Origin: Gracilibacillus ureilyticus
GTDB lineage: Bacteria; Bacillota; Bacilli; Bacillales; Amphibacillaceae
Assembly: GCF_900111195.1 (NCBI RefSeq)
Contig: NZ_FOGL01000001.1
Coordinates: forward strand, 186,001 to 250,000
Direction: 5' to 3'
Length of the DNA stretch: 64,000 nucleotides
Under the pieces are notes generated by a model. That model was not told the DNA's origin. It did no database searches and saw only the letters and a list, made by a program, of their open reading frames with translations. This document shows, piece by piece, positions 1 to 64,000 of the stretch; within the stretch, counting starts at the first letter, position 1; every line of letters starts with the position of its first letter. The position numbers were made by a program, and so were the translations under genes.

Positions 1-2
1 TT

Positions 3-383
3 GTGTTTGCTTCTTATCAGTTAAAAAGAATAATGATGAAATATGAACGATTGAGAAAACAATACCTTGAGGTTAAGGGATACGATGATCCACATTATTT
101 CCTGAATTATAAGGGTGATCCAATTACTCATGCTACTGTTCACAATGTGGTAAAAGAGGCAGCCACGAGAGCAGGAGTTAAGGACGCACATCCTCATAAA
201 TTTCGTCATTTCTATGCGGTTGAGGTAATCAGCAACGAAAAGGCAAATATTGATTTATTTAGTGTTAGCAAACTTTTGGGGCATTCTCAAGTATCTACTA
301 CCCAGATATATCTACAATCATTAACTAATGAACAATTAAAAATAAAAGCAAATAACTCAAGTCCATTGGCTAAATTCAAATAA
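3..383 (+). CDS. Tyrosine recombinase/integrase, C-terminal part (5' end cut by window edge)
   Basis: This is the catalytic C-terminal end of a phage-integrase-family site-specific recombinase, which cuts and rejoins DNA through a tyrosine. The fragment shows the family signature in order: HPHKFRH (H-x-x-R box), KLLGHSQVSTTQIYLQ (second His box with the tyrosine nucleophile). The family is usually 280-400 residues, so only the last third is here. The GTG at position 3 is just the first possible start and probably internal. An imperfect inverted repeat follows within 60 bp. The gene is expected to mobilise the island to its right or one lying to its left; the window cannot tell which. Confidence 0.85.
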   Translation: MFASYQLKRIMMKYERLRKQYLEVKGYDDPHYFLNYKGDPITHATVHNVVKEAATRAGVKDAHPHKFRHFYAVEVISNEKANIDLFSVSKLLGHSQVSTTQIYLQSLTNEQLKIKANNSSPLAKFK

Positions 384-556
384 AAAATAGAGGGCAGGAG
401 TTAGCGGCTCCAAACCCTCATTGGCACACGTGTAGAAAACGTGTCATCTAAACTAACTATATTATAACAACTCTTTTCCAAAATGTATAGTTAAAAAATT
501 CTGCACGTCTGCCCATTTTATAGAACAAACGTTCTTATATAGGGAGGCGGATCACT
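384..556. other. Intergenic region with nested inverted repeats after integrase
   Basis: GAGGG at 390-394 pairs with CCCTC at 415-419 around an inner GGAG/CTCC stem. ACACGT at 426-431 pairs with ACGTGT at 439-444. No T-run follows the first stem, so it is not a typical terminator. Inverted repeats next to a tyrosine recombinase gene can be recombinase binding sites, but this is inference. Confidence 0.35.
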
Positions 557-1366
557 ATGTATCAATCCAAGATAGAATCGTTTAAATCTTATTCCAATTT
601 TAAGTCTTTAAAAGACTTTAACAATAACGTCGAAATGTTTTTAGCCTGCCATAAGCAAGATTTTACTAAATCAGAATATATCGCTTTTAGAAGATTAACT
701 AAGTTTTGCGCAAAAATATTTGGTGTGTCCAATGCGCGTATAGATACTATTGTACAAGCTACCAAAGACGATAATGGTGGTATTAGCCGATCTACGTTTA
801 AACGTATGGTAAAAAAAGCGAAGAAATTGGGTATCTTATCAGTTCATGAGTTGAAACGTGCTAATCAATCGCAATCATCCAATCTTTATGTATTTGAATC
901 TTTTCGGACTTCAATTGAACCACCGATTGAAAATGCAAAGAACGACCAAAATGCTATTTTATCAATGGCTGTAACAACTCGAATAAATGAGCAATTGAAC
1001 CGCCATAAAACTAGCAATAATTCTAAAACTAATAATCTATTAATTAATACGTATTATGCAAAGCCATATCAGGCTATCTCAGAGGCTATAAGAATATTTT
1101 TAGGTTATGACTCTAAAAAGATAGCAAGTCGGTTGTATGGGGTTTATTTAGGGCAAACAAAGTCACTTAGAGCAACAGAATATTACACCAATGAGGGACA
1201 AGCTGAATTAATTGAAGTGGCTATTTCCGCAATACAGACAACATTTCTTGCGAGTAAAAGAAAAAGCATCCAGAACATTGCTGGATACTTTAATGGAGTT
1301 TTAAGTAAGATGCTTGATGATTTAATGACATTAGATATGTGTATTATAGGTTCCGATTATCCGTAG
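557..1366 (+). CDS. Winged-helix/HTH DNA-binding protein, plasmid/phage replication type
   Basis: A 269-residue protein with a strong ribosome-binding site (GGGAGGCGG) before its ATG. Residues about 40-115 look like a winged-helix domain: a 'TKSEYIAFRRLTKF' helix, a 'GGISRSTFKRMVKKAKKLG' recognition segment and a following 'GILSVHELKR' wing. Proteins of this shape occur on Bacillus plasmids and prophages, often as putative replication or regulatory proteins. The C-terminal half is polar, helical and not recognised. Its last 23 bp overlap the convergent Xre gene. A role in replication of the element is inference; it could also be a regulator. Confidence 0.6.
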   Translation: MYQSKIESFKSYSNFKSLKDFNNNVEMFLACHKQDFTKSEYIAFRRLTKFCAKIFGVSNARIDTIVQATKDDNGGISRSTFKRMVKKAKKLGILSVHELKRANQSQSSNLYVFESFRTSIEPPIENAKNDQNAILSMAVTTRINEQLNRHKTSNNSKTNNLLINTYYAKPYQAISEAIRIFLGYDSKKIASRLYGVYLGQTKSLRATEYYTNEGQAELIEVAISAIQTTFLASKRKSIQNIAGYFNGVLSKMLDDLMTLDMCIIGSDYP

Positions 1367-1568
1367 GTACAAATTCAATTATGTCTACTGTTTGGCACTT
1401 AAATATATGGCATAGATGCTCTAATGTCTCAAACTGTATACCTTTTACTTTATCGTTTAATAAATTACTAATGGTATTACGATGCAATTCATTATTCGAT
1501 TTTCTGACAAGATCAGAAGTGGTCATATCGTGCTTATCCATTAGTTCTTTTAATTTAACTTTTATCAT
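1344..1568 (-). CDS. Small Xre/Cro-C1 family repressor
   Basis: A 74-residue, single-domain helix-turn-helix protein. The segment 'MTTSDLVRKSNNELHRNTISNLLND' fits the HTH (residues about 14-38), followed by the usual helix 'FETLEHLCHIFKC' and the DIIEF end typical of YozG-like Xre proteins. It is transcribed away from the gene at 1699, and the shared 130-bp gap carries three similar dyads. It is therefore probably autoregulatory and controls the rightward small-gene operon. The ribosome-binding site lies in GGGAGATGATT just before the ATG. Confidence 0.85.
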   Translation of the reverse strand: MIKVKLKELMDKHDMTTSDLVRKSNNELHRNTISNLLNDKVKGIQFETLEHLCHIFKCQTVDIIEFVPTDNRNL

Positions 1569-1590
1569 TTAATCATCTCCCTATATAAAA

Positions 1591-1678
1591 TATACAACAT
1601 ACTGTGCAAAAATAAAATATTTTATTGACGTGCACAACATAGTGTGCAATAATAATACCATGCACAACATGGTGTGCG
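1591..1678. promoter_or_regulatory. Triple operator, TGCACA-N6-TGTGCA dyads
   Basis: Three copies of one dyad: TATACAacatacTGTGCA (1591-1608), TGCACAacatagTGTGCA (1631-1648, perfect arms) and TGCACAacatggTGTGCG (1661-1678). Centres are 40 and 30 bp apart, close to whole helical turns. They lie between the divergent Xre gene and the gene at 1699, so the Xre protein is the obvious candidate ligand (inference). Confidence 0.75.
1625..1653 (+). promoter_or_regulatory. Rightward promoter with operator inside its spacer
   Basis: TTGACG at 1625-1630, a 17-bp spacer and AATAAT at 1648-1653. The spacer is the middle operator copy almost exactly, so repressor binding would block RNA polymerase directly. 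Confidence 0.65.
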
Positions 1679-1698
1679 AATGAAGGGGAGGAAAATAA

Positions 1699-1935
1699 AT
1701 GAAAGTATCTGAGAAGTGGATCATATTCACAAGTGATCAAGATTATTTTTTATTTGACATTCATGAAGTATCTAAACAAGAAGATTATTTGCGGCAAGAG
1801 AATCAGAAGTATCGCACAATTTTTTATCTAGATAATGTTGCCACTAGCTATAAAGCTGGCAAGGGGTTAATCCCTATGACAAAAGAAGAAGAGCAGGCAA
1901 TTATACAAAGCATTAAAGGTGATTGCAATGTCTAA
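1699..1935 (+). CDS. Orphan 78-aa protein, first gene after the operator
   Basis: Not recognised. A strong ribosome-binding site (GGGGAGG) precedes the ATG. The protein is acidic and aromatic-rich, with 'EKWIIFTSDQDYFLFDIHEV' at the N-terminus suggesting beta strands and a helical C-terminus. It is the first gene downstream of the repressed promoter, so its expression is probably switched by the Xre protein. The last codons overlap a possible tiny membrane peptide gene. Confidence 0.6.
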   Translation: MKVSEKWIIFTSDQDYFLFDIHEVSKQEDYLRQENQKYRTIFYLDNVATSYKAGKGLIPMTKEEEQAIIQSIKGDCNV

Positions 1936-1990
1936 GTCGCTAGCTGACTATCTGATGTTGATCTTATTCGTCTCAGCCATATCAATTTGA
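1928..1990 (+). CDS. Possible 20-aa hydrophobic peptide, overlapping the previous stop
   Basis: ATG at 1928 overlaps the end of the preceding gene by 8 bp. The peptide MSKSLADYLMLILFVSAISI is a single hydrophobic segment, the size of a small membrane peptide or toxin. There is no separate strong ribosome-binding site, so translation would depend on coupling. Low confidence. Confidence 0.25.
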   Translation: MSKSLADYLMLILFVSAISI

Positions 1991-2004
1991 AAGAAGGTGA
2001 AAAA

Positions 2005-2076
2005 GTGAATGAAGTACATCCGATAATATTAGAAAAGATTGTGCTTGAAATGTTCAAAGTGAAGTTGGAAAGGTAA
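2005..2076 (+). CDS. Possible 23-aa peptide with GTG start
   Basis: AAGAAGGTG lies a few bases before GTG at 2005. The peptide is VNEVHPIILEKIVLEMFKVK followed by LER, an amphipathic helix. It may continue the operon from 1699. It has no recognisable family, so the evidence is only the good ribosome-binding site. Confidence 0.25.
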   Translation: MNEVHPIILEKIVLEMFKVKLER

Positions 2077-2552
2077 GTAAGCTAGAGAATTGGAGATAGA
2101 ATAATATGGTGCTTATATATCATACAATTTAGGCTTATATGATGAAATAGATCAATTATTTAAATCCTTTTCAGGAAAAATATTTTCATAAATTTTAAAC
2201 TTTACTTGCAGAAGTGGGAAAATTTACTTATAATATAGATATGAGTATCATTTTTTACGAAATAACAAATAGGCTTGCTAAATGTTGAATTTTAAACAAG
2301 CCTTACTGTGAGTATTAAATTAGTAACGTGTTTTCTTAGTGATATATGTTTCCGAACAAGTTGTATTGCCGTACATCTTGTTCCACACTATTTGTACCTT
2401 GAAAATTTTATATCCAAATAAACAAGGAATTAGGTGATAAATTCAAAAATACGCTTTTTAGTACATTTTCGCTAATTATTATTATACAGACATTTTTTTA
2501 ATTGTCAACTATTCAACTATTCAAAAATTTAGTAACAGAGGAGAAAATAAAA
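2077..2552. other. AT-rich intergenic region, one weak hairpin
   Basis: No convincing reading frame with a start and ribosome-binding site was found. The only structure noted is AGGCTTG (2271-2277) pairing with CAAGCCT (2297-2303). A short frame around 2110-2190 has no start codon and ends at TAA, and may be a remnant. Confidence 0.4.
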
Positions 2553-3005
2553 ATGAATACAGAAGGAATGGTGCAAATGACTCAAAAGCAGAAGTTGTTC
2601 TATTTATTGAAAAATATCCACACTAAGCAGTTGCAATTATTGGATTATCTCCTACAATCAGAAGAAGATGTGTGGACTTTTAACAATGAATTTCTTCATC
2701 ATACAAAAAATGTCGTGTCTGACATATACCAATTTAGGTATTATAAACGCACCCATTTTGAGATATCGTTGGAAGAGTTTTTATCTAGCTACAGATTAGA
2801 TAAAAAAACAGCCCTTGAAATATTATTCTATCATCCGATTACAGGACATGATTTAAGATCCTGTGATGAAAGTGGAAAGTCTCCGGAAGAATTGTACAAT
2901 CTATCAATAAAAAATCCAATGCACACTATGATTGGGTTGGTGAAAGATTGGGATATATTAGAATCGGAAATAAATATTAAAACCAAGTTAGAATCCTATT
3001 TGTAA
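2553..3005 (+). CDS. Orphan 150-aa protein
   Basis: The start is placed at the ATG at 2553 because GAGGAG precedes it at good distance; an upstream in-frame ATG at 2502 has no ribosome-binding site. The protein is soluble and mostly helical, with a central acidic and aromatic stretch ('TFNNEFLHHTKNVVSDIYQF'). The family is not recognised. A good terminator follows, so it is probably a single-gene unit. Confidence 0.55.
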   Translation: MNTEGMVQMTQKQKLFYLLKNIHTKQLQLLDYLLQSEEDVWTFNNEFLHHTKNVVSDIYQFRYYKRTHFEISLEEFLSSYRLDKKTALEILFYHPITGHDLRSCDESGKSPEELYNLSIKNPMHTMIGLVKDWDILESEINIKTKLESYL

Positions 3006-3026
3006 ATTATAATTAGAGTGCCTGTG

Positions 3027-3073
3027 AGTACCATAATTCCTGTTGAATTCAGGGTTTTATGGTACTATTTTTA
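3027..3073 (+). terminator. Terminator after orphan gene
   Basis: AGTACCATAA (3027-3036) pairs perfectly with TTATGGTACT (3057-3066), then ATTTTTAA. Confidence 0.7.
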
Positions 3074-3195
3074 ATCTTGTAAGATTTATTGTTTAGTTTT
3101 TGCTCAATATATAAGTATAGATAAAAAAATAAATTGAATCTCAGCTTGCAGAAAGTTTTGAAACTTGGTTTAATCACTAAAAAGGAGCAATGTAG

Positions 3196-3387
3196 ATGAA
3201 TAAATTTAATGAAAAAGTAGATCAACTTGAATATACGCAGATGCAGGAAGAGGGGCTGTTCTTACTATTAAATCAATATTTGAAAGATAACAGGAAAAGG
3301 AAAGACTTTGTAAATTATTTAAGAGAGAAAAAGGAGTATGGTTTTGACCAATGCGACATTGCTCAAATCATTCTGGATTTTGAATGA
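3196..3387 (+). CDS. Orphan 63-aa protein
   Basis: AAAAGGAG precedes the ATG. The protein is small, charged and helical ('FVNYLREKKEYGFDQCDIAQIILDFE'). The family is unknown. It begins a run of small genes (3196, 3451, 3717) read in one direction before the IS element. Confidence 0.5.
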   Translation: MNKFNEKVDQLEYTQMQEEGLFLLLNQYLKDNRKRKDFVNYLREKKEYGFDQCDIAQIILDFE

Positions 3388-3450
3388 TGTGATGATTTTG
3401 CGGTACATTTGGTGCACCACGAAAATTTAAATATTTGGAGGAATTAACTA

Positions 3451-3720
3451 TTGAAAACAGTATTTGATCAAATTATGAATGATGAAATCTTTAAGAAACT
3501 AGTGTTAATTGAGTTCGGATTTAGTGAAATTGAGCCAAGGGAAGTCGAAGAGTGGTTTAAATGTGAATATCCAATGGAATATGAGGAATTTAAGCAAGTT
3601 TTCAAAAATGGAAATGTAGTTGGGTTTAATCCTAGATTAGTTGAAGCAACCACACCAGAAGAAAGAAACGAAATATTAGATAAATTTTTTGCTAAATTAG
3701 AAGGAGGTGACAAAGAATAA
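3451..3720 (+). CDS. Orphan 89-aa acidic protein, TTG start
   Basis: GGAGG lies 9 bases before TTG at 3451. The protein is acidic and helical, with the segment 'WFKCEYPMEYEEFKQVFKNG'. A loosely similar 'KNEYPEIYKQILLDNEV' ends the protein at 5395 on the other side of the IS element, so the two may be distant relatives (weak). Function unknown. Its 3' end holds the AGGAGGTGA that would serve the next, damaged gene. Confidence 0.5.
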   Translation: MKTVFDQIMNDEIFKKLVLIEFGFSEIEPREVEEWFKCEYPMEYEEFKQVFKNGNVVGFNPRLVEATTPEERNEILDKFFAKLEGGDKE

Positions 3721-3935
3721 ACAAGCTTTTAGTTCATGTTAAAACAGAAGACAACCAATACATTGGAATGAAGGTGTTAGATAATGGTTATAAGCCAATA
3801 TTAAGCGTTTCTAGTGGTTCATTCAGCTTGGACAATGATCTTATCATCTAAGCTACAAGAACACTCAGAAAACGTCTGAAAGCCGAAATATTAATGCTTG
3901 GAACAGTGTACGATTACTTAACGGAAATAAATTAA
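3717..3935 (+). pseudogene. Decayed small gene: ATA in place of start codon and one in-frame TAA
   Basis: A perfect Shine-Dalgarno sequence AGGAGGTGA (3702-3710) stands 6 bases before ATA at 3717. From there a frame reads INKLLVHVKTEDNQYIGMKV and continues to LDNDLII, then TAA at 3849-3851. It resumes in the same frame as ATRTLRKRLKAEILMLGTVY and on to a second stop at 3935. The most economical reading is a 72-residue gene coupled to the preceding one that lost its ATG and gained a nonsense codon. Non-canonical ATA initiation giving a 44-residue product is the alternative. Confidence 0.5.
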
Positions 3936-4027
3936 TCGCTTATTTTGGCTAAGTAAGAAAACAAAAATCAAATATTAAAGGAGTGGATCTACGTCAAGTT
4001 TCTGGACACAAAAAGATTAAGTTTTTT

Positions 4028-4140
4028 GCACAACAACCATTCATGGAGTGTCCCAAATTAGATTGTCAAAGTGAAAAGAGCCTTTGACAATCTAATTGGG
4101 ACGTGGAGAAAGAAACCCATGGATGTTGCGCCAAAAAAAT
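4028..4140. repeat. Long imperfect palindrome inside the IS left end
   Basis: The core arms TCCCAAATTAGATTGTCAAAG (4051-4071) and CTTTGACAATCTAATTGGGA (4082-4101) pair almost perfectly, with one bulged A. The outer flanks also pair loosely: GCACAACAACCATTCATGG on the left against CCATGGATGTTGCG on the right, and a T-run on the left against an A-run on the right. Confidence 0.75.
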
Positions 4141-4162
4141 GTGAAGGGAATAACTTCCTCAC
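4133..4162 (-). terminator. Terminator after IS transposase orfB
   Basis: On the minus strand GTGAGG pairs with CCTTCAC-type bases (4141-4162, one wobble), followed by a run of seven T. Confidence 0.6.
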
Positions 4163-4169
4163 CCATATA

Positions 4170-4988
4170 TTAAGCTGCTACACGACACATTTTTTCATAC
4201 TCATCGGGTGTGACATAACCGATGCTGCCATGAATTCGTTTGCGATTATACCAGCCTTCAATGTACTGAAATAGGGCCATTCTCGCAGTCTCAAAGTTTT
4301 CATATTGGGTTCGATAGACTTCTTCTTTTTTCAGGGTGGCGTGAAAGGATTCAATGCAAGCATTGTCATAGGGACATCCTTTCCGACTGAATGACGCAAT
4401 CATTTCGTGGTTTTTTAGTTGTTCTTGAAATGCTTCACTGGTGTATTGCGTACCTAAATCGGTATGAATAATCAGACCTGGTTCTGGCTTTTGGGCTTGC
4501 ACGGCGTTTTCCAAAGCCTCAAGAACGAGTTCTGTTGTCATCGTGCGAGAAAATTTATAACCAACGATTTTCTTTGTATGCAAATCGAGTACGGATGCTA
4601 GGTAGCACCAGCTATCTCGAAGTGTATGGATATACGTAATATCAGCTACCCATTTTTCATTAATCGATGTCGTTGTAAAGTCCTGTTCTAGTACGTTTTC
4701 ACGCTCTTCTACTGGTGTTTGTGTAGGTGTTGGACGAAACTTTTTCGTGATGTTTGATTGAATACCTGCTTGTTTCATAAGACGTTGAACCCTTTTCAAG
4801 CTACATGAATAGCCTTCTTTTAAAAGTTCTCTATGAATTTTTGGTGCGCCATAGCGACCTTTGCTTTCTTTGTGAATGACTTTAATACGTTCTAGTAGTT
4901 CTTCGTTGGCTACGTGATAACGATTAGGCTTCTTATGAAATGACTGATAATACGTACTTCTAGGCATCTCTAAAACGCGACACATCAC
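4170..4988 (-). CDS. IS3-family transposase orfB (DDE integrase core)
   Basis: The catalytic half of an IS3/IS150-type transposase, which cuts and pastes the element through a two-metal DDE site. N-terminal HTH_21-like region (residues about 35-90, 'KGRYGAPKIHRELLKEGYSC'), then the integrase core with D in 'WVADITYI', D in 'IIHTDLGTQYTS' and E in 'CIESFHATLKKEE'. All three acidic residues are present, so the core looks intact. The frame stays open upstream of the first possible start and overlaps orfA, so the true product is probably the OrfAB fusion made by -1 frameshifting at AGAAAATAG near 5045. Confidence 0.92.
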   Translation of the reverse strand: MMCRVLEMPRSTYYQSFHKKPNRYHVANEELLERIKVIHKESKGRYGAPKIHRELLKEGYSCSLKRVQRLMKQAGIQSNITKKFRPTPTQTPVEERENVLEQDFTTTSINEKWVADITYIHTLRDSWCYLASVLDLHTKKIVGYKFSRTMTTELVLEALENAVQAQKPEPGLIIHTDLGTQYTSEAFQEQLKNHEMIASFSRKGCPYDNACIESFHATLKKEEVYRTQYENFETARMALFQYIEGWYNRKRIHGSIGYVTPDEYEKMCRVAA

Positions 4989-5044
4989 TTGAATGGGATG
5001 ATGTTCGCTTTCACTTGTAATGTGGTCGATTAGTTCCTGCTCAT

Positions 5045-5305
5045 CTATTTTCTCGCGAATATGGTCATAGCCTTTTTTAAGATTTCAAGCTCCTGTTTTA
5101 AACGAAGATTTTCCTTTTGGATAGCCTCCACGTCGGACGCAGTTAACTCCTGTGTCCCCTCAATTGGAGAGTGCTGCTTAATCCATTTATAGATGGTTAC
5201 TTCTGAAACACCATATTCGCTAGAGAGTTGGCTGACCGGCGTACCTGAGCGATAAAGCTCAACTACAGTTTGTTTGAATTCTTGGTTATAACGTTTTTGA
5301 CTCAT
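5045..5305 (-). CDS. IS3-family transposase orfA (HTH_Tnp_1)
   Basis: An 86-residue protein. The N-terminal helix-turn-helix 'YNQEFKQTVVELYRSGTPVS' with 'YGVSEVTIYKWIKQH' binds the element's terminal repeats in this family. A C-terminal leucine-zipper-like coiled coil follows ('ENLRLKQELEILKKAM'). The stop codon sits directly after an A4 slip site, AGAAAATAG. A -1 slip there continues into the orfB frame without a stop, the usual way IS3 elements make OrfAB. Confidence 0.9.
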   Translation of the reverse strand: MSQKRYNQEFKQTVVELYRSGTPVSQLSSEYGVSEVTIYKWIKQHSPIEGTQELTASDVEAIQKENLRLKQELEILKKAMTIFARK

Positions 5306-5394
5306 AATACGGACACGACCTTTCGTTAGTTCAATTTTAGTGACTTAACTAAGTTGTGTCCATATATCTATACTACAACCAGAGAATGGCATAA

Positions 5395-5592
5395 ATGGAA
5401 AATAGTACGAACGATAAAACAATTAACATAACTGAGGTTGTTGCAAATGGTGCGAAAGATTATATGGACTATATTGATATAGTTTCTTTTGACGATTTTC
5501 TTAATTTTGCAGATGACAAAATAATCCATGACATAGTGAAGAATGAATATCCTGAAATTTACAAGCAAATATTACTCGATAATGAAGTTTAA
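5395..5592 (+). CDS. Orphan 65-aa acidic protein just beyond the IS
   Basis: The ATG at 5395 is 33 bp from the IS end, with only a weak ribosome-binding site, so the original upstream region was probably lost to the insertion. The product is acidic and hydrophobic ('YIDIVSFDDFLNFADDKIIH'), with no known family. It may be a truncated remnant. Confidence 0.4.
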   Translation: MENSTNDKTINITEVVANGAKDYMDYIDIVSFDDFLNFADDKIIHDIVKNEYPEIYKQILLDNEV

Positions 5593-5676
5593 TCCAATAT
5601 AATACTGAAAGGTGGTGATGCCGTTGATTGTCCGATAGCTGTTGTAGGTAGTAAAAAAGAAAAATGAGGGGATAAA

Positions 5677-5859
5677 ATGAAAAAGGAAAATAATTACTTC
5701 TTTTGCTATAGCAAAGATTTATCAAACTTTTTAAAAGCAAATGGAATATCTTACATAACAAAATCAATTAATCCTAAGAATAAATTAACTTTTACATTAT
5801 TTGAAAAGGATAATCAACTAATTTCAACTTTAAAAGATTACAAGGTGCAAAATCAATAA
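5677..5859 (+). CDS. Small DUF5659-like protein
   Basis: A 60-residue protein with GAGGGG before the ATG. The pattern 'FFCYSKDLSNFLKANGISYI' then 'NPKNKLTFTLFEKD' resembles the DUF5659 proteins found beside replication genes on Firmicute plasmids, ICEs and phages; that family has no known function. It lies 28 bp before the primase/helicase gene and is probably cotranscribed with it. Confidence 0.55.
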   Translation: MKKENNYFFCYSKDLSNFLKANGISYITKSINPKNKLTFTLFEKDNQLISTLKDYKVQNQ

Positions 5860-5887
5860 TTACAAATAAAAAGGGGCAATTTAATAT

Positions 5888-7528
5888 ATGGAAAATACGG
5901 AATATCTTAGAATCAATCCATTTGGAGGATGGGAAATAAAAGGGAATAATTATGAAATTCCAATAAAGAGTGAAGTCGTAAAAAGGAAATATCCAGAAGA
6001 ATACGAAAAGCAAATTGCTAATGGACATAATAAAGATTTTTTATGGGAAACCATATTAACTAAAGAAGATTATCAGAATAAAGATCAAGTATTTCAGCAA
6101 TATGTTGAAAAATGGAAGCCTAAACTTGAAAAAGAATTACATAATAATATTGAAAAATCAATACATAATGAGAAGGGAACGAAAGAATCTTATGAAATTT
6201 CAAACAACAAAAATGAAATAAATTATAAAGGGAATAAATGGGATGTAAAGAATTTTTTTAGTAAGGAAAAGAATAAATTTCTACCATCTAAACTAGGTCA
6301 AGCAATAAATGAAGAAAAACATACTTTCTTTGATGGTAGCACCCTTTATTTTTATGAGAATGGTGTTTACTTACCTAATGGTGAACCTAAGATAAATAAT
6401 GCTATCCAAAGAATATTGAAAGATGAAAGTTCTTCACATAGAAAAAGAGAAGTAATTGATTGGATTAAAACGAATAACGATATTAGAACTTCAAGTATTA
6501 AAGTGAATCCTGATGATGGTTGGATTAATGTAAAGAATGGTTTGCTTAATCTAGAAACTAGAGAATTAAAAGCACATACACATAAAAGAGTATCAACTGT
6601 TCAATTGCCGATTACATATGATCCTAAAGCTAATAATTCAATTGTAAGTGATTTTATTGGAAGCATCGTACATAATGAAACAATTCCATTAATCTATGAA
6701 ATGATTGGATATATTTTAACAAATGATACGAAAGCGCAAAAAGCCTTCATATTACATAGTAGTGGTGGAAGTGGTAAATCAGTAGTAGTTAGCATGTTAC
6801 AAGCATTTGTTGGTAAAGGTAACTATTCTACTGTTCCAGCACAAGATATTGACGGTGACAAATTTAGTGCAATTCGCTTAAAAGATAAAGTGTTGAACAT
6901 AGTAGATGATATGAAACGTCAACGCTTTGCAGATACAGGTAAGTTTAAATCATCTGTTACAGGTGGCGAAATATTGGTAGAAGAAAAAGGCAAACCACAG
7001 GAAATCATTAAACCAATTGCAAAGCACATCTTTTGCATGAATGCTATACCTGATTCTAGTGATATGTCTGTTGCATGGTTAGATAGATGGATAATGATTC
7101 CACTTCCATACCGTTTTAGAGGTGGCAAAGGCGAAGATAAAGATTTACCTGAAAAGCTGACAACTGAAAAATCGCTATCCACATTGTTAAATGTAGCGTT
7201 GAATGGGTTGGATAGATTGAGGTCAAACAATTATCGATTTTCAGAAAATGAACATACTGAAAAGATGAAAAACGATCATATGAAAGAATCTAATCCTATT
7301 GAGTTGTTTGTTGATGAAATTTGCCAATTGAAAGATGATGCGGAGATTATTGGTGACATTTTATTTAAATCCTATAAAACATACTGCGAAGAAAATGGTT
7401 ATAGACCATTATCGAAAATTAAATTTAATAAACAAATAAGAAATACATATGATTTGGAAAATCCAAGCGATTACAGACCAAGAAAAAATGATAGAAAGCC
7501 GACATGGAGAGGAATTTGTTTTATTTAA
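5888..7528 (+). CDS. P4-type primase/helicase protein (SF3 helicase, D5_N)
   Basis: A 546-residue replication ATPase. The N-terminus (1-150) is divergent, with no clear archaeo-eukaryotic primase motif. Residues about 150-270 fit the D5_N region ('WINVKNGLLNLETRELKAHT'). The SF3 helicase core follows: Walker A SSGGSGKS at about 291-298, Walker B-like 'VLNIVDDMKR' at about 335, sensor 'FCMNAIPDSSD', and 'AWLDRWIMIPLPYRF' carrying the arginine finger. A C-terminal winged-helix DNA-binding domain is likely. Such proteins start replication of P4-like satellites, ICEs and plasmids at nearby repeats. Iterated repeats begin 3 bp after its stop, which fits. Confidence 0.88.
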   Translation: MENTEYLRINPFGGWEIKGNNYEIPIKSEVVKRKYPEEYEKQIANGHNKDFLWETILTKEDYQNKDQVFQQYVEKWKPKLEKELHNNIEKSIHNEKGTKESYEISNNKNEINYKGNKWDVKNFFSKEKNKFLPSKLGQAINEEKHTFFDGSTLYFYENGVYLPNGEPKINNAIQRILKDESSSHRKREVIDWIKTNNDIRTSSIKVNPDDGWINVKNGLLNLETRELKAHTHKRVSTVQLPITYDPKANNSIVSDFIGSIVHNETIPLIYEMIGYILTNDTKAQKAFILHSSGGSGKSVVVSMLQAFVGKGNYSTVPAQDIDGDKFSAIRLKDKVLNIVDDMKRQRFADTGKFKSSVTGGEILVEEKGKPQEIIKPIAKHIFCMNAIPDSSDMSVAWLDRWIMIPLPYRFRGGKGEDKDLPEKLTTEKSLSTLLNVALNGLDRLRSNNYRFSENEHTEKMKNDHMKESNPIELFVDEICQLKDDAEIIGDILFKSYKTYCEENGYRPLSKIKFNKQIRNTYDLENPSDYRPRKNDRKPTWRGICFI

Positions 7529-7905
7529 AGGTGGTACATACTTTTAATAAATGGTACATACTTTTGGGGGATTGGCACATACTTTCAAAAAAATGTGTTC
7601 CACCTCTATCCTTGAGCTATAAGGGTTTTAAGGGTATTGGTACATAGTATCATACTTTTTTCTAAGTCAGTGTAGTTTAAGAAATAATAACATACATACA
7701 TAAAAGATTATATTATATATCGAGTTGTTGAATTTTATGAAACTGTGTACCACTTTTGTCCTATTCATTGGGAGAGTATAGGTATAGGTGACACATACTT
7801 TCAAAAAGTGTGTTCCTTCTGTGTACCACTTGAAAAAGCGTGTACCACTAAAACAATACTATTCAACAAATAAAGTAAGTATTACTAAGGTTAGGAGAAA
7901 TGTAA
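7529..7905. repeat. Iterated repeats, candidate replication origin
   Basis: No gene. TGGTACATACTTTT occurs at 7532-7545 and 7552-7565. TGGCACATACTTTC follows at 7573-7586, and related copies lie at 7638-7661 and 7788-7802. Copies in the opposite direction (GTGTTCC or GTGTACCAC after an A-run) lie at 7587-7604, 7744-7757, 7802-7816, 7820-7830 and 7832-7849. The first three are 20-21 bp apart, two helical turns. A very AT-rich stretch at 7680-7720 lies between the two clusters. The layout fits an iteron origin served by the helicase gene just upstream (inference). Confidence 0.65.
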
Positions 7906-8646
7906 ATGGCAACAAACAATCCTCATTACATATTCAACAAGGAAGATTTTCCGTATATTGAACAGATTTATGAATTTGATCAAAAATATAATAAAGATAA
8001 AGATTTAATCTATCACATGACATTTACGGAGTATTGGGATGATGTAAATAAACACGGTATTACTCCTCAAGCAAAATATAGAATTTATCCAATCTCAAAA
8101 GGTTTTATGGACTATAACAGAATAGGAGCTTACAACCATGTGCAGGCTTTAATGAAGTATTACATTAAATTTCTGCCTTTTCATTTAGACATCACAAATG
8201 AATATGTTCAATTGCTTTTTTCGTTACTAAACAAGTGTGTGCGTCAATATGTACCATATAAACCTAGAACTTATCTAACCGATGATATAAGCTATTACAT
8301 TGATATTTTTTATCCTTGTTATGAACAACAAGTAAAAGATAATGGAACATTTAAAATAGTTGCTTTTGAAAAGACAGATTTACAACTTGTAAAGATGATA
8401 CGTGTTAAGCAAGATATTGCTCGTTTTTTTGTTGAAGAGAATTTAAGGGTAAGGAAAAATATGGATATATTATATGAATTTGATGAAAATATGGATGACA
8501 CTATAAAAGAATTAATATTATCAGTTGGTGAAAAAGTAGAGAATAAGGAATATATTACGTTTAACACAATTCCAATCGATCTAGCAAAATATATCATTCA
8601 TATTGAAGATGATGTAGTTGTAGAAACAGAAAATAAGAAAATATAA
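7906..8646 (+). CDS. Orphan 246-aa protein next to the repeats
   Basis: Not recognised. TTAGGAG precedes the ATG. The protein is soluble and rich in Tyr, Asp and Ile. The first half contains 'LIYHMTFTEYWDDVNKHGIT', reminiscent of the opening of ADP-ribosyl/DUF4433-like folds ('H-T-x-x-x-x-x-x-I-x-x-G-I'), but no catalytic set can be traced. It sits between the iterons and the resolvase, so it may be a replication, partition or defence gene of the element. No function is claimed. Confidence 0.55.
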   Translation: MATNNPHYIFNKEDFPYIEQIYEFDQKYNKDKDLIYHMTFTEYWDDVNKHGITPQAKYRIYPISKGFMDYNRIGAYNHVQALMKYYIKFLPFHLDITNEYVQLLFSLLNKCVRQYVPYKPRTYLTDDISYYIDIFYPCYEQQVKDNGTFKIVAFEKTDLQLVKMIRVKQDIARFFVEENLRVRKNMDILYEFDENMDDTIKELILSVGEKVENKEYITFNTIPIDLAKYIIHIEDDVVVETENKKI

Positions 8647-9087
8647 ACATATCAGGATATGAGCGGTTGCTTGTATCCTTTTTTATTTATATATAGTCTT
8701 ATTTCTTTGTTATGAACAAGTGTTCTCTGTGTAGAATGGTGTTATCGAAACGATAGCATTTAGTACTCCTTATAAACGTTGATATGACAATGTTTTACTA
8801 TTTAATAGTATTTGCCGGAAAGTGGGTGAAAGCATTGATATATAAGGGTTTTAGTCGAGTGTTGTTCGAGTGCATAACGATAGGTGTTTATTATTGATTA
8901 CGTTGAAGCGGATTGGTTTTTAATAGCGTTTATTTAAGTGTACCTTTACAAACTATCCTAATTATAGTGTTTACTATGTTTTTATAGGTGTATAAAACAT
9001 TTTACAAACGTTTATAAATTATTGTTGACCTTTATAAACTATTTGTGTATAATTAAGATAACAAATAAAACAAAGGGATTGAACGAT
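8647..9087. other. Repeat-rich non-coding region before the serine recombinase, candidate res site
   Basis: No gene. CCTTTACAAACTAT (8943-8956) and CCTTTATAAACTAT (9029-9042) form a 14-bp direct repeat with one change, 86 bp apart. TTTATAAA also recurs at 9011-9018. Further structure includes TATCGAAACGATA (8743-8755), the perfect palindrome TACTATTTAATAGTA (8796-8810) and TCGAGTG twice (8855-8861, 8866-8872). Resolvases of this family bind repeated sites just upstream of their own gene and promoter, so this is a likely recombination site and operator. Confidence 0.5.
9025..9053 (+). promoter_or_regulatory. Promoter of serine recombinase
   Basis: TTGACC, a 17-bp spacer and TATAAT (9048-9053). 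The CCTTTATAAACTAT repeat lies across the -35/spacer, so the recombinase may repress itself. Confidence 0.75.
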
Positions 9088-9717
9088 ATGACAACAAAAA
9101 CATTTGCTTACATACGTGTATCAAGTAAAGAACAGAATGAGGGTAGACAAATAGCGGAAGTTAAGAAGTTAGGAATTGATGAAAGAGATATTTATATTGA
9201 CAAGCAAAGCGGAAAAGATTTTAATAGACCCGCTTATCAGTCATTAAAGCATAATTTACGTGAAGGTGATTTGCTTTATATCCATTCGATTGACCGTTTT
9301 GGTAGAAACTCAAGAGAGATCATGAACGAGTGGAAAGAAATTACTGAGGATATAAAAGCAGATATTAAAGTTTTGGATATGCCTTTATTAGATACAACAC
9401 AGTATAAAGATACATTAGGAACATTTGTAAGTGATTTAGTATTACAAGTATTATCGTTTGTAGCGGAACGAGAAAGAGAGAATATAGGAAAGCGACAAGC
9501 GGAAGGCATAGCACTAGCAAAGGCACAGGGTAAGCATTTAGGTAGACCGCAATTAAACATAGATACATTAAGCCAGAACCAACAGGAAACATTAAAAGCA
9601 AACTATGACAAGTGGAAGGCAAAAGAGATAACAGGTGTAGAGTTTATGAAGCTACTGGAACTAAAGAAGAACAGTTTTTACAAAGTAGTGAAGCAGTATG
9701 AACAACAAATAGGGTAG
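9088..9717 (+). CDS. Serine recombinase, resolvase/invertase family
   Basis: A 209-residue site-specific recombinase that forms a serine-DNA intermediate, probably to resolve multimers or cointegrates. The N-terminal catalytic domain 'TKTFAYIRVSSKEQ' holds the serine at about 12. It continues with 'GDLLYIHSIDRFGRNSREIM' (the SxDRxxR motif) and the long E helix ending 'RERENIGKRQAEGIALAKA'. The short C-terminal domain 'GVEFMKLLELKKNSFYKVVK' is a helix-turn-helix. The length matches small resolvases. The start is placed at 9088, where GGGATTGAACGAT stands before ATG; the upstream extension to 9022 would run through the promoter. Confidence 0.9.
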   Translation: MTTKTFAYIRVSSKEQNEGRQIAEVKKLGIDERDIYIDKQSGKDFNRPAYQSLKHNLREGDLLYIHSIDRFGRNSREIMNEWKEITEDIKADIKVLDMPLLDTTQYKDTLGTFVSDLVLQVLSFVAERERENIGKRQAEGIALAKAQGKHLGRPQLNIDTLSQNQQETLKANYDKWKAKEITGVEFMKLLELKKNSFYKVVKQYEQQIG

Positions 9718-9772
9718 TGGGAGCAAGCGCACAAATAATTAAGGAATTGAATTTAATAGCGGATTAATTAGA

Positions 9773-9799
9773 AGGGTAGTTTATGACTACTCTTTTTTA
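9773..9799 (+). terminator. Terminator of serine recombinase gene
   Basis: AGGGTAGT (9773-9780) pairs with ACTACTCT (9786-9793), then a T-run. Confidence 0.75.
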
Positions 9800-10031
9800 T
9801 TGTCCATGTAAGCCACAAACAAGCCCAGAATAGCCTATTTAGCATATATAAGGGTATATGAAGGGGTATAGATAAAATAATGATTTTATAAGGCTAGGGG
9901 GGGATAAAAAACTTATGAATGTTGATTTATCTTAAAATTAAGTTGTAGCACTTCTACTTCCACACGCTGGTAGAAAATTTAATCGATACGGTAATTGTTG
10001 GGGAATTTTAGAGATGTCTAAATCGTGATTT

Positions 10032-10061
10032 ACCCTGTCCATACATTGGATGGGGTTTTTT
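10032..10061 (+). terminator. Strong rightward terminator
   Basis: ACCCTGTCCA pairs with TGGATGGGGT (10032-10056, two wobbles) and is followed by TTTTTT. No gene ends directly before it, so it may protect the convergent nuclease gene or belong to a lost gene. Confidence 0.7.
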
Positions 10062-10115
10062 GTTTTATTTCCCTCAATAAAAAGTTTACTACTGTTCAAG
10101 ACTTTCCTTAATTTT

Positions 10116-10541
10116 TTAAATTATCCCACTTAAATCCCTATTTATTTTACTCCCCGAAAACCTCAATACTGTCCATCCTTTTCGCTTCAAACACCTATCT
10201 CTTTTCCTGTCATGTGCCTTTTGTTCCGGTGAAGAGTGGTAAGCCTCCCCATCACATTCAATTGCAATCATTTTAGAAGGTAATGCTAAATCAATCCTAT
10301 ATTTACCTACAGAATATTGTGGTGTGGGGTGTAGTCCGTATTGTATTAATCCCTTATATACCTGTCTTTCAATGTATGATTCACATTGTGTGATATTAAA
10401 TTCATAAACAGATATCGGTTTTCCTTTGTCTTTTGGATTAATTCCAATTACAACATAGATGTAAAGTATTATTATTAAGGCAATAATAATGCAATCAAAT
10501 TCATTTATGACATCCTCACTTTTTAGCTTGAGTATTGCCAT
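10116..10541 (-). CDS. Membrane-anchored DUF559/Vsr-like nuclease (PD-(D/E)XK fold)
   Basis: A 141-residue protein. Residues about 15-35 ('FDCIIIALIIILYIYVVIG') form a transmembrane segment. The rest fits the DUF559/very-short-patch-repair-like nuclease core. E58 lies in 'ESYIERQVYKGL', D84 in 'GKYRIDLALPS' and the E-x-D pair E95/D97 in 'IAIECDGEAYHSS', followed by 'DRKRDRCLKRKGWTVLRFSG'. These residues match the catalytic order of the fold. A membrane anchor on such a nuclease is uncommon and suggests action on DNA at the envelope. Its biological role (defence, transfer, repair) is open. Confidence 0.75.
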   Translation of the reverse strand: MAILKLKSEDVINEFDCIIIALIIILYIYVVIGINPKDKGKPISVYEFNITQCESYIERQVYKGLIQYGLHPTPQYSVGKYRIDLALPSKMIAIECDGEAYHSSPEQKAHDRKRDRCLKRKGWTVLRFSGSKINRDLSGII

Positions 10542-10609
10542 TTAACATAATTTTAGTCATTCGTTAAGTAAATTGGTCTACACCCACAATAGATGATAGT
10601 AAATCTAAT

Positions 10610-11320
10610 TTAATTTTCAATTGCTTGTTCTAAATAAATTCTATTTGCTTCGCTTTCACTTATACCAAATTCCTCACTTGCCATTTTGTCAATTATGGGA
10701 TCATGTATTTCTGGTACGTATTCTTCACCCTGATTTGTAATTTCTGAATATTTATTTTCCATAAATCGATAAATATCTTCTCTTCTTTTCTCTTCTTCAT
10801 TTTTCTTTGTTTCTTGTATAAATTTGTTATTTTGTTCATCTGTTCTGTAAATTTCTACATCATTAATTACTAGACTATATTTGTGTTCATCCCATTCGTC
10901 TAGAATATCCATTGAGTAGCTATTACCCTGTGTTTCTAAAGTAATTTTACCAAGTTTAAAAATGTCGGATTTACCTGCATAAGAATAATCATCATTTGCT
11001 TTAATATCATCGATCATTGATCTAAGTAAATGAAATTTTTCCTCATTTGATAATGTATCTAACTTCTCTGTGGAATCAATTGTTATATCTAAAAAATACC
11101 CTGTTCTTTTAAAACCTTGTGAATAACCCCAGTCTTCTTTTCTTCCACTAAACTCAATATCTGTCACATAGTTCGAGTGTTTTTCATTGTAAAGTACATT
11201 TCTAAAATTCTCTAATTCCAGCTCTTTATCATCTGGCAAACCTTTTACTGTTTCGTTATTACTTGTACAACCAATTAAAACGATAGATAGTAATAATGAT
11301 ACTGTGAGTGTTTTAAACAT
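10610..11320 (-). CDS. Predicted lipoprotein, 236 aa, unknown function
   Basis: A type II signal peptide with lipobox LIGC (Cys18) after the hydrophobic 'LTVSLLLSIVLIG', so it is anchored outside the membrane. The mature part is hydrophilic, with about 130 residues of beta-rich sequence ('YSMDILDEWDEHKYSLVIND') and then a charged helix 'ETKKNEEEKRREDIYRFMEN'. AGAGGTGGG precedes the ATG. No family is recognised. It is carried next to the membrane nuclease in the same direction, with 68 bp between, so they may act together (inference). Confidence 0.7.
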   Translation of the reverse strand: MFKTLTVSLLLSIVLIGCTSNNETVKGLPDDKELELENFRNVLYNEKHSNYVTDIEFSGRKEDWGYSQGFKRTGYFLDITIDSTEKLDTLSNEEKFHLLRSMIDDIKANDDYSYAGKSDIFKLGKITLETQGNSYSMDILDEWDEHKYSLVINDVEIYRTDEQNNKFIQETKKNEEEKRREDIYRFMENKYSEITNQGEEYVPEIHDPIIDKMASEEFGISESEANRIYLEQAIEN

Positions 11321-11407
11321 ATAAATCCCACCTCTTTATTCAAATTACATATTAATTTATTTCCAATTCTTAATCTAATAGTTGATATTCCTTTAGTAAA
11401 CAATCTC

Positions 11408-11551
11408 TCATTTAAATAATTTTCTCATCATTCGACATGTAATTTTCCCTGCCACACGTTTTCCAACCCTTTTACCGACTTTTCTTTTTCTAATTGCGTC
11501 CACATCATTCCATATTCTCAATATCTTGTATATTTTTGATTTGAGGCTCAA
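11408..11551 (-). CDS. Small basic 47-aa protein, TTG start
   Basis: The frame starts at TTG (11549-11551, reverse) 9 bases after AAAGGAGGG. It reads MSLKSKIYKILRIWNDVDAI, continues RKRKVGKRVGKRVAGKITCR and ends MMRKLFK. The sequence is highly basic, with a repeated VGKRVGKRV motif, and has the look of the small conserved Bacillus proteins of unknown function with the same KVGRRVGRRV core. The excellent ribosome-binding site and composition support a real gene. It may bind membrane or nucleic acid; function unknown. Confidence 0.6.
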   Translation of the reverse strand: MSLKSKIYKILRIWNDVDAIRKRKVGKRVGKRVAGKITCRMMRKLFK

Positions 11552-11714
11552 TCATTAAAACCCTCCTTTAATCCTATTTTACCATATTTTTCTGATATAT
11601 GATTAAAAAAGACTATAATCGCCAAAAATTCTACTATTTCTTGCAAATATATAATATAATTGAACTATGTACAGGACGCTTTATTGTTGAATCGTATTAT
11701 TAGGAGGCAGATAT

Positions 11715-11909
11715 ATGCTAAATTACAGTACTGTTTATCTAGAAGTTGATAAGGATGCAGAAGAAGATACATACAACATAAACCATCTAATAAAAACCTA
11801 TGCTGAAGACGACTGTCCATTTATTAGCATGACATCGAGAGTGGAAAATGGGGAAACGGTTGGCTACTTTTTAGTATTTGATGTGCACGCAGATGGAAAT
11901 TATCAATAG
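11715..11909 (+). CDS. Orphan 64-aa protein
   Basis: AGGAGG precedes the ATG at good distance and a clear terminator follows, so this is a complete single-gene unit. The product is acidic, with probable beta strands ('ETVGYFLVFDVHADGNYQ'). The family is not recognised. Confidence 0.55.
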   Translation: MLNYSTVYLEVDKDAEEDTYNINHLIKTYAEDDCPFISMTSRVENGETVGYFLVFDVHADGNYQ

Positions 11910-11917
11910 TTTTTATT

Positions 11918-11944
11918 AGTCACTTTGATAAGTGGCTTTTTTTG
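11918..11944 (+). terminator. Terminator of 64-aa gene
   Basis: AGTCACTT (11918-11925) pairs with AAGTGGCT (11930-11937), then TTTTTTT. Confidence 0.8.
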
Positions 11945-12025
11945 TATTTCCTTTTTCAATAAGGGAATAATGTTATTAAGTAGTTAGATTACTGAATCCT
12001 TTTGTTGATTAAGTGAGGTATGAAT

Positions 12026-12178
12026 ATGAGTAAAAAAAGGAAACATTACACATTCAAAACAACCATTATAAAAGATGAATCAAAACTAGAAGACGAAAAA
12101 GCCGTAGATCAAGCTTTAAAATTATACATAGATAAAATAATGGAAATTGCTACAAAGAAAAAAGATGAATCAGACTAA
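12026..12178 (+). CDS. Orphan 50-aa charged protein
   Basis: GTGAGG stands before ATG at 12026. The product begins MSKKRKHYTFKTTIIKDESK and ends in a helix 'AVDQALKLYIDKIMEIATKK'. It is strongly charged, without a membrane segment. A coding-like amino-acid pattern and the ribosome-binding site support it; the family is unknown. Confidence 0.5.
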   Translation: MSKKRKHYTFKTTIIKDESKLEDEKAVDQALKLYIDKIMEIATKKKDESD

Positions 12179-12268
12179 TCTCAGAGGATGGGGATTAAAT
12201 TGCCTGTCATTCTTTTTACAATCACCCAAAAATCATTTATTTCTAAATCCTCATTTATCCCCCCTAAC

Positions 12269-12295
12269 AGCATGTATATAATTTCATGCTATAAT
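12269..12295 (+). promoter_or_regulatory. Palindrome overlapping a TATAAT box
   Basis: AGCATG (12269-12274) and CATGCT (12285-12290) form a dyad whose last base starts TATAAT (12290-12295), 25 bp before the coiled-coil gene. This could be a regulated promoter; no good -35 is seen. Confidence 0.4.
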
Positions 12296-12319
12296 AGCAA
12301 GTAAAAAGGAGTGGGGAAA

Positions 12320-12607
12320 GTGGAAAATGAAAAGCTACTCATGCAGATATTAGATGAAATTAAAAGTATGAAAAATGAAATTGTAGGGGTCAAAGGTGAA
12401 GTTTCAGGGATAAAAGAAGAACAAAAACAGACTAATAGTAGATTAGATAGAATGGAAAAGAAACTAGATATGGTACAAGAACAGACAACAAACCTCACGG
12501 AATACCATACAGAAGTAATAAACAGATTAGATAGCATAGCAACAAAAGAAGATATGCCATATATGAACCAGAAGTTAGGAAGGATAAGTCAAAGGTTATT
12601 ACAGTAA
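12320..12607 (+). CDS. Coiled-coil protein, 95 aa
   Basis: The GTG at 12320 is preferred over GTG at 12311 because AAGGAG (12306-12311) is then at normal distance. Almost the whole protein is a heptad-rich coiled coil with repeated units ('LLMQILDEIKSMKNEIVGV', 'NSRLDRMEKKLDMVQEQTTN', 'VINRLDSIATKEDM'). Similar short coiled coils are common in Bacillus chromosomes and phages without known role. It may oligomerise or serve as a scaffold. Confidence 0.6.
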   Translation: MENEKLLMQILDEIKSMKNEIVGVKGEVSGIKEEQKQTNSRLDRMEKKLDMVQEQTTNLTEYHTEVINRLDSIATKEDMPYMNQKLGRISQRLLQ

Positions 12608-12704
12608 AAATATGTTAATTTAGATAAGGTGACTCTTTCAGAAATATATATAATAAGGTAGAAACTTGATAGAGAAAGATCAACCATTTTAGGAAAAGTA
12701 AAAT

Positions 12705-12905
12705 ATAAGCAAACTATATCTTTTCTTGATTGGAGGCACTATTTATGGTATATTTTACTCAACAGAAAGAGCGGTTTGCATAGTATTTATAAATCCTATT
12801 ATATCCATGCTAAGAACATTAATGATGCAAATGGGACAAAAACCATCGCAGAAGAAAATCAAACAAATGATGCGCGCGATGAATAACCAGGTGGATAATA
12901 AATAA
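12705..12905 (+). pseudogene. yneF: yneF remnant (UPF0154), no ATG start
   Basis: The C-terminal half reads MLRTLMMQMGQKPSQKKIKQ then MMRAMNNQVDNK. From memory this matches the conserved YneF tail of B. subtilis (QMLRMMMMQMGMKPSQKKIN...). The same frame continues upstream through a membrane-like stretch 'YLFLIGGTIYGIFYSTERA' to an ATA at 12705 with AGGAAAAG before it, then a stop. The well-conserved GFFIARKY region is not preserved, and there is no ATG except the internal one at 12807, which has no ribosome-binding site. I read it as a decayed or wrongly started yneF next to the island edge. Its position before ccdA agrees with B. subtilis order. Confidence 0.6.
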
Positions 12906-12995
12906 TGTAACATAATTGTTGAAATAGAATCCTTGCTTATTTAAAGCAGGGGTTTTATGCTATTTATAGAACAATTATGATTTGGAGTGACTGTA

Positions 12996-13700
12996 TTGAC
13001 TGATCTAAATGTATTTATAGCCTTTGGGGCTGGTTTCTTATCATTTATCTCACCATGTGTGCTGCCATTATATCCTGCATTTTTATCCTATATTACAGGA
13101 ATGAGTGTCAACGATATTAAAGAAGAACAAGGAATGTTTAATTATAAAAGTGTGATTCATACACTATGTTTCCTTATTGGTTTTTCGAGCATTTTTATAT
13201 TATTAGGATTTGCTACAAGTTTTATTGGAGAATTTTTATTTAGATGGGATGATTTAATTCGACAGGTTGGTGCAATATTAATAATATTCTTCGGTTTAGT
13301 AATTGTCGGTATACTTAACTTTTCTTTTTTAATGAAAGAGAAAAAATTTCACTTCAAGAACCGACCAGCAGGCTTTATCGGTTCAATAATTATTGGAATG
13401 GCATTTTCTTTAGGCTGGACTCCATGTACAGGGCCGATTTTAATGGCAGTTATCTCACTTGCTGCAACAGATACAGAAGCCGGAATAGCACTAATGACTG
13501 CCTATTCACTAGGATTTTCAGTGCCGTTTTTTATATTGGCTTTCTTTATTGGAAAAATGAAATGGATTAAAAAAAATTCTCATAAATTGGTTAAAATCGG
13601 AGGATATGTTATGATATTTATGGGGTTCTTTCTATTCTTCGATTTAATGACTAAGTTAACCTCATTTTTAGCAAGTTTCTTCGGTTTTCAAGGGTTTTAA
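12996..13700 (+). CDS. ccdA: Cytochrome c biogenesis protein CcdA
   Basis: A polytopic membrane thiol-disulfide transporter that passes electrons from cytoplasmic thioredoxin to the outside, for cytochrome c maturation and spore cortex formation. It is the DsbD-like core with six membrane segments. The two active cysteines lie in 'FISPCVLPLYPAFLSY' (helix 1) and 'GWTPCTGPILMA' (helix 4). The TTG at 12996 is chosen: GGAG is 8 bases away and the N-terminus MTDLNVFIAFGAGFLS then matches B. subtilis CcdA in length (about 235). The upstream GTG at 12987 overlaps the ribosome-binding site. YneN and a ResA-like partner function are encoded nearby. Confidence 0.95.
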   Translation: MTDLNVFIAFGAGFLSFISPCVLPLYPAFLSYITGMSVNDIKEEQGMFNYKSVIHTLCFLIGFSSIFILLGFATSFIGEFLFRWDDLIRQVGAILIIFFGLVIVGILNFSFLMKEKKFHFKNRPAGFIGSIIIGMAFSLGWTPCTGPILMAVISLAATDTEAGIALMTAYSLGFSVPFFILAFFIGKMKWIKKNSHKLVKIGGYVMIFMGFFLFFDLMTKLTSFLASFFGFQGF

Positions 13701-13742
13701 ATTATACATAAGTGAATAGTTTAGAGGGGAGTTTCATTATTT

Positions 13743-14171
13743 ATGATGATAAGAACAAATGATTTAATTTTAAGGACAATGACAGTTCTCATTTCGTTTA
13801 TTCTTTTGGGGTTTTCTGTTTATATTTTTTTAGCTGGTCATAATGCGCCAGGTGGCGGATTTATTGGTGGACTAATGACCTCCGCTGCCATTGTTTTGAT
13901 GTACATGGCGTATGGATATGAAGCGGTTAATAAAATATTGCCAATAAATTACCGTATATTAATAGGCGTGGGATTACTCATTGCCTTAGCTACAGCTATT
14001 GGATCTTTCGTCTTCGGACAGCCGTTTTTAAGTCAGACTTTTGATTATTTTCATATTCCTGTTTTTGGTGAAGTGGAATTAGCCACAGCAACTTTGTTTG
14101 ATATTGGCGTATATTTAACTGTTATTGGAATTTCACTTACTATTGTACTAACAATTTCAGAGGATCAATAA
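13743..14171 (+). CDS. Orphan MrpB/MnhB-like Na+/H+ antiporter subunit
   Basis: A 142-residue membrane protein with four hydrophobic segments. It aligns by eye over its whole length with B. subtilis MrpB: 'RTNDLILRTMTVLISFILLG', 'AGHNAPGGGFIGGLMTSAAI', 'GSFVFGQPFLSQTFDYFHIP' and 'GEVELATATLFDIGVYL'. MrpB normally works only inside a seven-subunit Mrp complex encoded by one operon. Here it stands alone between ccdA and yneK. It may supplement an mrp operon elsewhere, or have an independent role. Confidence 0.85.
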   Translation: MMIRTNDLILRTMTVLISFILLGFSVYIFLAGHNAPGGGFIGGLMTSAAIVLMYMAYGYEAVNKILPINYRILIGVGLLIALATAIGSFVFGQPFLSQTFDYFHIPVFGEVELATATLFDIGVYLTVIGISLTIVLTISEDQ

Positions 14172-14179
14172 ATAAAAAA

Positions 14180-14237
14180 ACGCAACGACAGCGCAGAATT
14201 TCTAGGAATTTCTTTGCCCTTTCGTTGCGTATTTTTT
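14180..14237. terminator. Bidirectional terminator between mrpB-like gene and yneK
   Basis: ACGCAACGA (14180-14188) pairs with TCGTTGCGT (14222-14230). A T-run follows on the plus strand and an A-run precedes on the minus side. The right arm overlaps the end of yneK. Confidence 0.75.
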
Positions 14238-14684
14238 ATTCCTGTAGTTTTCAGGAGATAAATCAAACAAGTGAATATATTGTTTTAAATCGATGTTTTT
14301 TTCAGCCAGCTTCTTTTTAAGAAATCTATGATCTCTTTTTGGGGTAGCTAGTATATATCCTTCTATGAGAAGTTTCTCTGTTATAGTTTTTTGTTTGCGT
14401 TCAAGTGCGAGCTGACCGACTCTTGCTGCTATTTTCTGACGGGCAACATCACGGAATAACTCAGGTACAGGCGAAACAAGGTCTTCGAGGAAGTCTTTCT
14501 CTGGCTGTTGCCATAAATGGATGGACCGTTCCATATAATACTTTTCCCAATCAAGATCTGATTTTCCGTCCTGTTTTGGCAAACTTTTTAAAAATTTCCG
14601 GAACATAAAAAAACCGCCAATCGCCAGTAAACCAATTAATATAAAGGACCATGCTACGATAAACATGGAGAAACCAAAAGACAT
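14202..14684 (-). CDS. yneK: YneK family protein (DUF2621)
   Basis: A 160-residue protein with one N-terminal membrane segment ('FIVAWSFILIGLLAIGGFFM') and a cytoplasmic, conserved, charged domain ('WEKYYMERSIHLWQQPEKDF', 'LFRDVARQKIAARVGQLALE'). The sequence and the position between ccdA and citB agree with B. subtilis YneK. Function unknown. It ends in the shared bidirectional terminator. Confidence 0.85.
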   Translation of the reverse strand: MSFGFSMFIVAWSFILIGLLAIGGFFMFRKFLKSLPKQDGKSDLDWEKYYMERSIHLWQQPEKDFLEDLVSPVPELFRDVARQKIAARVGQLALERKQKTITEKLLIEGYILATPKRDHRFLKKKLAEKNIDLKQYIHLFDLSPENYRNKKYATKGQRNS

Positions 14685-14917
14685 ACAAATCCCTCACACT
14701 TCTTTTTGATAAAATCACTACCAAGAACATTTTCAATTTATACAAATTATAGTAATATAACAATGAATTATAAATAAAAGTCATGTTATTACATTTTTCT
14801 CATATTATTTTAGTAGATCATTAAAATTATAGCAAGATATTCAGTTATTTTACACGTTTATTATTAACCGTTCAGAAGGAAATCCAGGGGCAAAATAGCA
14901 GAGAGGAGGGGAATTAG

Positions 14918-16009
14918 TTGATAAATCATGTTGACTTAATTAATAAAAGTACAAAAACAAAGGTTAACAAAGTTAATACATGTATTTCCCAATTACCACC
15001 AGAAGTTTTAGAGGTTGTTGAAAGGTCAGGATTTGATTTAATTACCCTGAGTGATTTCTCTGGTCAGATAACATTTGTATCAGAGTCAGTAGAGAAAGTA
15101 TTAGGTTATTCCAAAGACGACTTGCTTGGAAAATCAGTTTTCCGCTATATCTTGCAGGACGACCAAAAATATGTTGATCAGCATTTTGACCGTCAGTCAT
15201 ATGAACCTCAAAAGTATTATCTACATATAAGACATCAATTAGGTAAGTATATTATCTTTGAGTCAAACATTTCTGTCGTTGATTTCCCGAATGGTGAGAA
15301 GCAAATATTGGCTGTATCCAAGGATATCTCAGACAAAAAACAGGCAGAAGAGATATTTATCCGTTCTGAAAAGATGTCAATTGCGGGGCAGCTGGCAGCA
15401 GGTATTGCTCATGAAATAAGAAATCCCTTAACTTCTTTAAGAGGATTTATACAATTATTGCAAGCAGGGATGGAAAATAAAGAAGCATACTATAAAATAA
15501 TGATGGATGAGATAGATAAAATTAATACTATTACATCTGAACTGTTGTTTATTTCTAAACCGATGACTGATGAGAAATCGGAAGAAAGTGTATCAGAAAT
15601 GGTGTCTGATGTGATTACATTGTTAAAAACACAAGCGAACTTATATAATATCGATTTGTATCTGGATGTACAAGATGAAGTAGTTATTTATTGTGACAGA
15701 TCTCAACTGAAGCAGGTTTTTATTAATTTGATAAAAAATGCAATTGAAGAAATGACAGCAGGCGGGGAAATTTTGACAACGATTAAAAAGACTGTCGATA
15801 CTTGTGTGATCTCTATCGTCGATCAGGGGCCGGGCATACCCAAACATCTCATCCATAAACTAAAGGAACCGTTTTTCACTACAAAAAAGAATGGTACCGG
15901 GCTGGGATTAATGATCTCTAATCAAATTATAGAGAATCATCACGGTTTTCTTAAAATAGAATCAGAGAAAAATGTTGGTAGTACATTTAGCATTCATTTA
16001 CCAATTTAA
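14918..16009 (+). CDS. Soluble PAS-domain sensor histidine kinase, sporulation-kinase type
   Basis: A 363-residue kinase without membrane segments. An N-terminal PAS domain spans about 35-145 ('FSGQITFVSESVEKVLGYSK' to 'NGEKQILAVSKDISDKKQAE'). The HisKA domain has the phosphorylated His165 in 'AGIAHEIRNPLTSLRGF'. The HATPase_c domain shows the N box 'NLIKNAIEEM', G1 'VDQGPGIP' and G2 'GTGLGLMIS'. The architecture matches KinA/KinE-like Spo0F kinases, and no response regulator is adjacent, as is usual for phosphorelay kinases. TTG at 14918 is chosen because AGGAGGGG is 9 bases upstream. The exact kinase name is not assigned. Confidence 0.88.
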   Translation: MINHVDLINKSTKTKVNKVNTCISQLPPEVLEVVERSGFDLITLSDFSGQITFVSESVEKVLGYSKDDLLGKSVFRYILQDDQKYVDQHFDRQSYEPQKYYLHIRHQLGKYIIFESNISVVDFPNGEKQILAVSKDISDKKQAEEIFIRSEKMSIAGQLAAGIAHEIRNPLTSLRGFIQLLQAGMENKEAYYKIMMDEIDKINTITSELLFISKPMTDEKSEESVSEMVSDVITLLKTQANLYNIDLYLDVQDEVVIYCDRSQLKQVFINLIKNAIEEMTAGGEILTTIKKTVDTCVISIVDQGPGIPKHLIHKLKEPFFTTKKNGTGLGLMISNQIIENHHGFLKIESEKNVGSTFSIHLPI

Positions 16010-16100
16010 TATATTTTTCTGCCAATTAATTACAATAAATTTTCAAAAACAACTAAATTCATTGATTTTTTGCACTTAAACATTTTACTTATAAACCGAT

Positions 16101-16140
16101 TTCATTTAAAATAGTAAGGTGCATACTATAAGAATAGTAT
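16101..16140 (+). promoter_or_regulatory. citB promoter region with 7-bp dyad
   Basis: ATACTAT (16123-16129) and ATAGTAT (16134-16140) form a perfect dyad with a 4-bp spacer, 60 bp before the gene. It overlaps the probable -10 (TACTAT after TTCATT with a 17-bp gap). In B. subtilis citB is controlled by CcpC, CodY and AbrB. Whether one of these binds here is not known; the dyad is not a textbook CcpC ATAA-N7-TTAT box. Confidence 0.45.
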
Positions 16141-16201
16141 CTAGAGATATGAATTAAATAAGATTCGGTCTAACATTTTTGAAGGGGGTAACTTAATCAA
16201 A

Positions 16202-18907
16202 ATGACAAGCGAGAATGCATTTCAAGCAAAAAAGCAATTTGAGTTAAATGGGAAGAAGTACAATTACTATGAATTAAAAGCATTAGAAAATGCTGGTCTG
16301 GGTAAAATTGACCGTTTACCTTTCTCGATTCGCGTATTACTAGAATCATTAGTTCGTCAACATGATGGACATGTTATTAAAGATGAACATGTTAAAAGTT
16401 TAGCAAATTGGGGGAAAGGTAATGCGGAAGACGTTCCTTTCAAACCTTCCCGAGTTATTTTACAAGATTTCACCGGTGTTCCTGCTGTTGTAGACCTGGC
16501 TTCTTTAAGAAAAGCAATGGTTGATATGGGCGGTTCACCAGATGATATTAATCCGGAAGTTCCAGTTGATCTGGTTATTGACCACTCTGTTCAAGTAGAT
16601 GAATATGGAACTAAACAAGCATTACAAGCTAATATGGAGTTAGAGTTTGAACGTAATGCAGAAAGATATGAATTTTTGAACTGGGCGCAAAAAGCATTTG
16701 ACAATTACCGTGCAGTGCCGCCAGCAACAGGTATTGTTCACCAGGTAAACCTGGAATATCTGGCAAATGTAGTTCATGCAATTGAAAATAATGATGGCGA
16801 ATTTGATACATTCCCTGATACTTTATTTGGAACTGACTCTCATACTACCATGATAAACGGTTTAGGAGTTCTTGGATGGGGTGTTGGTGGTATTGAAGCA
16901 GAAGCTGGTATGCTTGGTCAGCCATCCTACTTCCCGGCACCTGAAGTTATTGGTGTGAAGTTCACAGGAAGTTTCCCTAATGGTACTACTGCAACTGACT
17001 TGGCACTTAAAGTTACACAAGTGTTACGTGAGAAGAAAGTTGTAGGCAAGTTTGTAGAATACTTCGGTCCTGGCCTTAAAGATATGCCTCTTGCAGACCG
17101 TGCAACAATCTCCAATATGGCACCGGAATATGGGGCAACTTGCGGGTTCTTCCCTGTTGATGCGGAAGCATTAAATTACTTAAGATTAACAGGCAGAAGT
17201 GAAGAGCATATTTCACTTGTAGAAAAATACTGCAAAGAAAATAATCTATGGTATTCTCCGGACCAGCCGGATCCTGAGTTTACTGATCTGGTAGAAATAG
17301 ATCTATCAGAATTAGAACCTAACTTATCTGGTCCTAAACGTCCGCAAGACTTAATACCATTATCAAATATGAAAGATGAATTCAATAAAGCTATTACAGC
17401 ACCTGCTGGTAACCAGGGATTTGGGTTAGATGCTTCTGAATTTGATAAGGAAGTAGAAATCAAACATCCGAACGGACACCAAACTGTAATGAAAACAGGA
17501 GCTGTTGCTATAGCTGCAATTACATCATGTACGAATACATCAAACCCTTATGTCATGCTTGGTGCTGGTTTGCTTGCCAAAAAAGCAGTAGAAAAAGGGC
17601 TTGAAGTACCTTCATATGTGAAAACTTCTTTAGCACCGGGTTCAAAAGTTGTGACAAGTTACCTGGAGAATTCTGGATTAATGCCATACCTGGATCAATT
17701 AGGATTTAACTTGGTAGGTTATGGTTGTACTACATGTATTGGTAACTCTGGTCCATTACGTGAAGAAATTGAACAGGCGATAGCAGATAATGACTTAACA
17801 GTAGCCTCAGTATTATCTGGTAACCGTAACTTTGAGGGACGGATCCATCCATTAGTAAAAGCTAACTATTTGGCATCACCACCATTAGTTGTAGCATATG
17901 CTCTTGCAGGTACAGTTGATATCGACCTGAAGAAAGATCCGTTAGGAAAAGATAAAGATGGAAACGACGTATTCTTTGATGACATCTGGCCTTCAATGGA
18001 TGAAGTTCGTGAACAAGTTGCTAGTGTTGTAACACCAGAAATTTTCCGTAAAGAATATGAAAATGTATTCGAATCAAATGAAAAGTGGAATGCAATTGAG
18101 ACAACGGATCAGCCATTGTATTCATGGAATGAAAAATCTACTTACATTCAAAACCCTACTTTCTTTGAAGGACTTTCCAAAGAAGCAGGAAAGGTAAACA
18201 AATTATCTGGATTACGTGCAGTTGGTAAGTTCGGTGATTCAGTAACAACTGACCATATCTCACCAGCTGGAGCAATTGCAAAGGATATGCCAGCAGGTAA
18301 ATATTTACAGGAAAATGGTGTGTCACCACGTAACTTTAATTCCTACGGTTCTCGCCGGGGGAATCATGAAGTGATGATGCGTGGAACATTTGCTAACATT
18401 CGTATCAAAAACCAGCTAGCTCCAGGTACTGAGGGCGGGTATACTACTTACTGGCCGACTGAGGAAATCATGCCGATTTATGATGCGGCAATGAAATACC
18501 AGGAAGATGGTACTGGCCTCGTAGTTCTTGCAGGTAATGATTACGGAATGGGAAGTTCCCGTGACTGGGCAGCTAAAGGTACTAATTTATTAGGTATTAA
18601 AACAGTTATTGCACAAAGTTTTGAGCGTATCCACCGTTCAAACCTTGTAATGATGGGTGTTCTTCCTCTTCAATTTAAAGATGGAGAAGGGGCTGATTCC
18701 CTCGGACTAACTGGAAGAGAAACTTTTGAAGTTCAAATTGATGAATCAGTTAAACCACGTGATCTAGTTAAAGTTGTTGCTACAAGTGAAGATGGTAAAA
18801 CAACAGAATTTGAAGCAATTGCTCGTTTTGATAGTGATGTGGAAATCGACTATTACCGTCATGGTGGAATTCTTCAAATGGTATTACGAAATAAATTAGC
18901 AAATTAA
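16202..18907 (+). CDS. citB: Aconitate hydratase (aconitase, AcnA/IRP type)
   Basis: A 901-residue 4Fe-4S enzyme that converts citrate to isocitrate through cis-aconitate in the TCA cycle, and in Bacillus also an RNA-binding regulator under iron limitation. The length is typical of AcnA. Cluster ligands are Cys443 in '[12 protein letters not shown]' and Cys509/Cys512 in '[12 protein letters not shown]'. Substrate-binding motifs include '[20 protein letters not shown]' and, in the C-terminal swivel domain, '[16 protein letters not shown]'. GAAGGGGG precedes the start by 13 bases, rather far. It is followed by a strong terminator and is a single-gene unit. Confidence 0.97.
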
Positions 18908-18913
18908 TAGATT

Positions 18914-18955
18914 AAGAGACAGTTTATTTATTGATAAACTGTCTCTTTTTTTATA
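18914..18955 (+). terminator. Terminator of citB
   Basis: AAGAGACAGTTTAT (18914-18927) pairs perfectly with ATAAACTGTCTCTT (18934-18947), then a T-run. Confidence 0.9.
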
Positions 18956-19123
18956 TTTTAAGACCTGTGATACAGCCCGTTGATCAATATATGTTTATTT
19001 GATAGAGGTAATATTAAATGGCAAGTGGAATATTAGACGTAGTATTGTTTATCGCTTATAATAAATGAGATATTGCATGAAATGTTAGACTGCAGTTAAT
19101 ATATCATTAGAGGATGAAAAGTT

Positions 19124-19732
19124 ATGGCGAAGAACATTATTGCAGGGATTATAATAATTGCTTTAATAGGCACAGTTATTTATACTAATTTTCCAACGCT
19201 CTTTGACCAGGCTACGAAAACTGGCCCTAATGAGTATGATGTAACAGGAGATACATCTGTGGAAGGCGGATTTATTACACCTCCAAATCAGGAACTATTG
19301 AAAGAGGGTATGGAAGCACCTAATCTGCTGTTAAAAAACCTGCAAGGTGAGGAGTATAATTTAACTCAAATCGAGAAAGACTTTGTTTTCGTTAATTTTT
19401 GGGCGACATGGTGCAAGCCATGTATAGAAGAGATGCCCGATTTAGAAAGATTAGAACAATCATACCCAGATCTATTGCAGGTGCTGGCAATAAATGCAAC
19501 GAGTATGGACAACGGGATAAGTGCAGTCGAGAAATTTCTGGATAGTGGACAATATGATTTAGAAATTTTACTGGACACAGAGGGCGAAGCTTATGACAAG
19601 TATACGGTAATCAATATTCCAACAACTTTTATTATTAGACAAAGTGACCAGCAAGTAATTAAACGTATAAATGGAATAATGACATATGAACAAATGGAAC
19701 AACATGTTAATGAATTGAAGAAAATAGATTAG
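19124..19732 (+). CDS. yneN: Membrane-anchored thiol-disulfide oxidoreductase (YneN/ResA-like)
   Basis: A 202-residue extracytoplasmic thioredoxin-fold protein of the TlpA/ResA group. One N-terminal membrane anchor ('IAGIIIIALIGTVIYT') is followed by a linker and a thioredoxin domain from about 65. The active site is 'FWATWCKPCIEEMPDLERL' and the cis-proline is in 'VINIPTTFIIR'. It probably reduces disulfides outside the membrane, with electrons from CcdA, which is encoded 6 kb away. The position after citB is that of B. subtilis yneN. Confidence 0.9.
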   Translation: MAKNIIAGIIIIALIGTVIYTNFPTLFDQATKTGPNEYDVTGDTSVEGGFITPPNQELLKEGMEAPNLLLKNLQGEEYNLTQIEKDFVFVNFWATWCKPCIEEMPDLERLEQSYPDLLQVLAINATSMDNGISAVEKFLDSGQYDLEILLDTEGEAYDKYTVINIPTTFIIRQSDQQVIKRINGIMTYEQMEQHVNELKKID

Positions 19733-19794
19733 TTCATGCTCCTCTTAGTGTATTTCTAAGAGGTTTTTCCAAATTTACAGAGGAGTGTTGACAG

Positions 19795-22062
19795 ATGAAT
19801 AATATTCATATGATTAAAGAAAAACTACATAACTGGAGTAATTTTGAGGATCATCCTCCTTTCACAGAAATAGAATTATTAAGGATAATTGATCATTACG
19901 AAGAGGAGTTACTAAAAACAGATAAAGATTCAGAAGCCATTCTTTATGCTATGTTAATTTACTACAGGCTAAAAAGGCAAGTTACTGATGACCATTTAAA
20001 TGAATTATTGGTTCATTCGGATAAAGTGAATCATCCGATGGTAAAAGAAATTCAAACATTAAAGCACTATCTTCATGTATATCAATCATTAGAAGAAAAG
20101 GATTTTTCACAGTATTTTATTCGCGAAACAGATTTTGATCCAGTCAAATTGAAAAAAGTAAGAGCTTTAATTAATGAATTAGAAGCGATCGGGGAACTGA
20201 AAGGAACTGCAGTCTATTCGAATTCTAAACTAAATAATGCTTACCATTATATATTTGATCAAGTGGAAGCAGTGGAAGATATTGCTGAAGGGCTTGCTTA
20301 TGCACTGGAACACAAAAAATCTGTCCAGGATATTGCGTTTTACAATGAAGAAGTAGATAAAATAAACAGAGCTATTCATTTGTTTTATCAGGAGCTGCCT
20401 TCTTTCCTAAAAGATGAGCAGACAGAAGATCCTTTGGATGAATTAAACAATATGGTTGGTTTAGATCAAGTGAAATCATATATTAACCAATATTACCATT
20501 ATTTAAAGTATCAGCAAAAACGTAAAGAAGCAGGTTTCCAGATGATCGATGAACAAGGGCTGCATATGGTAATTACAGGGAATCCAGGCACAGGGAAAAC
20601 AACAATTGCCAGGTTACTTGCGAACATTTATTACAAACTGGGCTTATTAGAATCAAATAAAGTAGTGGAAGTTAACCGGTCTCAGCTTGTTGGTTCATTT
20701 ATGGGGCAAAGTGAAGAAAATACTTTAAATTACGTGAAAAAAGCATTAGGCGGCGTCTTATTTATTGATGAGGCATATAACCTGAAGCGGGAAGAACAAT
20801 CAGGTAATGATTATGGACAAGCTGTAATTGATACATTAGTCGCCAGTATGACAAGTCAGGAATATGCAAGTAATTTTGCGGTAATTATCGCAGGATATCC
20901 AGAAGAAATGAATCATTTTCTTTGGGCAAATCCCGGAATGAGAAGTAGATTTCCGGAGGGGAATTTTATCCAATTACCTGACTTTGATGAAGAAGAATTA
21001 CTGGAGATTGCTGAGAGAACTGCTTTGAACAATGATTATTTTTTTACGGAAAATGCGCTATCTTCATTTCGTTCACTTATTGAAAAGGCAAAGGTTGATG
21101 AATCATTTGGTAATGCCAGAACTGTAAAAGATCTCGTGTTAAAAGTGATTTTTCATATAGGAGCAACAAGAAGTTTAATTAATAAAAACAGTTGGTTAAA
21201 CCATATGAGAATTTCCCGATCAGATATTTTATCACTTAATCAGGATAGCGATTCGGACCATCCACTGGAACAATTAGACCAGCTAATTGGCCTGAATAAT
21301 ATAAAAGAAGAAGTGAAAAAACTTTCTGCTTTTGTCAAAGTCCAACAAAAAAGAAAATCAATGAATCTACCTGCTGTACCTATACAATTGCATGCAGTTT
21401 TTTCGGGTAACCCGGGAACTGGTAAAACCACTGTTGCAAAAATTTATGCGAAAATTTTAAAAGACTGTGGATTGTTAAAGAGAGGACACCTTATTATTAG
21501 TTCAAGAGGTGATCTTGTGGCAGGTTATGTCGGCCAAACAGCAATGAAAACCAAAAATAAAATTCGCGAAGCTTTAGGTGGAGTTCTGTTTATTGATGAA
21601 GCATACTCCTTGTACAGGGGGGAAAAGGATTTTGGAAAAGAGGCAATTGATACATTAGTTGATGAAATGACGAGACATAATGAGAATCTTGTAGTAATTT
21701 TAGCAGGTTACAAAAATGAGATGGAGCGGTTCATTTCAAGTAACCCGGGGTTGGAATCTAGATTTAAGAAGTACTTCCATTTTGATGATTATACTGACGA
21801 AGAGTTATTGGAAATGGTGATATCCCATACGAAGCAATTTCATTATTCATTAAGTGAAGAAGTGGAAACATTTCTACTGGAACAATTCGCTCAGGTGAAA
21901 ATCAATGGAAATGGGCGATTTGTAGTGAATTTAATAAATGAAGCAATCCAATATCAAGCTTTAAGAGTCGAATTAAATGGCAATACTGAGGATTTAACAG
22001 AGCTTCTTAAAGAAGATTTTGAATTAGCATGGAAATCTACTAGGGGGATTAATAAGCAATGA
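19795..22062 (+). CDS. Tandem AAA+ ATPase of the CbbX/SpoVK type
   Basis: A 755-residue protein with two complete CbbX/SpoVK-type AAA+ modules and a 200-residue helical N-terminus. Module 1 has Walker A GNPGTGKTT at about 261 and Walker B 'GGVLFIDEAYNL'. Module 2 has Walker A GNPGTGKTT at about 537 and 'GGVLFIDEAYSL'. Both keep the arginine-rich 'NPGMRSRFPEG' and 'NPGLESRFKKY' segments. B. subtilis SpoVK has one module and about 320 residues, so this is a double-headed relative. It overlaps the next gene by 4 bp (ATGA), suggesting a three-gene operon with the thioesterase and YneQ. The role is probably protein remodelling; a sporulation role is inference from the family. Confidence 0.85.
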   Translation: MNNIHMIKEKLHNWSNFEDHPPFTEIELLRIIDHYEEELLKTDKDSEAILYAMLIYYRLKRQVTDDHLNELLVHSDKVNHPMVKEIQTLKHYLHVYQSLEEKDFSQYFIRETDFDPVKLKKVRALINELEAIGELKGTAVYSNSKLNNAYHYIFDQVEAVEDIAEGLAYALEHKKSVQDIAFYNEEVDKINRAIHLFYQELPSFLKDEQTEDPLDELNNMVGLDQVKSYINQYYHYLKYQQKRKEAGFQMIDEQGLHMVITGNPGTGKTTIARLLANIYYKLGLLESNKVVEVNRSQLVGSFMGQSEENTLNYVKKALGGVLFIDEAYNLKREEQSGNDYGQAVIDTLVASMTSQEYASNFAVIIAGYPEEMNHFLWANPGMRSRFPEGNFIQLPDFDEEELLEIAERTALNNDYFFTENALSSFRSLIEKAKVDESFGNARTVKDLVLKVIFHIGATRSLINKNSWLNHMRISRSDILSLNQDSDSDHPLEQLDQLIGLNNIKEEVKKLSAFVKVQQKRKSMNLPAVPIQLHAVFSGNPGTGKTTVAKIYAKILKDCGLLKRGHLIISSRGDLVAGYVGQTAMKTKNKIREALGGVLFIDEAYSLYRGEKDFGKEAIDTLVDEMTRHNENLVVILAGYKNEMERFISSNPGLESRFKKYFHFDDYTDEELLEMVISHTKQFHYSLSEEVETFLLEQFAQVKINGNGRFVVNLINEAIQYQALRVELNGNTEDLTELLKEDFELAWKSTRGINKQ

Positions 22063-22481
22063 TAACTAATACACCGATAAAGGTAAGGTACCAGGAAACA
22101 GATCAAATGGGAGTTGTTTATCATGCTAATTATTTAATCTGGTTCGAGATAGGCAGAACAGCTTTTATTGAAGAGTTAGGATTTAAATATCATGAAATGG
22201 AAGCAGAAGGCATAGTTTCGCCAGTAATCGATGCAAAGATCCAATTTAAACAGCCAATTCGGTATGGTGAAGAAGCTTATGTGGAAACATGGTTAGAATC
22301 ATATAATGGTATTCGAACAACTTATGGATATCGAATTTTAAATAATAATAATGAGGTTGCTGTAACAGGAGAAACGCAGCATGTAATTGTCCAGAAGCAT
22401 TCATTCCGGCCCCAATCATTAAAAAAGAAATTTCCTGACTGGCATCATGCATATGAAAAAGCAATAAGAAAGGATAAGTAA
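22059..22481 (+). CDS. yneP: Acyl-CoA thioesterase, YbgC/FadM type (YneP)
   Basis: A 140-residue hot-dog-fold thioesterase that hydrolyses acyl-CoA. The active-site motif 'RYQETDQMGVVYHANYLIWF' contains the conserved Asp and the Tyr/His pair of the 4HBT family. The length is typical. The start overlaps the AAA+ gene stop and the gene's last base is the first base of yneQ, so the three genes are translationally coupled. The sequence and the following yneQ match the B. subtilis yneP-yneQ pair. Confidence 0.9.
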   Translation: MITNTPIKVRYQETDQMGVVYHANYLIWFEIGRTAFIEELGFKYHEMEAEGIVSPVIDAKIQFKQPIRYGEEAYVETWLESYNGIRTTYGYRILNNNNEVAVTGETQHVIVQKHSFRPQSLKKKFPDWHHAYEKAIRKDK

Positions 22482-22783
22482 TGGCATTTGGAATCGATCG
22501 TAAGACATTAACAAACTGGAAAAAAAGTGTGAGAGAGGGCCAGATTTCTTTTCTTACTCACTATTGGATTGATGAACGCTTTCCCGGCTGTAAAACTGTT
22601 ACGAAAGTTGGGTGCAGTGATATAAATAAACTGATCTGCTGGGGTAAGCAGCATGGATTAAAGGCAGAATGGATTCATTTCGATAAAGAATATCCACATT
22701 TCGACCTTTTTGGTGAGCGGCAGAAAGAGATTTTACTGGCCGAAAACCAAATGGAACAGCTCAAGAATTTCAATAATTACTAG
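22481..22783 (+). CDS. yneQ: YneQ family protein
   Basis: A 100-residue soluble protein of unknown function. 'MAFGIDRKTLTNWKKSVREG', 'TKVGCSDINKLICWGKQHGL' and 'KEYPHFDLFGERQKEILLAE' match B. subtilis YneQ. Conserved Trp, Cys and acidic residues suggest ligand or nucleic acid binding, but nothing is established. Last gene of the coupled trio, ending at a bidirectional terminator. Confidence 0.85.
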   Translation: MAFGIDRKTLTNWKKSVREGQISFLTHYWIDERFPGCKTVTKVGCSDINKLICWGKQHGLKAEWIHFDKEYPHFDLFGERQKEILLAENQMEQLKNFNNY

Positions 22784-22788
22784 AAAAA

Positions 22789-22832
22789 AACAATGCAAGA
22801 TCACTTTTCAGGATCATGCATTGTTTTCTTTT
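22789..22832. terminator. Bidirectional terminator, yneQ / yidD
   Basis: AACAATGCAAGATC (22789-22802) pairs with GATCATGCATTGTT (22812-22825), one mismatch, with an A-run before and T-rich sequence after. The last codons of yidD lie in it. Confidence 0.8.
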
Positions 22833-23041
22833 TCTGGAACTGGATCAAACCCGCCTTTATGGAAGGGATGACACTTCATTATTCGCTTTATGGTTAAATA
22901 ACTCGCTTTAAAGAGATTGAACCGACGAAAACACTCTATGCTGTATTGTGAACAAGTTGGCTGGAACCGGCAACTTGGAGGGAAAATTGGACTGATCGCA
23001 ATTTGATAAAAACGAATAATACCAATAAATATCCATTTCAT
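22814..23041 (-). CDS. yidD: YidD family membrane protein insertion factor
   Basis: A 75-residue protein of the YidD (haemolysin-like) family, proposed to help the YidC/OxaA insertase at the membrane. The signature '[20 protein letters not shown]' with '[11 protein letters not shown]' and '[18 protein letters not shown]' is complete, with three conserved cysteines and an amphipathic N-terminus. The ribosome-binding site TAAGGGA overlaps the stop of folE2, so the two genes are coupled. That pairing is not the B. subtilis arrangement. Confidence 0.93.
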
Positions 23042-23058
23042 TTTCTTAAAAAAATCCC

Positions 23059-23982
23059 TTAATTGTGTAAAGTTTTATCATAGGATATTGTAGCAATTGC
23101 ATCATGGAGATGAATGGATTCTTCATTTTGACAAGTTACTGAGAACTTCTCCACAAATGGCATTTCGTACAAATCGGCTGCTACAAGTCGTACCATATCC
23201 TCTACAAAGCGAGGATTCTCATAAGCTTGTTCTGTTACCATTTTTTCGTCAGGTCTTTTTAAAACGGGATGTATACGAGCACTTGCGTTACTTTCAGCTG
23301 CTTCTAATAAAGCTGCTTTCCAATCAACTTGTTCCTCATCGAAATTAGGGGTTAATTGTGCTCCTATTTTCACGATTCCTCTCTGGTTATGCGCACTGTA
23401 CTCACTTATCTCTTTTGAACATGGACAAAGTGTTGTTACCGTTCCTTCTATTGCTACATCAACCTGATAGCCGTGAATTCTGTCATAAATAACTGTTAAA
23501 CGGGCTTCTGCATGATTCATTCCCGTAATAGCAGAACTCGGACCGCTTCTCTCAAAAAACCATGGAAATGATACGGTTATCTGTGTATCCTCCTGCTGCA
23601 GCTTATCTGTTAATTCCTTGGTGAATCGCTTTAATTCACTGATTGAAACCATTAAAGGTTCCCCGTTACTGTATTCATACATCAGTTCTGTAAACCGGCT
23701 CATATTGGTTCCTTTACTGTCTTTGTTAATTGCAGAAGTCAGTTTAAAATTACCAATAGTAGTTTGGTTGTACGGTTTTATATTGCTTGAAATATAAATA
23801 GGTTGTTTCACATTTGCAATACCTACTTGATTTATGTCAAAGAGAAAGTCTTTTTTCGTGTTTTGAAGATCAGGCATCTTTTCTTTTTCAGTTGGCTTTG
23901 TTTTCTCCCCTGGTTCAACAGAGCCAAACAGCTTGTGCCGCTCTTGCTTATTGGGTAATTGTTTTGGCAGTTTACTGAACAT
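23059..23982 (-). CDS. folE2: GTP cyclohydrolase IB (FolE2)
   Basis: A 307-residue enzyme converting GTP to dihydroneopterin triphosphate, the first step of folate and queuosine-precursor synthesis. The type IB family works with metals other than zinc and often backs up FolE under zinc starvation. Family blocks seen: '[15 protein letters not shown]', '[11 protein letters not shown]', the catalytic-Cys region '[25 protein letters not shown]'-like segment (about 195-215) and '[20 protein letters not shown]'. AAAGGAG precedes the ATG. A Zur box would be expected if zinc-regulated; I could not identify a convincing one upstream. Confidence 0.93.
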
Positions 23983-24081
23983 GTCCCAAAACTCCTTTCC
24001 TACATTACAATTATTTCAAAGTATACTGAATAACGTAAAAATATTCAATTTTTTCGCTTGTTTAGACAACTTAACATGGAA

Positions 24082-24109
24082 ATGAGAGATCCCTCTGCAG
24101 ATCCCTCAT
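24082..24109 (-). terminator. Hairpin at the end of plsY
   Basis: ATGAG and GATC words (24100-24109) pair with GATC and CTCAT (24082-24090) around a short loop. The T-run is poor, so termination is only likely. Confidence 0.45.
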
Positions 24110-24696
24110 TATCCCATCCATTTTATTTTTGGCTCTGTTTTATTGATAATTCGTTTTATATTTGCTTTATGCCGGTAAATAACAAAAATAGTTAGAAGGC
24201 CGGTAACAATCATTAATCCAATCTCTTGTTGAATAATTGTTACAATAACGGTTATAATTCCAGTTAACATCGACGAAAGTGAAACATATTTTGTTAAGTA
24301 TAATATAACTAGGAAACTTACCACCATAATAACAAATAACAACCAGTTAACCCCAAGTATGACACCAGCCGAAGTAGCGACCGCCTTACCACCTTTAAAT
24401 TTTGCGAAAATAGGGTATACGTGTCCGACTACTGCAAATACACCAATAATTAATGGATGAATATGATCGAAGTTAAGCAGTACCGGTAATAATGCTGCTA
24501 AGGTTCCTTTCAGGATATCCCCCAGTGTAACAATGATTCCGGCTTTTACCCCTAACACACGAAAGGTATTTGTAGCACCAAGATTTCCGCTGCCATGTTC
24601 CCGGATGTCTGTTTTAAAACCTACTTTACCAACAATTAAACCTGTAGGAATGGATCCAAGTAAATAAGCAATAATGATTAATATTATGTAGTCCAT
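24109..24696 (-). CDS. plsY: Acyl-phosphate glycerol-3-phosphate acyltransferase PlsY
   Basis: A 195-residue membrane enzyme that acylates glycerol-3-phosphate with acyl-phosphate, the first committed step of phospholipid synthesis. The PlsY motifs are all visible: '[14 protein letters not shown]', '[20 protein letters not shown]' (motif 1), '[20 protein letters not shown]' (motif 2) and a last motif shortly before the C-terminus. Five or more membrane segments. AAGGAG precedes the ATG. Divergent from yneT and near parE/parC, as in B. subtilis (yneS). Confidence 0.96.
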
Positions 24697-24917
24697 TTAC
24701 AAACTCCTTACATTTCTTGATAAATCTATTGTAGCATGTATTTCAGCAATTGAATATATTCACTGTTTATATTTTGGAAAAACTATGTTACATATTATAA
24801 GAGAATGCCGATAAAGAACATGTAATGATAGATGGAGCAATCCGGTCAAAACTGCGGATCTATACTTGCACAAATTAACTGTCCGTGGTTTAATCAACTA
24901 AAATGAGGTGTAGAATG

Positions 24918-25334
24918 ATGGGTATTCAAAATGAACAACAATTAATGCTTGAAATGTTAAATAATACAAAAACAATCGCTGTAGTTGGTTTATCTGATAA
25001 TCCAGGGCGTACATCGTATCTAATTTCACAAGCGATGCAAAATGCTGGATATCGGATTATTCCTGTTAATCCTACTGTAAATGAAGTACTGGGGGAAAAA
25101 GCTTATCCTTCGTTACTTGATGTTAAAGAAGATTTTGAATTAGTAAATGTTTTTAGAAGACCAGAATACTTAGAAGAGTTAGCTGTAGAAATTGCTAAAA
25201 CTAAAGCTCCTTATGTCTGGATGCAGCAAGGTGTAGTAAATACAAAAGCGTATGATTATTTACAAAACCACGGAAAATCAGTAATTATGGACAGGTGTAT
25301 CAAGGTCGCTCATGCGGTATTAAAAGGCAAATAA
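24918..25334 (+). CDS. yneT: CoA-binding protein (YneT/YccU family)
   Basis: A Rossmann-like CoA-binding domain protein of about 138 residues. 'TKTIAVVGLSDNPGRTSYLI' is the CoA-binding glycine loop and 'RIIPVNPTVNEVLGEKAYPS' the next conserved block, with 'SVIMDRCIKVAHA' at the end. The ATG at 24918 is at the best distance from GAGGTG; in-frame ATGs at 24903 and 24915 are alternatives. The biochemical role is unknown. It keeps the B. subtilis order plsY-yneT-parE. Confidence 0.88.
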   Translation: MGIQNEQQLMLEMLNNTKTIAVVGLSDNPGRTSYLISQAMQNAGYRIIPVNPTVNEVLGEKAYPSLLDVKEDFELVNVFRRPEYLEELAVEIAKTKAPYVWMQQGVVNTKAYDYLQNHGKSVIMDRCIKVAHAVLKGK

Positions 25335-25379
25335 ACGCTTTACTTCTAGGAACATTTGTTCTATATTTGAAAATATAGA

Positions 25380-25410
25380 TTGACACTTCGTATATATAAT
25401 GGGTTAGAAT
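25380..25410 (+). promoter_or_regulatory. Probable promoter of parE-parC
   Basis: TTGACA (25380-25385) is perfect. The -10 is uncertain: TTAGAA/TAGAAT at 25404-25410 with an 18-19 bp spacer. Confidence 0.5.
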
Positions 25411-25459
25411 GTTAGATGTTAATGTTTTGTTCGGTTAATGGAAGGGGTAAAAATGTAAA

Positions 25460-27412
25460 ATGGCAAAAAATACAACCTATTCAGATGATAGCATACAAGT
25501 ACTGGAGGGTCTTGATGCAGTCAGAAAAAGGCCTGGAATGTATATTGGCAGTACAGATACGAGAGGGTTACATCACTTAGTGTTTGAAATCGTAGATAAC
25601 TCTGTAGATGAAGCGCTGTCAGGGTATGGGGATTTTATAAAAGTTGTGATACATGAAGATAATAGTATAACAGTAAAAGACAGAGGGAGAGGTATGCCTA
25701 CAGGGATGCACCAGACTGGCAGGCCTACTCCCGAAGTAATTCTCACAGTGCTGCATGCTGGAGGGAAATTCGGTCAAGGAGGATATAAGACAAGTGGGGG
25801 ACTTCATGGTGTGGGTGCCTCTGTTGTGAATGCTCTTTCCGAATGGTTAGAGGTTACCATTGAACGTGATGGACATGTGTATGTACAAAGATTTGAATCG
25901 GGTGGAAAGCCTGTTACTACGTTGGAGAAGAAAGGAAAAACAAAGGAGACAGGCACTACGATTTCCTTTAAGCCTGACCGGTCGATATTTTCCACAGACG
26001 TATTTCAATTTGAAGTACTATCTGAAAGACTAAGAGAGGCTGCCTTTTTATTAAAAGGTATCACTATTGAATTAATCGATGAGCGAAATGACAATCAGTC
26101 AGAGACATATCACTATCCGGACGGCTTAAAAGAATTTGTCAGTTATTTAAATGAAGATAAAGACAGTTTGCATCCTGTCGTAGCTTTCGAAGGAGAACAG
26201 CTAGGAATGGAATTGGACTTTGCTTTTCAATTCAATGATGGTTATGCGGAAAGTATATTATCGTTCGTCAATAATGTAAGAACAAAAGATGGTGGAACCC
26301 ATGAATCAGGGGCAAAAGCTGCTATAACCAGAATTTTCAACGATTATGCAAGAAAAGTTAATTTACTAAAAGAAAAAGATAAAAACTTAGAAGGTAATGA
26401 TATTCGCGAAGGATTTACTGCAGTAATATCTATAAAGATACCTGAAGAAAAATTACAATTCGAGGGGCAGACGAAAGGGAAACTTGGAACAGCAGAAGCA
26501 AGATCTGCTGTTGATGCGGTAGTAGCGGAAAATTTATTATATTTCCTTGAAGAGAACCCGGATATTTCATCAATGTTAATAAGAAAAGCTGTAAGGGCGA
26601 AGGAAGCAAGGCTTGCCGCAAGAAAAGCAAGAGAAGAAGCAAGAAGTGGTAAAAAGAAAAAAAGAAAGGATGCCCTTCTAAGTGGAAAATTAACCCCCGC
26701 TCAATCAAGAAACCCTGATAAAAATGAATTGTATCTTGTTGAAGGGGACTCTGCAGGCGGCTCCGCGAAACAGGGAAGAGACCGTAAATTCCAGGCAGTT
26801 CTGCCGCTTAGAGGGAAAGTCATCAATACGGAAAAGGCCAAATTAGGTGATGTGTTAAAAAATGAAGAAATCTCAACAATTATTCATACTATTGGTGCAG
26901 GAGTTGGTGCGGATTTTTCTCTTGAAGATGTTCAGTATAAGAAAATTGTAATTATGACAGATGCAGATACGGACGGTGCCCATATTCAAGTCCTCCTGTT
27001 AACATTTTTCTACCGCTATATGAGACCGTTAATTGAAGCGGGAAAGGTTTTTATTGCTTTACCCCCACTTTACCAGATTACAAAAGGCAAAGGAGCAAAA
27101 GCCAAAGTAGAATATGCATGGAATGAAGATGATATGAAGAAAATTACGAAGCAGTATAAGACAGGATACCAACTTCAGCGTTATAAAGGTCTAGGTGAAA
27201 TGAATGCAGATCAGCTTTGGGAAACAACGATGAATCCAGATACGAGAACGCTGATAAGGGTTAAAATTGACGACTTGGCTAGAGCGGAGAAACGTGTGAG
27301 TACTCTGATGGGGGATAAAGTCGAGCCCCGACGTAAATGGATTGAGTCACATGTTAAGTTCAGTTTGGATGAAGAAGATAATATCATTGATAATGAGAAC
27401 ATTCAGAAATAG
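25460..27412 (+). CDS. parE: DNA topoisomerase IV subunit B (ParE)
   Basis: The 650-residue ATPase subunit of topoisomerase IV, which decatenates sister chromosomes. The GHKL ATPase domain shows 'FEIVDNSVDEALSGYGD' and 'GGLHGVGASVVNALSEWLEV' with 'GGKFGQGGYKTSGGLHGVG'. The TOPRIM domain has 'ELYLVEGDSAGGSAKQGRDR' and 'IVIMTDADTDGAHIQVLLL'. Its distinction from GyrB rests on the parC gene 11 bp downstream and the conserved neighbourhood. Confidence 0.96.
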   Translation: MAKNTTYSDDSIQVLEGLDAVRKRPGMYIGSTDTRGLHHLVFEIVDNSVDEALSGYGDFIKVVIHEDNSITVKDRGRGMPTGMHQTGRPTPEVILTVLHAGGKFGQGGYKTSGGLHGVGASVVNALSEWLEVTIERDGHVYVQRFESGGKPVTTLEKKGKTKETGTTISFKPDRSIFSTDVFQFEVLSERLREAAFLLKGITIELIDERNDNQSETYHYPDGLKEFVSYLNEDKDSLHPVVAFEGEQLGMELDFAFQFNDGYAESILSFVNNVRTKDGGTHESGAKAAITRIFNDYARKVNLLKEKDKNLEGNDIREGFTAVISIKIPEEKLQFEGQTKGKLGTAEARSAVDAVVAENLLYFLEENPDISSMLIRKAVRAKEARLAARKAREEARSGKKKKRKDALLSGKLTPAQSRNPDKNELYLVEGDSAGGSAKQGRDRKFQAVLPLRGKVINTEKAKLGDVLKNEEISTIIHTIGAGVGADFSLEDVQYKKIVIMTDADTDGAHIQVLLLTFFYRYMRPLIEAGKVFIALPPLYQITKGKGAKAKVEYAWNEDDMKKITKQYKTGYQLQRYKGLGEMNADQLWETTMNPDTRTLIRVKIDDLARAEKRVSTLMGDKVEPRRKWIESHVKFSLDEEDNIIDNENIQK

Positions 27413-27423
27413 GAGGAGTCCCG

Positions 27424-29877
27424 TTGGCAATCGAAGAGAATTTTCTCGATCTTCCCTTAGAAGAAGTAATGGGAGATCGGTTTGGACGTTACAGTAAATA
27501 TATTATTCAGGATCGCGCATTGCCTGATGCAAGAGACGGATTAAAACCGGTTCAGCGACGAATACTCTATGCAATGCACGAAGAGAGAAATACCCATGAT
27601 AAACCTTTTAGAAAGTCTGCTAAAACTGTTGGTACTGTTATAGGTAACTACCACCCACACGGTGATTCATCTGTTTATGAAGCAATGGTACGATTAAGCC
27701 AGACATGGAAAGTGAGAAACGTACTTATTGAGATGCATGGTAACAACGGTAGTGTGGATGGGGATCCACCAGCTGCGATGCGTTACACAGAAGCAAGACT
27801 TTCCGCAATAGCTTCTGAACTGATTCGGGATATTGATAAAGAGACGGTTGATTATATACCGAACTTTGATGATACCATAGATGAACCTGTTGTATTACCT
27901 GCCAGGATACCTAATTTATTAATTAATGGATCGACAGGTATATCTGCAGGTTATGCAACAGAGATTCCTCCTCATAATTTAAGTGAAGTAATTGATGCTA
28001 TTATTAAAAAGCTTGAAAAACCTGATGCTACTGTTGATGATCTTCTGGAATATGTAAAAGGGCCGGATTTCCCAACAGGAGGAATTATTCAAGGTAAAGA
28101 AGGATTAAAAAAAGCTTATCAGACTGGAAAAGGGAAGATTGTTGTTCGAGGGAAGGCAAAGATTGAACCGTTAAAAGCGAACAGAGAACAGATTGTCATT
28201 GACGAAATTCCTTATGAAGTAAATAAAGCTGTTCTGGTGAAACGGATGGACGAACTGCGAATTGACCGAAAAGTCGAGGGGATTGCTGAAGTCAGAGATG
28301 AAACGGATCGTACAGGTTTAAGAATAGTGGTGGAACTGAAAAAAGATGCTGACAGCCAGGGCATTCTCAATTATCTGTATAAAAACACGGATCTGCAAAT
28401 TACGTATAATTTCAATATGGTGGCAATAAAAGACAAGACACCCCAGTTATTAGGCTTAGTCGACTTAGTTGACGCATATATTGGTCATCAAAAGGAAGTT
28501 GTTACAAGGCAAACACAATTTGATTTAGCAAAAGCGGAAAAACGTGCCCATATTGTAGAAGGTCTAATTAAAGCTGTTTCCATTTTAGATGAACTGATCC
28601 AGACAATTCGAGCATCCAACGATAAACAAGATGCGAAAAACCGGATTAAACAGCAATATCAGTTTACAGAAGAACAAGCTGAAGCTATTGTTACATTGCA
28701 ATTATATCGTCTTACCAACACAGATATAACCTCACTTGAGAAGGAAGCAGAGGAATTACAAGCTGCAATAAGGGAATATCAACAGATTTTAAATGATGAA
28801 AAGAAGTTATATTCTGTTATAAAAAAAGACTTGCGTAAAATGAAAAAGCAGTATGAAGAGCCTAGAAAAACAAGAATAGAAGACAAAATAGAAGAGTTAA
28901 AGATTAATGTAGAAGTTCTGGTTGCAAGTGAAGATGTTATCGTATCTGTAACAAATCAGGGTTATGTTAAAAGAACGAGTGTCAGGTCTTATACCGCTTC
29001 TTCTGATGAAGATTTTATGATGAAAGAAGAAGATCACTTAATTGGGTTGTATGAATTAAATACGACAGACCATATATTATTATTCACTTCCCTGGGGAGA
29101 TATATGCCTATTCCTGTTCACCAGTTGCCAGATATACGCTGGAAGGAGCTGGGGCAGCATATTACCAACATTGCATCAACGGAAAAAGAAGAGACAATAG
29201 TTAAAGCTATCCCAATCAGGGAATTTGATGCAGCAAAAAATCTTCTCTTCTTCACGAGAAATGGAATGGTGAAAAAAAGTACACTGAATTTATATGCTTC
29301 TGCACGATATTCAAGGCCATTAATCGCTCTGAATCTGAAAAAAGAGGATCAACTTGTAAATGTGTACTTAACTGACGGAAATGCGGATATTTTTATCGCT
29401 ACAAATAAAGGGTATGGCCTCTGGTATGAAGAGAAAGAGGTATTGCCAATTGGCCAGCGTGCTGCAGGGGTTAAGGCCATTCAGTTAAAAGAAGATGAAT
29501 TTGTGATTAATGGATTGGCTTTTAATCGGTTATCCCCAATGGAATATTTATTTGTGATGACACAGAGAGGGGCATGTAAAAGAATAAGCCTGGAGCAATT
29601 TGAAAAGTCATCAAGGGCGAAAAAAGGTTCCGCAATGTTACGGGAACTGAAATCAAAGCCTCACCGAATTGTTGGCTTTGAGCATATCCATGAAAAAGAC
29701 GATGTTGTTATTCGTACAAAGAAGGGTCATGTTAGAACACTGGCTACTATTGAACTGCCGATTAGTGAAAGGTACAGTAATGGATCCTTTGTGATAGATA
29801 CTGAACTTGAAGGCGAAGTCGAGAGTATCTGGCTAAAGTCGAACTTGCGAAAGCCTTTTAAAAGTGAAGTACTTTAA
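27424..29877 (+). CDS. parC: DNA topoisomerase IV subunit A (ParC)
   Basis: The 817-residue cleavage subunit of topoisomerase IV. The winged-helix/tower core carries 'RALPDARDGLKPVQRRILYA', the quinolone region 'HPHGDSSVYEAMVRLSQ' (unsubstituted Ser and Glu, the susceptible form) and the catalytic Tyr in 'AAMRYTEARLS'. The coiled coil and C-terminal beta-pinwheel follow. The TTG start at 27424 is supported by AGGAGGAG and by MAIEENFLDLPLEEV at the right place. It forms an operon with parE and ends in a clear terminator. Confidence 0.96.
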   Translation: MAIEENFLDLPLEEVMGDRFGRYSKYIIQDRALPDARDGLKPVQRRILYAMHEERNTHDKPFRKSAKTVGTVIGNYHPHGDSSVYEAMVRLSQTWKVRNVLIEMHGNNGSVDGDPPAAMRYTEARLSAIASELIRDIDKETVDYIPNFDDTIDEPVVLPARIPNLLINGSTGISAGYATEIPPHNLSEVIDAIIKKLEKPDATVDDLLEYVKGPDFPTGGIIQGKEGLKKAYQTGKGKIVVRGKAKIEPLKANREQIVIDEIPYEVNKAVLVKRMDELRIDRKVEGIAEVRDETDRTGLRIVVELKKDADSQGILNYLYKNTDLQITYNFNMVAIKDKTPQLLGLVDLVDAYIGHQKEVVTRQTQFDLAKAEKRAHIVEGLIKAVSILDELIQTIRASNDKQDAKNRIKQQYQFTEEQAEAIVTLQLYRLTNTDITSLEKEAEELQAAIREYQQILNDEKKLYSVIKKDLRKMKKQYEEPRKTRIEDKIEELKINVEVLVASEDVIVSVTNQGYVKRTSVRSYTASSDEDFMMKEEDHLIGLYELNTTDHILLFTSLGRYMPIPVHQLPDIRWKELGQHITNIASTEKEETIVKAIPIREFDAAKNLLFFTRNGMVKKSTLNLYASARYSRPLIALNLKKEDQLVNVYLTDGNADIFIATNKGYGLWYEEKEVLPIGQRAAGVKAIQLKEDEFVINGLAFNRLSPMEYLFVMTQRGACKRISLEQFEKSSRAKKGSAMLRELKSKPHRIVGFEHIHEKDDVVIRTKKGHVRTLATIELPISERYSNGSFVIDTELEGEVESIWLKSNLRKPFKSEVL

Positions 29878-29900
29878 TGGATAAAGTCTTCTCAGAACAA

Positions 29901-29934
29901 ACCGAGCGACCAGGTGCTGATCGTTCGGTTTTTC
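29901..29934 (+). terminator. Terminator of parE-parC
   Basis: ACCGAGCGA (29901-29909) pairs with TCGTTCGGT (29921-29929), one wobble, then TTTTT. Confidence 0.85.
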
Positions 29935-30047
29935 TATATACTATTTAGAATTAATTCATCCCCCGATTTATTTTCAAAATAAGGTGGAGATTATGAAGCG
30001 TTACCAGTATAATAAATAATTAGATCAAGCTTGAAGGAGTTTTAAGC

Positions 30048-33000
30048 ATGGAGACAACTACATTAAAAGCGGTATCGGTGGAGCAGATAGCTGCCCTGTA
30101 TAGCAGATTTGGTACTTTTAACGAATTGGATCGACAACAGAAACTGCTGGATTTTTTCCGGAAGAAACAAGAAGAAATGAAGCATATCTGCTTTTGTGGT
30201 CATTTTTCTGCAGGGAAATCGACTTTATTAAACCAGTTATTAAATCAGCCATTATTACCGCAAAGTCCAATACCAACAAGTGCAAATATTGTAGAAATAA
30301 AGAACGGACCAGATGAATATGTTATACACTTTAAAAAGGGTGAACCTGTAAGGCTGGATGGTAAAACTGCAATCGAAGACATACATGCTTTATGCAGGGA
30401 TGGAGAAGAAATCAAAAAGGTGGAAATTTTTAAAGAGACAGATGAACTTGTTAAAGGGGTCACTTTAATGGATACACCCGGAATTGATGCAGCTGATGAT
30501 GCTGACAGATTAATGACAGAGTCCGCTCTTCATGTCGTGGATCTGCTTTTTTATGTGATCGATTACAACCATGTCCAATCTGAAGTGAATGCATCATTTT
30601 TAAAAAAATTAGATGAAATGAATAAACCTTATATAGTTATCATAAATCAAATTGATAAACATGATGAATCTGAAATATCTTTTGCAGATTTCAAACAAAG
30701 CTTACATACTGTCTTTGACCAGTGGGGAATATCTCCGTTATCAGTATATTATACATCATTAGCAGGGGATAGTAATCCACAGCTGAATCAATGGTTGTCT
30801 TTAAAAGAGAGGGTAAGAAGGCAAATTCAGTCGGACAGCGAAATAATGATTGATGAAACGCTCTTTAATGGAATACATCAGCTTGTAAAGGATTTTATCG
30901 AAGAGAAACAATCAGATATGGACAGAGCAATCACCAGTCTTGAAGAAAAAATAAATGAGATCAACATCGATCAGTCTGTTGATTTTGAGAGTCTGAAAGT
31001 AGAAAAAATTAGTATAGAAAAAGAAAAATCAGAGATTGAAGCAACTTATCAGAAGTTACTTGACCAGACTTTAAAGAACGCTCAATTAATGCCTTTTGAG
31101 ATCCGCGAAAATGCGAGGGAGTTACTGGAGGCATATGCACCAGGTTTTAAAGTAGGATTCTTTAATTCCAGACAGAAAACAGCGGATGAAAGGAAACAGC
31201 GTCTGGAAACCTTTTATCAGGCTCTTCATCAGCAAGTGGAAGTAAATCTGGAATGGAAATTAAAAGATAAGTTAACTGAATTTATCGAAGGATATACCAC
31301 ATTGACTTTTGAAGAAAACCTGTTTGAGAATGAAATTTCCAAAGAAACCATCACCCAGTTAATGAATGATAATGTGAAAGTAACGGGCGATTATGTGTTA
31401 GTTTATACAGACCTAGTGGCAAATCACGTAAAAAAATTCTACCGGCAATACTTTAAAGATAAATGGCATTCTGCGAAAACTGAAATCTTTCATTCGCTGG
31501 AAAATCAGCTTAAGAAAATCGAGTCACAGCTAGAAAAATTCGAACAGAATTTAAATTATGAACAGCAAATTGATGAACATAAACAATCATTTCTACATTA
31601 TAAGAATCAACTGGTTTCTGTTTTAGAGGGTGAATGGGAAAATCCGCCATCCATCACTCATCTTCAGGAAAAAATTAACAATCTGCAAAAGATCCCAAAG
31701 AGTTCTTTAGATGAATGGAAGAAGAACACTATTGCATTGGAACCGGATCAGTCCGTTAACAGGGAAAAAGAAGTCTTTCGCTATAACATTGACCAGACAT
31801 TTAATGATGCTACACGTGTTTTATCCCTTGTAGAGAAGATACCAGCACTTAGTAAATTTCATAAAGGCATTGGAGATAAAATGGACCGTCTAAAAAACAG
31901 ACATTTTACAATTGCATTATTTGGTGCTTTTAGTGCGGGCAAATCTTCTTTTGCTAATGCACTGATCGGTGAGGATATATTACCGGTTTCTCCGAATCCG
32001 ACAACGGCAGCAATTAACAAAATCAGTCCTCCGACGGACGAATACAAACATGAAGAGATTAAAGTTACCCTTAAACAGGAAAGAGAATTGTTAGATGATT
32101 TCCATGCAATAATAGAGAATAAGACTTTCATTTCCCTAAAGGATGCAGTGAAATGGTTACGGAAATTAAATATTCATAAACTTACTGTGCCGGACCAACA
32201 CAAAACTTTTTTATTTGCACTTTTAAACGGATATGAAAAGATGGCAGACAATATAGGCACAACGTACAAAATTGGAATGGACCAATTTAGTACATATATA
32301 CAGAATGAACATGTTGCTTGTTTTGTCAGAGAGATGGAATTACACTACCATTGTCCCCTGACAGAACAGAACGTTACCCTTGTTGATACGCCAGGCGCAG
32401 ATTCTGTCAATGCACGGCATACGGAATTATCCTTTTCCTATATTAAAAATGCGGATGCTGTTCTGTTCGTAACATATTATAATCACCCATTCTCTAGGCC
32501 TGATAAAACATTCCTTGAGAAATTAGGAAGTGTAAAAGATGCATTTCAATTAGATAAAATGTTTTTCATAGTAAATGCAGTAGATTTGGCAAAAGATGAG
32601 ACAGAAGTACAAATGGTTTTAGATTATGTGAAAAGACAGTTACAGACTTTTGATATACAGCAGCCAAGAATGTTTCCTGTTTCCAGTAAGATGGCATTAC
32701 AAGAAAAACTAACTGGAAGTCAACCGATATTGTCTGGTTTGGACAGTTTTGAGCAATCATTTTATGAATTTATTAAGGAAGACTTAACCCAGTTAAGTAT
32801 GCAGTCCATTTATACAGATATAAACAGAGCTCATGCATTAGTAAAAAAATGGCTGGAAATTTCCCGCAGTAATCAGACGGAGCGGGATGTAATGATGAAA
32901 GAAATAAATCAAAATGAAGAGCAAATGCTTCAGTTAATCGAAAAGCGGGATAATGAGGCTCATATTGCTTCTGTCATACAATTAGTTAATAAACAGAGTT

Positions 33001-33653
33001 TCCATGTTGTCCAACGATTCTCTATTCAGTTTACGGATGTATTTCGCTCCTGCATTAATCCAGGGGCAATACAGAATAATGGTAAAACAGGGAAAGCTGA
33101 ATTAGATGCAGCACTCAACAAGTTGCATACTCAAACAAATGAACGAGTGAAGTATGAATTAGAAGCCTTGTACATTCGTGTAGAGACACTATGGAATAAA
33201 GAGTGGCAGCAGTACAGAGGGATAATAAATAACCAATTAAAGCTAATTGATCAAACTTTCTCATTGTCAGAATTAGAAGACATTGATCTCCCAACACCCG
33301 ATGCTGGAATTAGTATAGAAAAAGATGATCAACTAATGAAATCATTTGTGAAGAATTACAAAGATACCGCGTCTTTTTTTGCCAAAGAAGGCAGAGATCA
33401 ATTGGAAGAAGAGATAAAAGAGTTTTATAATAACAATCTGGAAAAACTTATAGAAGAAGTAAAGCTGTACTTAACAGAATATTACGAACAACAGTGGCAC
33501 ACGGCTGATCAACATCTCTGGAATCAATATAGTAAGGAAGTCTCAGCTTTCAATGAAAATATTAAGAAAGGAATAAATGATAACCTGGAAAATGAAGATA
33601 TATTAATAGAACTTGATAATTCCATAGAAAAAATTAACGCACAACTAGTCTGA
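30048..33653 (+). CDS. dynA: Double-headed bacterial dynamin-like protein DynA
   Basis: A 1201-residue membrane-remodelling GTPase with two fused dynamin modules, as in B. subtilis DynA (YpbR), which acts in membrane fusion, phage tolerance and repair. Head 1 has the P-loop 'CGHFSAGKSTLL' at about 51-62 and G3 'LMDTPGIDAADDA'. Head 2 has 'FGAFSAGKSSFAN' at about 623-635 and G3 'LVDTPGADSVNARH'. Long helical stalk regions follow each head. AAGGAG precedes the ATG. The last codons form one arm of a terminator shared with hisJ. In B. subtilis ypbR lies beside ypcP; here ypcP is 8 kb away, with the his operon between. Confidence 0.95.
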   Translation: METTTLKAVSVEQIAALYSRFGTFNELDRQQKLLDFFRKKQEEMKHICFCGHFSAGKSTLLNQLLNQPLLPQSPIPTSANIVEIKNGPDEYVIHFKKGEPVRLDGKTAIEDIHALCRDGEEIKKVEIFKETDELVKGVTLMDTPGIDAADDADRLMTESALHVVDLLFYVIDYNHVQSEVNASFLKKLDEMNKPYIVIINQIDKHDESEISFADFKQSLHTVFDQWGISPLSVYYTSLAGDSNPQLNQWLSLKERVRRQIQSDSEIMIDETLFNGIHQLVKDFIEEKQSDMDRAITSLEEKINEINIDQSVDFESLKVEKISIEKEKSEIEATYQKLLDQTLKNAQLMPFEIRENARELLEAYAPGFKVGFFNSRQKTADERKQRLETFYQALHQQVEVNLEWKLKDKLTEFIEGYTTLTFEENLFENEISKETITQLMNDNVKVTGDYVLVYTDLVANHVKKFYRQYFKDKWHSAKTEIFHSLENQLKKIESQLEKFEQNLNYEQQIDEHKQSFLHYKNQLVSVLEGEWENPPSITHLQEKINNLQKIPKSSLDEWKKNTIALEPDQSVNREKEVFRYNIDQTFNDATRVLSLVEKIPALSKFHKGIGDKMDRLKNRHFTIALFGAFSAGKSSFANALIGEDILPVSPNPTTAAINKISPPTDEYKHEEIKVTLKQERELLDDFHAIIENKTFISLKDAVKWLRKLNIHKLTVPDQHKTFLFALLNGYEKMADNIGTTYKIGMDQFSTYIQNEHVACFVREMELHYHCPLTEQNVTLVDTPGADSVNARHTELSFSYIKNADAVLFVTYYNHPFSRPDKTFLEKLGSVKDAFQLDKMFFIVNAVDLAKDETEVQMVLDYVKRQLQTFDIQQPRMFPVSSKMALQEKLTGSQPILSGLDSFEQSFYEFIKEDLTQLSMQSIYTDINRAHALVKKWLEISRSNQTERDVMMKEINQNEEQMLQLIEKRDNEAHIASVIQLVNKQSFHVVQRFSIQFTDVFRSCINPGAIQNNGKTGKAELDAALNKLHTQTNERVKYELEALYIRVETLWNKEWQQYRGIINNQLKLIDQTFSLSELEDIDLPTPDAGISIEKDDQLMKSFVKNYKDTASFFAKEGRDQLEEEIKEFYNNNLEKLIEEVKLYLTEYYEQQWHTADQHLWNQYSKEVSAFNENIKKGINDNLENEDILIELDNSIEKINAQLV

Positions 33654-33674
33654 AGACTAGTTGTGTTGTGTTTT
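33640..33674. terminator. Shared hairpin holding both stop codons of dynA and hisJ
   Basis: CACAACTAGTC (33640-33650) and GACTAGTTGTG (33655-33665) form a perfect 11-bp stem with loop TGAA. The dynA stop TGA is in the loop and the hisJ stop TAG is in the right arm. T-rich sequence follows on both sides. Confidence 0.8.
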
Positions 33675-34499
33675 AGAATGTGGTGTTGAGAAGGTAATAT
33701 CTGCTGGCAATTGATTAAACCCTGTTGTAAGTTGTGAGGATACATGGCTGTCAGAGCCGGGAATTAATGGAATCCCTTTGTTATATGCTTTTTGAATGAC
33801 TGGTTTGCTAGGATAAATCTGTTTACAATCTTCCTTAAATAGTCCTGCAGTATTTATATCAAGAGATAGATTTTGATTGATTATTTCATCAAGAATCAGA
33901 TCAATTGTTTTGTCATAATTATTTTCCGGAGGGTATTTCTTTATAAATTTTTCAATTAAAGTAATGTGACCGATCCGTTTTGGCTTATACCTGCCTAAGT
34001 CTGCTTGAATTGCGAGTTGTAAAGTGCGATAATATTCCTCATAAACTTTATCAACAGAGCCGAACTGATTAATGATTTCCGCGAACATTTCTCTGCTGAA
34101 ATCTAAACAGACATAGTTATCAGCAGGGTTTTTTAACATATGTACAGAAAGAATGGAATCATCTATTACTGAACCTGTATCATTGAGAAAATAAGTTATT
34201 TCATCCTCAAACCCCTCAATATAGTCCAGTTCAAAGCCTAGGTTGATGGCTATTTTGTTGTGATATATTCTTTTATACCGAGTAATTTGCTCAATATACT
34301 TAGATAAATCATCCCAGCTCATTGCACTATCTTTTTCAGGAGTAGGATCGGCAAAACTTTGGGGAAGCGGTGCATGTTCTGTAAAGCTTATTTCTTTTAA
34401 ACCAAGTGATATTGCACTTTCGATATATTGTTCAATAGTGTGCTCTGAACCGTGTGGACAGAAATTAGTATGTACATGATAATCGCCAATTATTGCCAT
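33657..34499 (-). CDS. hisJ: Histidinol-phosphatase, PHP family (HisJ/HisK)
   Basis: A 280-residue metal-dependent phosphatase that removes phosphate from histidinol phosphate, the penultimate stage of histidine synthesis. PHP motifs: 'GDYHVHTNFCPHGS' (motif I), 'SFTEHAP' (II), 'SVHMLKN' (III) and 'PLIPGSDSHV' (IV), with metal-binding His and Asp residues. It is divergent from the his operon with 168 bp between, so the two units may share regulation. AAAGGAG precedes the ATG. Confidence 0.94.
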   Translation of the reverse strand: MAIIGDYHVHTNFCPHGSEHTIEQYIESAISLGLKEISFTEHAPLPQSFADPTPEKDSAMSWDDLSKYIEQITRYKRIYHNKIAINLGFELDYIEGFEDEITYFLNDTGSVIDDSILSVHMLKNPADNYVCLDFSREMFAEIINQFGSVDKVYEEYYRTLQLAIQADLGRYKPKRIGHITLIEKFIKKYPPENNYDKTIDLILDEIINQNLSLDINTAGLFKEDCKQIYPSKPVIQKAYNKGIPLIPGSDSHVSSQLTTGFNQLPADITFSTPHSKTQHN

Positions 34500-34567
34500 G
34501 CTGTCAGTCTCCTTTCTTAGCTACAGTTACTATCATAATCTGTTTTATGATAAATGGAAAGTAATTA

Positions 34568-34597
34568 TTGACAATAGGAAAAAATGTATGGTAAAGT
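34568..34597 (+). promoter_or_regulatory. Promoter of the his operon
   Basis: TTGACA (34568-34573) with TAAAGT (34592-34597) at 18 bp, or GTAAAG at 17 bp. Just downstream lies a perfect dyad. Confidence 0.6.
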
Positions 34598-34615
34598 TTA
34601 AATACAAATGAACGC

Positions 34616-34637
34616 TTTACCACGGTAGAGTGGTAAA
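34616..34637 (+). promoter_or_regulatory. Perfect 8-bp dyad in the his leader, candidate operator
   Basis: TTTACCAC (34616-34623) and GTGGTAAA (34630-34637) with spacer GGTAGA. It lies 10-15 bp after the expected transcription start, where a repressor would block RNA polymerase. A TrpR-family his repressor (YerC/HisR type) is a possible ligand, but this is inference. No T-box sequence is seen here. Confidence 0.6.
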
Positions 34638-34667
34638 ATAATAAAGTGAATGTAGGATGTGACGAAA

Positions 34668-35789
34668 ATGTTTTTACCAGCAGGAAGTCAGGATGAAACC
34701 GGTGTACAGATAGCCAATAGATTAAAAGCTTCTGAAATTTTTCGTAAAGTAACAGAGAAAAGGAATTTTAAAGCAATATCTACCCCTGTAGTGGAATATG
34801 CGCATACATTTACCAACAAGATTGCAGGAATGGATTTACAAAGCATGTTAAAATGGTTTAACTCTGAAGGAGAAATTGAAGTGTTACGTCCGGATTGGAC
34901 AGCTGCAGTGGCACGTGCCATTGCAAAACAACATCCCTCTTTTCAAAAATGGGCCTATCAAGGTTCAGTTTTCCGAATAGATAAAGATGGAACAGAAAGT
35001 CGCCAGGCGGGTATCGAAATAGTGCATGCAGATCCTTTTCTTGGCGAAAGTGAATGTCTTTTAACTGCAGTTGATTATCTGAAAAATATTGATATTAATA
35101 ATTATGTAATTGAATTAGGTCATACTAGGATATTCGAACAAATGATCGCTCCTTTGCAATTAAACCAAAAGGAAGAAGAAGCATTAAGATCAGCTATGTA
35201 TGATAAGCGAATGGATTTGGTAGAAGATCTATTAATCAATCATTCAAGCGAAATTAAGCAAGACTTAGTAAGTCTGATTGATGCGTATGGCGGGAAAGAG
35301 GTTATTTCTCAATATGAAATTGTGTGGGCAGATCAGCCTGAGCTGCTTTCCATACTGGACCATATCCGAAAACTTATTGAATTACTTGAATCAACTGGCT
35401 TATCTGAAATAATAGTTGATTTAGGCCGTGTGAAAAACTTGCCATACTATGATGGTATTATGTTTCGCGGATTTATAACAAAAGACGGGTCTACCTGTTT
35501 CTCTGGTGGCAGATATGACCGCTTGTACAGACAATTTGAACAGGAAACTTCGGCTGTAGGTTTAGCTTTTGATGTGGATCTGCTTGCACAGCATATGATA
35601 ACAGAAAATTCCCTGTCGAGAGGGTGTATTATAGCAGCTCCAGAGACTCATGCCATTGCGGAAAAATACCGTAGTGAACTGCCAGAAGATATTGTTGATA
35701 TTCAGTATAAACTGGAAAATGAAGCAGTGTATCATACGGTTTACGAAGTTATCCGGGAGAACAATCAATATAAGGTGGTCAGAAAATGA
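34668..35789 (+). CDS. hisZ: ATP phosphoribosyltransferase regulatory subunit HisZ
   Basis: A class II aminoacyl-tRNA-synthetase-like paralogue of HisRS that forms a complex with the short HisG and makes it active and histidine-sensitive. HisRS-like motifs remain: 'EVLRPDWTAAVARAIAKQHP', 'YQGSVFRIDKDGTESRQAGI' and 'TCFSGGRYDRLYRQFEQETS'. At 373 residues it is somewhat shorter than HisRS and lacks the anticodon domain. ATG at 34668 is chosen because AGGATGTGA precedes it; GTG at 34659 overlaps that sequence. First gene of the operon, and its stop overlaps hisG (ATGA). Confidence 0.92.
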   Translation: MFLPAGSQDETGVQIANRLKASEIFRKVTEKRNFKAISTPVVEYAHTFTNKIAGMDLQSMLKWFNSEGEIEVLRPDWTAAVARAIAKQHPSFQKWAYQGSVFRIDKDGTESRQAGIEIVHADPFLGESECLLTAVDYLKNIDINNYVIELGHTRIFEQMIAPLQLNQKEEEALRSAMYDKRMDLVEDLLINHSSEIKQDLVSLIDAYGGKEVISQYEIVWADQPELLSILDHIRKLIELLESTGLSEIIVDLGRVKNLPYYDGIMFRGFITKDGSTCFSGGRYDRLYRQFEQETSAVGLAFDVDLLAQHMITENSLSRGCIIAAPETHAIAEKYRSELPEDIVDIQYKLENEAVYHTVYEVIRENNQYKVVRK

Positions 35790-36406
35790 AACCAGTAATA
35801 GCCCTGACAAAAGGAAGGTTAGAAAAACAATTCTTACAATTTTTTAAGTCATTGGATTATGATGTCGAACCATTACTTGATAAAGGAAGAAAACTGCAAA
35901 TTGAAACAAGTCAATTTTCTTTCTTTTTTGCGAAAGGTGTCGATGTTACTACATACGTGGAAAACGGGATTGCAGATCTTGGTGTCGTTGGTGGTGATAC
36001 TTTGATTGAGCATAAACCGGATGTCTATAATCTATTTCCTCTACCATTCGGTCAATGCCGCATGGCTTTAGCGACAAAGGCAAATTACGAATGGCCGAAT
36101 CGAAAGAAGCGGATTGCAAGTACTTTTACAAATATTACAAAAGATTACTTTAAGGAAAAGGGCGAATCAGTGGATATCATTCGTTTAGAGGGTTCCGTCG
36201 AACTTGCCCCGATTCTCGGATTAGCTGATGCCATTGTTGATATTGTGGAAACCGGTACTACTTTAAAAGAAAATGGCCTGGTAATTGAAGATGAGTTTTT
36301 ATCATTCAGTGCACGGCTGATTGCAAACAGATCGTCTCTTAAAGTGAAGCGAGATCAGTTAGTTCCAGTCATTGAAAGATTTAAAGAAGGGGCGAGAAAA
36401 AAATGA
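35786..36406 (+). CDS. hisG: ATP phosphoribosyltransferase, short form (HisG)
   Basis: The 206-residue catalytic subunit of the first histidine step, joining ATP and PRPP. The short form lacks the regulatory ACT-like domain, consistent with HisZ next door. Motifs 'IALTKGRLEKQFLQFF', 'DLGVVGGDTLIE' and 'EGSVELAPILGLADAIVDIV' (the PRPP-binding signature) are present. Four-base overlaps with hisZ and hisD show translational coupling. Confidence 0.95.
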   Translation: MKPVIALTKGRLEKQFLQFFKSLDYDVEPLLDKGRKLQIETSQFSFFFAKGVDVTTYVENGIADLGVVGGDTLIEHKPDVYNLFPLPFGQCRMALATKANYEWPNRKKRIASTFTNITKDYFKEKGESVDIIRLEGSVELAPILGLADAIVDIVETGTTLKENGLVIEDEFLSFSARLIANRSSLKVKRDQLVPVIERFKEGARKK

Positions 36407-37689
36407 TAAGAAAATTGAAGGTTGAAGATTTTATAAAAGAAACGCTCCCTAATAATAAAAAAGATAATAATAATGAGCAGTTTCTTCATGCTGCAAGTGA
36501 AATTATCAGTGATGTGCGTAACAATGGCGACAAGGCAGTAAGAAAATATATTGCAAAGTTTGATGGGGAAGCTCCGGAATCATTCCGTGTAACTGATGAG
36601 GAAAGAAAACAAGCATGGAAAAAGTTAGACGATACAATCATTACATCACTAAAAAGCGCTGCCGAAAATATTCGTTCCTTCCATCAAAAGCAATTAAACA
36701 ACTCACGAATGATGCAGGCAGACGGTGATATTATTTCCGGTCAACTCTATCGTCCTATTGAAAAAGTTGGTATCTACGTACCCGGAGGAACGGCGTGTTA
36801 CCCGTCATCAGTATTAATGAACGCCATACCAGCTGTACTTGCTGGTGTGGAGGAAGTTATCATGGTAACTCCTGTGAAGAATGGGGAAGAAATTGCACCA
36901 ATACTGGCAGTAGCGGCAGATATAGCCGGAGTTACGAAAATATATAGAGTTGGTGGTGCACAGGCAGTAGCTGCTTTGGCATATGGAACCGAGACAATTA
37001 CGGCTGTTGATAAAATTGTTGGCCCGGGAAATGCTTATGTCGCTGCAGCAAAGCAACTCGTTTATGGTGATGTTGGGATAGATATGATAGCAGGGCCGAG
37101 TGAAGTAGCAATTATAGCTGATGACAGTGCTAATCCTATTTTTGTAGCAGCAGATTTAATAGCACAGGCGGAGCATGATACAAATGCGCGCGCATTTTTA
37201 ATCACTACATCATCCGAGCTGATAGTTGAGGTGGAAGAAGAACTGGTGAAACAATGTAATGTATTACCAAGACAGTCAATTGCCTCTGCCGCTTTAAGTG
37301 AAAAAGGAGCAAGTGTTTTGGTTAAAAATCTGGATGCTGCATTTGAAATAGCAAATAGACTGGCTCCTGAACATTTAGAAATCCAAGTGAATGACCCGCT
37401 ATCCTATTTATCGAAAGTAAAGAATGCTGGGTCTGTCTTTTTAGGTCATTATACTCCGGAGGCATTGGGTGATTATTATGCAGGCCCCAACCATGTTTTA
37501 CCCACCTCTGGTACAGCACGTTTCTCATCAGGTTTATCTGTCGATGATTTTGTAAAGAAAACAACTTTCTTATATTATTCTGAGGATGCATTAATAAAGG
37601 CGAGTGAGCATGTCATTAATATAGCAAAAGAAGAAGATCTGGAAGGACATGGGCGAGCAGTTGCAAAGCGTTTGGAGGGAAAGCAATGA
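36403..37689 (+). CDS. hisD: Histidinol dehydrogenase (HisD)
   Basis: A 428-residue zinc and NAD enzyme for the last two steps to histidine. Typical blocks: '[20 protein letters not shown]', '[19 protein letters not shown]', '[20 protein letters not shown]' and '[10 protein letters not shown]'. The zinc and catalytic region is '[14 protein letters not shown]' and '[10 protein letters not shown]'. Usual length; overlaps both neighbours by 4 bp. Confidence 0.97.
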
Positions 37690-38273
37690 GAACAGCTAGT
37701 AAAAACAGAGAAACATTTGAAACGAAAATTAATGTGTCGGTAAACTTAGATGACCCGGAAAATGTGAAGATAAATACGGGGGTTGGCTTCTTTGACCATA
37801 TGCTGGAGTTATTCGCCCGACATGGCCGAATTGGTTTAGATGTAACAGCAGACGGTGATCTGCATATCGACAGTCACCATACGGTAGAAGATGTCGGAAT
37901 TGTGCTTGGACAATTGATTAAAGAAGCATTAGGTGATAAAAAATCAATTAATCGTTACGGAAGTGCTTATGTCCCAATGGATGAGTCTCTTGGATTTGTT
38001 GCCTTAGATATAAGTGGTAGACCATTTTTAGTTTTTGATGCTGACTTTTCTAATCCGAAACTAGGGAATTTTGACACCGAACTCGTTCAGGAGTTTTTGC
38101 AGGCTTTCGCATTTCAGGCGGGAATTACATTACATGTTAAAGTATTATATGGTGACAATACACACCATAAAATAGAGGCAATTTTTAAAGCACTTGGTCG
38201 TTCTTTATCGCAAGCTATTACAATTAATCCTGATATTAAAGGGGTTAATTCTACGAAGGGGCTAATCGAATGA
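37686..38273 (+). CDS. hisB: Imidazoleglycerol-phosphate dehydratase (HisB)
   Basis: A 195-residue manganese enzyme that dehydrates imidazole glycerol phosphate. Both internal-repeat metal motifs are seen: '[20 protein letters not shown]' with '[14 protein letters not shown]' and '[20 protein letters not shown]'. It is monofunctional; the phosphatase is supplied by hisJ. Coupled to hisD and hisH. Confidence 0.97.
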
Positions 38274-38887
38274 TCGCAATTGTTGACTATGGAATGGGAA
38301 ATGTAGCAAATGTTAAAACGGCTTTTCAAAATCTGGGTTATGAAGTGGAGATTACCGATTCTGTTGAAAGATTGAAAATGGCCACACATATTATTTTACC
38401 AGGTGTCGGTTCCTTTAAGGCAGCTGTAGAAGAAATTAACGAGCGGGGATTATTAGAACCATTACGGGAGTTAGCTAATGAAAAACCTTTTATCGGTATT
38501 TGTTTAGGGATGCAGTTATTATTCGAGAGAGGGTACGAAAATGGTCTCTCCAATGGTTTAGCCTTAATTCCTGGTGAAGTGAACATAATTGAAACAGAGT
38601 ACATTTTACCGCATATAGGCTGGAATCAGCTGCAAATCGAGAATAACAATCCTTCTTTTGCAACATTTCAAGATAAACATGTATATTTTGTCCATTCCTT
38701 TCAGGCGCGGACAAACAAAGAATATCTGGTAGCGACAGCCGATTATGGGACGACCATACCAGCAATTGTACAAAAAGGAAATGTTTATGGGATGCAATTT
38801 CATCCTGAAAAGAGTGGAGAAACAGGAATAGAACTATTAAAAGTTTTCCTAGAAGAAACTGCTTCAGTCGGGGGGCAAATGGAATGA
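38270..38887 (+). CDS. hisH: Imidazole glycerol phosphate synthase glutaminase subunit (HisH)
   Basis: A 205-residue class I glutamine amidotransferase that feeds ammonia to HisF. The nucleophile Cys lies in '[15 protein letters not shown]', the oxyanion region in '[14 protein letters not shown]' and the His-Glu pair in '[13 protein letters not shown]'. Its stop overlaps the hisF start directly, with no room for hisA, which sits between these genes in B. subtilis. Confidence 0.96.
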
Positions 38888-39642
38888 TTGCAAAACGAAT
38901 TATCCCTTGTTTGGATGTAAAAGAAGGTAAAGTAGTAAAAGGCACAAACTTTGTTGGCCTAAGAGAATTGGGTGACCCTGTGGAAATGGCTTCCAATTAT
39001 TCAAGAGCGGGAGCTGATGAAATTATCTTTCTCGATATATCTGCAACGAACGAAGGAAGACAGACAATGATTGAGATCGTACGTCATACTGCAGAGCAAG
39101 TCTTTGTGCCATTTACAGTAGGTGGCGGTGTCCGAACAATCGAGGATGTCCATCGCTTATTACAGGCTGGTGCTGATAAGGTTGGGATGAATTCTGCTGC
39201 CGTTTCAAATCCTGGTTTAATTACAGAATCATCTGAACGCTTTGGTGCTCAATGTACTGTTGTAGCAATTGATGCAAAGCGAATTGGAGATAAATGGCAT
39301 GTTATGACACATGGAGGCAGTAAGGATACTGGCATTGATGCGATTGAGTGGGCGAAAGAAGTGGAAGCACGGGGAGCAGGTGAAATCCTACTGACTAGTG
39401 TGGATACTGATGGTGTGAAAAGCGGCTTCGACTTAGCCTTAACAAAAGCGGTAGTTTCGACTGTGCGTATTCCGGTTATTGCTTCCGGTGGTGTAGGTAA
39501 ACCGGAACACTTTCCGGAAGTATTTAAAGAAACAGACGTATCAGCAGGATTGGCTGCATCAATTTTCCATGAGAATACATTTACTGTTAAAGAAGTTAAA
39601 GATGCATGTAAACAGCAAGGAGTGAATATTCGTGAAGCCTGA
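38884..39642 (+). CDS. hisF: Imidazole glycerol phosphate synthase cyclase subunit (HisF)
   Basis: A 252-residue TIM barrel that uses PRFAR and ammonia to make imidazole glycerol phosphate and AICAR. HisF signatures: '[20 protein letters not shown]' with the first catalytic Asp, '[20 protein letters not shown]', '[17 protein letters not shown]' with the second, and '[13 protein letters not shown]'. This is HisF and not HisA: the start of HisA would read like 'PAIDMRNGK'. Its end overlaps hisIE by 11 bp. Confidence 0.96.
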
Positions 39643-40279
39643 TTTTACAAAAGGACTCGTTCCGGCAATCGTGACAGACTTTCATACAAGGGAAGTACTG
39701 ATGCTGGCATATATGAACGAAGAAGCATACATTAAAACTTTAGAGACAAAACAAACATGGTTTTACTCCAGGTCACGGGATGAATTGTGGAATAAAGGAG
39801 CGACCTCTGGAAACATTCAGGAAGTTCAGTCAATTGACCTGGACTGTGACAAGGATACACTTTTAATCCAGGTTATCCCTAAAGGACCTGCATGCCACAC
39901 CGGTGAAATATCTTGTTTCTTCAACCAAGTTGCTGAAAAAGATTCTAATTATGACTCTTCCATCATCGAACATTTGATGAAAGAAGTGGAAGAGCGTAAG
40001 ACAGAAGTTTTAGAAGGTTCTTATACGAACTACTTATATGAAAAAGGTGTCGACAAAATTGGCAAAAAGGTAATTGAAGAAGCAGGCGAAGTAGTGATTG
40101 CCGCTAAGAACGAGGATAATGAAGAATTAACAAAAGAAGTAAGTGACTTGTTATATCATACATTTGTTATGATGGCAAACCAGGGAGTCACTTTAGAAGA
40201 TGTCAAACAGGAACTTTCCAACAGGTTTGCGAAGAAAGGCAATAATAAAGGTGACCGGCAGGAAATAAAAAAATGGTAA
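39632..40279 (+). CDS. hisI: Bifunctional phosphoribosyl-AMP cyclohydrolase / phosphoribosyl-ATP pyrophosphatase (HisIE)
   Basis: A 215-residue fusion for steps 2 and 3. The N-terminal cyclohydrolase has '[20 protein letters not shown]', '[13 protein letters not shown]' and zinc-binding Cys residues in '[14 protein letters not shown]' and '[12 protein letters not shown]'. The C-terminal pyrophosphatase has '[20 protein letters not shown]' and '[20 protein letters not shown]'. GTG start at 39632 with AAGGAG 10 bases upstream, inside hisF. Last gene of the operon. Confidence 0.96.
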
Positions 40280-40293
40280 AATGTGATTATGAG

Positions 40294-40330
40294 AAGGTGG
40301 CTTCATTCTTGATGGTGAGCTGCCTTTTCC
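40294..40330 (+). terminator. Terminator of the his operon
   Basis: AAGGTGGCT (40294-40302) pairs with AGCTGCCTT (40318-40326), two wobbles, then TTCC. Confidence 0.6.
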
Positions 40331-40386
40331 TCTATATATATTTTTGTGGAAATTATTAAGGTTTTCCGTTAAGGAGTGCATGAATA

Positions 40387-41064
40387 ATGATTAAAGCAGC
40401 ACTGTTTGATTTAGATGGCACATTACTTAATCGTGATCTATCCGTTCAGAGGTTTATTGAAACCCAGTATGATAGATTTTCTGGAAAACTATCTCATATA
40501 TCTAAGCTCCAATATGCCAATAGGTTCATTAGTTTGGATAATAAAGGATATGTATGGAAAGATAAGGTATATCAGCAATTAATAAGAGAATTTCATCTTA
40601 CAGATATAACCTGGCAGGAATTATTAGAGGACTATGTCGAACAGTTTCATCATTGCTGTGTACCATATCCAAATTTGTTAACGACACTCGAAATCTTAAA
40701 AAACAGTAATATAAAAATTGGCATGATTTCCAATGGTAAAACAGATTTTCAGAGGCGCAATATTGAAGCATTGAACATATCCCATTTTTTTGATCAAATA
40801 ATTATCTCCGAAGAAGCAGGGCTGAAAAAACCCGATCCTATGATTTTTCAGCTTGCATTAGACAAATTGCGAGTTAAATCTTATGAAAGTGTGTTTGTTG
40901 GCGATCATCCTTTAAATGATATCGAAGCAGCTCAGAAGTGCGGAATTAAAGGGATATGGATAAAGGATAGTTTTTGGAGTGCTGTTAGAGCTGATTATGA
41001 AATAACGGATTTACTTCATATTATAGACATCATCGAAAAGGAGGGAACAAAAACTATAAAATAA
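40387..41064 (+). CDS. HAD-superfamily hydrolase, phosphatase type
   Basis: A 225-residue HAD phosphatase. Motif I 'ALFDLDGTLLNRD' holds the nucleophile Asp, motif II is 'IGMISNG', motif III 'GLKKPDPMIFQLALDKL' and motif IV 'VFVGDHPLNDIEAAQKCGI'. A helical cap lies between about 15 and 90. The substrate is not predictable from sequence. It follows the his operon but with its own ribosome-binding site and a terminator between, so a histidine role is not implied. Confidence 0.88.
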   Translation: MIKAALFDLDGTLLNRDLSVQRFIETQYDRFSGKLSHISKLQYANRFISLDNKGYVWKDKVYQQLIREFHLTDITWQELLEDYVEQFHHCCVPYPNLLTTLEILKNSNIKIGMISNGKTDFQRRNIEALNISHFFDQIIISEEAGLKKPDPMIFQLALDKLRVKSYESVFVGDHPLNDIEAAQKCGIKGIWIKDSFWSAVRADYEITDLLHIIDIIEKEGTKTIK

Positions 41065-41146
41065 GTCTTTTGCCCAGCAGGGTGATAGAGCCAACTGAGC
41101 AATAGCTAACCTTTAGCATTGTTAAAAATCTTGTTATCACACTGTC

Positions 41147-41171
41147 AATTCGCTTCGAGCGGAATTTTTTA
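41147..41171. terminator. Hairpin between HAD gene and msrA
   Basis: AATTCGCT (41147-41154) pairs with AGCGGAATT (to 41166) with one bulge, then TTTT. Confidence 0.55.
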
Positions 41172-41197
41172 GTATACAGTGCAGTCTTTTCACCTCG

Positions 41198-41722
41198 TTA
41201 GCTCCAAGTTTTATGAATGAATTCATCTCTACCTGATTCCCGGCGATCTTCTTCATACTCTTTCATATTCTTTTTGTAAAAATCCTGATGATAATCTTCC
41301 GCCGGATAAAAAACAGCTGCAGGGAGAATTTCAGTCACGATCTCTTTTTGGAATCGTTCAGATTTTATTAATGCCTCTTTGGAATCAGTCGCGAGTTTCT
41401 TCTGTTCCTCATTATGATAAAAAATAGCTGTCCGGTATTGGGATCCTCTATCATGAAATTGTCCTCCATTATCAGTCGGATCTATTTGAGGCCAATATAA
41501 ATCTAATAGTAATTGATATGATATTTTATCAGGATCGTATGTTATTTGAACAGCTTCATAATGTCCTGTTTTCCCTGTTTTTACTTGTTCGTATGTTGGA
41601 TGCTCCTGCTGTCCGCCAGTGTAGCCTGATATTACACTATCTACACCATCCCACTGGTCAAACGGTTTTACCATACACCAGAAACACCCGCCAGCAAAAG
41701 TGGCTTTTTCTAGTTTTCCCAT
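41198..41722 (-). CDS. msrA: Peptide methionine-S-sulfoxide reductase (MsrA)
   Basis: An enzyme that repairs oxidised methionine in proteins. The active-site motif 'ATFAGGCFWCMVKPFDQWDG' holds the catalytic Cys13 in GCFWC, and 'VISGYTGGQQEHPTYEQV' and 'PAEDYHQDFYKKN' are family blocks. The ATG at 41722 is preferred: AGAGG is 10 bases upstream, while the ATG at 41731 touches it. No MsrB domain or gene follows. Confidence 0.94.
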   Translation of the reverse strand: MGKLEKATFAGGCFWCMVKPFDQWDGVDSVISGYTGGQQEHPTYEQVKTGKTGHYEAVQITYDPDKISYQLLLDLYWPQIDPTDNGGQFHDRGSQYRTAIFYHNEEQKKLATDSKEALIKSERFQKEIVTEILPAAVFYPAEDYHQDFYKKNMKEYEEDRRESGRDEFIHKTWS

Positions 41723-41815
41723 AAGTTGCATACCTCTTTTCTGTCACTGTCTACTTAAATATACCTTGAATATGTTATGATGTAAAATAGATAGATTCAA
41801 GGAAGGTGAAAAAAT

Positions 41816-42706
41816 ATGAGTGATAATAGATTGTTAATTGTTGATGGCATGGCTTTATTATTCAGGGGGTTCTTTGCAACATCTTTTACCGGTAATTTTA
41901 TGTTAAATAGTAAAGGTGTGCCACGCAACGGATTGTTTGGTTTTCTTAACTACTTTACTGATGCCATTCACACATTCCAGCCCTCTCATGTAATTTGCTG
42001 CTGGGATATGGGAAGCAAAACATTTCGCAACGAAATGTATGAAGGTTATAAAGCTAATCGTGGAGAAGCGCCAGTAGAGCTGGTTCCTCAATTTGATTTA
42101 GCAAAAGAATTGGTAAGTGCCTTTCAAGTACCGAATGTGGGAGTGGTTGGCTATGAAGCGGATGACTGTATCGGTACATTAGCCAAACAATTGCAGGACG
42201 AGTATAAAGTTACAATTGTGAGCGGGGATCAGGACTTACTGCAACTGGTCGACAAACAAATCGAAGTAGCCATTATGAAAAAAGGAACAGGGAACTATGA
42301 AGTGTTTTCAAATGAAAACTTTTATGAGAAAAAACAATTATCTCCCAAACAAATTGTCGATTTAAAAGGTTTAATGGGAGATAGTGCAGATAATTACCCA
42401 GGGATAAAAGGGGTCGGTGAAAAAACAGCAATCAAATTATTGAAGGAATTTGAAACAATTGATCGAATGCTTGAAGAGAGGTCATCACTAACTAAAGGAA
42501 TGCAAAAGAAGCTGGAGCAATATGAGGAAGAACTGGAAATTTCCAGAAAACTTGCAGAGATATTAACCGAGGTACCTATTGAATTTTCAGCTGATACAGC
42601 TGTCTGGAAAAATGATCTTGAGCAGATTACCCGTTTTCTACAAGAAGAGTTAGAGTTTCATAATACAGACCGGTGGTTGAAGAAACTCACTAAAGAGCTT
42701 GCGTAG
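41816..42706 (+). CDS. ypcP: 5'-3' exonuclease (YpcP, FEN family)
   Basis: A 296-residue flap endonuclease/5'-3' exonuclease, related to the N-terminal domain of DNA polymerase I, acting on RNA primers and flaps. Acidic metal-binding motifs: 'LLIVDGMALLFRGFFA', 'CWDMGSKTFRNEMYEGYKAN', 'GYEADDCIGTLA', 'VSGDQDLLQLV'. The helix-hairpin-helix 'GDSADNYPGIKGVGEKTAIK' binds DNA. Full length. In B. subtilis it neighbours the dynamin gene; here it is 8 kb from dynA. Confidence 0.93.
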   Translation: MSDNRLLIVDGMALLFRGFFATSFTGNFMLNSKGVPRNGLFGFLNYFTDAIHTFQPSHVICCWDMGSKTFRNEMYEGYKANRGEAPVELVPQFDLAKELVSAFQVPNVGVVGYEADDCIGTLAKQLQDEYKVTIVSGDQDLLQLVDKQIEVAIMKKGTGNYEVFSNENFYEKKQLSPKQIVDLKGLMGDSADNYPGIKGVGEKTAIKLLKEFETIDRMLEERSSLTKGMQKKLEQYEEELEISRKLAEILTEVPIEFSADTAVWKNDLEQITRFLQEELEFHNTDRWLKKLTKELA

Positions 42707-42741
42707 CTTATTTTTGTTCACAAAACAGCAATTTTAATAGA

Positions 42742-42783
42742 AGAGGCTTAAGCGGCTGACCATTTGCTTAAGCCTCTTTTTCC
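42742..42783. terminator. Bidirectional terminator, ypcP / gltC
   Basis: AGAGGCTTAAGC (42742-42753) pairs perfectly with GCTTAAGCCTCT (42766-42777), then TTTTTCC. It serves both convergent genes. Confidence 0.9.
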
Positions 42784-42784
42784 T

Positions 42785-43687
42785 TTATTGAAATCTTTGC
42801 AGAATTGTAAAAAAATCTTTAATAAATTCATAGAATACTTGTTCAGATGGTGCAAGCTTCCGGTTTTTAGGTATAATAATTCCTACAGTTCGTCTCAATT
42901 CAGGATTTTGTATTGCTACTTTTGCGCTGTAGTAAGGATTCAGATCATTAAAGGCGCTTTCCGGTAATAATGTTATCCCGATACCAGCTGCTACCAGCCC
43001 CTTGATCGCATCTAGATCCTCCCCTTGTGATGACACTTTAGGTGTAAAACCTGATTGTTTACATCCATCAATCACTAATTGATGTAATACATAACCTTCC
43101 GGGAAAAGAACAAAATCTTCATTATGCAAGTCACGCAGATTAACAATGCTTTGCTCTGCCAGAGGATGAGTATTTGGGACAAGTGCATAAAAGCTCTCCG
43201 TAAACAGAATGTCTCCAATAATATCAGGGTGTTCTGTAGGAACAGGCCCTAGAAATGCCACATCAATTTCACGGTTTTCGACTGACTCGATTAAAAAGTT
43301 GTAAGATCCTTGTCTTAATTGAAACCCAATTTTCGGATGTTTCTTTTTGAATTCTGACACCACCGTTGGCAGCAAATTACTTGCCAGACTTGTCGGAAAA
43401 CCGATTTTTATTGAACCACGCTCTGGATCGATATATTCATCAATTTGCTTTTTGGCATGATCAATTGCTTTTAATGCCGTTTTGGTATGAGTTAAAAAAA
43501 TTCTGCCAATATGAGTTAACCGCACATTTCTTCCTTCTCTTTCAAACAGTTCAACACCTAATTCTGCTTCTAAATTAGCTATTTGCCTACTGATAGCAGA
43601 TTGTGCTACGTGTAATTCTGCTGCTGCATCTGACACGTGTTCACGTTCCGCAACTTCAACAAAATAGCGCAGTTGCCGTAATTCCAT
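42785..43687 (-). CDS. gltC: LysR-type activator of glutamate synthase (GltC)
   Basis: A 300-residue LysR regulator that activates gltAB in B. subtilis according to 2-oxoglutarate and glutamate levels. N-terminal HTH 'MELRQLRYFVEVAEREHVSD' and 'HVAQSAISRQIANLEAELGV'. The effector domain has 'GSIKIGFPTSLASNLLPTVV' and 'SSQGEDLDAIKGLVAAGIGI', nearly as in B. subtilis GltC. ATG at 43687 is chosen because it gives the conserved MELRQLRYF start. Divergent from gltA, which is the expected arrangement. Confidence 0.95.
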   Translation of the reverse strand: MELRQLRYFVEVAEREHVSDAAAELHVAQSAISRQIANLEAELGVELFEREGRNVRLTHIGRIFLTHTKTALKAIDHAKKQIDEYIDPERGSIKIGFPTSLASNLLPTVVSEFKKKHPKIGFQLRQGSYNFLIESVENREIDVAFLGPVPTEHPDIIGDILFTESFYALVPNTHPLAEQSIVNLRDLHNEDFVLFPEGYVLHQLVIDGCKQSGFTPKVSSQGEDLDAIKGLVAAGIGITLLPESAFNDLNPYYSAKVAIQNPELRRTVGIIIPKNRKLAPSEQVFYEFIKDFFTILQRFQ

Positions 43688-43713
43688 AAATTCCACCGCC
43701 TAATATATATATC

Positions 43714-43773
43714 GAAATTAGAATGATTTCATACTTATTATATATTGTTTAGATCAATAAGAAAACTTACAAT
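43714..43773 (+). promoter_or_regulatory. gltA promoter and candidate GltC site
   Basis: TTGTTT (43745-43750), a 17-bp spacer and TACAAT (43768-43773): a weak -35 fitting an activator-dependent promoter. A dyad GAAAT-N7-ATTTC lies at 43714-43730, about 15 bp before the -35, where a LysR activator would sit. Binding by GltC is inference. Confidence 0.55.
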
Positions 43774-43820
43774 AGTATTACACACTTTAAATAGTATTGA
43801 ACGAATGGGGGCGACATTAT

Positions 43821-46800
43821 ATGACATATAAAGATTTGCCAAACGCACAAGGGTTATATGATCCAAGTTTTGAACATGATGCATGTGGTATTGGCCTGTA
43901 TGCGCATATAAAAGGGAAACAGACACATGACATAGTTACCAAAGGTTTAGATATGTTATGTAAATTAGAACACCGCGGCGGGCAGGGGAGTGACCCGCTT
44001 ACTGGTGATGGATCTGGATTAATGGTACAGGTCCCTGATAAATATTTTAGAAGAGAATGTAAAGACTTTCAACTGCCAGCTGCAGGAAACTACGGTGTAG
44101 GGATGTTATTTTTATCTCAAAATAAGCAGGAACAGCAAACAGCTGTAGAAAAAATAAATCAATTTATTGCAGATGCTGGTCAAAAATTAATAGGTTGGCG
44201 GGATGTTCCGGTAAACTCGCAGCCAATTGGTAAAGGTGCAATAGAAACCTTACCAAATATTCGACAAGTTTTTATCGCGAAATCAGATAATAGTATGGAT
44301 GATTTAGCGTTTGAACGAAAATTATATATTATTCGTAAACAATCAGAGAATTGGGCGAACGAACAGGGAATTCGTTTTTACTTCCCTAGTTTATCCAGTC
44401 GCACTATTGTATATAAGGGATTATTAACATCGGATCAAGTCTATAAATTTTATTTGGATTTACAGGACGAGGACTTTGTTTCTGCCTTTTCGCTGGTTCA
44501 CTCACGGTTTAGTACAAATACATTTCCATCATGGGAGAGGGCGCATCCTAATCGCTACCTGATTCATAATGGCGAGATTAATACAATTCTGGGAAACATT
44601 AACTGGATGAAAGCAAGGGAAAAACAGTTTGTTTCAGATGCTTTTGGGGAAGACTTGGACAAAATTTTACCTATTATAAATAGTGGAGGAAGCGACTCTG
44701 CGACTTTAGACAATGCTTTGGAGTTTTTTACATTGGCAGGCAGAAAACCAGCTCATGCTGCAATGATGCTAATACCTGAACCATGGGAGAAAAATCCCCA
44801 TATGGATGAGAAAAAACGAGCATTTTACCAGTACCACAGTATGATGATGGAACCATGGGATGGGCCAACTTCCATTACATTTACAAACGGTAAACAAATT
44901 GGGGCAATATTGGACCGGAATGGTTTGCGTCCAGCAAGATATTATGTGACAAAAGATGATTATATTATTTATTCATCTGAAGTAGGAGTAATAGATTACG
45001 AGGAAGAGAACATCCTCTTAAAAGAACGTCTAAGTCCAGGAAAAATGCTGCTTATCGATATTGAAGAGGGAAGAATCATTTCAGACCAGGAAATTAAAGA
45101 AGAGATTGCTACAGCCTATCCATATGATGAATGGCTGGAAGAACAGACTGTGTGTATGGAGGCTGATTCGGAGGACGATGACTATATTGATCCTCAACTA
45201 TTACAAAAGCAAAAAGCTTTTGGATATACAACGGAGGATATCGAAAAATATTTAGTTCCATTAGTAAAAGGTGGTAAAGACCCTATAGGAGCGATGGGCA
45301 CTGATACGCCATTGGCAGTTTTATCTGAGCGCCCGCAAAGTTTATTTAATTATTTTAAACAACTATTTGCACAAGTAACAAATCCTCCAATTGATGCATA
45401 CCGGGAACAGGTAGTCACTTCCATGTTGACATGGCTTGGAGGAGAAGGAGATCTTCTCCATCCGGAGAAAACTAAAGCAATGCGTATTCGTCTAAACTCT
45501 CCTATTCTTTCAAACACACAGATTGACAGAATAACAGAGAATAAAGTGGAAGGTGTCCGGTCTGCGGTTTTTGATACTGTATATAATGAAAATATGGAGG
45601 AGACATTAGACCGTATTTTTATGGAAGCAAAGCAAGCGATAGAGAATGGTGCAAACATTATCGTTTTGTCAGATAAAGAGATGGATATGAATAATAAGGC
45701 AATTCCTGTATTGCTGGCAGTTAGTGGATTACATCAGTTTCTAATTCGTGAAGGGATTCGTACAAAAGCGAGTATCATTGCTCAGTCAGGGGAAGCGAGA
45801 GAAGTTCATCACTTTGCAGCATTATTAGGATATGGTGTCGATGCGATTCATCCTTATCTTGTATATCAGACGCTGTATACAAAAATTCTGGAAAATGAAC
45901 TTGAAATGAATCTGGCAGAAGCACAAACCCGTTATATTGATGTGGTGACAGAAGGTATTATTAAAGTTATGTCAAAAATCGGTATTTCCACTGTTCAAAG
46001 TTACCGTGGGGCGCAAATCTTTGAAGCAGTTGGAATTAGTAAGGAAGTTATTGAAAAATACTTTAATGGTACAGCATCGCAAATTGATGGAATTAATCTG
46101 CAAATTATCCAGGAAGAAACTGAGAAACGTCACCATAAAGGATATAAAGAAGCTATTGATAAATCACTGGAATCCGGAAGTGACTTTCAGTGGCGGAAAA
46201 CAGGCGAATTCCATGCATTCAATCCGACAACAATTCATACACTTCAATGGGCTTGCCGTCGTGGAGATTATGATTTATTTAAGAAATTCTCCTATAAAGC
46301 CAATGAAGAACGCATTGGATTTTTGCGGAACTTGTTTGAATTTAAGCAAGGGAATGCTATCCCGATAGAAGAAGTGGAGCCGGTTGAATCGATAGTGAAA
46401 AGGTTTAAAACAGGGGCGATGTCATATGGTTCCATCAGCCAGGAAGCACATGAAGCACTCGCTATAGCAATGAATCGTCTAGGTGGCAAAAGCAATAGTG
46501 GAGAAGGTGGAGAAGACCCTGCCCGATTTGAAGTAGACGAAAACGGTGATTTACGATCAAGTGCAATTAAGCAGGTGGCTTCCGGAAGATTCGGTGCAAA
46601 AAGTCATTATTTAGTAAATGCAAAAGAACTGCAAATTAAAATGGCTCAAGGGGCAAAACCAGGAGAAGGCGGACAGCTTCCTGCAATGAAAGTTTACCCA
46701 TGGGTAGCCGATGTACGAGGTTCCACACCAGGTGTCGACTTAATTTCACCACCACCACATCATGATATCTATTCAATTGAAGATTTAGCACAACTGATCC

Positions 46801-48374
46801 ATGATCTGAAAAATGCAAACAGGGATGCAAGAGTAAGTGTAAAATTAGTTGCAAAATCAGGCGTTGGGACTATTGCAGCAGGTGTGGCAAAAGGAAACGC
46901 AGATGTCATATCAGTAGTAGGTTATGACGGCGGGACAGGAGCTAGTCCTAAAACAAGTATTAAACATGCCGGATTGCCTTGGGAATTAGGTTTAGCAGAA
47001 GCACACCAGACTTTAATGCTTAACGGACTAAGAGACCGGGTGATTCTCGAAACAGATGGGAAATTGTTGACTGGTAAAGATGTCATTATGGCAGCACTTC
47101 TTGGAGCGGAAGAATACGGATTTGCTACAGCTCCATTAGTTGTCATCGGCTGTGTAATGATGCGAGTCTGTCATATGGATACATGTCCAGTTGGTGTTGC
47201 AACACAGAACCCAGAACTACGCAAAAAATTCACAGGTAATCCTGATCATGTGGTTAACTATATGATGTTCCTCGCACAGGAAGTGCGTGAAATAATGGCG
47301 GAGTTAGGTTTCCGAACGATCGAAGAAATGGTCGGAAGAACAGACGTATTAAAAGTATCTGATCGTGCTAAATCTCATTGGAAAGCAAAATATCTTGATT
47401 TATCCACATTGCTTTACCAGGTAGATGGAGAAAGAGTAAATCGTACGAAACAGGACCATAAAATTGATAAATCACTAGATTTGATAAAAATATTACCTGA
47501 TGTTGCAGAAGCAATTGAAACAGGAGAAAAAGTAGAAGCTTCTTATCATATCAAAAATACAGATCGAGTTGCAGGTACAATTGTTGGTAGCGAGATTTCT
47601 AAAAAATATGGAGAAGAAGGATTGCCAGAGGATACGATCACATTAAACTTTACTGGTTCCGCTGGTCAGAGTTTTGGCGCTTTTATTCCGAAAGGGATGA
47701 AAATGGTGGTAACTGGGGATGCGAATGACTATGTAGGAAAAGGATTATCTGGTGGAAAGATAATTGTCCGTGCTTCCAAAAAATCTACCATTGATGCTGG
47801 AAATAATGTGATTGCCGGAAATGTATCTTTCTACGGAGCTACAAGCGGTGAAGCATATATAAATGGCTACGCTGGAGAGAGATTTGCTGTTCGTAATTCC
47901 GGTGCCCATATTGTTGTTGAAGGTGTTGGTGATCATGGTTGTGAGTATATGACAGGGGGACGCGTAGTCATTTTAGGAAATGTCGGAAAGAACTTTGCTG
48001 CAGGTATGTCAGGTGGTACAGCCTATGTAAAACCTGATTGTATTGACCAATTTAAAGCATTAACAAATGATGAATTGATTCAGTTTGAAAAGCTGACAGA
48101 TCCGGAAGAAATTTCAGAAGTAAAGACATTAGTAATGAAACACTTTGAGTATACCAGCAGCAATAAAGCGGCTATTACTTTGCAAAACTGGGAAGATGAA
48201 GTGGAGAAATTCGTAAAAGTTATTCCTACAGATTATAAATTAATGTTAAAGCAGATAGAATGGTTTGAAAACCAAGGTTTATCAGCAGAAGAAGCTCGTT
48301 ATGAAGCATTTAATGCTAAAAAAGATAACAAAATGACAGTTTCTTTAAATCAAGAAGTAGCAGTAACGAAGTAG
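43821..48374 (+). CDS. gltA: Glutamate synthase (NADPH) large subunit
   Basis: A 1517-residue enzyme that makes two glutamates from glutamine and 2-oxoglutarate. The propeptide 'MTYKDLPNAQGLYDPSFEHD' and then A are removed to expose Cys22, the glutaminase nucleophile (ACGIG). A central domain, the FMN-binding synthase domain ('KTSIKHAGLPWELGLAEAHQ') and the 3Fe-4S Cys set in 'CVMMRVCHMDTCPVG' follow. The C-terminal GXGXG beta-helix has repeated GG-x-x-x-G turns. ATG at 43821 with GGGGG 8 bases upstream is chosen; the upstream frame from 43797 is non-coding. Forms an operon with gltB, 17 bp away. Confidence 0.96.
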   Translation: MTYKDLPNAQGLYDPSFEHDACGIGLYAHIKGKQTHDIVTKGLDMLCKLEHRGGQGSDPLTGDGSGLMVQVPDKYFRRECKDFQLPAAGNYGVGMLFLSQNKQEQQTAVEKINQFIADAGQKLIGWRDVPVNSQPIGKGAIETLPNIRQVFIAKSDNSMDDLAFERKLYIIRKQSENWANEQGIRFYFPSLSSRTIVYKGLLTSDQVYKFYLDLQDEDFVSAFSLVHSRFSTNTFPSWERAHPNRYLIHNGEINTILGNINWMKAREKQFVSDAFGEDLDKILPIINSGGSDSATLDNALEFFTLAGRKPAHAAMMLIPEPWEKNPHMDEKKRAFYQYHSMMMEPWDGPTSITFTNGKQIGAILDRNGLRPARYYVTKDDYIIYSSEVGVIDYEEENILLKERLSPGKMLLIDIEEGRIISDQEIKEEIATAYPYDEWLEEQTVCMEADSEDDDYIDPQLLQKQKAFGYTTEDIEKYLVPLVKGGKDPIGAMGTDTPLAVLSERPQSLFNYFKQLFAQVTNPPIDAYREQVVTSMLTWLGGEGDLLHPEKTKAMRIRLNSPILSNTQIDRITENKVEGVRSAVFDTVYNENMEETLDRIFMEAKQAIENGANIIVLSDKEMDMNNKAIPVLLAVSGLHQFLIREGIRTKASIIAQSGEAREVHHFAALLGYGVDAIHPYLVYQTLYTKILENELEMNLAEAQTRYIDVVTEGIIKVMSKIGISTVQSYRGAQIFEAVGISKEVIEKYFNGTASQIDGINLQIIQEETEKRHHKGYKEAIDKSLESGSDFQWRKTGEFHAFNPTTIHTLQWACRRGDYDLFKKFSYKANEERIGFLRNLFEFKQGNAIPIEEVEPVESIVKRFKTGAMSYGSISQEAHEALAIAMNRLGGKSNSGEGGEDPARFEVDENGDLRSSAIKQVASGRFGAKSHYLVNAKELQIKMAQGAKPGEGGQLPAMKVYPWVADVRGSTPGVDLISPPPHHDIYSIEDLAQLIHDLKNANRDARVSVKLVAKSGVGTIAAGVAKGNADVISVVGYDGGTGASPKTSIKHAGLPWELGLAEAHQTLMLNGLRDRVILETDGKLLTGKDVIMAALLGAEEYGFATAPLVVIGCVMMRVCHMDTCPVGVATQNPELRKKFTGNPDHVVNYMMFLAQEVREIMAELGFRTIEEMVGRTDVLKVSDRAKSHWKAKYLDLSTLLYQVDGERVNRTKQDHKIDKSLDLIKILPDVAEAIETGEKVEASYHIKNTDRVAGTIVGSEISKKYGEEGLPEDTITLNFTGSAGQSFGAFIPKGMKMVVTGDANDYVGKGLSGGKIIVRASKKSTIDAGNNVIAGNVSFYGATSGEAYINGYAGERFAVRNSGAHIVVEGVGDHGCEYMTGGRVVILGNVGKNFAAGMSGGTAYVKPDCIDQFKALTNDELIQFEKLTDPEEISEVKTLVMKHFEYTSSNKAAITLQNWEDEVEKFVKVIPTDYKLMLKQIEWFENQGLSAEEARYEAFNAKKDNKMTVSLNQEVAVTK

Positions 48375-48391
48375 AAAGGAGACAGATAAGT

Positions 48392-49888
48392 ATGGGGAAA
48401 GCAACTGGTTTTATGGAATTTGAACGACAAACAGCTAATGAACGCAAGCCAATGGAGAGAATTGGTGACTGGAAAGAATATTCTGCTCCTTTCTCTGATG
48501 AGGTAGCAACAACGCAAGGGGCACGCTGTATGGACTGTGGAACACCATTCTGTCACATTGGAATGGAAATAGATGGGGCAACTTCAGGTTGTCCTGTTTA
48601 CAACCTGATTCCTGAGTGGAATGATCTTGTTTATCGTGGAAAATGGAAAGAAGCTTTAAAGAGATTAACAAAGACGAACAATTTTCCTGAATTTACAGGA
48701 AGAGTATGTCCGGCACCTTGTGAGGGATCATGTACGGTGGCAATCAACGATCCTGCCGTAACCATTAAAAATATTGAACAGAAAATCATTGATAAAGGTT
48801 TTGAGAATGGATGGATTATACCTCGTATACCAAAACAGCGGACTGGAAAAAAAGTTGCAATCATCGGATCAGGACCTGCGGGCTTAGCTGCAGCTGACCA
48901 GTTAAATCAGGCGGGACATACTGTAACCGTTTATGAGCGCGAAGATCGCGCAGGAGGTCTGCTGACATATGGTATTCCTAATATGAAACTAGACAAGGAA
49001 GTTGTAGCACGCAGAGTTCACTTATTGCAGCAGGAAGGCATTGATTTTATTCTAAATACAGAAGTAGGTAAAGATATATCTGCAGAAAAGATTAAGGATT
49101 CCTACGATTCGGTAATTTTATGTACCGGTGCCCAGAAGCACCGCGACTTGCCACTGGAAGGCAGAAATGCAGACGGTGTTCGTTTTGCCATGGATTATTT
49201 AACGACTGCTACTAAGTCGGTTCTGGATACGAAGGTACAAGTAGAAGATGAGTTAAATGCAGCAGATAAAGATGTAATTGTAATTGGTGGCGGTGATACT
49301 GGGGCAGACTGTATTGCAACTGCATTACGCCAAGGGGCAAGAAGTATTGTACAGTTTGGCAAGCATCCGCAATTACCAATCAAACGTAAGGATGATAATC
49401 TGTGGCCTGCGTTTCCTAATGTATTCAGTTTGGAATACGCACATAAAGAAGCGAAGGAAAAATTTGGAGAGGATATCCGGGAATATTCGATCCAGACAAA
49501 GAAATTCGTGACAGATGATGAAGGGAAATTGAAAGAACTTCATACAGTTCAAATGAAAAAAACTCGTGATGAAAATGGTATGTTTGTTTTTGAAGAAATC
49601 CCTGGCACAGAAAAAGTGTGGCCAGCCCAGCTCGTTCTCATTGCCATTGGATTTGAAGGGACAGAACAACCTGTATTGGAGGCTTTTGGAGTAAATACAG
49701 AGCGTAACCGTGTTAAAGCTAAATATGGCGATTTCCAGACAAATATCGGTCATGTATTTGCTGCAGGGGATGCTCGTCGTGGTCAAAGTCTAATTGTTTG
49801 GGCGATTAATGAAGGCAGAGAAGTCGCCTATCAAGTCGATCAGTATTTGATGGGAGAAACAACATTACCAACTGTAGTAAATATGTAA
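48392..49888 (+). CDS. gltB: Glutamate synthase (NADPH) small subunit
   Basis: A 498-residue flavoprotein that passes electrons from NADPH to GltA. The N-terminal Cys-rich region ('GARCMDCGTPFCH' and 'GRVCPAPCEGSCT') binds two 4Fe-4S clusters. FAD-binding 'KVAIIGSGPAGLAAADQLNQ' and NADPH-binding 'VIVIGGGDTGADCIATALRQ' follow, and the C-terminal FAD motif is 'GHVFAAGDARRGQSLIVWAI'. AAAGGAG precedes the start. Followed by a strong terminator. Confidence 0.96.
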   Translation: MGKATGFMEFERQTANERKPMERIGDWKEYSAPFSDEVATTQGARCMDCGTPFCHIGMEIDGATSGCPVYNLIPEWNDLVYRGKWKEALKRLTKTNNFPEFTGRVCPAPCEGSCTVAINDPAVTIKNIEQKIIDKGFENGWIIPRIPKQRTGKKVAIIGSGPAGLAAADQLNQAGHTVTVYEREDRAGGLLTYGIPNMKLDKEVVARRVHLLQQEGIDFILNTEVGKDISAEKIKDSYDSVILCTGAQKHRDLPLEGRNADGVRFAMDYLTTATKSVLDTKVQVEDELNAADKDVIVIGGGDTGADCIATALRQGARSIVQFGKHPQLPIKRKDDNLWPAFPNVFSLEYAHKEAKEKFGEDIREYSIQTKKFVTDDEGKLKELHTVQMKKTRDENGMFVFEEIPGTEKVWPAQLVLIAIGFEGTEQPVLEAFGVNTERNRVKAKYGDFQTNIGHVFAAGDARRGQSLIVWAINEGREVAYQVDQYLMGETTLPTVVNM

Positions 49889-49910
49889 ATCTGTTTTTAG
49901 AACACATGAC

Positions 49911-49953
49911 ATGTGGGGCCATTTTTGCTTAAAATGGCCTCAGATGTTTTTTT
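49911..49953 (+). terminator. Terminator of gltAB
   Basis: GGCCATTTT (49917-49925) pairs perfectly with AAAATGGCC (49931-49939), with looser outer pairing of ACAT and ATGT, then TTTTTTT. Confidence 0.85.
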
Positions 49954-50092
49954 AATAGAGCAAGCATGTGAGGACATATTGCATATTTTTCTAAACCAGA
50001 TTTTCCCGCAAATACTGCTATATTCACTTGATGTTTATTATCCAACTGGGTTAAAGCCATTCAATTACAGGCTAATACAAATAATTGGAAGA

Positions 50093-50818
50093 TCATGTGT
50101 GATTCAATATCCGATATGTACGTAATTTCAGTTGAACTAAATCCCACGATGAGATAATCCCACTTGGTAAGCGGCTATTATCACCAGTTTCTGTTATGAT
50201 TATAGCTTCTAATTTTATGTTTTGCTCCATGAAAGACTGAAAGACAGCCTGTGCATCATAAATAGTTGCTTTTTCGTGTATGAAGGCAAAGTTTACTTCC
50301 TTTTCAAGTGGTAGAACTTCATTGACTGTTTGATTTACTAGTGAGGTATGCTCGTTTACACTTGATGCTAACCAATGAAGAATGGTTCCTTCTGTTAATA
50401 AACTGATACATGTTTGCTTATGATAAATGGGGAACTGTGAATAATTATGTTTACGGATCATTGATAATACTTTTGTGATTTCTGTTTGTTTTTCAAAAAA
50501 TATAACAGGCTTTGATGCAAAATCCATGGCAAGAGGTGGTTCGGCTAATGTCTCTGCTATGTATTCGAGTTCGAGGACTACCTCCTGATGAGGCTCTGCG
50601 ATATAAAAATCCTGTTTAATTTTTCGATGCACCATCGCATTGCGAAGTTTACTGCATTGTTTTAATAAATCATAATGATGTTCTATAATTTTATGGTATG
50701 GTTTTGCTTTTTCGAGAGCTTCCGTAAAAGAGACATGGCTATTCACTTCATTAGCATACTGGCATAATAAATCATGAATTTGGTTAAACGCTGCTTCAAA
50801 TTTTTCCGAACGTTCCAT
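50093..50818 (-). CDS. CBS-domain protein with HEPN-like N-terminus
   Basis: A 241-residue protein. Residues 1-95 are helical and end in 'LLKQCSKLRNAMVHRKI', where R59-N-A-M-V-H64 fits the R-x4-H motif of HEPN folds. Residues about 100-230 look like a CBS pair: 'VIFFEKQTEITKVLSMIRKH' with 'YSQFPIYHKQTCISLLTEGT', then 'FAFIHEKATIYDAQAVFQSF' with 'LPSGIISSWDLVQLKL'. CBS pairs bind adenine nucleotides. The CBS assignment is fairly safe. The HEPN reading is inference, and nuclease activity is not implied. No ribosome-binding site stands out. Confidence 0.7.
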   Translation of the reverse strand: MERSEKFEAAFNQIHDLLCQYANEVNSHVSFTEALEKAKPYHKIIEHHYDLLKQCSKLRNAMVHRKIKQDFYIAEPHQEVVLELEYIAETLAEPPLAMDFASKPVIFFEKQTEITKVLSMIRKHNYSQFPIYHKQTCISLLTEGTILHWLASSVNEHTSLVNQTVNEVLPLEKEVNFAFIHEKATIYDAQAVFQSFMEQNIKLEAIIITETGDNSRLPSGIISSWDLVQLKLRTYRILNHT

Positions 50819-51021
50819 CTGTTTTACACCTCACTTTTAATAGAATGAACAATTTCCAATTTTTTATGAATTTGATTTTAACTTTTAAATTTAGGCTTGT
50901 TCTTATTTGTTTTGCAGATTTTGATATTTTATGGTTGTGTTTTTGCTTGTTTTAGTAATAAAATATAAGTTAGGAATTCATTCTCGTTAAAGGAATTTAC
51001 ATATTATAAGGAGTCTTGGCA

Positions 51022-52095
51022 ATGTCTGAATATACAATCACAGTAATAAAAAATGAAAACCCTAAACCGAAACCGGCTGCTGACAAATTGAAGTTTGGTA
51101 AATATTTTACCGACCATATGTTTATCCAGGATTACAGTGAAGAAAAAGGCTGGCATAACCCTCGTATTGTGCCGTATCAGCCGCTTGTTCTCGATCCTGC
51201 AGCAATGATTTTTCATTATGGTCAAACGGTTTTTGAAGGTTTAAAAGCATATCGAACAGAAGATGGAAGTATTAAACTATTCCGTCCAGATAAAAATATG
51301 GAACGGTTAAACCGATCGAATGACAGGCTATGTATACCGGCAATTGATGAAGAATTTGGGATAAAGGCCATCAAACATCTTGTTCATATTGATAATGAAT
51401 GGGTACCTCATGCGGAAGGCACATCTTTATACATTCGTCCATTTATCATCGCAACAGAGCCGTACTTAGGTGTTAATCCTTCTAGTACTTACCAGTTTAT
51501 TGTTATTCTGTCACCGGTAGGTGCATATTATGAGTCTGGAATTAATCCGGTTAAAATAGCAGTGGAAAATGAATTTGTACGGGCGGTAAAAGGTGGTACA
51601 GGTGAAGCGAAAACTGCAGGAAATTATGCTTCAAGCTTAAAAGCACAAGAAATCGTAGCACAGGAAGGATACGCGCAAGTATTATGGCTTGACGGTGTAG
51701 AAAAGAAATACATTGAAGAAGTTGGCAGTATGAATGTATTCTTTAAAATTAATGGAGAAATTATTACACCAATGCTGAATGGAAGTATTCTGAAAGGTGT
51801 TACACGTAACTCAGTTATTGAACTACTAAAATATTGGGATGTACCTGTTGTGGAGCGCAGGATCACCATTGAAGAAATTTACGAGAGTTATCAAAATGGG
51901 GGACTGGAAGAGGCGTTTGGTTCGGGAACAGCAGCTGTTATATCCCCAATTGGAGAATTGGCCTGGGAAGGGAAGAAGATGGAAATTAACGGAGGGAGAA
52001 CCGGAGAAATTTCCAAGCGTTTATATGATACATTAACAGGAATTCAATACGGCTCCGTAAGGGATCCATTTGGATGGGTAGTTGATGTAAAATAA
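51022..52095 (+). CDS. ilvE: Branched-chain amino acid aminotransferase
   Basis: A 357-residue PLP fold-type IV enzyme for the last step of Leu, Ile and Val synthesis. Family blocks: 'FGKYFTDHMFIQDYSEEKGW', 'FHYGQTVFEGLKAYRTEDGS', 'GTGEAKTAGNYASSLKAQ' (catalytic Lys region), 'EEVGSMNVFFKINGEIITP' and 'EAFGSGTAAVISPIGELAW'. The ATG at 51022 follows AAGGAG by 8 bases; the TTG at 51016 is too close. No T-box or clear CodY site was found upstream. Single-gene unit; the T-box for proBA starts about 40 bp after it. Confidence 0.95.
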   Translation: MSEYTITVIKNENPKPKPAADKLKFGKYFTDHMFIQDYSEEKGWHNPRIVPYQPLVLDPAAMIFHYGQTVFEGLKAYRTEDGSIKLFRPDKNMERLNRSNDRLCIPAIDEEFGIKAIKHLVHIDNEWVPHAEGTSLYIRPFIIATEPYLGVNPSSTYQFIVILSPVGAYYESGINPVKIAVENEFVRAVKGGTGEAKTAGNYASSLKAQEIVAQEGYAQVLWLDGVEKKYIEEVGSMNVFFKINGEIITPMLNGSILKGVTRNSVIELLKYWDVPVVERRITIEEIYESYQNGGLEEAFGSGTAAVISPIGELAWEGKKMEINGGRTGEISKRLYDTLTGIQYGSVRDPFGWVVDVK

Positions 52096-52139
52096 TAATT
52101 CTTGAGAAAAGAAAAAAGTTCTTTTATAATGTAATTAGA

Positions 52140-52384
52140 TAAAAGATAAAAAAGTAATGATTAGAATCAGTAATTAGCTAACGGCTACAGAGAGCGGGAT
52201 TCACAGGCTGGAAAATTCCGCAGTCCTCTTACTAATGAACCTATTCTATGAACTGTTAAGCTTTAAACTTAAACGTTACTCTGCGTTAAAGAGATAAGTG
52301 GGCAATATTAAATTGCCAATAAAAGGTGGTACCGCGGAATGACTCTTTTCGTCCTTATTGTGAAGGAAGAAGGGTCATTTTTTA
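52140..52384 (+). promoter_or_regulatory. T-box riboswitch, proline type, controlling proBA
   Basis: The T-box sequence AAGGTGGTACCGCGG lies at 52323-52337. Upstream is a long stem I with the AGAGAGCGGG element (about 52191-52200), an apical 'GGCTGGAAAATTCCGCAG' and a specifier region 'AATGAACCTATT' in which CCT (52240-52242) is a proline codon. The competing terminator is AATGAC...GGGTCATT (52338-52378) plus a T-run. Uncharged tRNA-Pro would stabilise the antiterminator and switch on proBA. Confidence 0.93.
52338..52384 (+). terminator. Conditional terminator of the T-box
   Basis: AATGACTC pairs with GGGTCATT around inner TCCTT/AAGGA, followed by TTTTTA. Its 5' arm overlaps the antiterminator pairing region. 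Confidence 0.85.
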
Positions 52385-52416
52385 CGTTAATTATTGAATA
52401 TGAAGGCGTGATTAAA

Positions 52417-53544
52417 ATGGCAAAGCAGCGGATCGTTGTGAAAATCGGCAGCAGCTCGCTAACGAATAAAAATGGGGGGCTCAGTTTAGCTAAAATCCAT
52501 GAGCATACAGCAGCAATTGCAAAGTTAAAACAAAATGATTATGAAGTAATACTTATATCTTCAGGGGCTGTATCAGCTGGATTCAGTGATTTGGGGTACC
52601 CCACAAGGCCTGTTACAGTTTCAGGAAAGCAAGCATCAGCAGCGGTTGGTCAGGGGCTGCTTATCCAGGCTTATACGGAAGCTTTTCGGAAATATGACAT
52701 GGTTACCGCACAACTTCTGTTAACGAAAGATAATTTCAGTAATGAAACACAATACGGCAATGTATATTCCACATTAACTGAATTGGTAAAGCGGGATGTA
52801 ATACCGATTATAAATGAAAATGACACGGTAGCTATCGATGAACTTACTTTCGGTGACAATGACATGCTCTCTGCTTTGGTTAGTGGCTTAGTTCATGCAG
52901 ACTTTTTAATCATGCTGACAGATATTAATGGCCTATATGACAAAAATCCAAAAACAGACTCTTCAGCTAAAAGGTATGATCGGCTTGCGACGATTTCTGA
53001 CCAAATATTAAATCAAACAAAACATGAATCAGGCTCTAAGTTTGGTACAGGTGGAATGAAATCGAAAATCCTTGCAGCTAAAACAGCAATTTCTCTTGGT
53101 GTGCGTGTATTTGTTGGAACAGGTTGCGGTGAGGACAAATTAACAGATATATTAGCAAATAATGGTGATGGCACTTATATTGGTGAACATCTTACAAGTA
53201 ATTTACGCAAGCAAAAGCAATGGATTGCATTTCATTCCGAAATTTCTGGAAAAATACATGTGGATAAAGGGGCTAGTGATGCTATAACTCTTCAGGGAAA
53301 GAGTCTGCTTCCTGCCGGGATCAAGTGGATAGACGGTGAATTTGAGGCAGGGGCAGTTGTCGAAGTGTTTTATGAAGACAAAGTGATAGCAAAAGGCCAG
53401 GTGAATTACTCGTCAGAGGAAATGATTTTGTCAAAAGGTGAGTCAAGTCAAACAGCGATGGAAATCACAATGGGAAGCAGACCAGAGGTAATTCATCGGG
53501 ATCGTTTAGTATTATCAATGAGGGAGGCATATGATTATGAGTGA
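52417..53544 (+). CDS. proB: Glutamate 5-kinase (ProB)
   Basis: A 375-residue enzyme that phosphorylates glutamate in the first step of proline synthesis. The amino-acid-kinase domain shows '[20 protein letters not shown]', '[20 protein letters not shown]', '[20 protein letters not shown]' and '[20 protein letters not shown]'. The C-terminal PUA domain starts about residue 275. The start is the ATG at 52417; longer frames run back through the terminator. It is governed by the T-box just upstream and overlaps proA. Confidence 0.95.
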
Positions 53545-54781
53545 TTTACTACAAAAAGCAAAACTGTTGAAAGGAACAACAACAAAACTTGCTGCATCTA
53601 CAACTGAACAAAAAAATGAGGCTTTAAGATTATTATCGAATGCACTAAGAGAGCAAAAATCCTTTATTATCACAGAAAATAATAAGGATATTGCTCAGGG
53701 CCGTTCCAATGGCTTGCATGAATCATTAATTGACAGACTTGTACTAAACGAACAGAGAATAGATGATATGGCAGATGCTTTAATGCAATTAATTGAATTA
53801 AATGATCCCATTGGTGATATTATCGAAGAATGGGAACGGCCAAATGGATTAAAGATTCAAAAGGCACGTGTTCCAATTGGTGTCGTTGGTATGATTTATG
53901 AAGCTCGCCCAAATGTTACCATTGATGCTGCGAGTCTTTGTTTAAAAACTGGGAATGCCGTCCTTCTGCGGGGAAGTTCTTCTGCCATCCATTCCAATAT
54001 GGCATTAGTAAAAGTAATACAGGATGCTCTGAAACAATCCGAGCTTCCGAATAATGCGGTTCAGCTTATAGAAGATACAAGCAGGACAACAGCTTCGGAA
54101 ATGTTTAAATTAAATGACTATTTAGATGTATTGATCCCGAGAGGCGGGAAAAAATTAATTGACACTGTAGTTGCAAATGCGTCTGTACCTGTTTTGGAAA
54201 CAGGGGCAGGGAACTGCCATTTATTTATCGATGAATCAGCCCAGACAGATATGGCGGTTGAGATTGCAATTAATGCGAAAACACAAAGGCCATCTGTATG
54301 CAATTCCATTGAGACAATATTAGTTGAGAAGAATTGGGCAGAGAAAAACATAGACACACTAATTAAGAAACTTCAGGAAGCAAATGTAGAAATTCATGGC
54401 GACGATTTTACAATGACTAAAGGTGACAATATTATTCAAGCAACAGATGAGGATTATGAAACAGAATATTTAGATAAAATTGTTGCATTGAAAGTAGTTG
54501 GAACAGTAGAAGAAGCCATTAATCATATTAATCATTATGGAACAAATCATTCTGAATCTATTATTACAGAAAATGAAGCGAATGCTGTATCATTTATGAA
54601 TCAGGTGGATGCAGCTGCTGTATACCATAATGCATCGACGAGATTTACGGATGGATTTGAATTCGGATTTGGGGCAGAAATAGGGATTAGTACACAAAAA
54701 TTACATGCAAGAGGACCAATGGGGTTAGAGGCTTTGACATCCACTAAATATTTATTACATGGCAATGGTCAGATTAAGTAA
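53537..54781 (+). CDS. proA: Glutamate-5-semialdehyde dehydrogenase (ProA)
   Basis: A 414-residue enzyme reducing gamma-glutamyl phosphate to the semialdehyde with NADPH. ProA blocks: '[20 protein letters not shown]', '[19 protein letters not shown]', the catalytic Cys in '[16 protein letters not shown]' and '[20 protein letters not shown]'. ATG at 53537 with GGGAGG 9 bases upstream is preferred over ATG at 53531. Overlaps proB by 8 bp, so the two products of the complex are coupled. Confidence 0.95.
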
Positions 54782-54857
54782 ATTATTTTTCTTTTGAATC
54801 AATTCCTGTATAATGAGGAATGGATATAAATAATTGGTAAATAAAGGAGTAATGAAC

Positions 54858-55781
54858 ATGGCACAAACATTAATTTTCGGCCACAAAAATCCGGACACTG
54901 ATACGATTTGTTCTGCGATTGCATATGCAGAATTAAAGCAGGCGACGGGAGAAGATGCCGAAGCAGTGAGACTAGGTGAAGTAAATAATGAAACACAATA
55001 TGCATTAGATTACTTTAAAGTTTCTGCGCCACGCATGGTAGAAAACGTAGCAGACGAAGTAGATCAGGTAATTTTAGTAGATCATAATGAACGTCAGCAG
55101 AGTGCAGAAGATATTGATATGGTACAAGTGCTTGAAGTAATTGACCACCACCGAATTGCAAATTTTGAAACAAAGGATCCATTGTATTACCGTGCGGAAC
55201 CAGTTGGTTGTACTGCAACGATCCTGAACAAAATTTTTAAAGAGAAAAATGTTAAAATTAAAAAAGAAACAGCAGGGTTAATGTTATCTGCAATCATTTC
55301 AGACTCATTACTATTTAAATCACCTACATGTACAGAAGAAGACGTTCAGGCAGCGAAAGAACTAGCCGAAGTTGCAGGAGTAGATCCGGAACAATATGGA
55401 TTGGAAATGTTGAAGGCAGGGGCAGACTTAAGTGACAAAACAGCAAGTGAACTCATTTCGATTGACGCAAAAGAATTTGATATGAATGGAAATAAGGTTG
55501 AAATTGCCCAAGTAAATACGGTAGATGTTGAAGAAGTATTGGCACTTCGTTCTGAGATCGAGCCAGTAATTGAAAAAACAATTGCCGATAAAAATCTTAA
55601 ATTATTTGTTTTTGTTATAACAGATATCTTAAACAATGACTCGGTGGTATTAGCCGCTGGTGAAGCGGAACAAAAAGTTGCAGAAGCATTTAATGTCACC
55701 TTAGAAAATAAGACGGCAAAACTGAAAGGTGTAGTCTCAAGAAAGAAACAGGTAGTTCCTAATTTGCAAAACGCCTTTTAA
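54858..55781 (+). CDS. ppaC: Manganese-dependent inorganic pyrophosphatase (PpaC, DHH family)
   Basis: A 307-residue family II pyrophosphatase that hydrolyses PPi. The DHH domain has '[20 protein letters not shown]', '[16 protein letters not shown]' and '[12 protein letters not shown]', and the DHHA2 domain follows from about 190 with the C-terminal '[12 protein letters not shown]' (Arg-Lys-Lys substrate binding). ATG at 54858 is placed 8 bases after AAAGGAG. Single gene with its own terminator. Confidence 0.95.
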
Positions 55782-55819
55782 TCCACTTTAAAGGAATTCT
55801 CGTTTTTTAATGAATGAAT

Positions 55820-55858
55820 AACCACTCTTTTTTAGTATGAAAGGGTGGTTGTTTTTTA
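55820..55858 (+). terminator. Terminator of ppaC
   Basis: AACCACTCTTT (55820-55830) pairs with AAAGGGTGGTT (55840-55850), one wobble, then TTTTTT. Confidence 0.85.
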
Positions 55859-55914
55859 TACTGGAATCTATCAAAAAAAAGACTGGAAAATAGCCATACA
55901 GGAGAAAAAAACAG

Positions 55915-55943
55915 TTGAATATGATAGCGGATTCATTTACAAT
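55915..55943 (+). promoter_or_regulatory. Promoter of GH42 gene
   Basis: TTGAAT (55915-55920), a 17-bp spacer and TACAAT (55938-55943), 44 bp before the gene. No cre site was recognised. Confidence 0.7.
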
Positions 55944-55986
55944 AAATTTAGTAAAATAGATAAGTTAAATTTTACTGAAGGATGGG

Positions 55987-58002
55987 ATGAAGATGGTTAA
56001 ATCAATCAAAGAAGTAATGCCGCATATAGCATTTGGAGGAGATTACAATCCTGAACAATGGTCAGAAGAAGTATGGTTAGAAGATGCCAGGTTAATGCAG
56101 GAAGCGGGTGTTAATCTTGTTTCCGTAGCAATTTTCAGCTGGTCTGTTATTGAAAAGAAGGAAGGCCAATTTGACTTTGCCTGGTTGGATAAAATACTGG
56201 ATATATTGCATTCACATGGTATAGGGGTGGCACTTGCTACCGCAACTGCATCACCACCTGCCTGGCTTTCCAGCAAGTACCCTGAAGTCCTTGCGGTCAA
56301 ACCGGATGGAAGCAGATATCAAGTTGGATCAAGACAGCATTATTCACCAAATAGTAAGCGTTTTCTGGAATCTGTTCGAAAACTAGTAACTGAGATGGCA
56401 ACAAGATATCAAGATCACCCAGCAGTAAAAATGTGGCATATTAATAATGAATATGCTTGTCATCTTGCCGAGTGTTACAGTGAAGAAAGTTTACAAGCTT
56501 TCCGTAAATGGTTAAAAGATAAGTACCAAACAATAGATACACTAAACAGAAAATGGGGTACAGCATTCTGGAGTCAGAGGTATAATAATTGGGATGAGAT
56601 ACACTTTCCAGTTAATTTACCAACATTTTATAATCCTAGCCAGATGCTGGACTACAAACGATTTATGGATCAAGCGATTTTTAACTTGTATAAAACAGAA
56701 AAAGAGATCTTACGAGAAATCACACCTGATATTCCTGTTTTTACAAATTTTATGTATGAATTTAAACCTCTTGATTATTTCGAATGGGCGAAAGAGTTGG
56801 ACTTGGTAACATGGGATTCGTATCCGGATCCGAGAGAAGGAACGCCATTCCGGCATGCAATGCATCACGACTTAATGAGAAGCCTAAAAGACGGAGCACC
56901 ATTTTATCTGATGGAACAAGTAACTTCACACGTGAATTGGCGTGATATAAACTTAACGAAAAAACCTGGTGAAATGCGTTTGTGGAGCTATTCCACTGTA
57001 GCGCGCGGCGGGGATGGCGTAATGTATTTCCAATGGAGACAAGGACGTGCGGGTGCGGAGAAGTTTCACGGTGCAATGGTGCCCCATTCATCAAACCCGG
57101 AAAGTCGTGTGTACCAGGAAGTGAAACAGCTGGGAAATGAATTAAAGAAACTCGACAGATTGGTTGGTGCGAAGACAAAAGCAAAAGTGGCAATTATGTT
57201 TGATTGGGAAAACTGGTGGGCAGTTGAACTGGAAGGAAAACCTCATAATAAACTATCCTACCTGGATCAAGTTTATCAGTATTATAAAGTATTCTATGAG
57301 AAAAATATAGCAGTTGATTTTGTTAAACCAGATATGTCTCTCGATAAATATGATTTAGTTATTGCTCCAATGCTTTATATGATAAAGGATGGAGAATCAG
57401 CTCATATAGAAAATTACGTCAAAGACGGAGGAACACTGGTTGTCAGTTTCTTTAGCGGAATTGCTGATGAGCAGGATCATATTCATCTCGGAGGATACCC
57501 GGCTCCTCTCCGGAATTTACTTGGACTAACTGTGGATGAATTCGCTCCTATGGCAGATGACGAAGTGAATGAAATATTAACAAATGGTCAGAGAATGAAG
57601 GTCAATTTGTGGGCTGATATCATTAAACTGGAAGGTGCAAAACCTATCGCTCATTTTACACAGAACTGGTATAAAGGAAAACCGGCAATCACTTCCTACC
57701 GCTATGGTAAAGGAACATCTATTTATATAGGAACAAATCCTGCAGATGATTACTTGACGGAGTTATTTTCCGGACTGTTAACTCAACTGAAGATTACGGC
57801 ACCATTTAACACCCCGCCTAAAGTAGAGGTAGCAGAACGAGTAACTGGAGAAGAGCGTTTTCTGTTTTTCTTAAATCATAATGATGACCCTGTAACCATA
57901 AAGTTGGAAAAGGGTAAGATGTATACAAGCTGTTTAACGGATGAAGAGATTAGCGAAGAGATAGTTCTGGAAGGAAAAGATGTCGCAATTCTCTCCTGCT
58001 AG
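55987..58002 (+). CDS. Beta-galactosidase, glycoside hydrolase family 42
   Basis: A 671-residue GH42 enzyme, cytoplasmic (no signal peptide). The TIM-barrel domain begins 'AFGGDYNPEQWSEEVWLED'. The acid/base is Glu155 in 'MWHINNEYACHLAEC' and the nucleophile Glu310 in 'YLMEQVTSHVNW'. The trimerisation domain is at about 395-600 and a small beta domain closes the protein. It stands alone, without transporter or lacI-type genes, so its natural galactoside is unknown; an AraC regulator lies 1.5 kb downstream after ilvA. ATG at 55993 is an alternative start. Confidence 0.93.
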   Translation: MKMVKSIKEVMPHIAFGGDYNPEQWSEEVWLEDARLMQEAGVNLVSVAIFSWSVIEKKEGQFDFAWLDKILDILHSHGIGVALATATASPPAWLSSKYPEVLAVKPDGSRYQVGSRQHYSPNSKRFLESVRKLVTEMATRYQDHPAVKMWHINNEYACHLAECYSEESLQAFRKWLKDKYQTIDTLNRKWGTAFWSQRYNNWDEIHFPVNLPTFYNPSQMLDYKRFMDQAIFNLYKTEKEILREITPDIPVFTNFMYEFKPLDYFEWAKELDLVTWDSYPDPREGTPFRHAMHHDLMRSLKDGAPFYLMEQVTSHVNWRDINLTKKPGEMRLWSYSTVARGGDGVMYFQWRQGRAGAEKFHGAMVPHSSNPESRVYQEVKQLGNELKKLDRLVGAKTKAKVAIMFDWENWWAVELEGKPHNKLSYLDQVYQYYKVFYEKNIAVDFVKPDMSLDKYDLVIAPMLYMIKDGESAHIENYVKDGGTLVVSFFSGIADEQDHIHLGGYPAPLRNLLGLTVDEFAPMADDEVNEILTNGQRMKVNLWADIIKLEGAKPIAHFTQNWYKGKPAITSYRYGKGTSIYIGTNPADDYLTELFSGLLTQLKITAPFNTPPKVEVAERVTGEERFLFFLNHNDDPVTIKLEKGKMYTSCLTDEEISEEIVLEGKDVAILSC

Positions 58003-58007
58003 AAGTG

Positions 58008-58045
58008 AACTCACTCTTTCATAGATGAAGGAGTGAGTTTTGTTT
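58008..58045 (+). terminator. Terminator of GH42 gene
   Basis: AACTCACTCTTTCAT (58008-58022) pairs with ATGAAGGAGTGAGTT (58025-58039) leaving a 2-base loop, so the tip probably opens. TTGTTTG follows. Confidence 0.75.
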
Positions 58046-58147
58046 GTTTATTTAACCTTTCAAAATGCAATTAAGCAAAAATTATTTTCTATTTGCTTAC
58101 TTTATGTTAGTATAAATCTAATAATTGTAGTAGGAAGGGTTCGTATT

Positions 58148-59407
58148 ATGAGTACAAAAGTAAATCCAATCCAGGTAAGAGATATTATTATTGCTAATCA
58201 GGTATTAAAAGACGTGGTTGTAAAGACACCTTTGCAACTAGATCCCATTTTGTCAGAAAAGTACCAATGTAATGTGTACTTAAAAAGAGAGGACTTGCAG
58301 GTTGTTCGTTCTTTTAAGATAAGAGGGGCATACAACTTAATGCAAGGTTTAACTAAAAAAGAACTAGAAAATGGTGTAGTATGTGCAAGTGCTGGGAACC
58401 ACGCTCAAGGTGTTGCATATTCATGTAAGGCTTTAGGTGTAAAAGGAGTAATCTTTATGCCAAGTACTACTCCCAGACAAAAAGTTAATCGAGTAGAGTT
58501 TTTTGGCGGGCCTTTTGTAGAGATTCGCTTAATTGGGGATACATTCGATGATTCATACGATAAAGCAATGGAATACTGTAATGAACACGATGCCTCGTTT
58601 ATTCACCCGTTTAATGACACAAGAACGATAACGGGCCAGGGAACGATTGGTCTGGAAATCTTAGATAGTATGGAAGATCCAATTTCCCATGTTTTTATGT
58701 CAATCGGTGGCGGAGGGTTAATTTCTGGTGTAGGATCGTATATAAACAGTATCAGTCCTGAAACTAAAATTATCGGTGTGGAACCACAAGGTGCTGCATC
58801 AATGAAAGCGGCTATCGAAAAAGATCAGGTAGTTAAATTGGATAAAATAGATAAGTTTGTTGATGGAGCTAGTGTAAAACAAGTTGGTGATATTTCGTTT
58901 GACATTGCGAAACAGTTTATTGATGATATTGTTGTTGTTCCAGAAGGAAAACTATGTACTACACTGCTGGATCTATACAATGAGAATGCCATTGTTGCAG
59001 AACCGGCAGGAGCTTTACCAATTGCAGCATTAGATTTTTACAAAGACCAGATCAAAGGGAAAAATATCGTTTGTGTGGTAAGTGGCGGAAACAATGATAT
59101 CGACCGAATGCAGGAATTTAAAGAGCGTTCCTTAATTTATGAAGGATTTAAGCATTATTTTATTGTTAACTTTCCACAGCGTGCCGGGGCATTACGTGAA
59201 TTTATGGGAGATGTGCTTGGCGAAAATGATGATATTACAAGATTTGAATACACAAAGAAAAATAACCGTGATAAAGGACCGGTTCTTGTTGGTATTGAAT
59301 TACACAAGTCAGAGGATTACTCCGCACTGTTAGATCGGATGGAGAAAAAAGGCTTTACGTATATTGAAATTAACAAAGATGAACAACTATTTCATCTATT
59401 AATTTGA
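58148..59407 (+). CDS. ilvA: Threonine dehydratase (IlvA), biosynthetic
   Basis: A 419-residue PLP enzyme that deaminates threonine to 2-oxobutanoate, the entry to isoleucine. The PLP lysine is Lys57 in 'VVRSFKIRGAYNLMQG', the phosphate loop is 'SIGGGGLISGVGSYI', and one C-terminal ACT-like regulatory domain starts near 335 ('HYFIVNFPQRAGALREFMGD'), as in the Bacillus form. ATG at 58148 after AGGAAGG is chosen; the frame before it is hydrophobic non-coding DNA. Terminator directly after. Confidence 0.94.
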   Translation: MSTKVNPIQVRDIIIANQVLKDVVVKTPLQLDPILSEKYQCNVYLKREDLQVVRSFKIRGAYNLMQGLTKKELENGVVCASAGNHAQGVAYSCKALGVKGVIFMPSTTPRQKVNRVEFFGGPFVEIRLIGDTFDDSYDKAMEYCNEHDASFIHPFNDTRTITGQGTIGLEILDSMEDPISHVFMSIGGGGLISGVGSYINSISPETKIIGVEPQGAASMKAAIEKDQVVKLDKIDKFVDGASVKQVGDISFDIAKQFIDDIVVVPEGKLCTTLLDLYNENAIVAEPAGALPIAALDFYKDQIKGKNIVCVVSGGNNDIDRMQEFKERSLIYEGFKHYFIVNFPQRAGALREFMGDVLGENDDITRFEYTKKNNRDKGPVLVGIELHKSEDYSALLDRMEKKGFTYIEINKDEQLFHLLI

Positions 59408-59408
59408 C

Positions 59409-59440
59409 AAGGAAGCAGATTAATCTGCTTCCTTCTTTAA
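59409..59440 (+). terminator. Terminator of ilvA
   Basis: AAGGAAGCAGAT (59409-59420) pairs perfectly with ATCTGCTTCCTT (59423-59434), then CTTTA. Confidence 0.75.
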
Positions 59441-59452
59441 AGGGGAGATGAT

Positions 59453-60427
59453 ATGGATAGCCTGTTATTTGAAAAGTTAATGGAAGAAACGGATGAAGAA
59501 AGAGCCATTTTAGCAGGCGATCAAGCCATAAATAAAGAAATTTACACAAACTTAACTTCAGATTTTGTAATACAGAGTGAAAAATTTCTAAAAGATGACT
59601 TAATTATGATTAGAAAACATCCGAGATATATTGATTTTCCAAAGCATTCACATGATTATATTGAAATGAATTATGTGTATCATGGAGTATTTCAACAGAA
59701 AATCGCTGGCGAGCCGCTAACATTAAAAAAAGGGGATATTTTAATTCTCAATCAATACATAGAACACGAATTGACAGCTTGTAAAAAAGAGGATATTGTC
59801 ATTAACTTTATTATCCACCCGGGATTTTTCGATTATATATTGGCAAATCTTTCAACAGGATTTATTCAAAGTCAAATGCTGCAGTTTTTAATGAATAGTA
59901 TGTTCCAGTACAGTCAAAAAGGTGAGTTTTTGTATTATCCTGTCGCAAATTCCCCGCATATTCAACATTTAATGCAACAACTATTGAATGAAATGATGGA
60001 ACCGACTTTACTGTCAAAATCCAAGTTGAAATTTCTAATGGGTCTGCTAATTATTGAACTGATGGAGCAGCAAAACATACAGAATAATTCTTCCGTGCAC
60101 TCAGAACATCATGAGTTTTTATCAAAAGTATTCGAATATATTGAAGTGCACTATCAAGATGCTAATTTACAAACTCTCGCTGCTAAATTACATCAATCTG
60201 ATTACTGGGTAAGTAAACAAATAAAAGCGATAACCAAACAGAATTTTAAAGATTTAGTGCAAGAAAAGCGGTTACTCGTTGCTAAAAACTTATTGCTTTA
60301 TACCGATTTATCCATACAGGCAATCGCGGAAGAAGTAGGTTATGAGAATATCAGCTATTTTTACCGTTTATTTAAGCGGAAATACGGTGATACCCCGAAA
60401 GTATATAAAGAGCAGCTAACGGAATAA
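59453..60427 (+). CDS. AraC-family transcriptional regulator with cupin sensor domain
   Basis: A 324-residue regulator. The N-terminal cupin-like domain (about 55-125) has 'RYIDFPKHSHDYIEMNYVYH' and 'LKKGDILILNQYIEHEL', the sugar-binding type. The C-terminal double HTH (about 220-322) ends in the AraC signature 'SIQAIAEEVGYENISYFYRL' and 'FKRKYGDTPKVYKEQL'. Such proteins usually activate carbohydrate genes; the only one near is the GH42 gene, separated by ilvA. The target is therefore inference. Confidence 0.9.
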   Translation: MDSLLFEKLMEETDEERAILAGDQAINKEIYTNLTSDFVIQSEKFLKDDLIMIRKHPRYIDFPKHSHDYIEMNYVYHGVFQQKIAGEPLTLKKGDILILNQYIEHELTACKKEDIVINFIIHPGFFDYILANLSTGFIQSQMLQFLMNSMFQYSQKGEFLYYPVANSPHIQHLMQQLLNEMMEPTLLSKSKLKFLMGLLIIELMEQQNIQNNSSVHSEHHEFLSKVFEYIEVHYQDANLQTLAAKLHQSDYWVSKQIKAITKQNFKDLVQEKRLLVAKNLLLYTDLSIQAIAEEVGYENISYFYRLFKRKYGDTPKVYKEQLTE

Positions 60428-60446
60428 CGTTAACTGCTTTTTTTGT
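60411..60446 (+). terminator. Terminator of AraC-type gene
   Basis: AGCAGCTAACG (60411-60421) pairs with CGTTAACTGCT (60428-60438), one mismatch, then a T-run. The left arm is coding. Confidence 0.75.
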
Positions 60447-60542
60447 TTTTATAAAGAACTTGTGAAAACTTGATGCAGGTCAAGGAAGGAAACCTAGTTA
60501 CCCTGTACAATAAAGGCATCACTTAATAAAGGAGAAATTTAT

Positions 60543-60752
60543 ATGATAACAACAAAATTTCAATTAGAGCCATTAACTTGTCCATCCTGCATAAAAAAGA
60601 TTGAAGCGAAACTGGGAAATATGGAAGGGGTAAATGAAGTGAAAGTACTATTTAACTCCAGTAAAGTCAAAGCTACCTATAATGAAGAGGATACTTCGAA
60701 AGAGAAATTGCAGGAAATGATTGTTAAGTTGGGTTATTCTGTTATCGGCTGA
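60543..60752 (+). CDS. Heavy-metal-associated domain protein (CopZ-like metallochaperone)
   Basis: A 69-residue single HMA domain. The metal-binding motif is CPSC in 'EPLTCPSCIKKIEAKLG', where the family usually has C-x-x-C with Met or Gly before it. The fold continues 'EVKVLFNSSKVKATYNEED'. It probably hands a soft metal ion, copper(I) or zinc-like, to a partner. The neighbouring P-type ATPase gene is broken. The second motif position and metal cannot be fixed from sequence. Confidence 0.88.
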   Translation: MITTKFQLEPLTCPSCIKKIEAKLGNMEGVNEVKVLFNSSKVKATYNEEDTSKEKLQEMIVKLGYSVIG

Positions 60753-60763
60753 TAAACGAAGTG

Positions 60764-60798
60764 GACAGTTTCTGAAATAGAGACTGTCTATTTTTTTA
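60764..60798 (+). terminator. Terminator of metallochaperone gene
   Basis: GACAGTTTCT (60764-60773) pairs with AGAGACTGTC (60779-60788), one wobble, then TTTTTTT. Confidence 0.85.
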
Positions 60799-60960
60799 AC
60801 AGTAAAAGCGGATCCCCAGTGGATGATTTTATAGAATACTAGCTAAAATTTGACGAGGATCAATTTATAAAGAGTGAAGTGATCTTATAATAAATATAGA
60901 AAGAAAAGCATTCAAGTAACCTAAACTGAACAAACATTACGATTTAAAAGGAGGATAATA

Positions 60961-62870
60961 ATGATCCGGGCAATATACAAATATAAAAATTAAATAACAG
61001 CAATATCTGCTTTTTTGCTAATTTTTGCGCTTCTTAGCCACATTTCGGGGTTTTATGGTTTACGGCAGGGCATCCTGCTTGCTGCATCGATTGTTGCTGG
61101 TATTCCCATTTTTACAAAGGCATTTCAGGCCCTACATTTGAGAGTATTCAGTATTGAATTGCTTGTGACACTTGCTGTAACAGGGGCTCTTTTTATTGGG
61201 GAGTATGTTGAATCAGCGGTTGTCACATTTCTGTTTTTATTCGGTGACTACTTAGAAACACGGACCTTACAAAAAACCAGATCTTCGTTAAAAGAACTGT
61301 TTGATATGGCGCCACAGGAAGCGACGGTAGTTAGAGAAGGAATTCAAATGATTCTGCCTGCGGAAAATGTTAACAGAGGTGATCATATTATCATCCGTTC
61401 TGGTGGAAAAGTACCTGTGGATGGGGAAATCATTTCAGGTCAAGCTGCTTTATATGAAGCTGCAGTTACTGGGGAATCTGTCCCGGTGCTAAAGAAGAAG
61501 GGTGACAAAGTGTTTAGTGGTACTGTTGTCGATAATGGATATATTGAGATGTTCGCAGAAAAAGTGGGAGATGATACGACCTTTTCGAGGATTATGGAAC
61601 TTGTCGAGGAAGCTCAGGATTCTAAAACTAAGACAGAAAAATTTCTAAACAAGTTTGCCAATGTTTATACACCAGCAGTGGTCATGTTATCTGTCCTTGT
61701 TTATATCTTTACAAGAGATCTGCACAAAGCAATTACATTTTTAGTTATCGCATGTCCGGGGGCTCTTGTGATTGGAGCACCTGTCTCGAATGTTGCCGGA
61801 ATTGGGAATGGTGCTAAAAATGGGGTACTTGTTAAGGGTGGAGAAGTGATCGAGAAATTCGCTAAAGTTGATACACTTGTATTTGATAAAACAGGTACAT
61901 TAACAAAAGGAAAACCAGAAGTTACAAACATCTACACTATTGGAACACAGAATGAAAATGAATTGTTACGGTTAGTTGCTCAGGCAGAGATGATCTCCGA
62001 ACACCATCTAGGGCGAACAATTGTTAAAGAAGCAAAGATAAGAAAATTAAAACTTGGTGAGAAACCTGAAGATGGAGTTGTTATTAAAGGAAATGGTCTG
62101 CGTGCCAATGTAGAAGGGCATGCTGTGGCGATTGGTAATCGGAAGTTAATGAATGCAGAACATATTCATATACCTAATGAGGCTCAATCAGTTGCAACCG
62201 AACGTGAGAAATTTGGAAATATTGCAATCTTCGTCGCTATAGATGGCGAGTTAAGTGGAATCATTTCAGTTGCGGATCAGATTCGTGAAGATGCACTTAC
62301 AGCACTGAAAGAAATGAGAAGAAATGGTATTAAAAAAATGATTATGCTAACTGGGGATAATCAACATACTGCAGAATTAGTTGCCGACCAATTGGATTTG
62401 GATGAATATTATGCAGAGTTATTACCTGAAAACAAAGTAGATTATGTTAAGAAATTAAAGGAGGAAGGTCGTATCGTAGCAATGGCAGGTGATGGAATTA
62501 ACGATGCTCCTGCTATTGCACTGCTGATGTCGGGCTCGCGATGGGTGAAGGCGGAACAGATGTTTCAATGGAAACAGCAGATGTCGTCTTAATGGCAGAT
62601 AAGCTGCAGCAATTCTCTCATGCCTTTTCTCTATCTAAAATGACCATTAAGAATATGAAACAGAACACCTACTTTGCTGTTGCGGTCGTCTTCATTTTAC
62701 TCGCCGGAGTCCTGGGAGGGGCTGTCCATTTGGCCTTAGGGATGTTTATCCATGAAGCAAGTGTTCTGATCGTCATTTTAAATGCAATGCGGCTAATTCA
62801 CTTCACTCAAAAAAGCAGGGATACAAGCGGAAACTTTCAAATTACAAAGGCTAAGAGAATAAACACCTAG
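60961..62870 (+). pseudogene. Heavy-metal P-type ATPase, disrupted by nonsense codon 11 and a frameshift
   Basis: GGAGG precedes ATG at 60961, but codon 11 is TAA (60991-60993). The same frame then runs open to 62592. Near 62520-62524 one base is missing: the expected 'IALADVGLAMGEGGTD' is split between frames, and the end (62541-62870) is in the other frame. The body shows P1B-ATPase motifs: TGES, the membrane motif CPG in 'FLVIACPGALVIGAP' instead of the usual CPC, 'DTLVFDKTGTLTKGK' (phosphorylated Asp), SEHHLG where SEHPLG is usual, and 'AMAGDGINDAPA'. A shortened protein from TTG at 61015 is possible but would still lack the last membrane helices. Confidence 0.85.
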
Positions 62871-63151
62871 TATGAAAAGTTTATTCATAAGGAGCGCCTA
62901 AATGTGATTTGGATTGTTAGATGCTTTAATAGATTGCATGTGCTAAATGGTAAGAAGCAATTTAACGTCTTTGAATCACTCAATAAATAATAACCATAGT
63001 GTGAGGGGGCGGGACACTAGCCTCCATTCCGTTATAAAGTGAGACTTTGATCAGTGGGGTTTAGGAGCCCCACTGATCATTAGTGAAACTTATCAGGGTG
63101 GTACAGACGGTTAGCACCCTGATAAAAAATAATAGAAAAGGAGTGAGCAGT
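62871..63151. other. Structured leader of the Crp/Fnr gene: two tandem perfect hairpins
   Basis: TGATCAGTGGGG (63048-63059) pairs with CCCCACTGATCA (63068-63079). TTATCAGGGTG (63090-63100) pairs with CACCCTGATAA (63115-63125). The first lacks a T-run; the second is followed by an A-run. Nothing coding is seen in the rest of the interval. Confidence 0.75.
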
Positions 63152-63853
63152 ATGTGTACACATTGCCATACTCACCACCATCATTTGACCGGAATTCAAA
63201 AAAACTGTGTTTCTTTAGTGCCAATCTTTAATCATTTGGAAAACCGTCAGTTAAATGAAGTAATGAATAAAATGAACTCCGTTTCATACAAGAAGGGGGA
63301 GACAATTTACCATGCAGGGGACCAATCAGATACCCTTTATATTGTAAATAACGGGAAAATAAAAATTTACCGATTAGCTGAATCGGGAAAAGAACAATTT
63401 ATCCGTTTACTAAACCAGGGGGAATTCACTGGCGAATACGCATTATTTAGTGAATCAATACATGAGTCCTATGCTGAAGCCGTTACAGATACAAATGTAT
63501 GTCTAATGAAGCGGTCTGACCTGCAGGAGCTTCTCATCAAATATCCTACTATTTCCCTGAAAATCCTGTCCGTATTTTCAGATAGGTTAGAACATTCTGA
63601 AAAACAAACGACACTGTTTGCAACAGAGAAAGCGGAGACAAGAATTGCTTTTTTCCTTGTTCAGACTCTTGAAGATACACCTTCAAGTGAAGTCATGTTT
63701 CCAATGAACAAGAAAGATTTGGCTTCCTACCTTGGCACTACACCTGAAACGATCAGCAGAAAGCTGACACATTTGGAAAGCCGTGGTTATATTAAACAAA
63801 AATCTAATAAAAGAATTGAAGTTTTAGATATAAATGGTCTTTTACTTGTTTAA
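63152..63853 (+). CDS. Crp/Fnr-family regulator with Cys/His-rich N-terminus
   Basis: A 233-residue regulator. It opens MCTHCHTHHHHLTGIQKNC, a C-x2-C plus six-His cluster that could bind a metal ion or cluster. The cyclic-nucleotide-type beta roll is at about 35-150 ('YKKGETIYHAGDQSDTLYIV', 'LLNQGEFTGEYALFSES'). The C-terminal winged helix has 'MNKKDLASYLGTTPETISRK' with 'LTHLESRGYI'. ATG at 63152 follows AAAGGAG. In lactic acid bacteria Fnr-like proteins (Flp) control metal P-type ATPases, and here the broken ATPase gene is just upstream, so a metal-related target is likely (inference). Confidence 0.9.
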   Translation: MCTHCHTHHHHLTGIQKNCVSLVPIFNHLENRQLNEVMNKMNSVSYKKGETIYHAGDQSDTLYIVNNGKIKIYRLAESGKEQFIRLLNQGEFTGEYALFSESIHESYAEAVTDTNVCLMKRSDLQELLIKYPTISLKILSVFSDRLEHSEKQTTLFATEKAETRIAFFLVQTLEDTPSSEVMFPMNKKDLASYLGTTPETISRKLTHLESRGYIKQKSNKRIEVLDINGLLLV

Positions 63854-64000
63854 TATTTTTTACTGGAAATGCCCTCTCCCCATTTTGTAGCCTTAGCACT
63901 CCATTCTACTCCCTCCATAATCCCCCCTTTCTTTTCCTTTGTTTAAAAATTACTTGCTCAATCAGTTTCAGACCAATCAACCTGTAGCTCAAGGAAATAG
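63854..64000. other. Non-coding end of window
   Basis: C-rich and T-rich sequence without an obvious gene, promoter or hairpin. Confidence 0.4.

Follow-up and report, generated by a model that had tools for sequence, protein, structure and literature searches.

What is the function of the short, related repeats that begin directly behind a P4-type helicase gene of Gracilibacillus ureilyticus? We analyzed a stretch of 64,000 nucleotides (G000:C23:186001-250000, hereafter the window), for which an initial annotation had proposed a new replication origin at positions 7532-7849. According to our sequence comparisons, this interval is very probably a replication origin next to its own initiator gene, known in kind and new in its repeat word. 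The initial interpretation is partly supported: the proposed function holds up, and the class is one already known from P4, SaPIs/PICIs, and Sfi21.

Repeats directly behind the helicase gene

The helicase reading frame is intact, and its product matched the Pfam families DUF5906, D5_N, and Pox_D5, all above cut-off, which places it in the D5/P4 family. Its homologues are annotated as phage/plasmid primases of the P4 family, and its best PDB sequence match was 7ola/7om0, the former of which we take to be SaPI5 Rep. A helicase scan of genome contigs returned no confirmed relative, and no homologue at 60% identity or more was present in the plasmid and phage collections (24 and 305 records). The features of the putative replicon are as follows.

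5888..7528 (+): D5/P4-type helicase of 546 amino acids, the proposed initiator, with a C-terminal winged-helix region at about residues 466-546
7532..7849 (no strand assigned): proposed replication origin, comprising 11 iterons, an AT-rich center, and a constant box
7533..7601: left outer iterons, on the plus strand at 7533, 7553, and 7574 and on the minus strand at 7590
7609..7626 (+): left constant box TCCTTGAGCTATAAGGGT, between opposed iterons, from de novo motif discovery
7639..7658 (+): left inner iterons, at 7639 with a degenerate copy at 7647
7650..7749: AT-rich stretch, the proposed melting region, 78-80% AT in 40-bp segments
7740..7801: right inner iterons, minus at 7740 and plus at 7790; a degenerate right box lies near 7766
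7805..7846 (-): right outer iterons, at 7805, 7816, and 7835

Matching against a relative, G010 (see below), yielded 11 related sites on both strands of the interval. Allowing up to three mismatches on either strand, GGTACATACTTTT matched 10 times within it and 36 times in the whole window; outside 7200-8200 no 318-bp segment had more than 2 matches, and none of 100 dinucleotide shuffles of the window had more than 4. Exact GGTACA/TGTACC occurred 6 times in the interval and 34 times in the window (elsewhere at most 2 per 318 bp; shuffle maximum, 3). These window-wide counts and shuffles rule out chance clustering. The 11 cores read GGTACA (6), GGAACA (2), GGCACA (1), GACACA (1), and GTATCA (1).

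The initial annotation had described at least ten related copies in both directions, three of them two helical turns apart, starting 3 bp after the helicase gene and divided by an AT-rich stretch. Each of these observations was borne out: the first three iterons follow one another at intervals of 20 and 21 bp, the array starts at 7532 and the helicase stop codon occupies 7526-7528, and 40-bp segments starting at 7650-7710 have the high AT content listed above, compared with 55-70% in the iteron clusters. The segment directly behind the array (start 7850) is likewise 80% AT, and the AT-richest 60 bp within 600 bp 3' of the helicase gene lie beyond the array, which counts against an origin. Both halves of the array contain an inner minus/plus pair (7590-/7639+, 49 bp; 7740-/7790+, 50 bp), and on both sides the three outer iterons are oriented inwards.

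Two iteron sets with an AT-rich region between them, immediately 3' of the gene, the arrangement by which a P4/PICI rep-ori is recognized, are thus present in the window. P4 similarly combines a P4-type helicase, alpha, which also includes a primase part, with iterons 3' of its gene (crr, two direct 120-bp repeats around a spacer); unlike the window, it has a second origin, ori1. The Streptococcus thermophilus phage Sfi21 has an annotated 302-bp origin directly after a putative primase gene, and this origin shares iterons, an AT-rich center, and the constant box with the window, although its iteron word is another one and its C-termini lack the DGK[N/S]KR wing motif of the L009 clade discussed below. 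In SaPIs and PICIs, as described in excerpts of two reports, the initiator gene is followed directly on its 3' side by two iteron sets that enclose an AT-rich region (PMC6092414, PMC7581432). In SaPIbov1, SaPI5, and EcCICFT073, as far as these excerpts extend, the initiator helicase gene is followed by iteron sets, as in the window, but the repeat word differs, and the closest relative of the window replicon is a full prophage. Parts of the second report describe origin recognition by SaPI Rep and Cch2 through the C-terminal domain (PMC7581432). SCCmec Cch2, also a D5-type helicase, is described there as binding downstream iterons with its isolated C-terminal domain, and its putative origin has three AAGTG iterons, in contrast to the eleven longer ones of the window. 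The initial claim of novelty therefore stands for the repeat word, which is particular to the window, and falls for the origin class, whose layout these systems share.

We propose that this interval serves an integrated, phage-derived element as its replication origin. The element would first excise, and the helicase would then bind the iterons via its C-terminal winged-helix domain and assemble on the two half-origins flanking the AT-rich stretch. This stretch would be melted, and unwinding and replication would start there. Binding of the iterons by the helicase C-terminus draws indirect support from a residue-base association in a related clade, presented in the last section.

An island and a complete prophage at the same site

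The array and the helicase gene lie inside a 13.6-kb island integrated in yneF (repeat unit, 13,583 bp), which begins with a tyrosine recombinase gene downstream of tkt and ends at 12959. Its end features and a repressor-like gene are as follows.

1..383 (+): 3' part of the tyrosine recombinase gene (whole gene at 13475-14383 of L029); Pfam Phage_integrase, PHROG integrase
1344..1568 (-): Cro/C1-type repressor-like protein; Pfam HTH_26, PHROG repressor families
12807..12959 (+): right attachment copy, 153 bp that repeat the 3' part of yneF exactly (left copy at 13224-13376 of L029)

Among 14 other loci of the genus checked upstream of ccdA (17 fetched), tkt lay within 1.5 kb in 12, so these have no insert of the island's size there; the remaining two include G010. 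Just past the integrase gene, 557-1366 encodes a 269-amino acid protein that resembles a phage HTH DNA-binding family and, weakly, a replication initiation family, possibly a second replication or control protein. IS3-type transposase genes occupy 4170-5305, upstream of the helicase gene, with an rve domain in 4170-4988; the second open reading frame of this stretch is presumably an IS3-type transposase gene. The right arm encodes a restriction-endonuclease-like protein (10116-10541; MTES_1575, DUF559). PICIs are characterized by int, a divergent repressor, xis, pri-rep-ori, interference and packaging genes, and phage-induced transfer. We found an integrase, a repressor, and a rep-ori, and recognized no xis, interference, terminase, head, or tail genes among the island ORFs scanned. 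The island, which we did not file as a PICI, could be either a satellite or a prophage that has been shortened.

G010, another species of the genus, carries an element of about 40 kb at the same site. This is a full prophage, with terminase, portal, major head, and tape-measure genes, an integrase related to that of the island, and a helicase 73% identical to that of the window. All 11 sites correspond between the two arrays in order and orientation, with spacings within 1 bp except for the AT-rich gap (93 bp in the window against 104 bp in G010). We therefore rejected the notion that the array is unique to the window genome, and a pattern for two adjacent copies was found in 2 of 394 genomes, both times beside this helicase. 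The shared sites beside a homologue support what the initial annotation had read as the layout of an origin with an encoded initiator. In G010, all 11 cores read GGAACA, as do all 12 sites of the next relative, L031 (49% identity; GGNACA scan). The main difference between the window and G010 arrays is the base after GT, and 8 of their 11 core differences fall at position 3 of 6 (binomial p 6e-5).

These differences bear on whether the origin is still in use. Five of the 11 window cores read something other than GGTACA, and of the two boxes the left (7609-7626) is kept and the right degenerate; given these heterogeneous cores, the degenerate box, and the IS3-type insertion in the island, the window copy may be decaying. 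Still, we consider it unlikely that an origin functional in the ancestral phage is inactive in the island today, as the helicase frame is intact, and with 6 of the 11 sites having acquired the same new base and the core changes concentrated at one position, random decay is an improbable source of the pattern.

Variable iterons and a constant box among helicase homologues

We surveyed 85 homologue loci, at about 24% identity and up and with near-duplicates included (L031/L056, L081-L083), comparing the best repeated 10-mer of each flank with 60 dinucleotide shuffles (p floor, 1/61); the flank of L024 was too short. In the first 450 bp of the 3' flank, 36 of 84 homologues reached p<=0.05, 31 of them at the floor, and 48 of 84 had no significant array. 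Among the latter is L027 (G000:C38), where the window genome encodes another D5-type helicase and no array was detected; a run of GAAGTTGCAAG-like repeats lies at 3690-3972 of this locus, about 1 kb behind the helicase gene. Significant repeats occurred in none of 80 5' flanks and in 2 of 82 next 450-bp downstream segments, one of which, in L070, is a displaced array, ruling out a general property of the DNA around such genes. Three loci of the L009 clade, L070, L115, and L130, have their array several hundred bases downstream of the helicase gene rather than right behind it. The repeat words vary widely among homologues (TGGAACA, GGTTACAAA, TGTCCCTAGA, TGTCACAAGA). A lack of conserved repeats beside homologues had been named at the outset as grounds for abandoning the origin; both the 11 sites of G010 and the imbalance between 3' and 5' flanks run the other way.

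It is highly improbable that the array is instead an operator or silencing site through which the helicase or the island repressor controls downstream genes rather than the start of replication: initiators often regulate too, the island has an HTH repressor gene, and the array lies upstream of an ORF (7906-8646), but eleven iterons in two halves around an AT-rich center match annotated and tested origins, and arrays accompany helicase homologues in several elements and plasmids.

Returning to the array as an origin, a second element, approximately CCCTTGATAyrAnnRGGT, recurs among the homologue flanks despite their differing repeat words. De novo motif discovery in 36 iteron-masked flanks (30 of the 36 array-positive ones, after six near-copies or doubtful cases were dropped, and six others picked by eye) returned nCCTTGATATAAnAGGnT. 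Its log-likelihood was 141.8, compared with 58-60 for three mononucleotide shuffles and 82 for 36 unmasked 5' flanks (250 restarts for the real set, 120 for the controls). When trained on 21 order-level loci, the motif reached p<=0.05 in 9 of 15 test loci (13 phylum-level loci and two phage or plasmid records), where the mean best score was 8.3 versus 3.0-3.6 in controls (Mann-Whitney 3e-4). The reverse cross-validation gave 13 of 21 loci at p<=0.05 (4.5e-5), with G010 at p 0.21 and the window at p 0.065; the left box of the window scored p 0.005 with the motif partly trained on this site and p 0.065 with the one trained without it. The shuffles, the 5' flanks, and then the cross-validation led us to reject a composition artefact.

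In the annotated Sfi21 origin the box scored p 0.005 with a motif trained without Sfi21, and a second site exceeded the 95% shuffle level; among distinct Sfi21-type flanks, 12 of 20 reached p<=0.05 (short flanks excluded 5 of 36 loci, and L184 was left out). The same threshold was reached in 28 of 30 IMG/VR flanks scored, most of them close kin of training members, and the box was present in S. epidermidis PI-Sepi-HH2 (p 0.01). By comparison, it was found in 2 and 5 of 42 array-less loci, and, unlike in the window, it was not found in P4 crr or ori1 (p 0.37 each). Among 31 loci chosen for a test of geometry, the AT-richest 60 bp lay between boxes in all 27 with at least two boxes; IMG/VR loci from a single clade account for 20 of the 27, and the window has one box and was not counted here. 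The two flanking boxes are separated by 145-167 bp in 23 of the 27 and by 294-299 bp in L009, L116, and L135; in L121 the distance is 130 or 153 bp, depending on the hit counted. The box may be a further contact of the initiator or a site for a host factor.

A residue of the initiator and a base of its repeats

A second comparative finding came from the L009 clade. We assembled 28 IMG/VR loci, 77-83% identical to L009, and five genome loci, which gave 30 usable flanks after L136 (truncated gene), L139 (no flank), and L129 (short flank) were dropped; iteron sites were oriented by a fixed rule, and the pattern was spotted by eye before it was tested. Proteins with Asn in the DGKNKR tail had T after GT in 16 of 16 cases, those with a Ser tail had A (12) or G (1) in 13 of 13, and one Val tail went with T; in L008 and L140 the base call is a narrow majority. 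Counting distinct Asn and Ser tails, the split was 12/0 versus 0/12 (Fisher 7e-7). On a helicase tree built without the last 75 residues (29 rows), the residue changed 7 times and the base 7 times, in lockstep. Members of this clade also have TTTTTGGTCAAA/GGTCACGA-type repeated words near the helicase end, besides the iterons (L140, 1-750 bp past the helicase stop, and likewise L128). For the Sfi21 clade no comparison of residue and base was possible, its C-termini being without that wing motif.

The residue may lie in the wing of a putative RFX-like domain. PF02257 (RFX) matched all 9 C-termini tried, weakly (E 2e-6 to 3.5e-3, 1 above cut-off), and the same 9 also matched Pox_D5; RFX5 and hRFX1 chains gave E 0.07 and 0.16. 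Excerpts of the RFX literature give the half-site as GTNRCC (PMC5752003) and describe the wing of RFX proteins as contacting the major groove (PMC2533330). The GTnACC of the related clade fits this half-site, whereas the TGTACC of the window does not. The wing reads NDRK in the window helicase and NNKK in that of G010; mapping this difference onto the Asn/Ser column was rejected, since the alignments do not bring the two into one column, and we do not claim it.

The association suggests that, in these relatives, the protein and one base in each of the repeats it reads change in concert. The Asn/Ser residue could also be a passenger, with the C-terminus and the origin swapped as one block and other residues reading the base, which we regard as possible if somewhat doubtful. 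C-terminus and origin are genomic neighbors that seem to travel together, L133 and L134 have a body in common with L118 and a different tail and word, and the switches on well-supported branches amount to 5 independent pairs, all in the same direction (sign test 0.0625). Against such a block swap, the Asn/Ser column was the single perfect predictor among 325 variable columns in 27 distinct proteins (next best, 0.81), and the wing of RFX proteins is, as noted, described as a major-groove contact.

Reading both findings together, with the Asn/Ser residue as the one that sets the base, we tentatively suggest, at somewhat short of an even chance, that origins of this type in Bacillota phages and satellites follow a hidden two-part grammar: a constant half-origin box with a shared reader, and variable iterons read by an RFX-like wing in which one residue sets one base (Asn, T; Ser, A/G). 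The window array would then be part-way through a re-wording, with 6 of 11 sites switched and 2 still in the form of its relatives. A search of open-license literature, with subscription papers mostly outside its coverage, found nothing on the constant box or the residue-base link in such origins, and we consider the novelty of both provisional.

Taken alone, the window would add one more P4/PICI-type origin, now linked to a complete prophage relative. The interest rests on the two comparative findings, the box and the residue-base link, all of the evidence being computational. A box that persists while the iteron words change would be an undescribed component of a well-studied class of origins. 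The one-residue, one-base switches would amount to a natural experiment, in which an initiator changes along with the roughly ten copies of its site, and they would also bear on how related phages and satellites within one cell avoid firing each other's origins.
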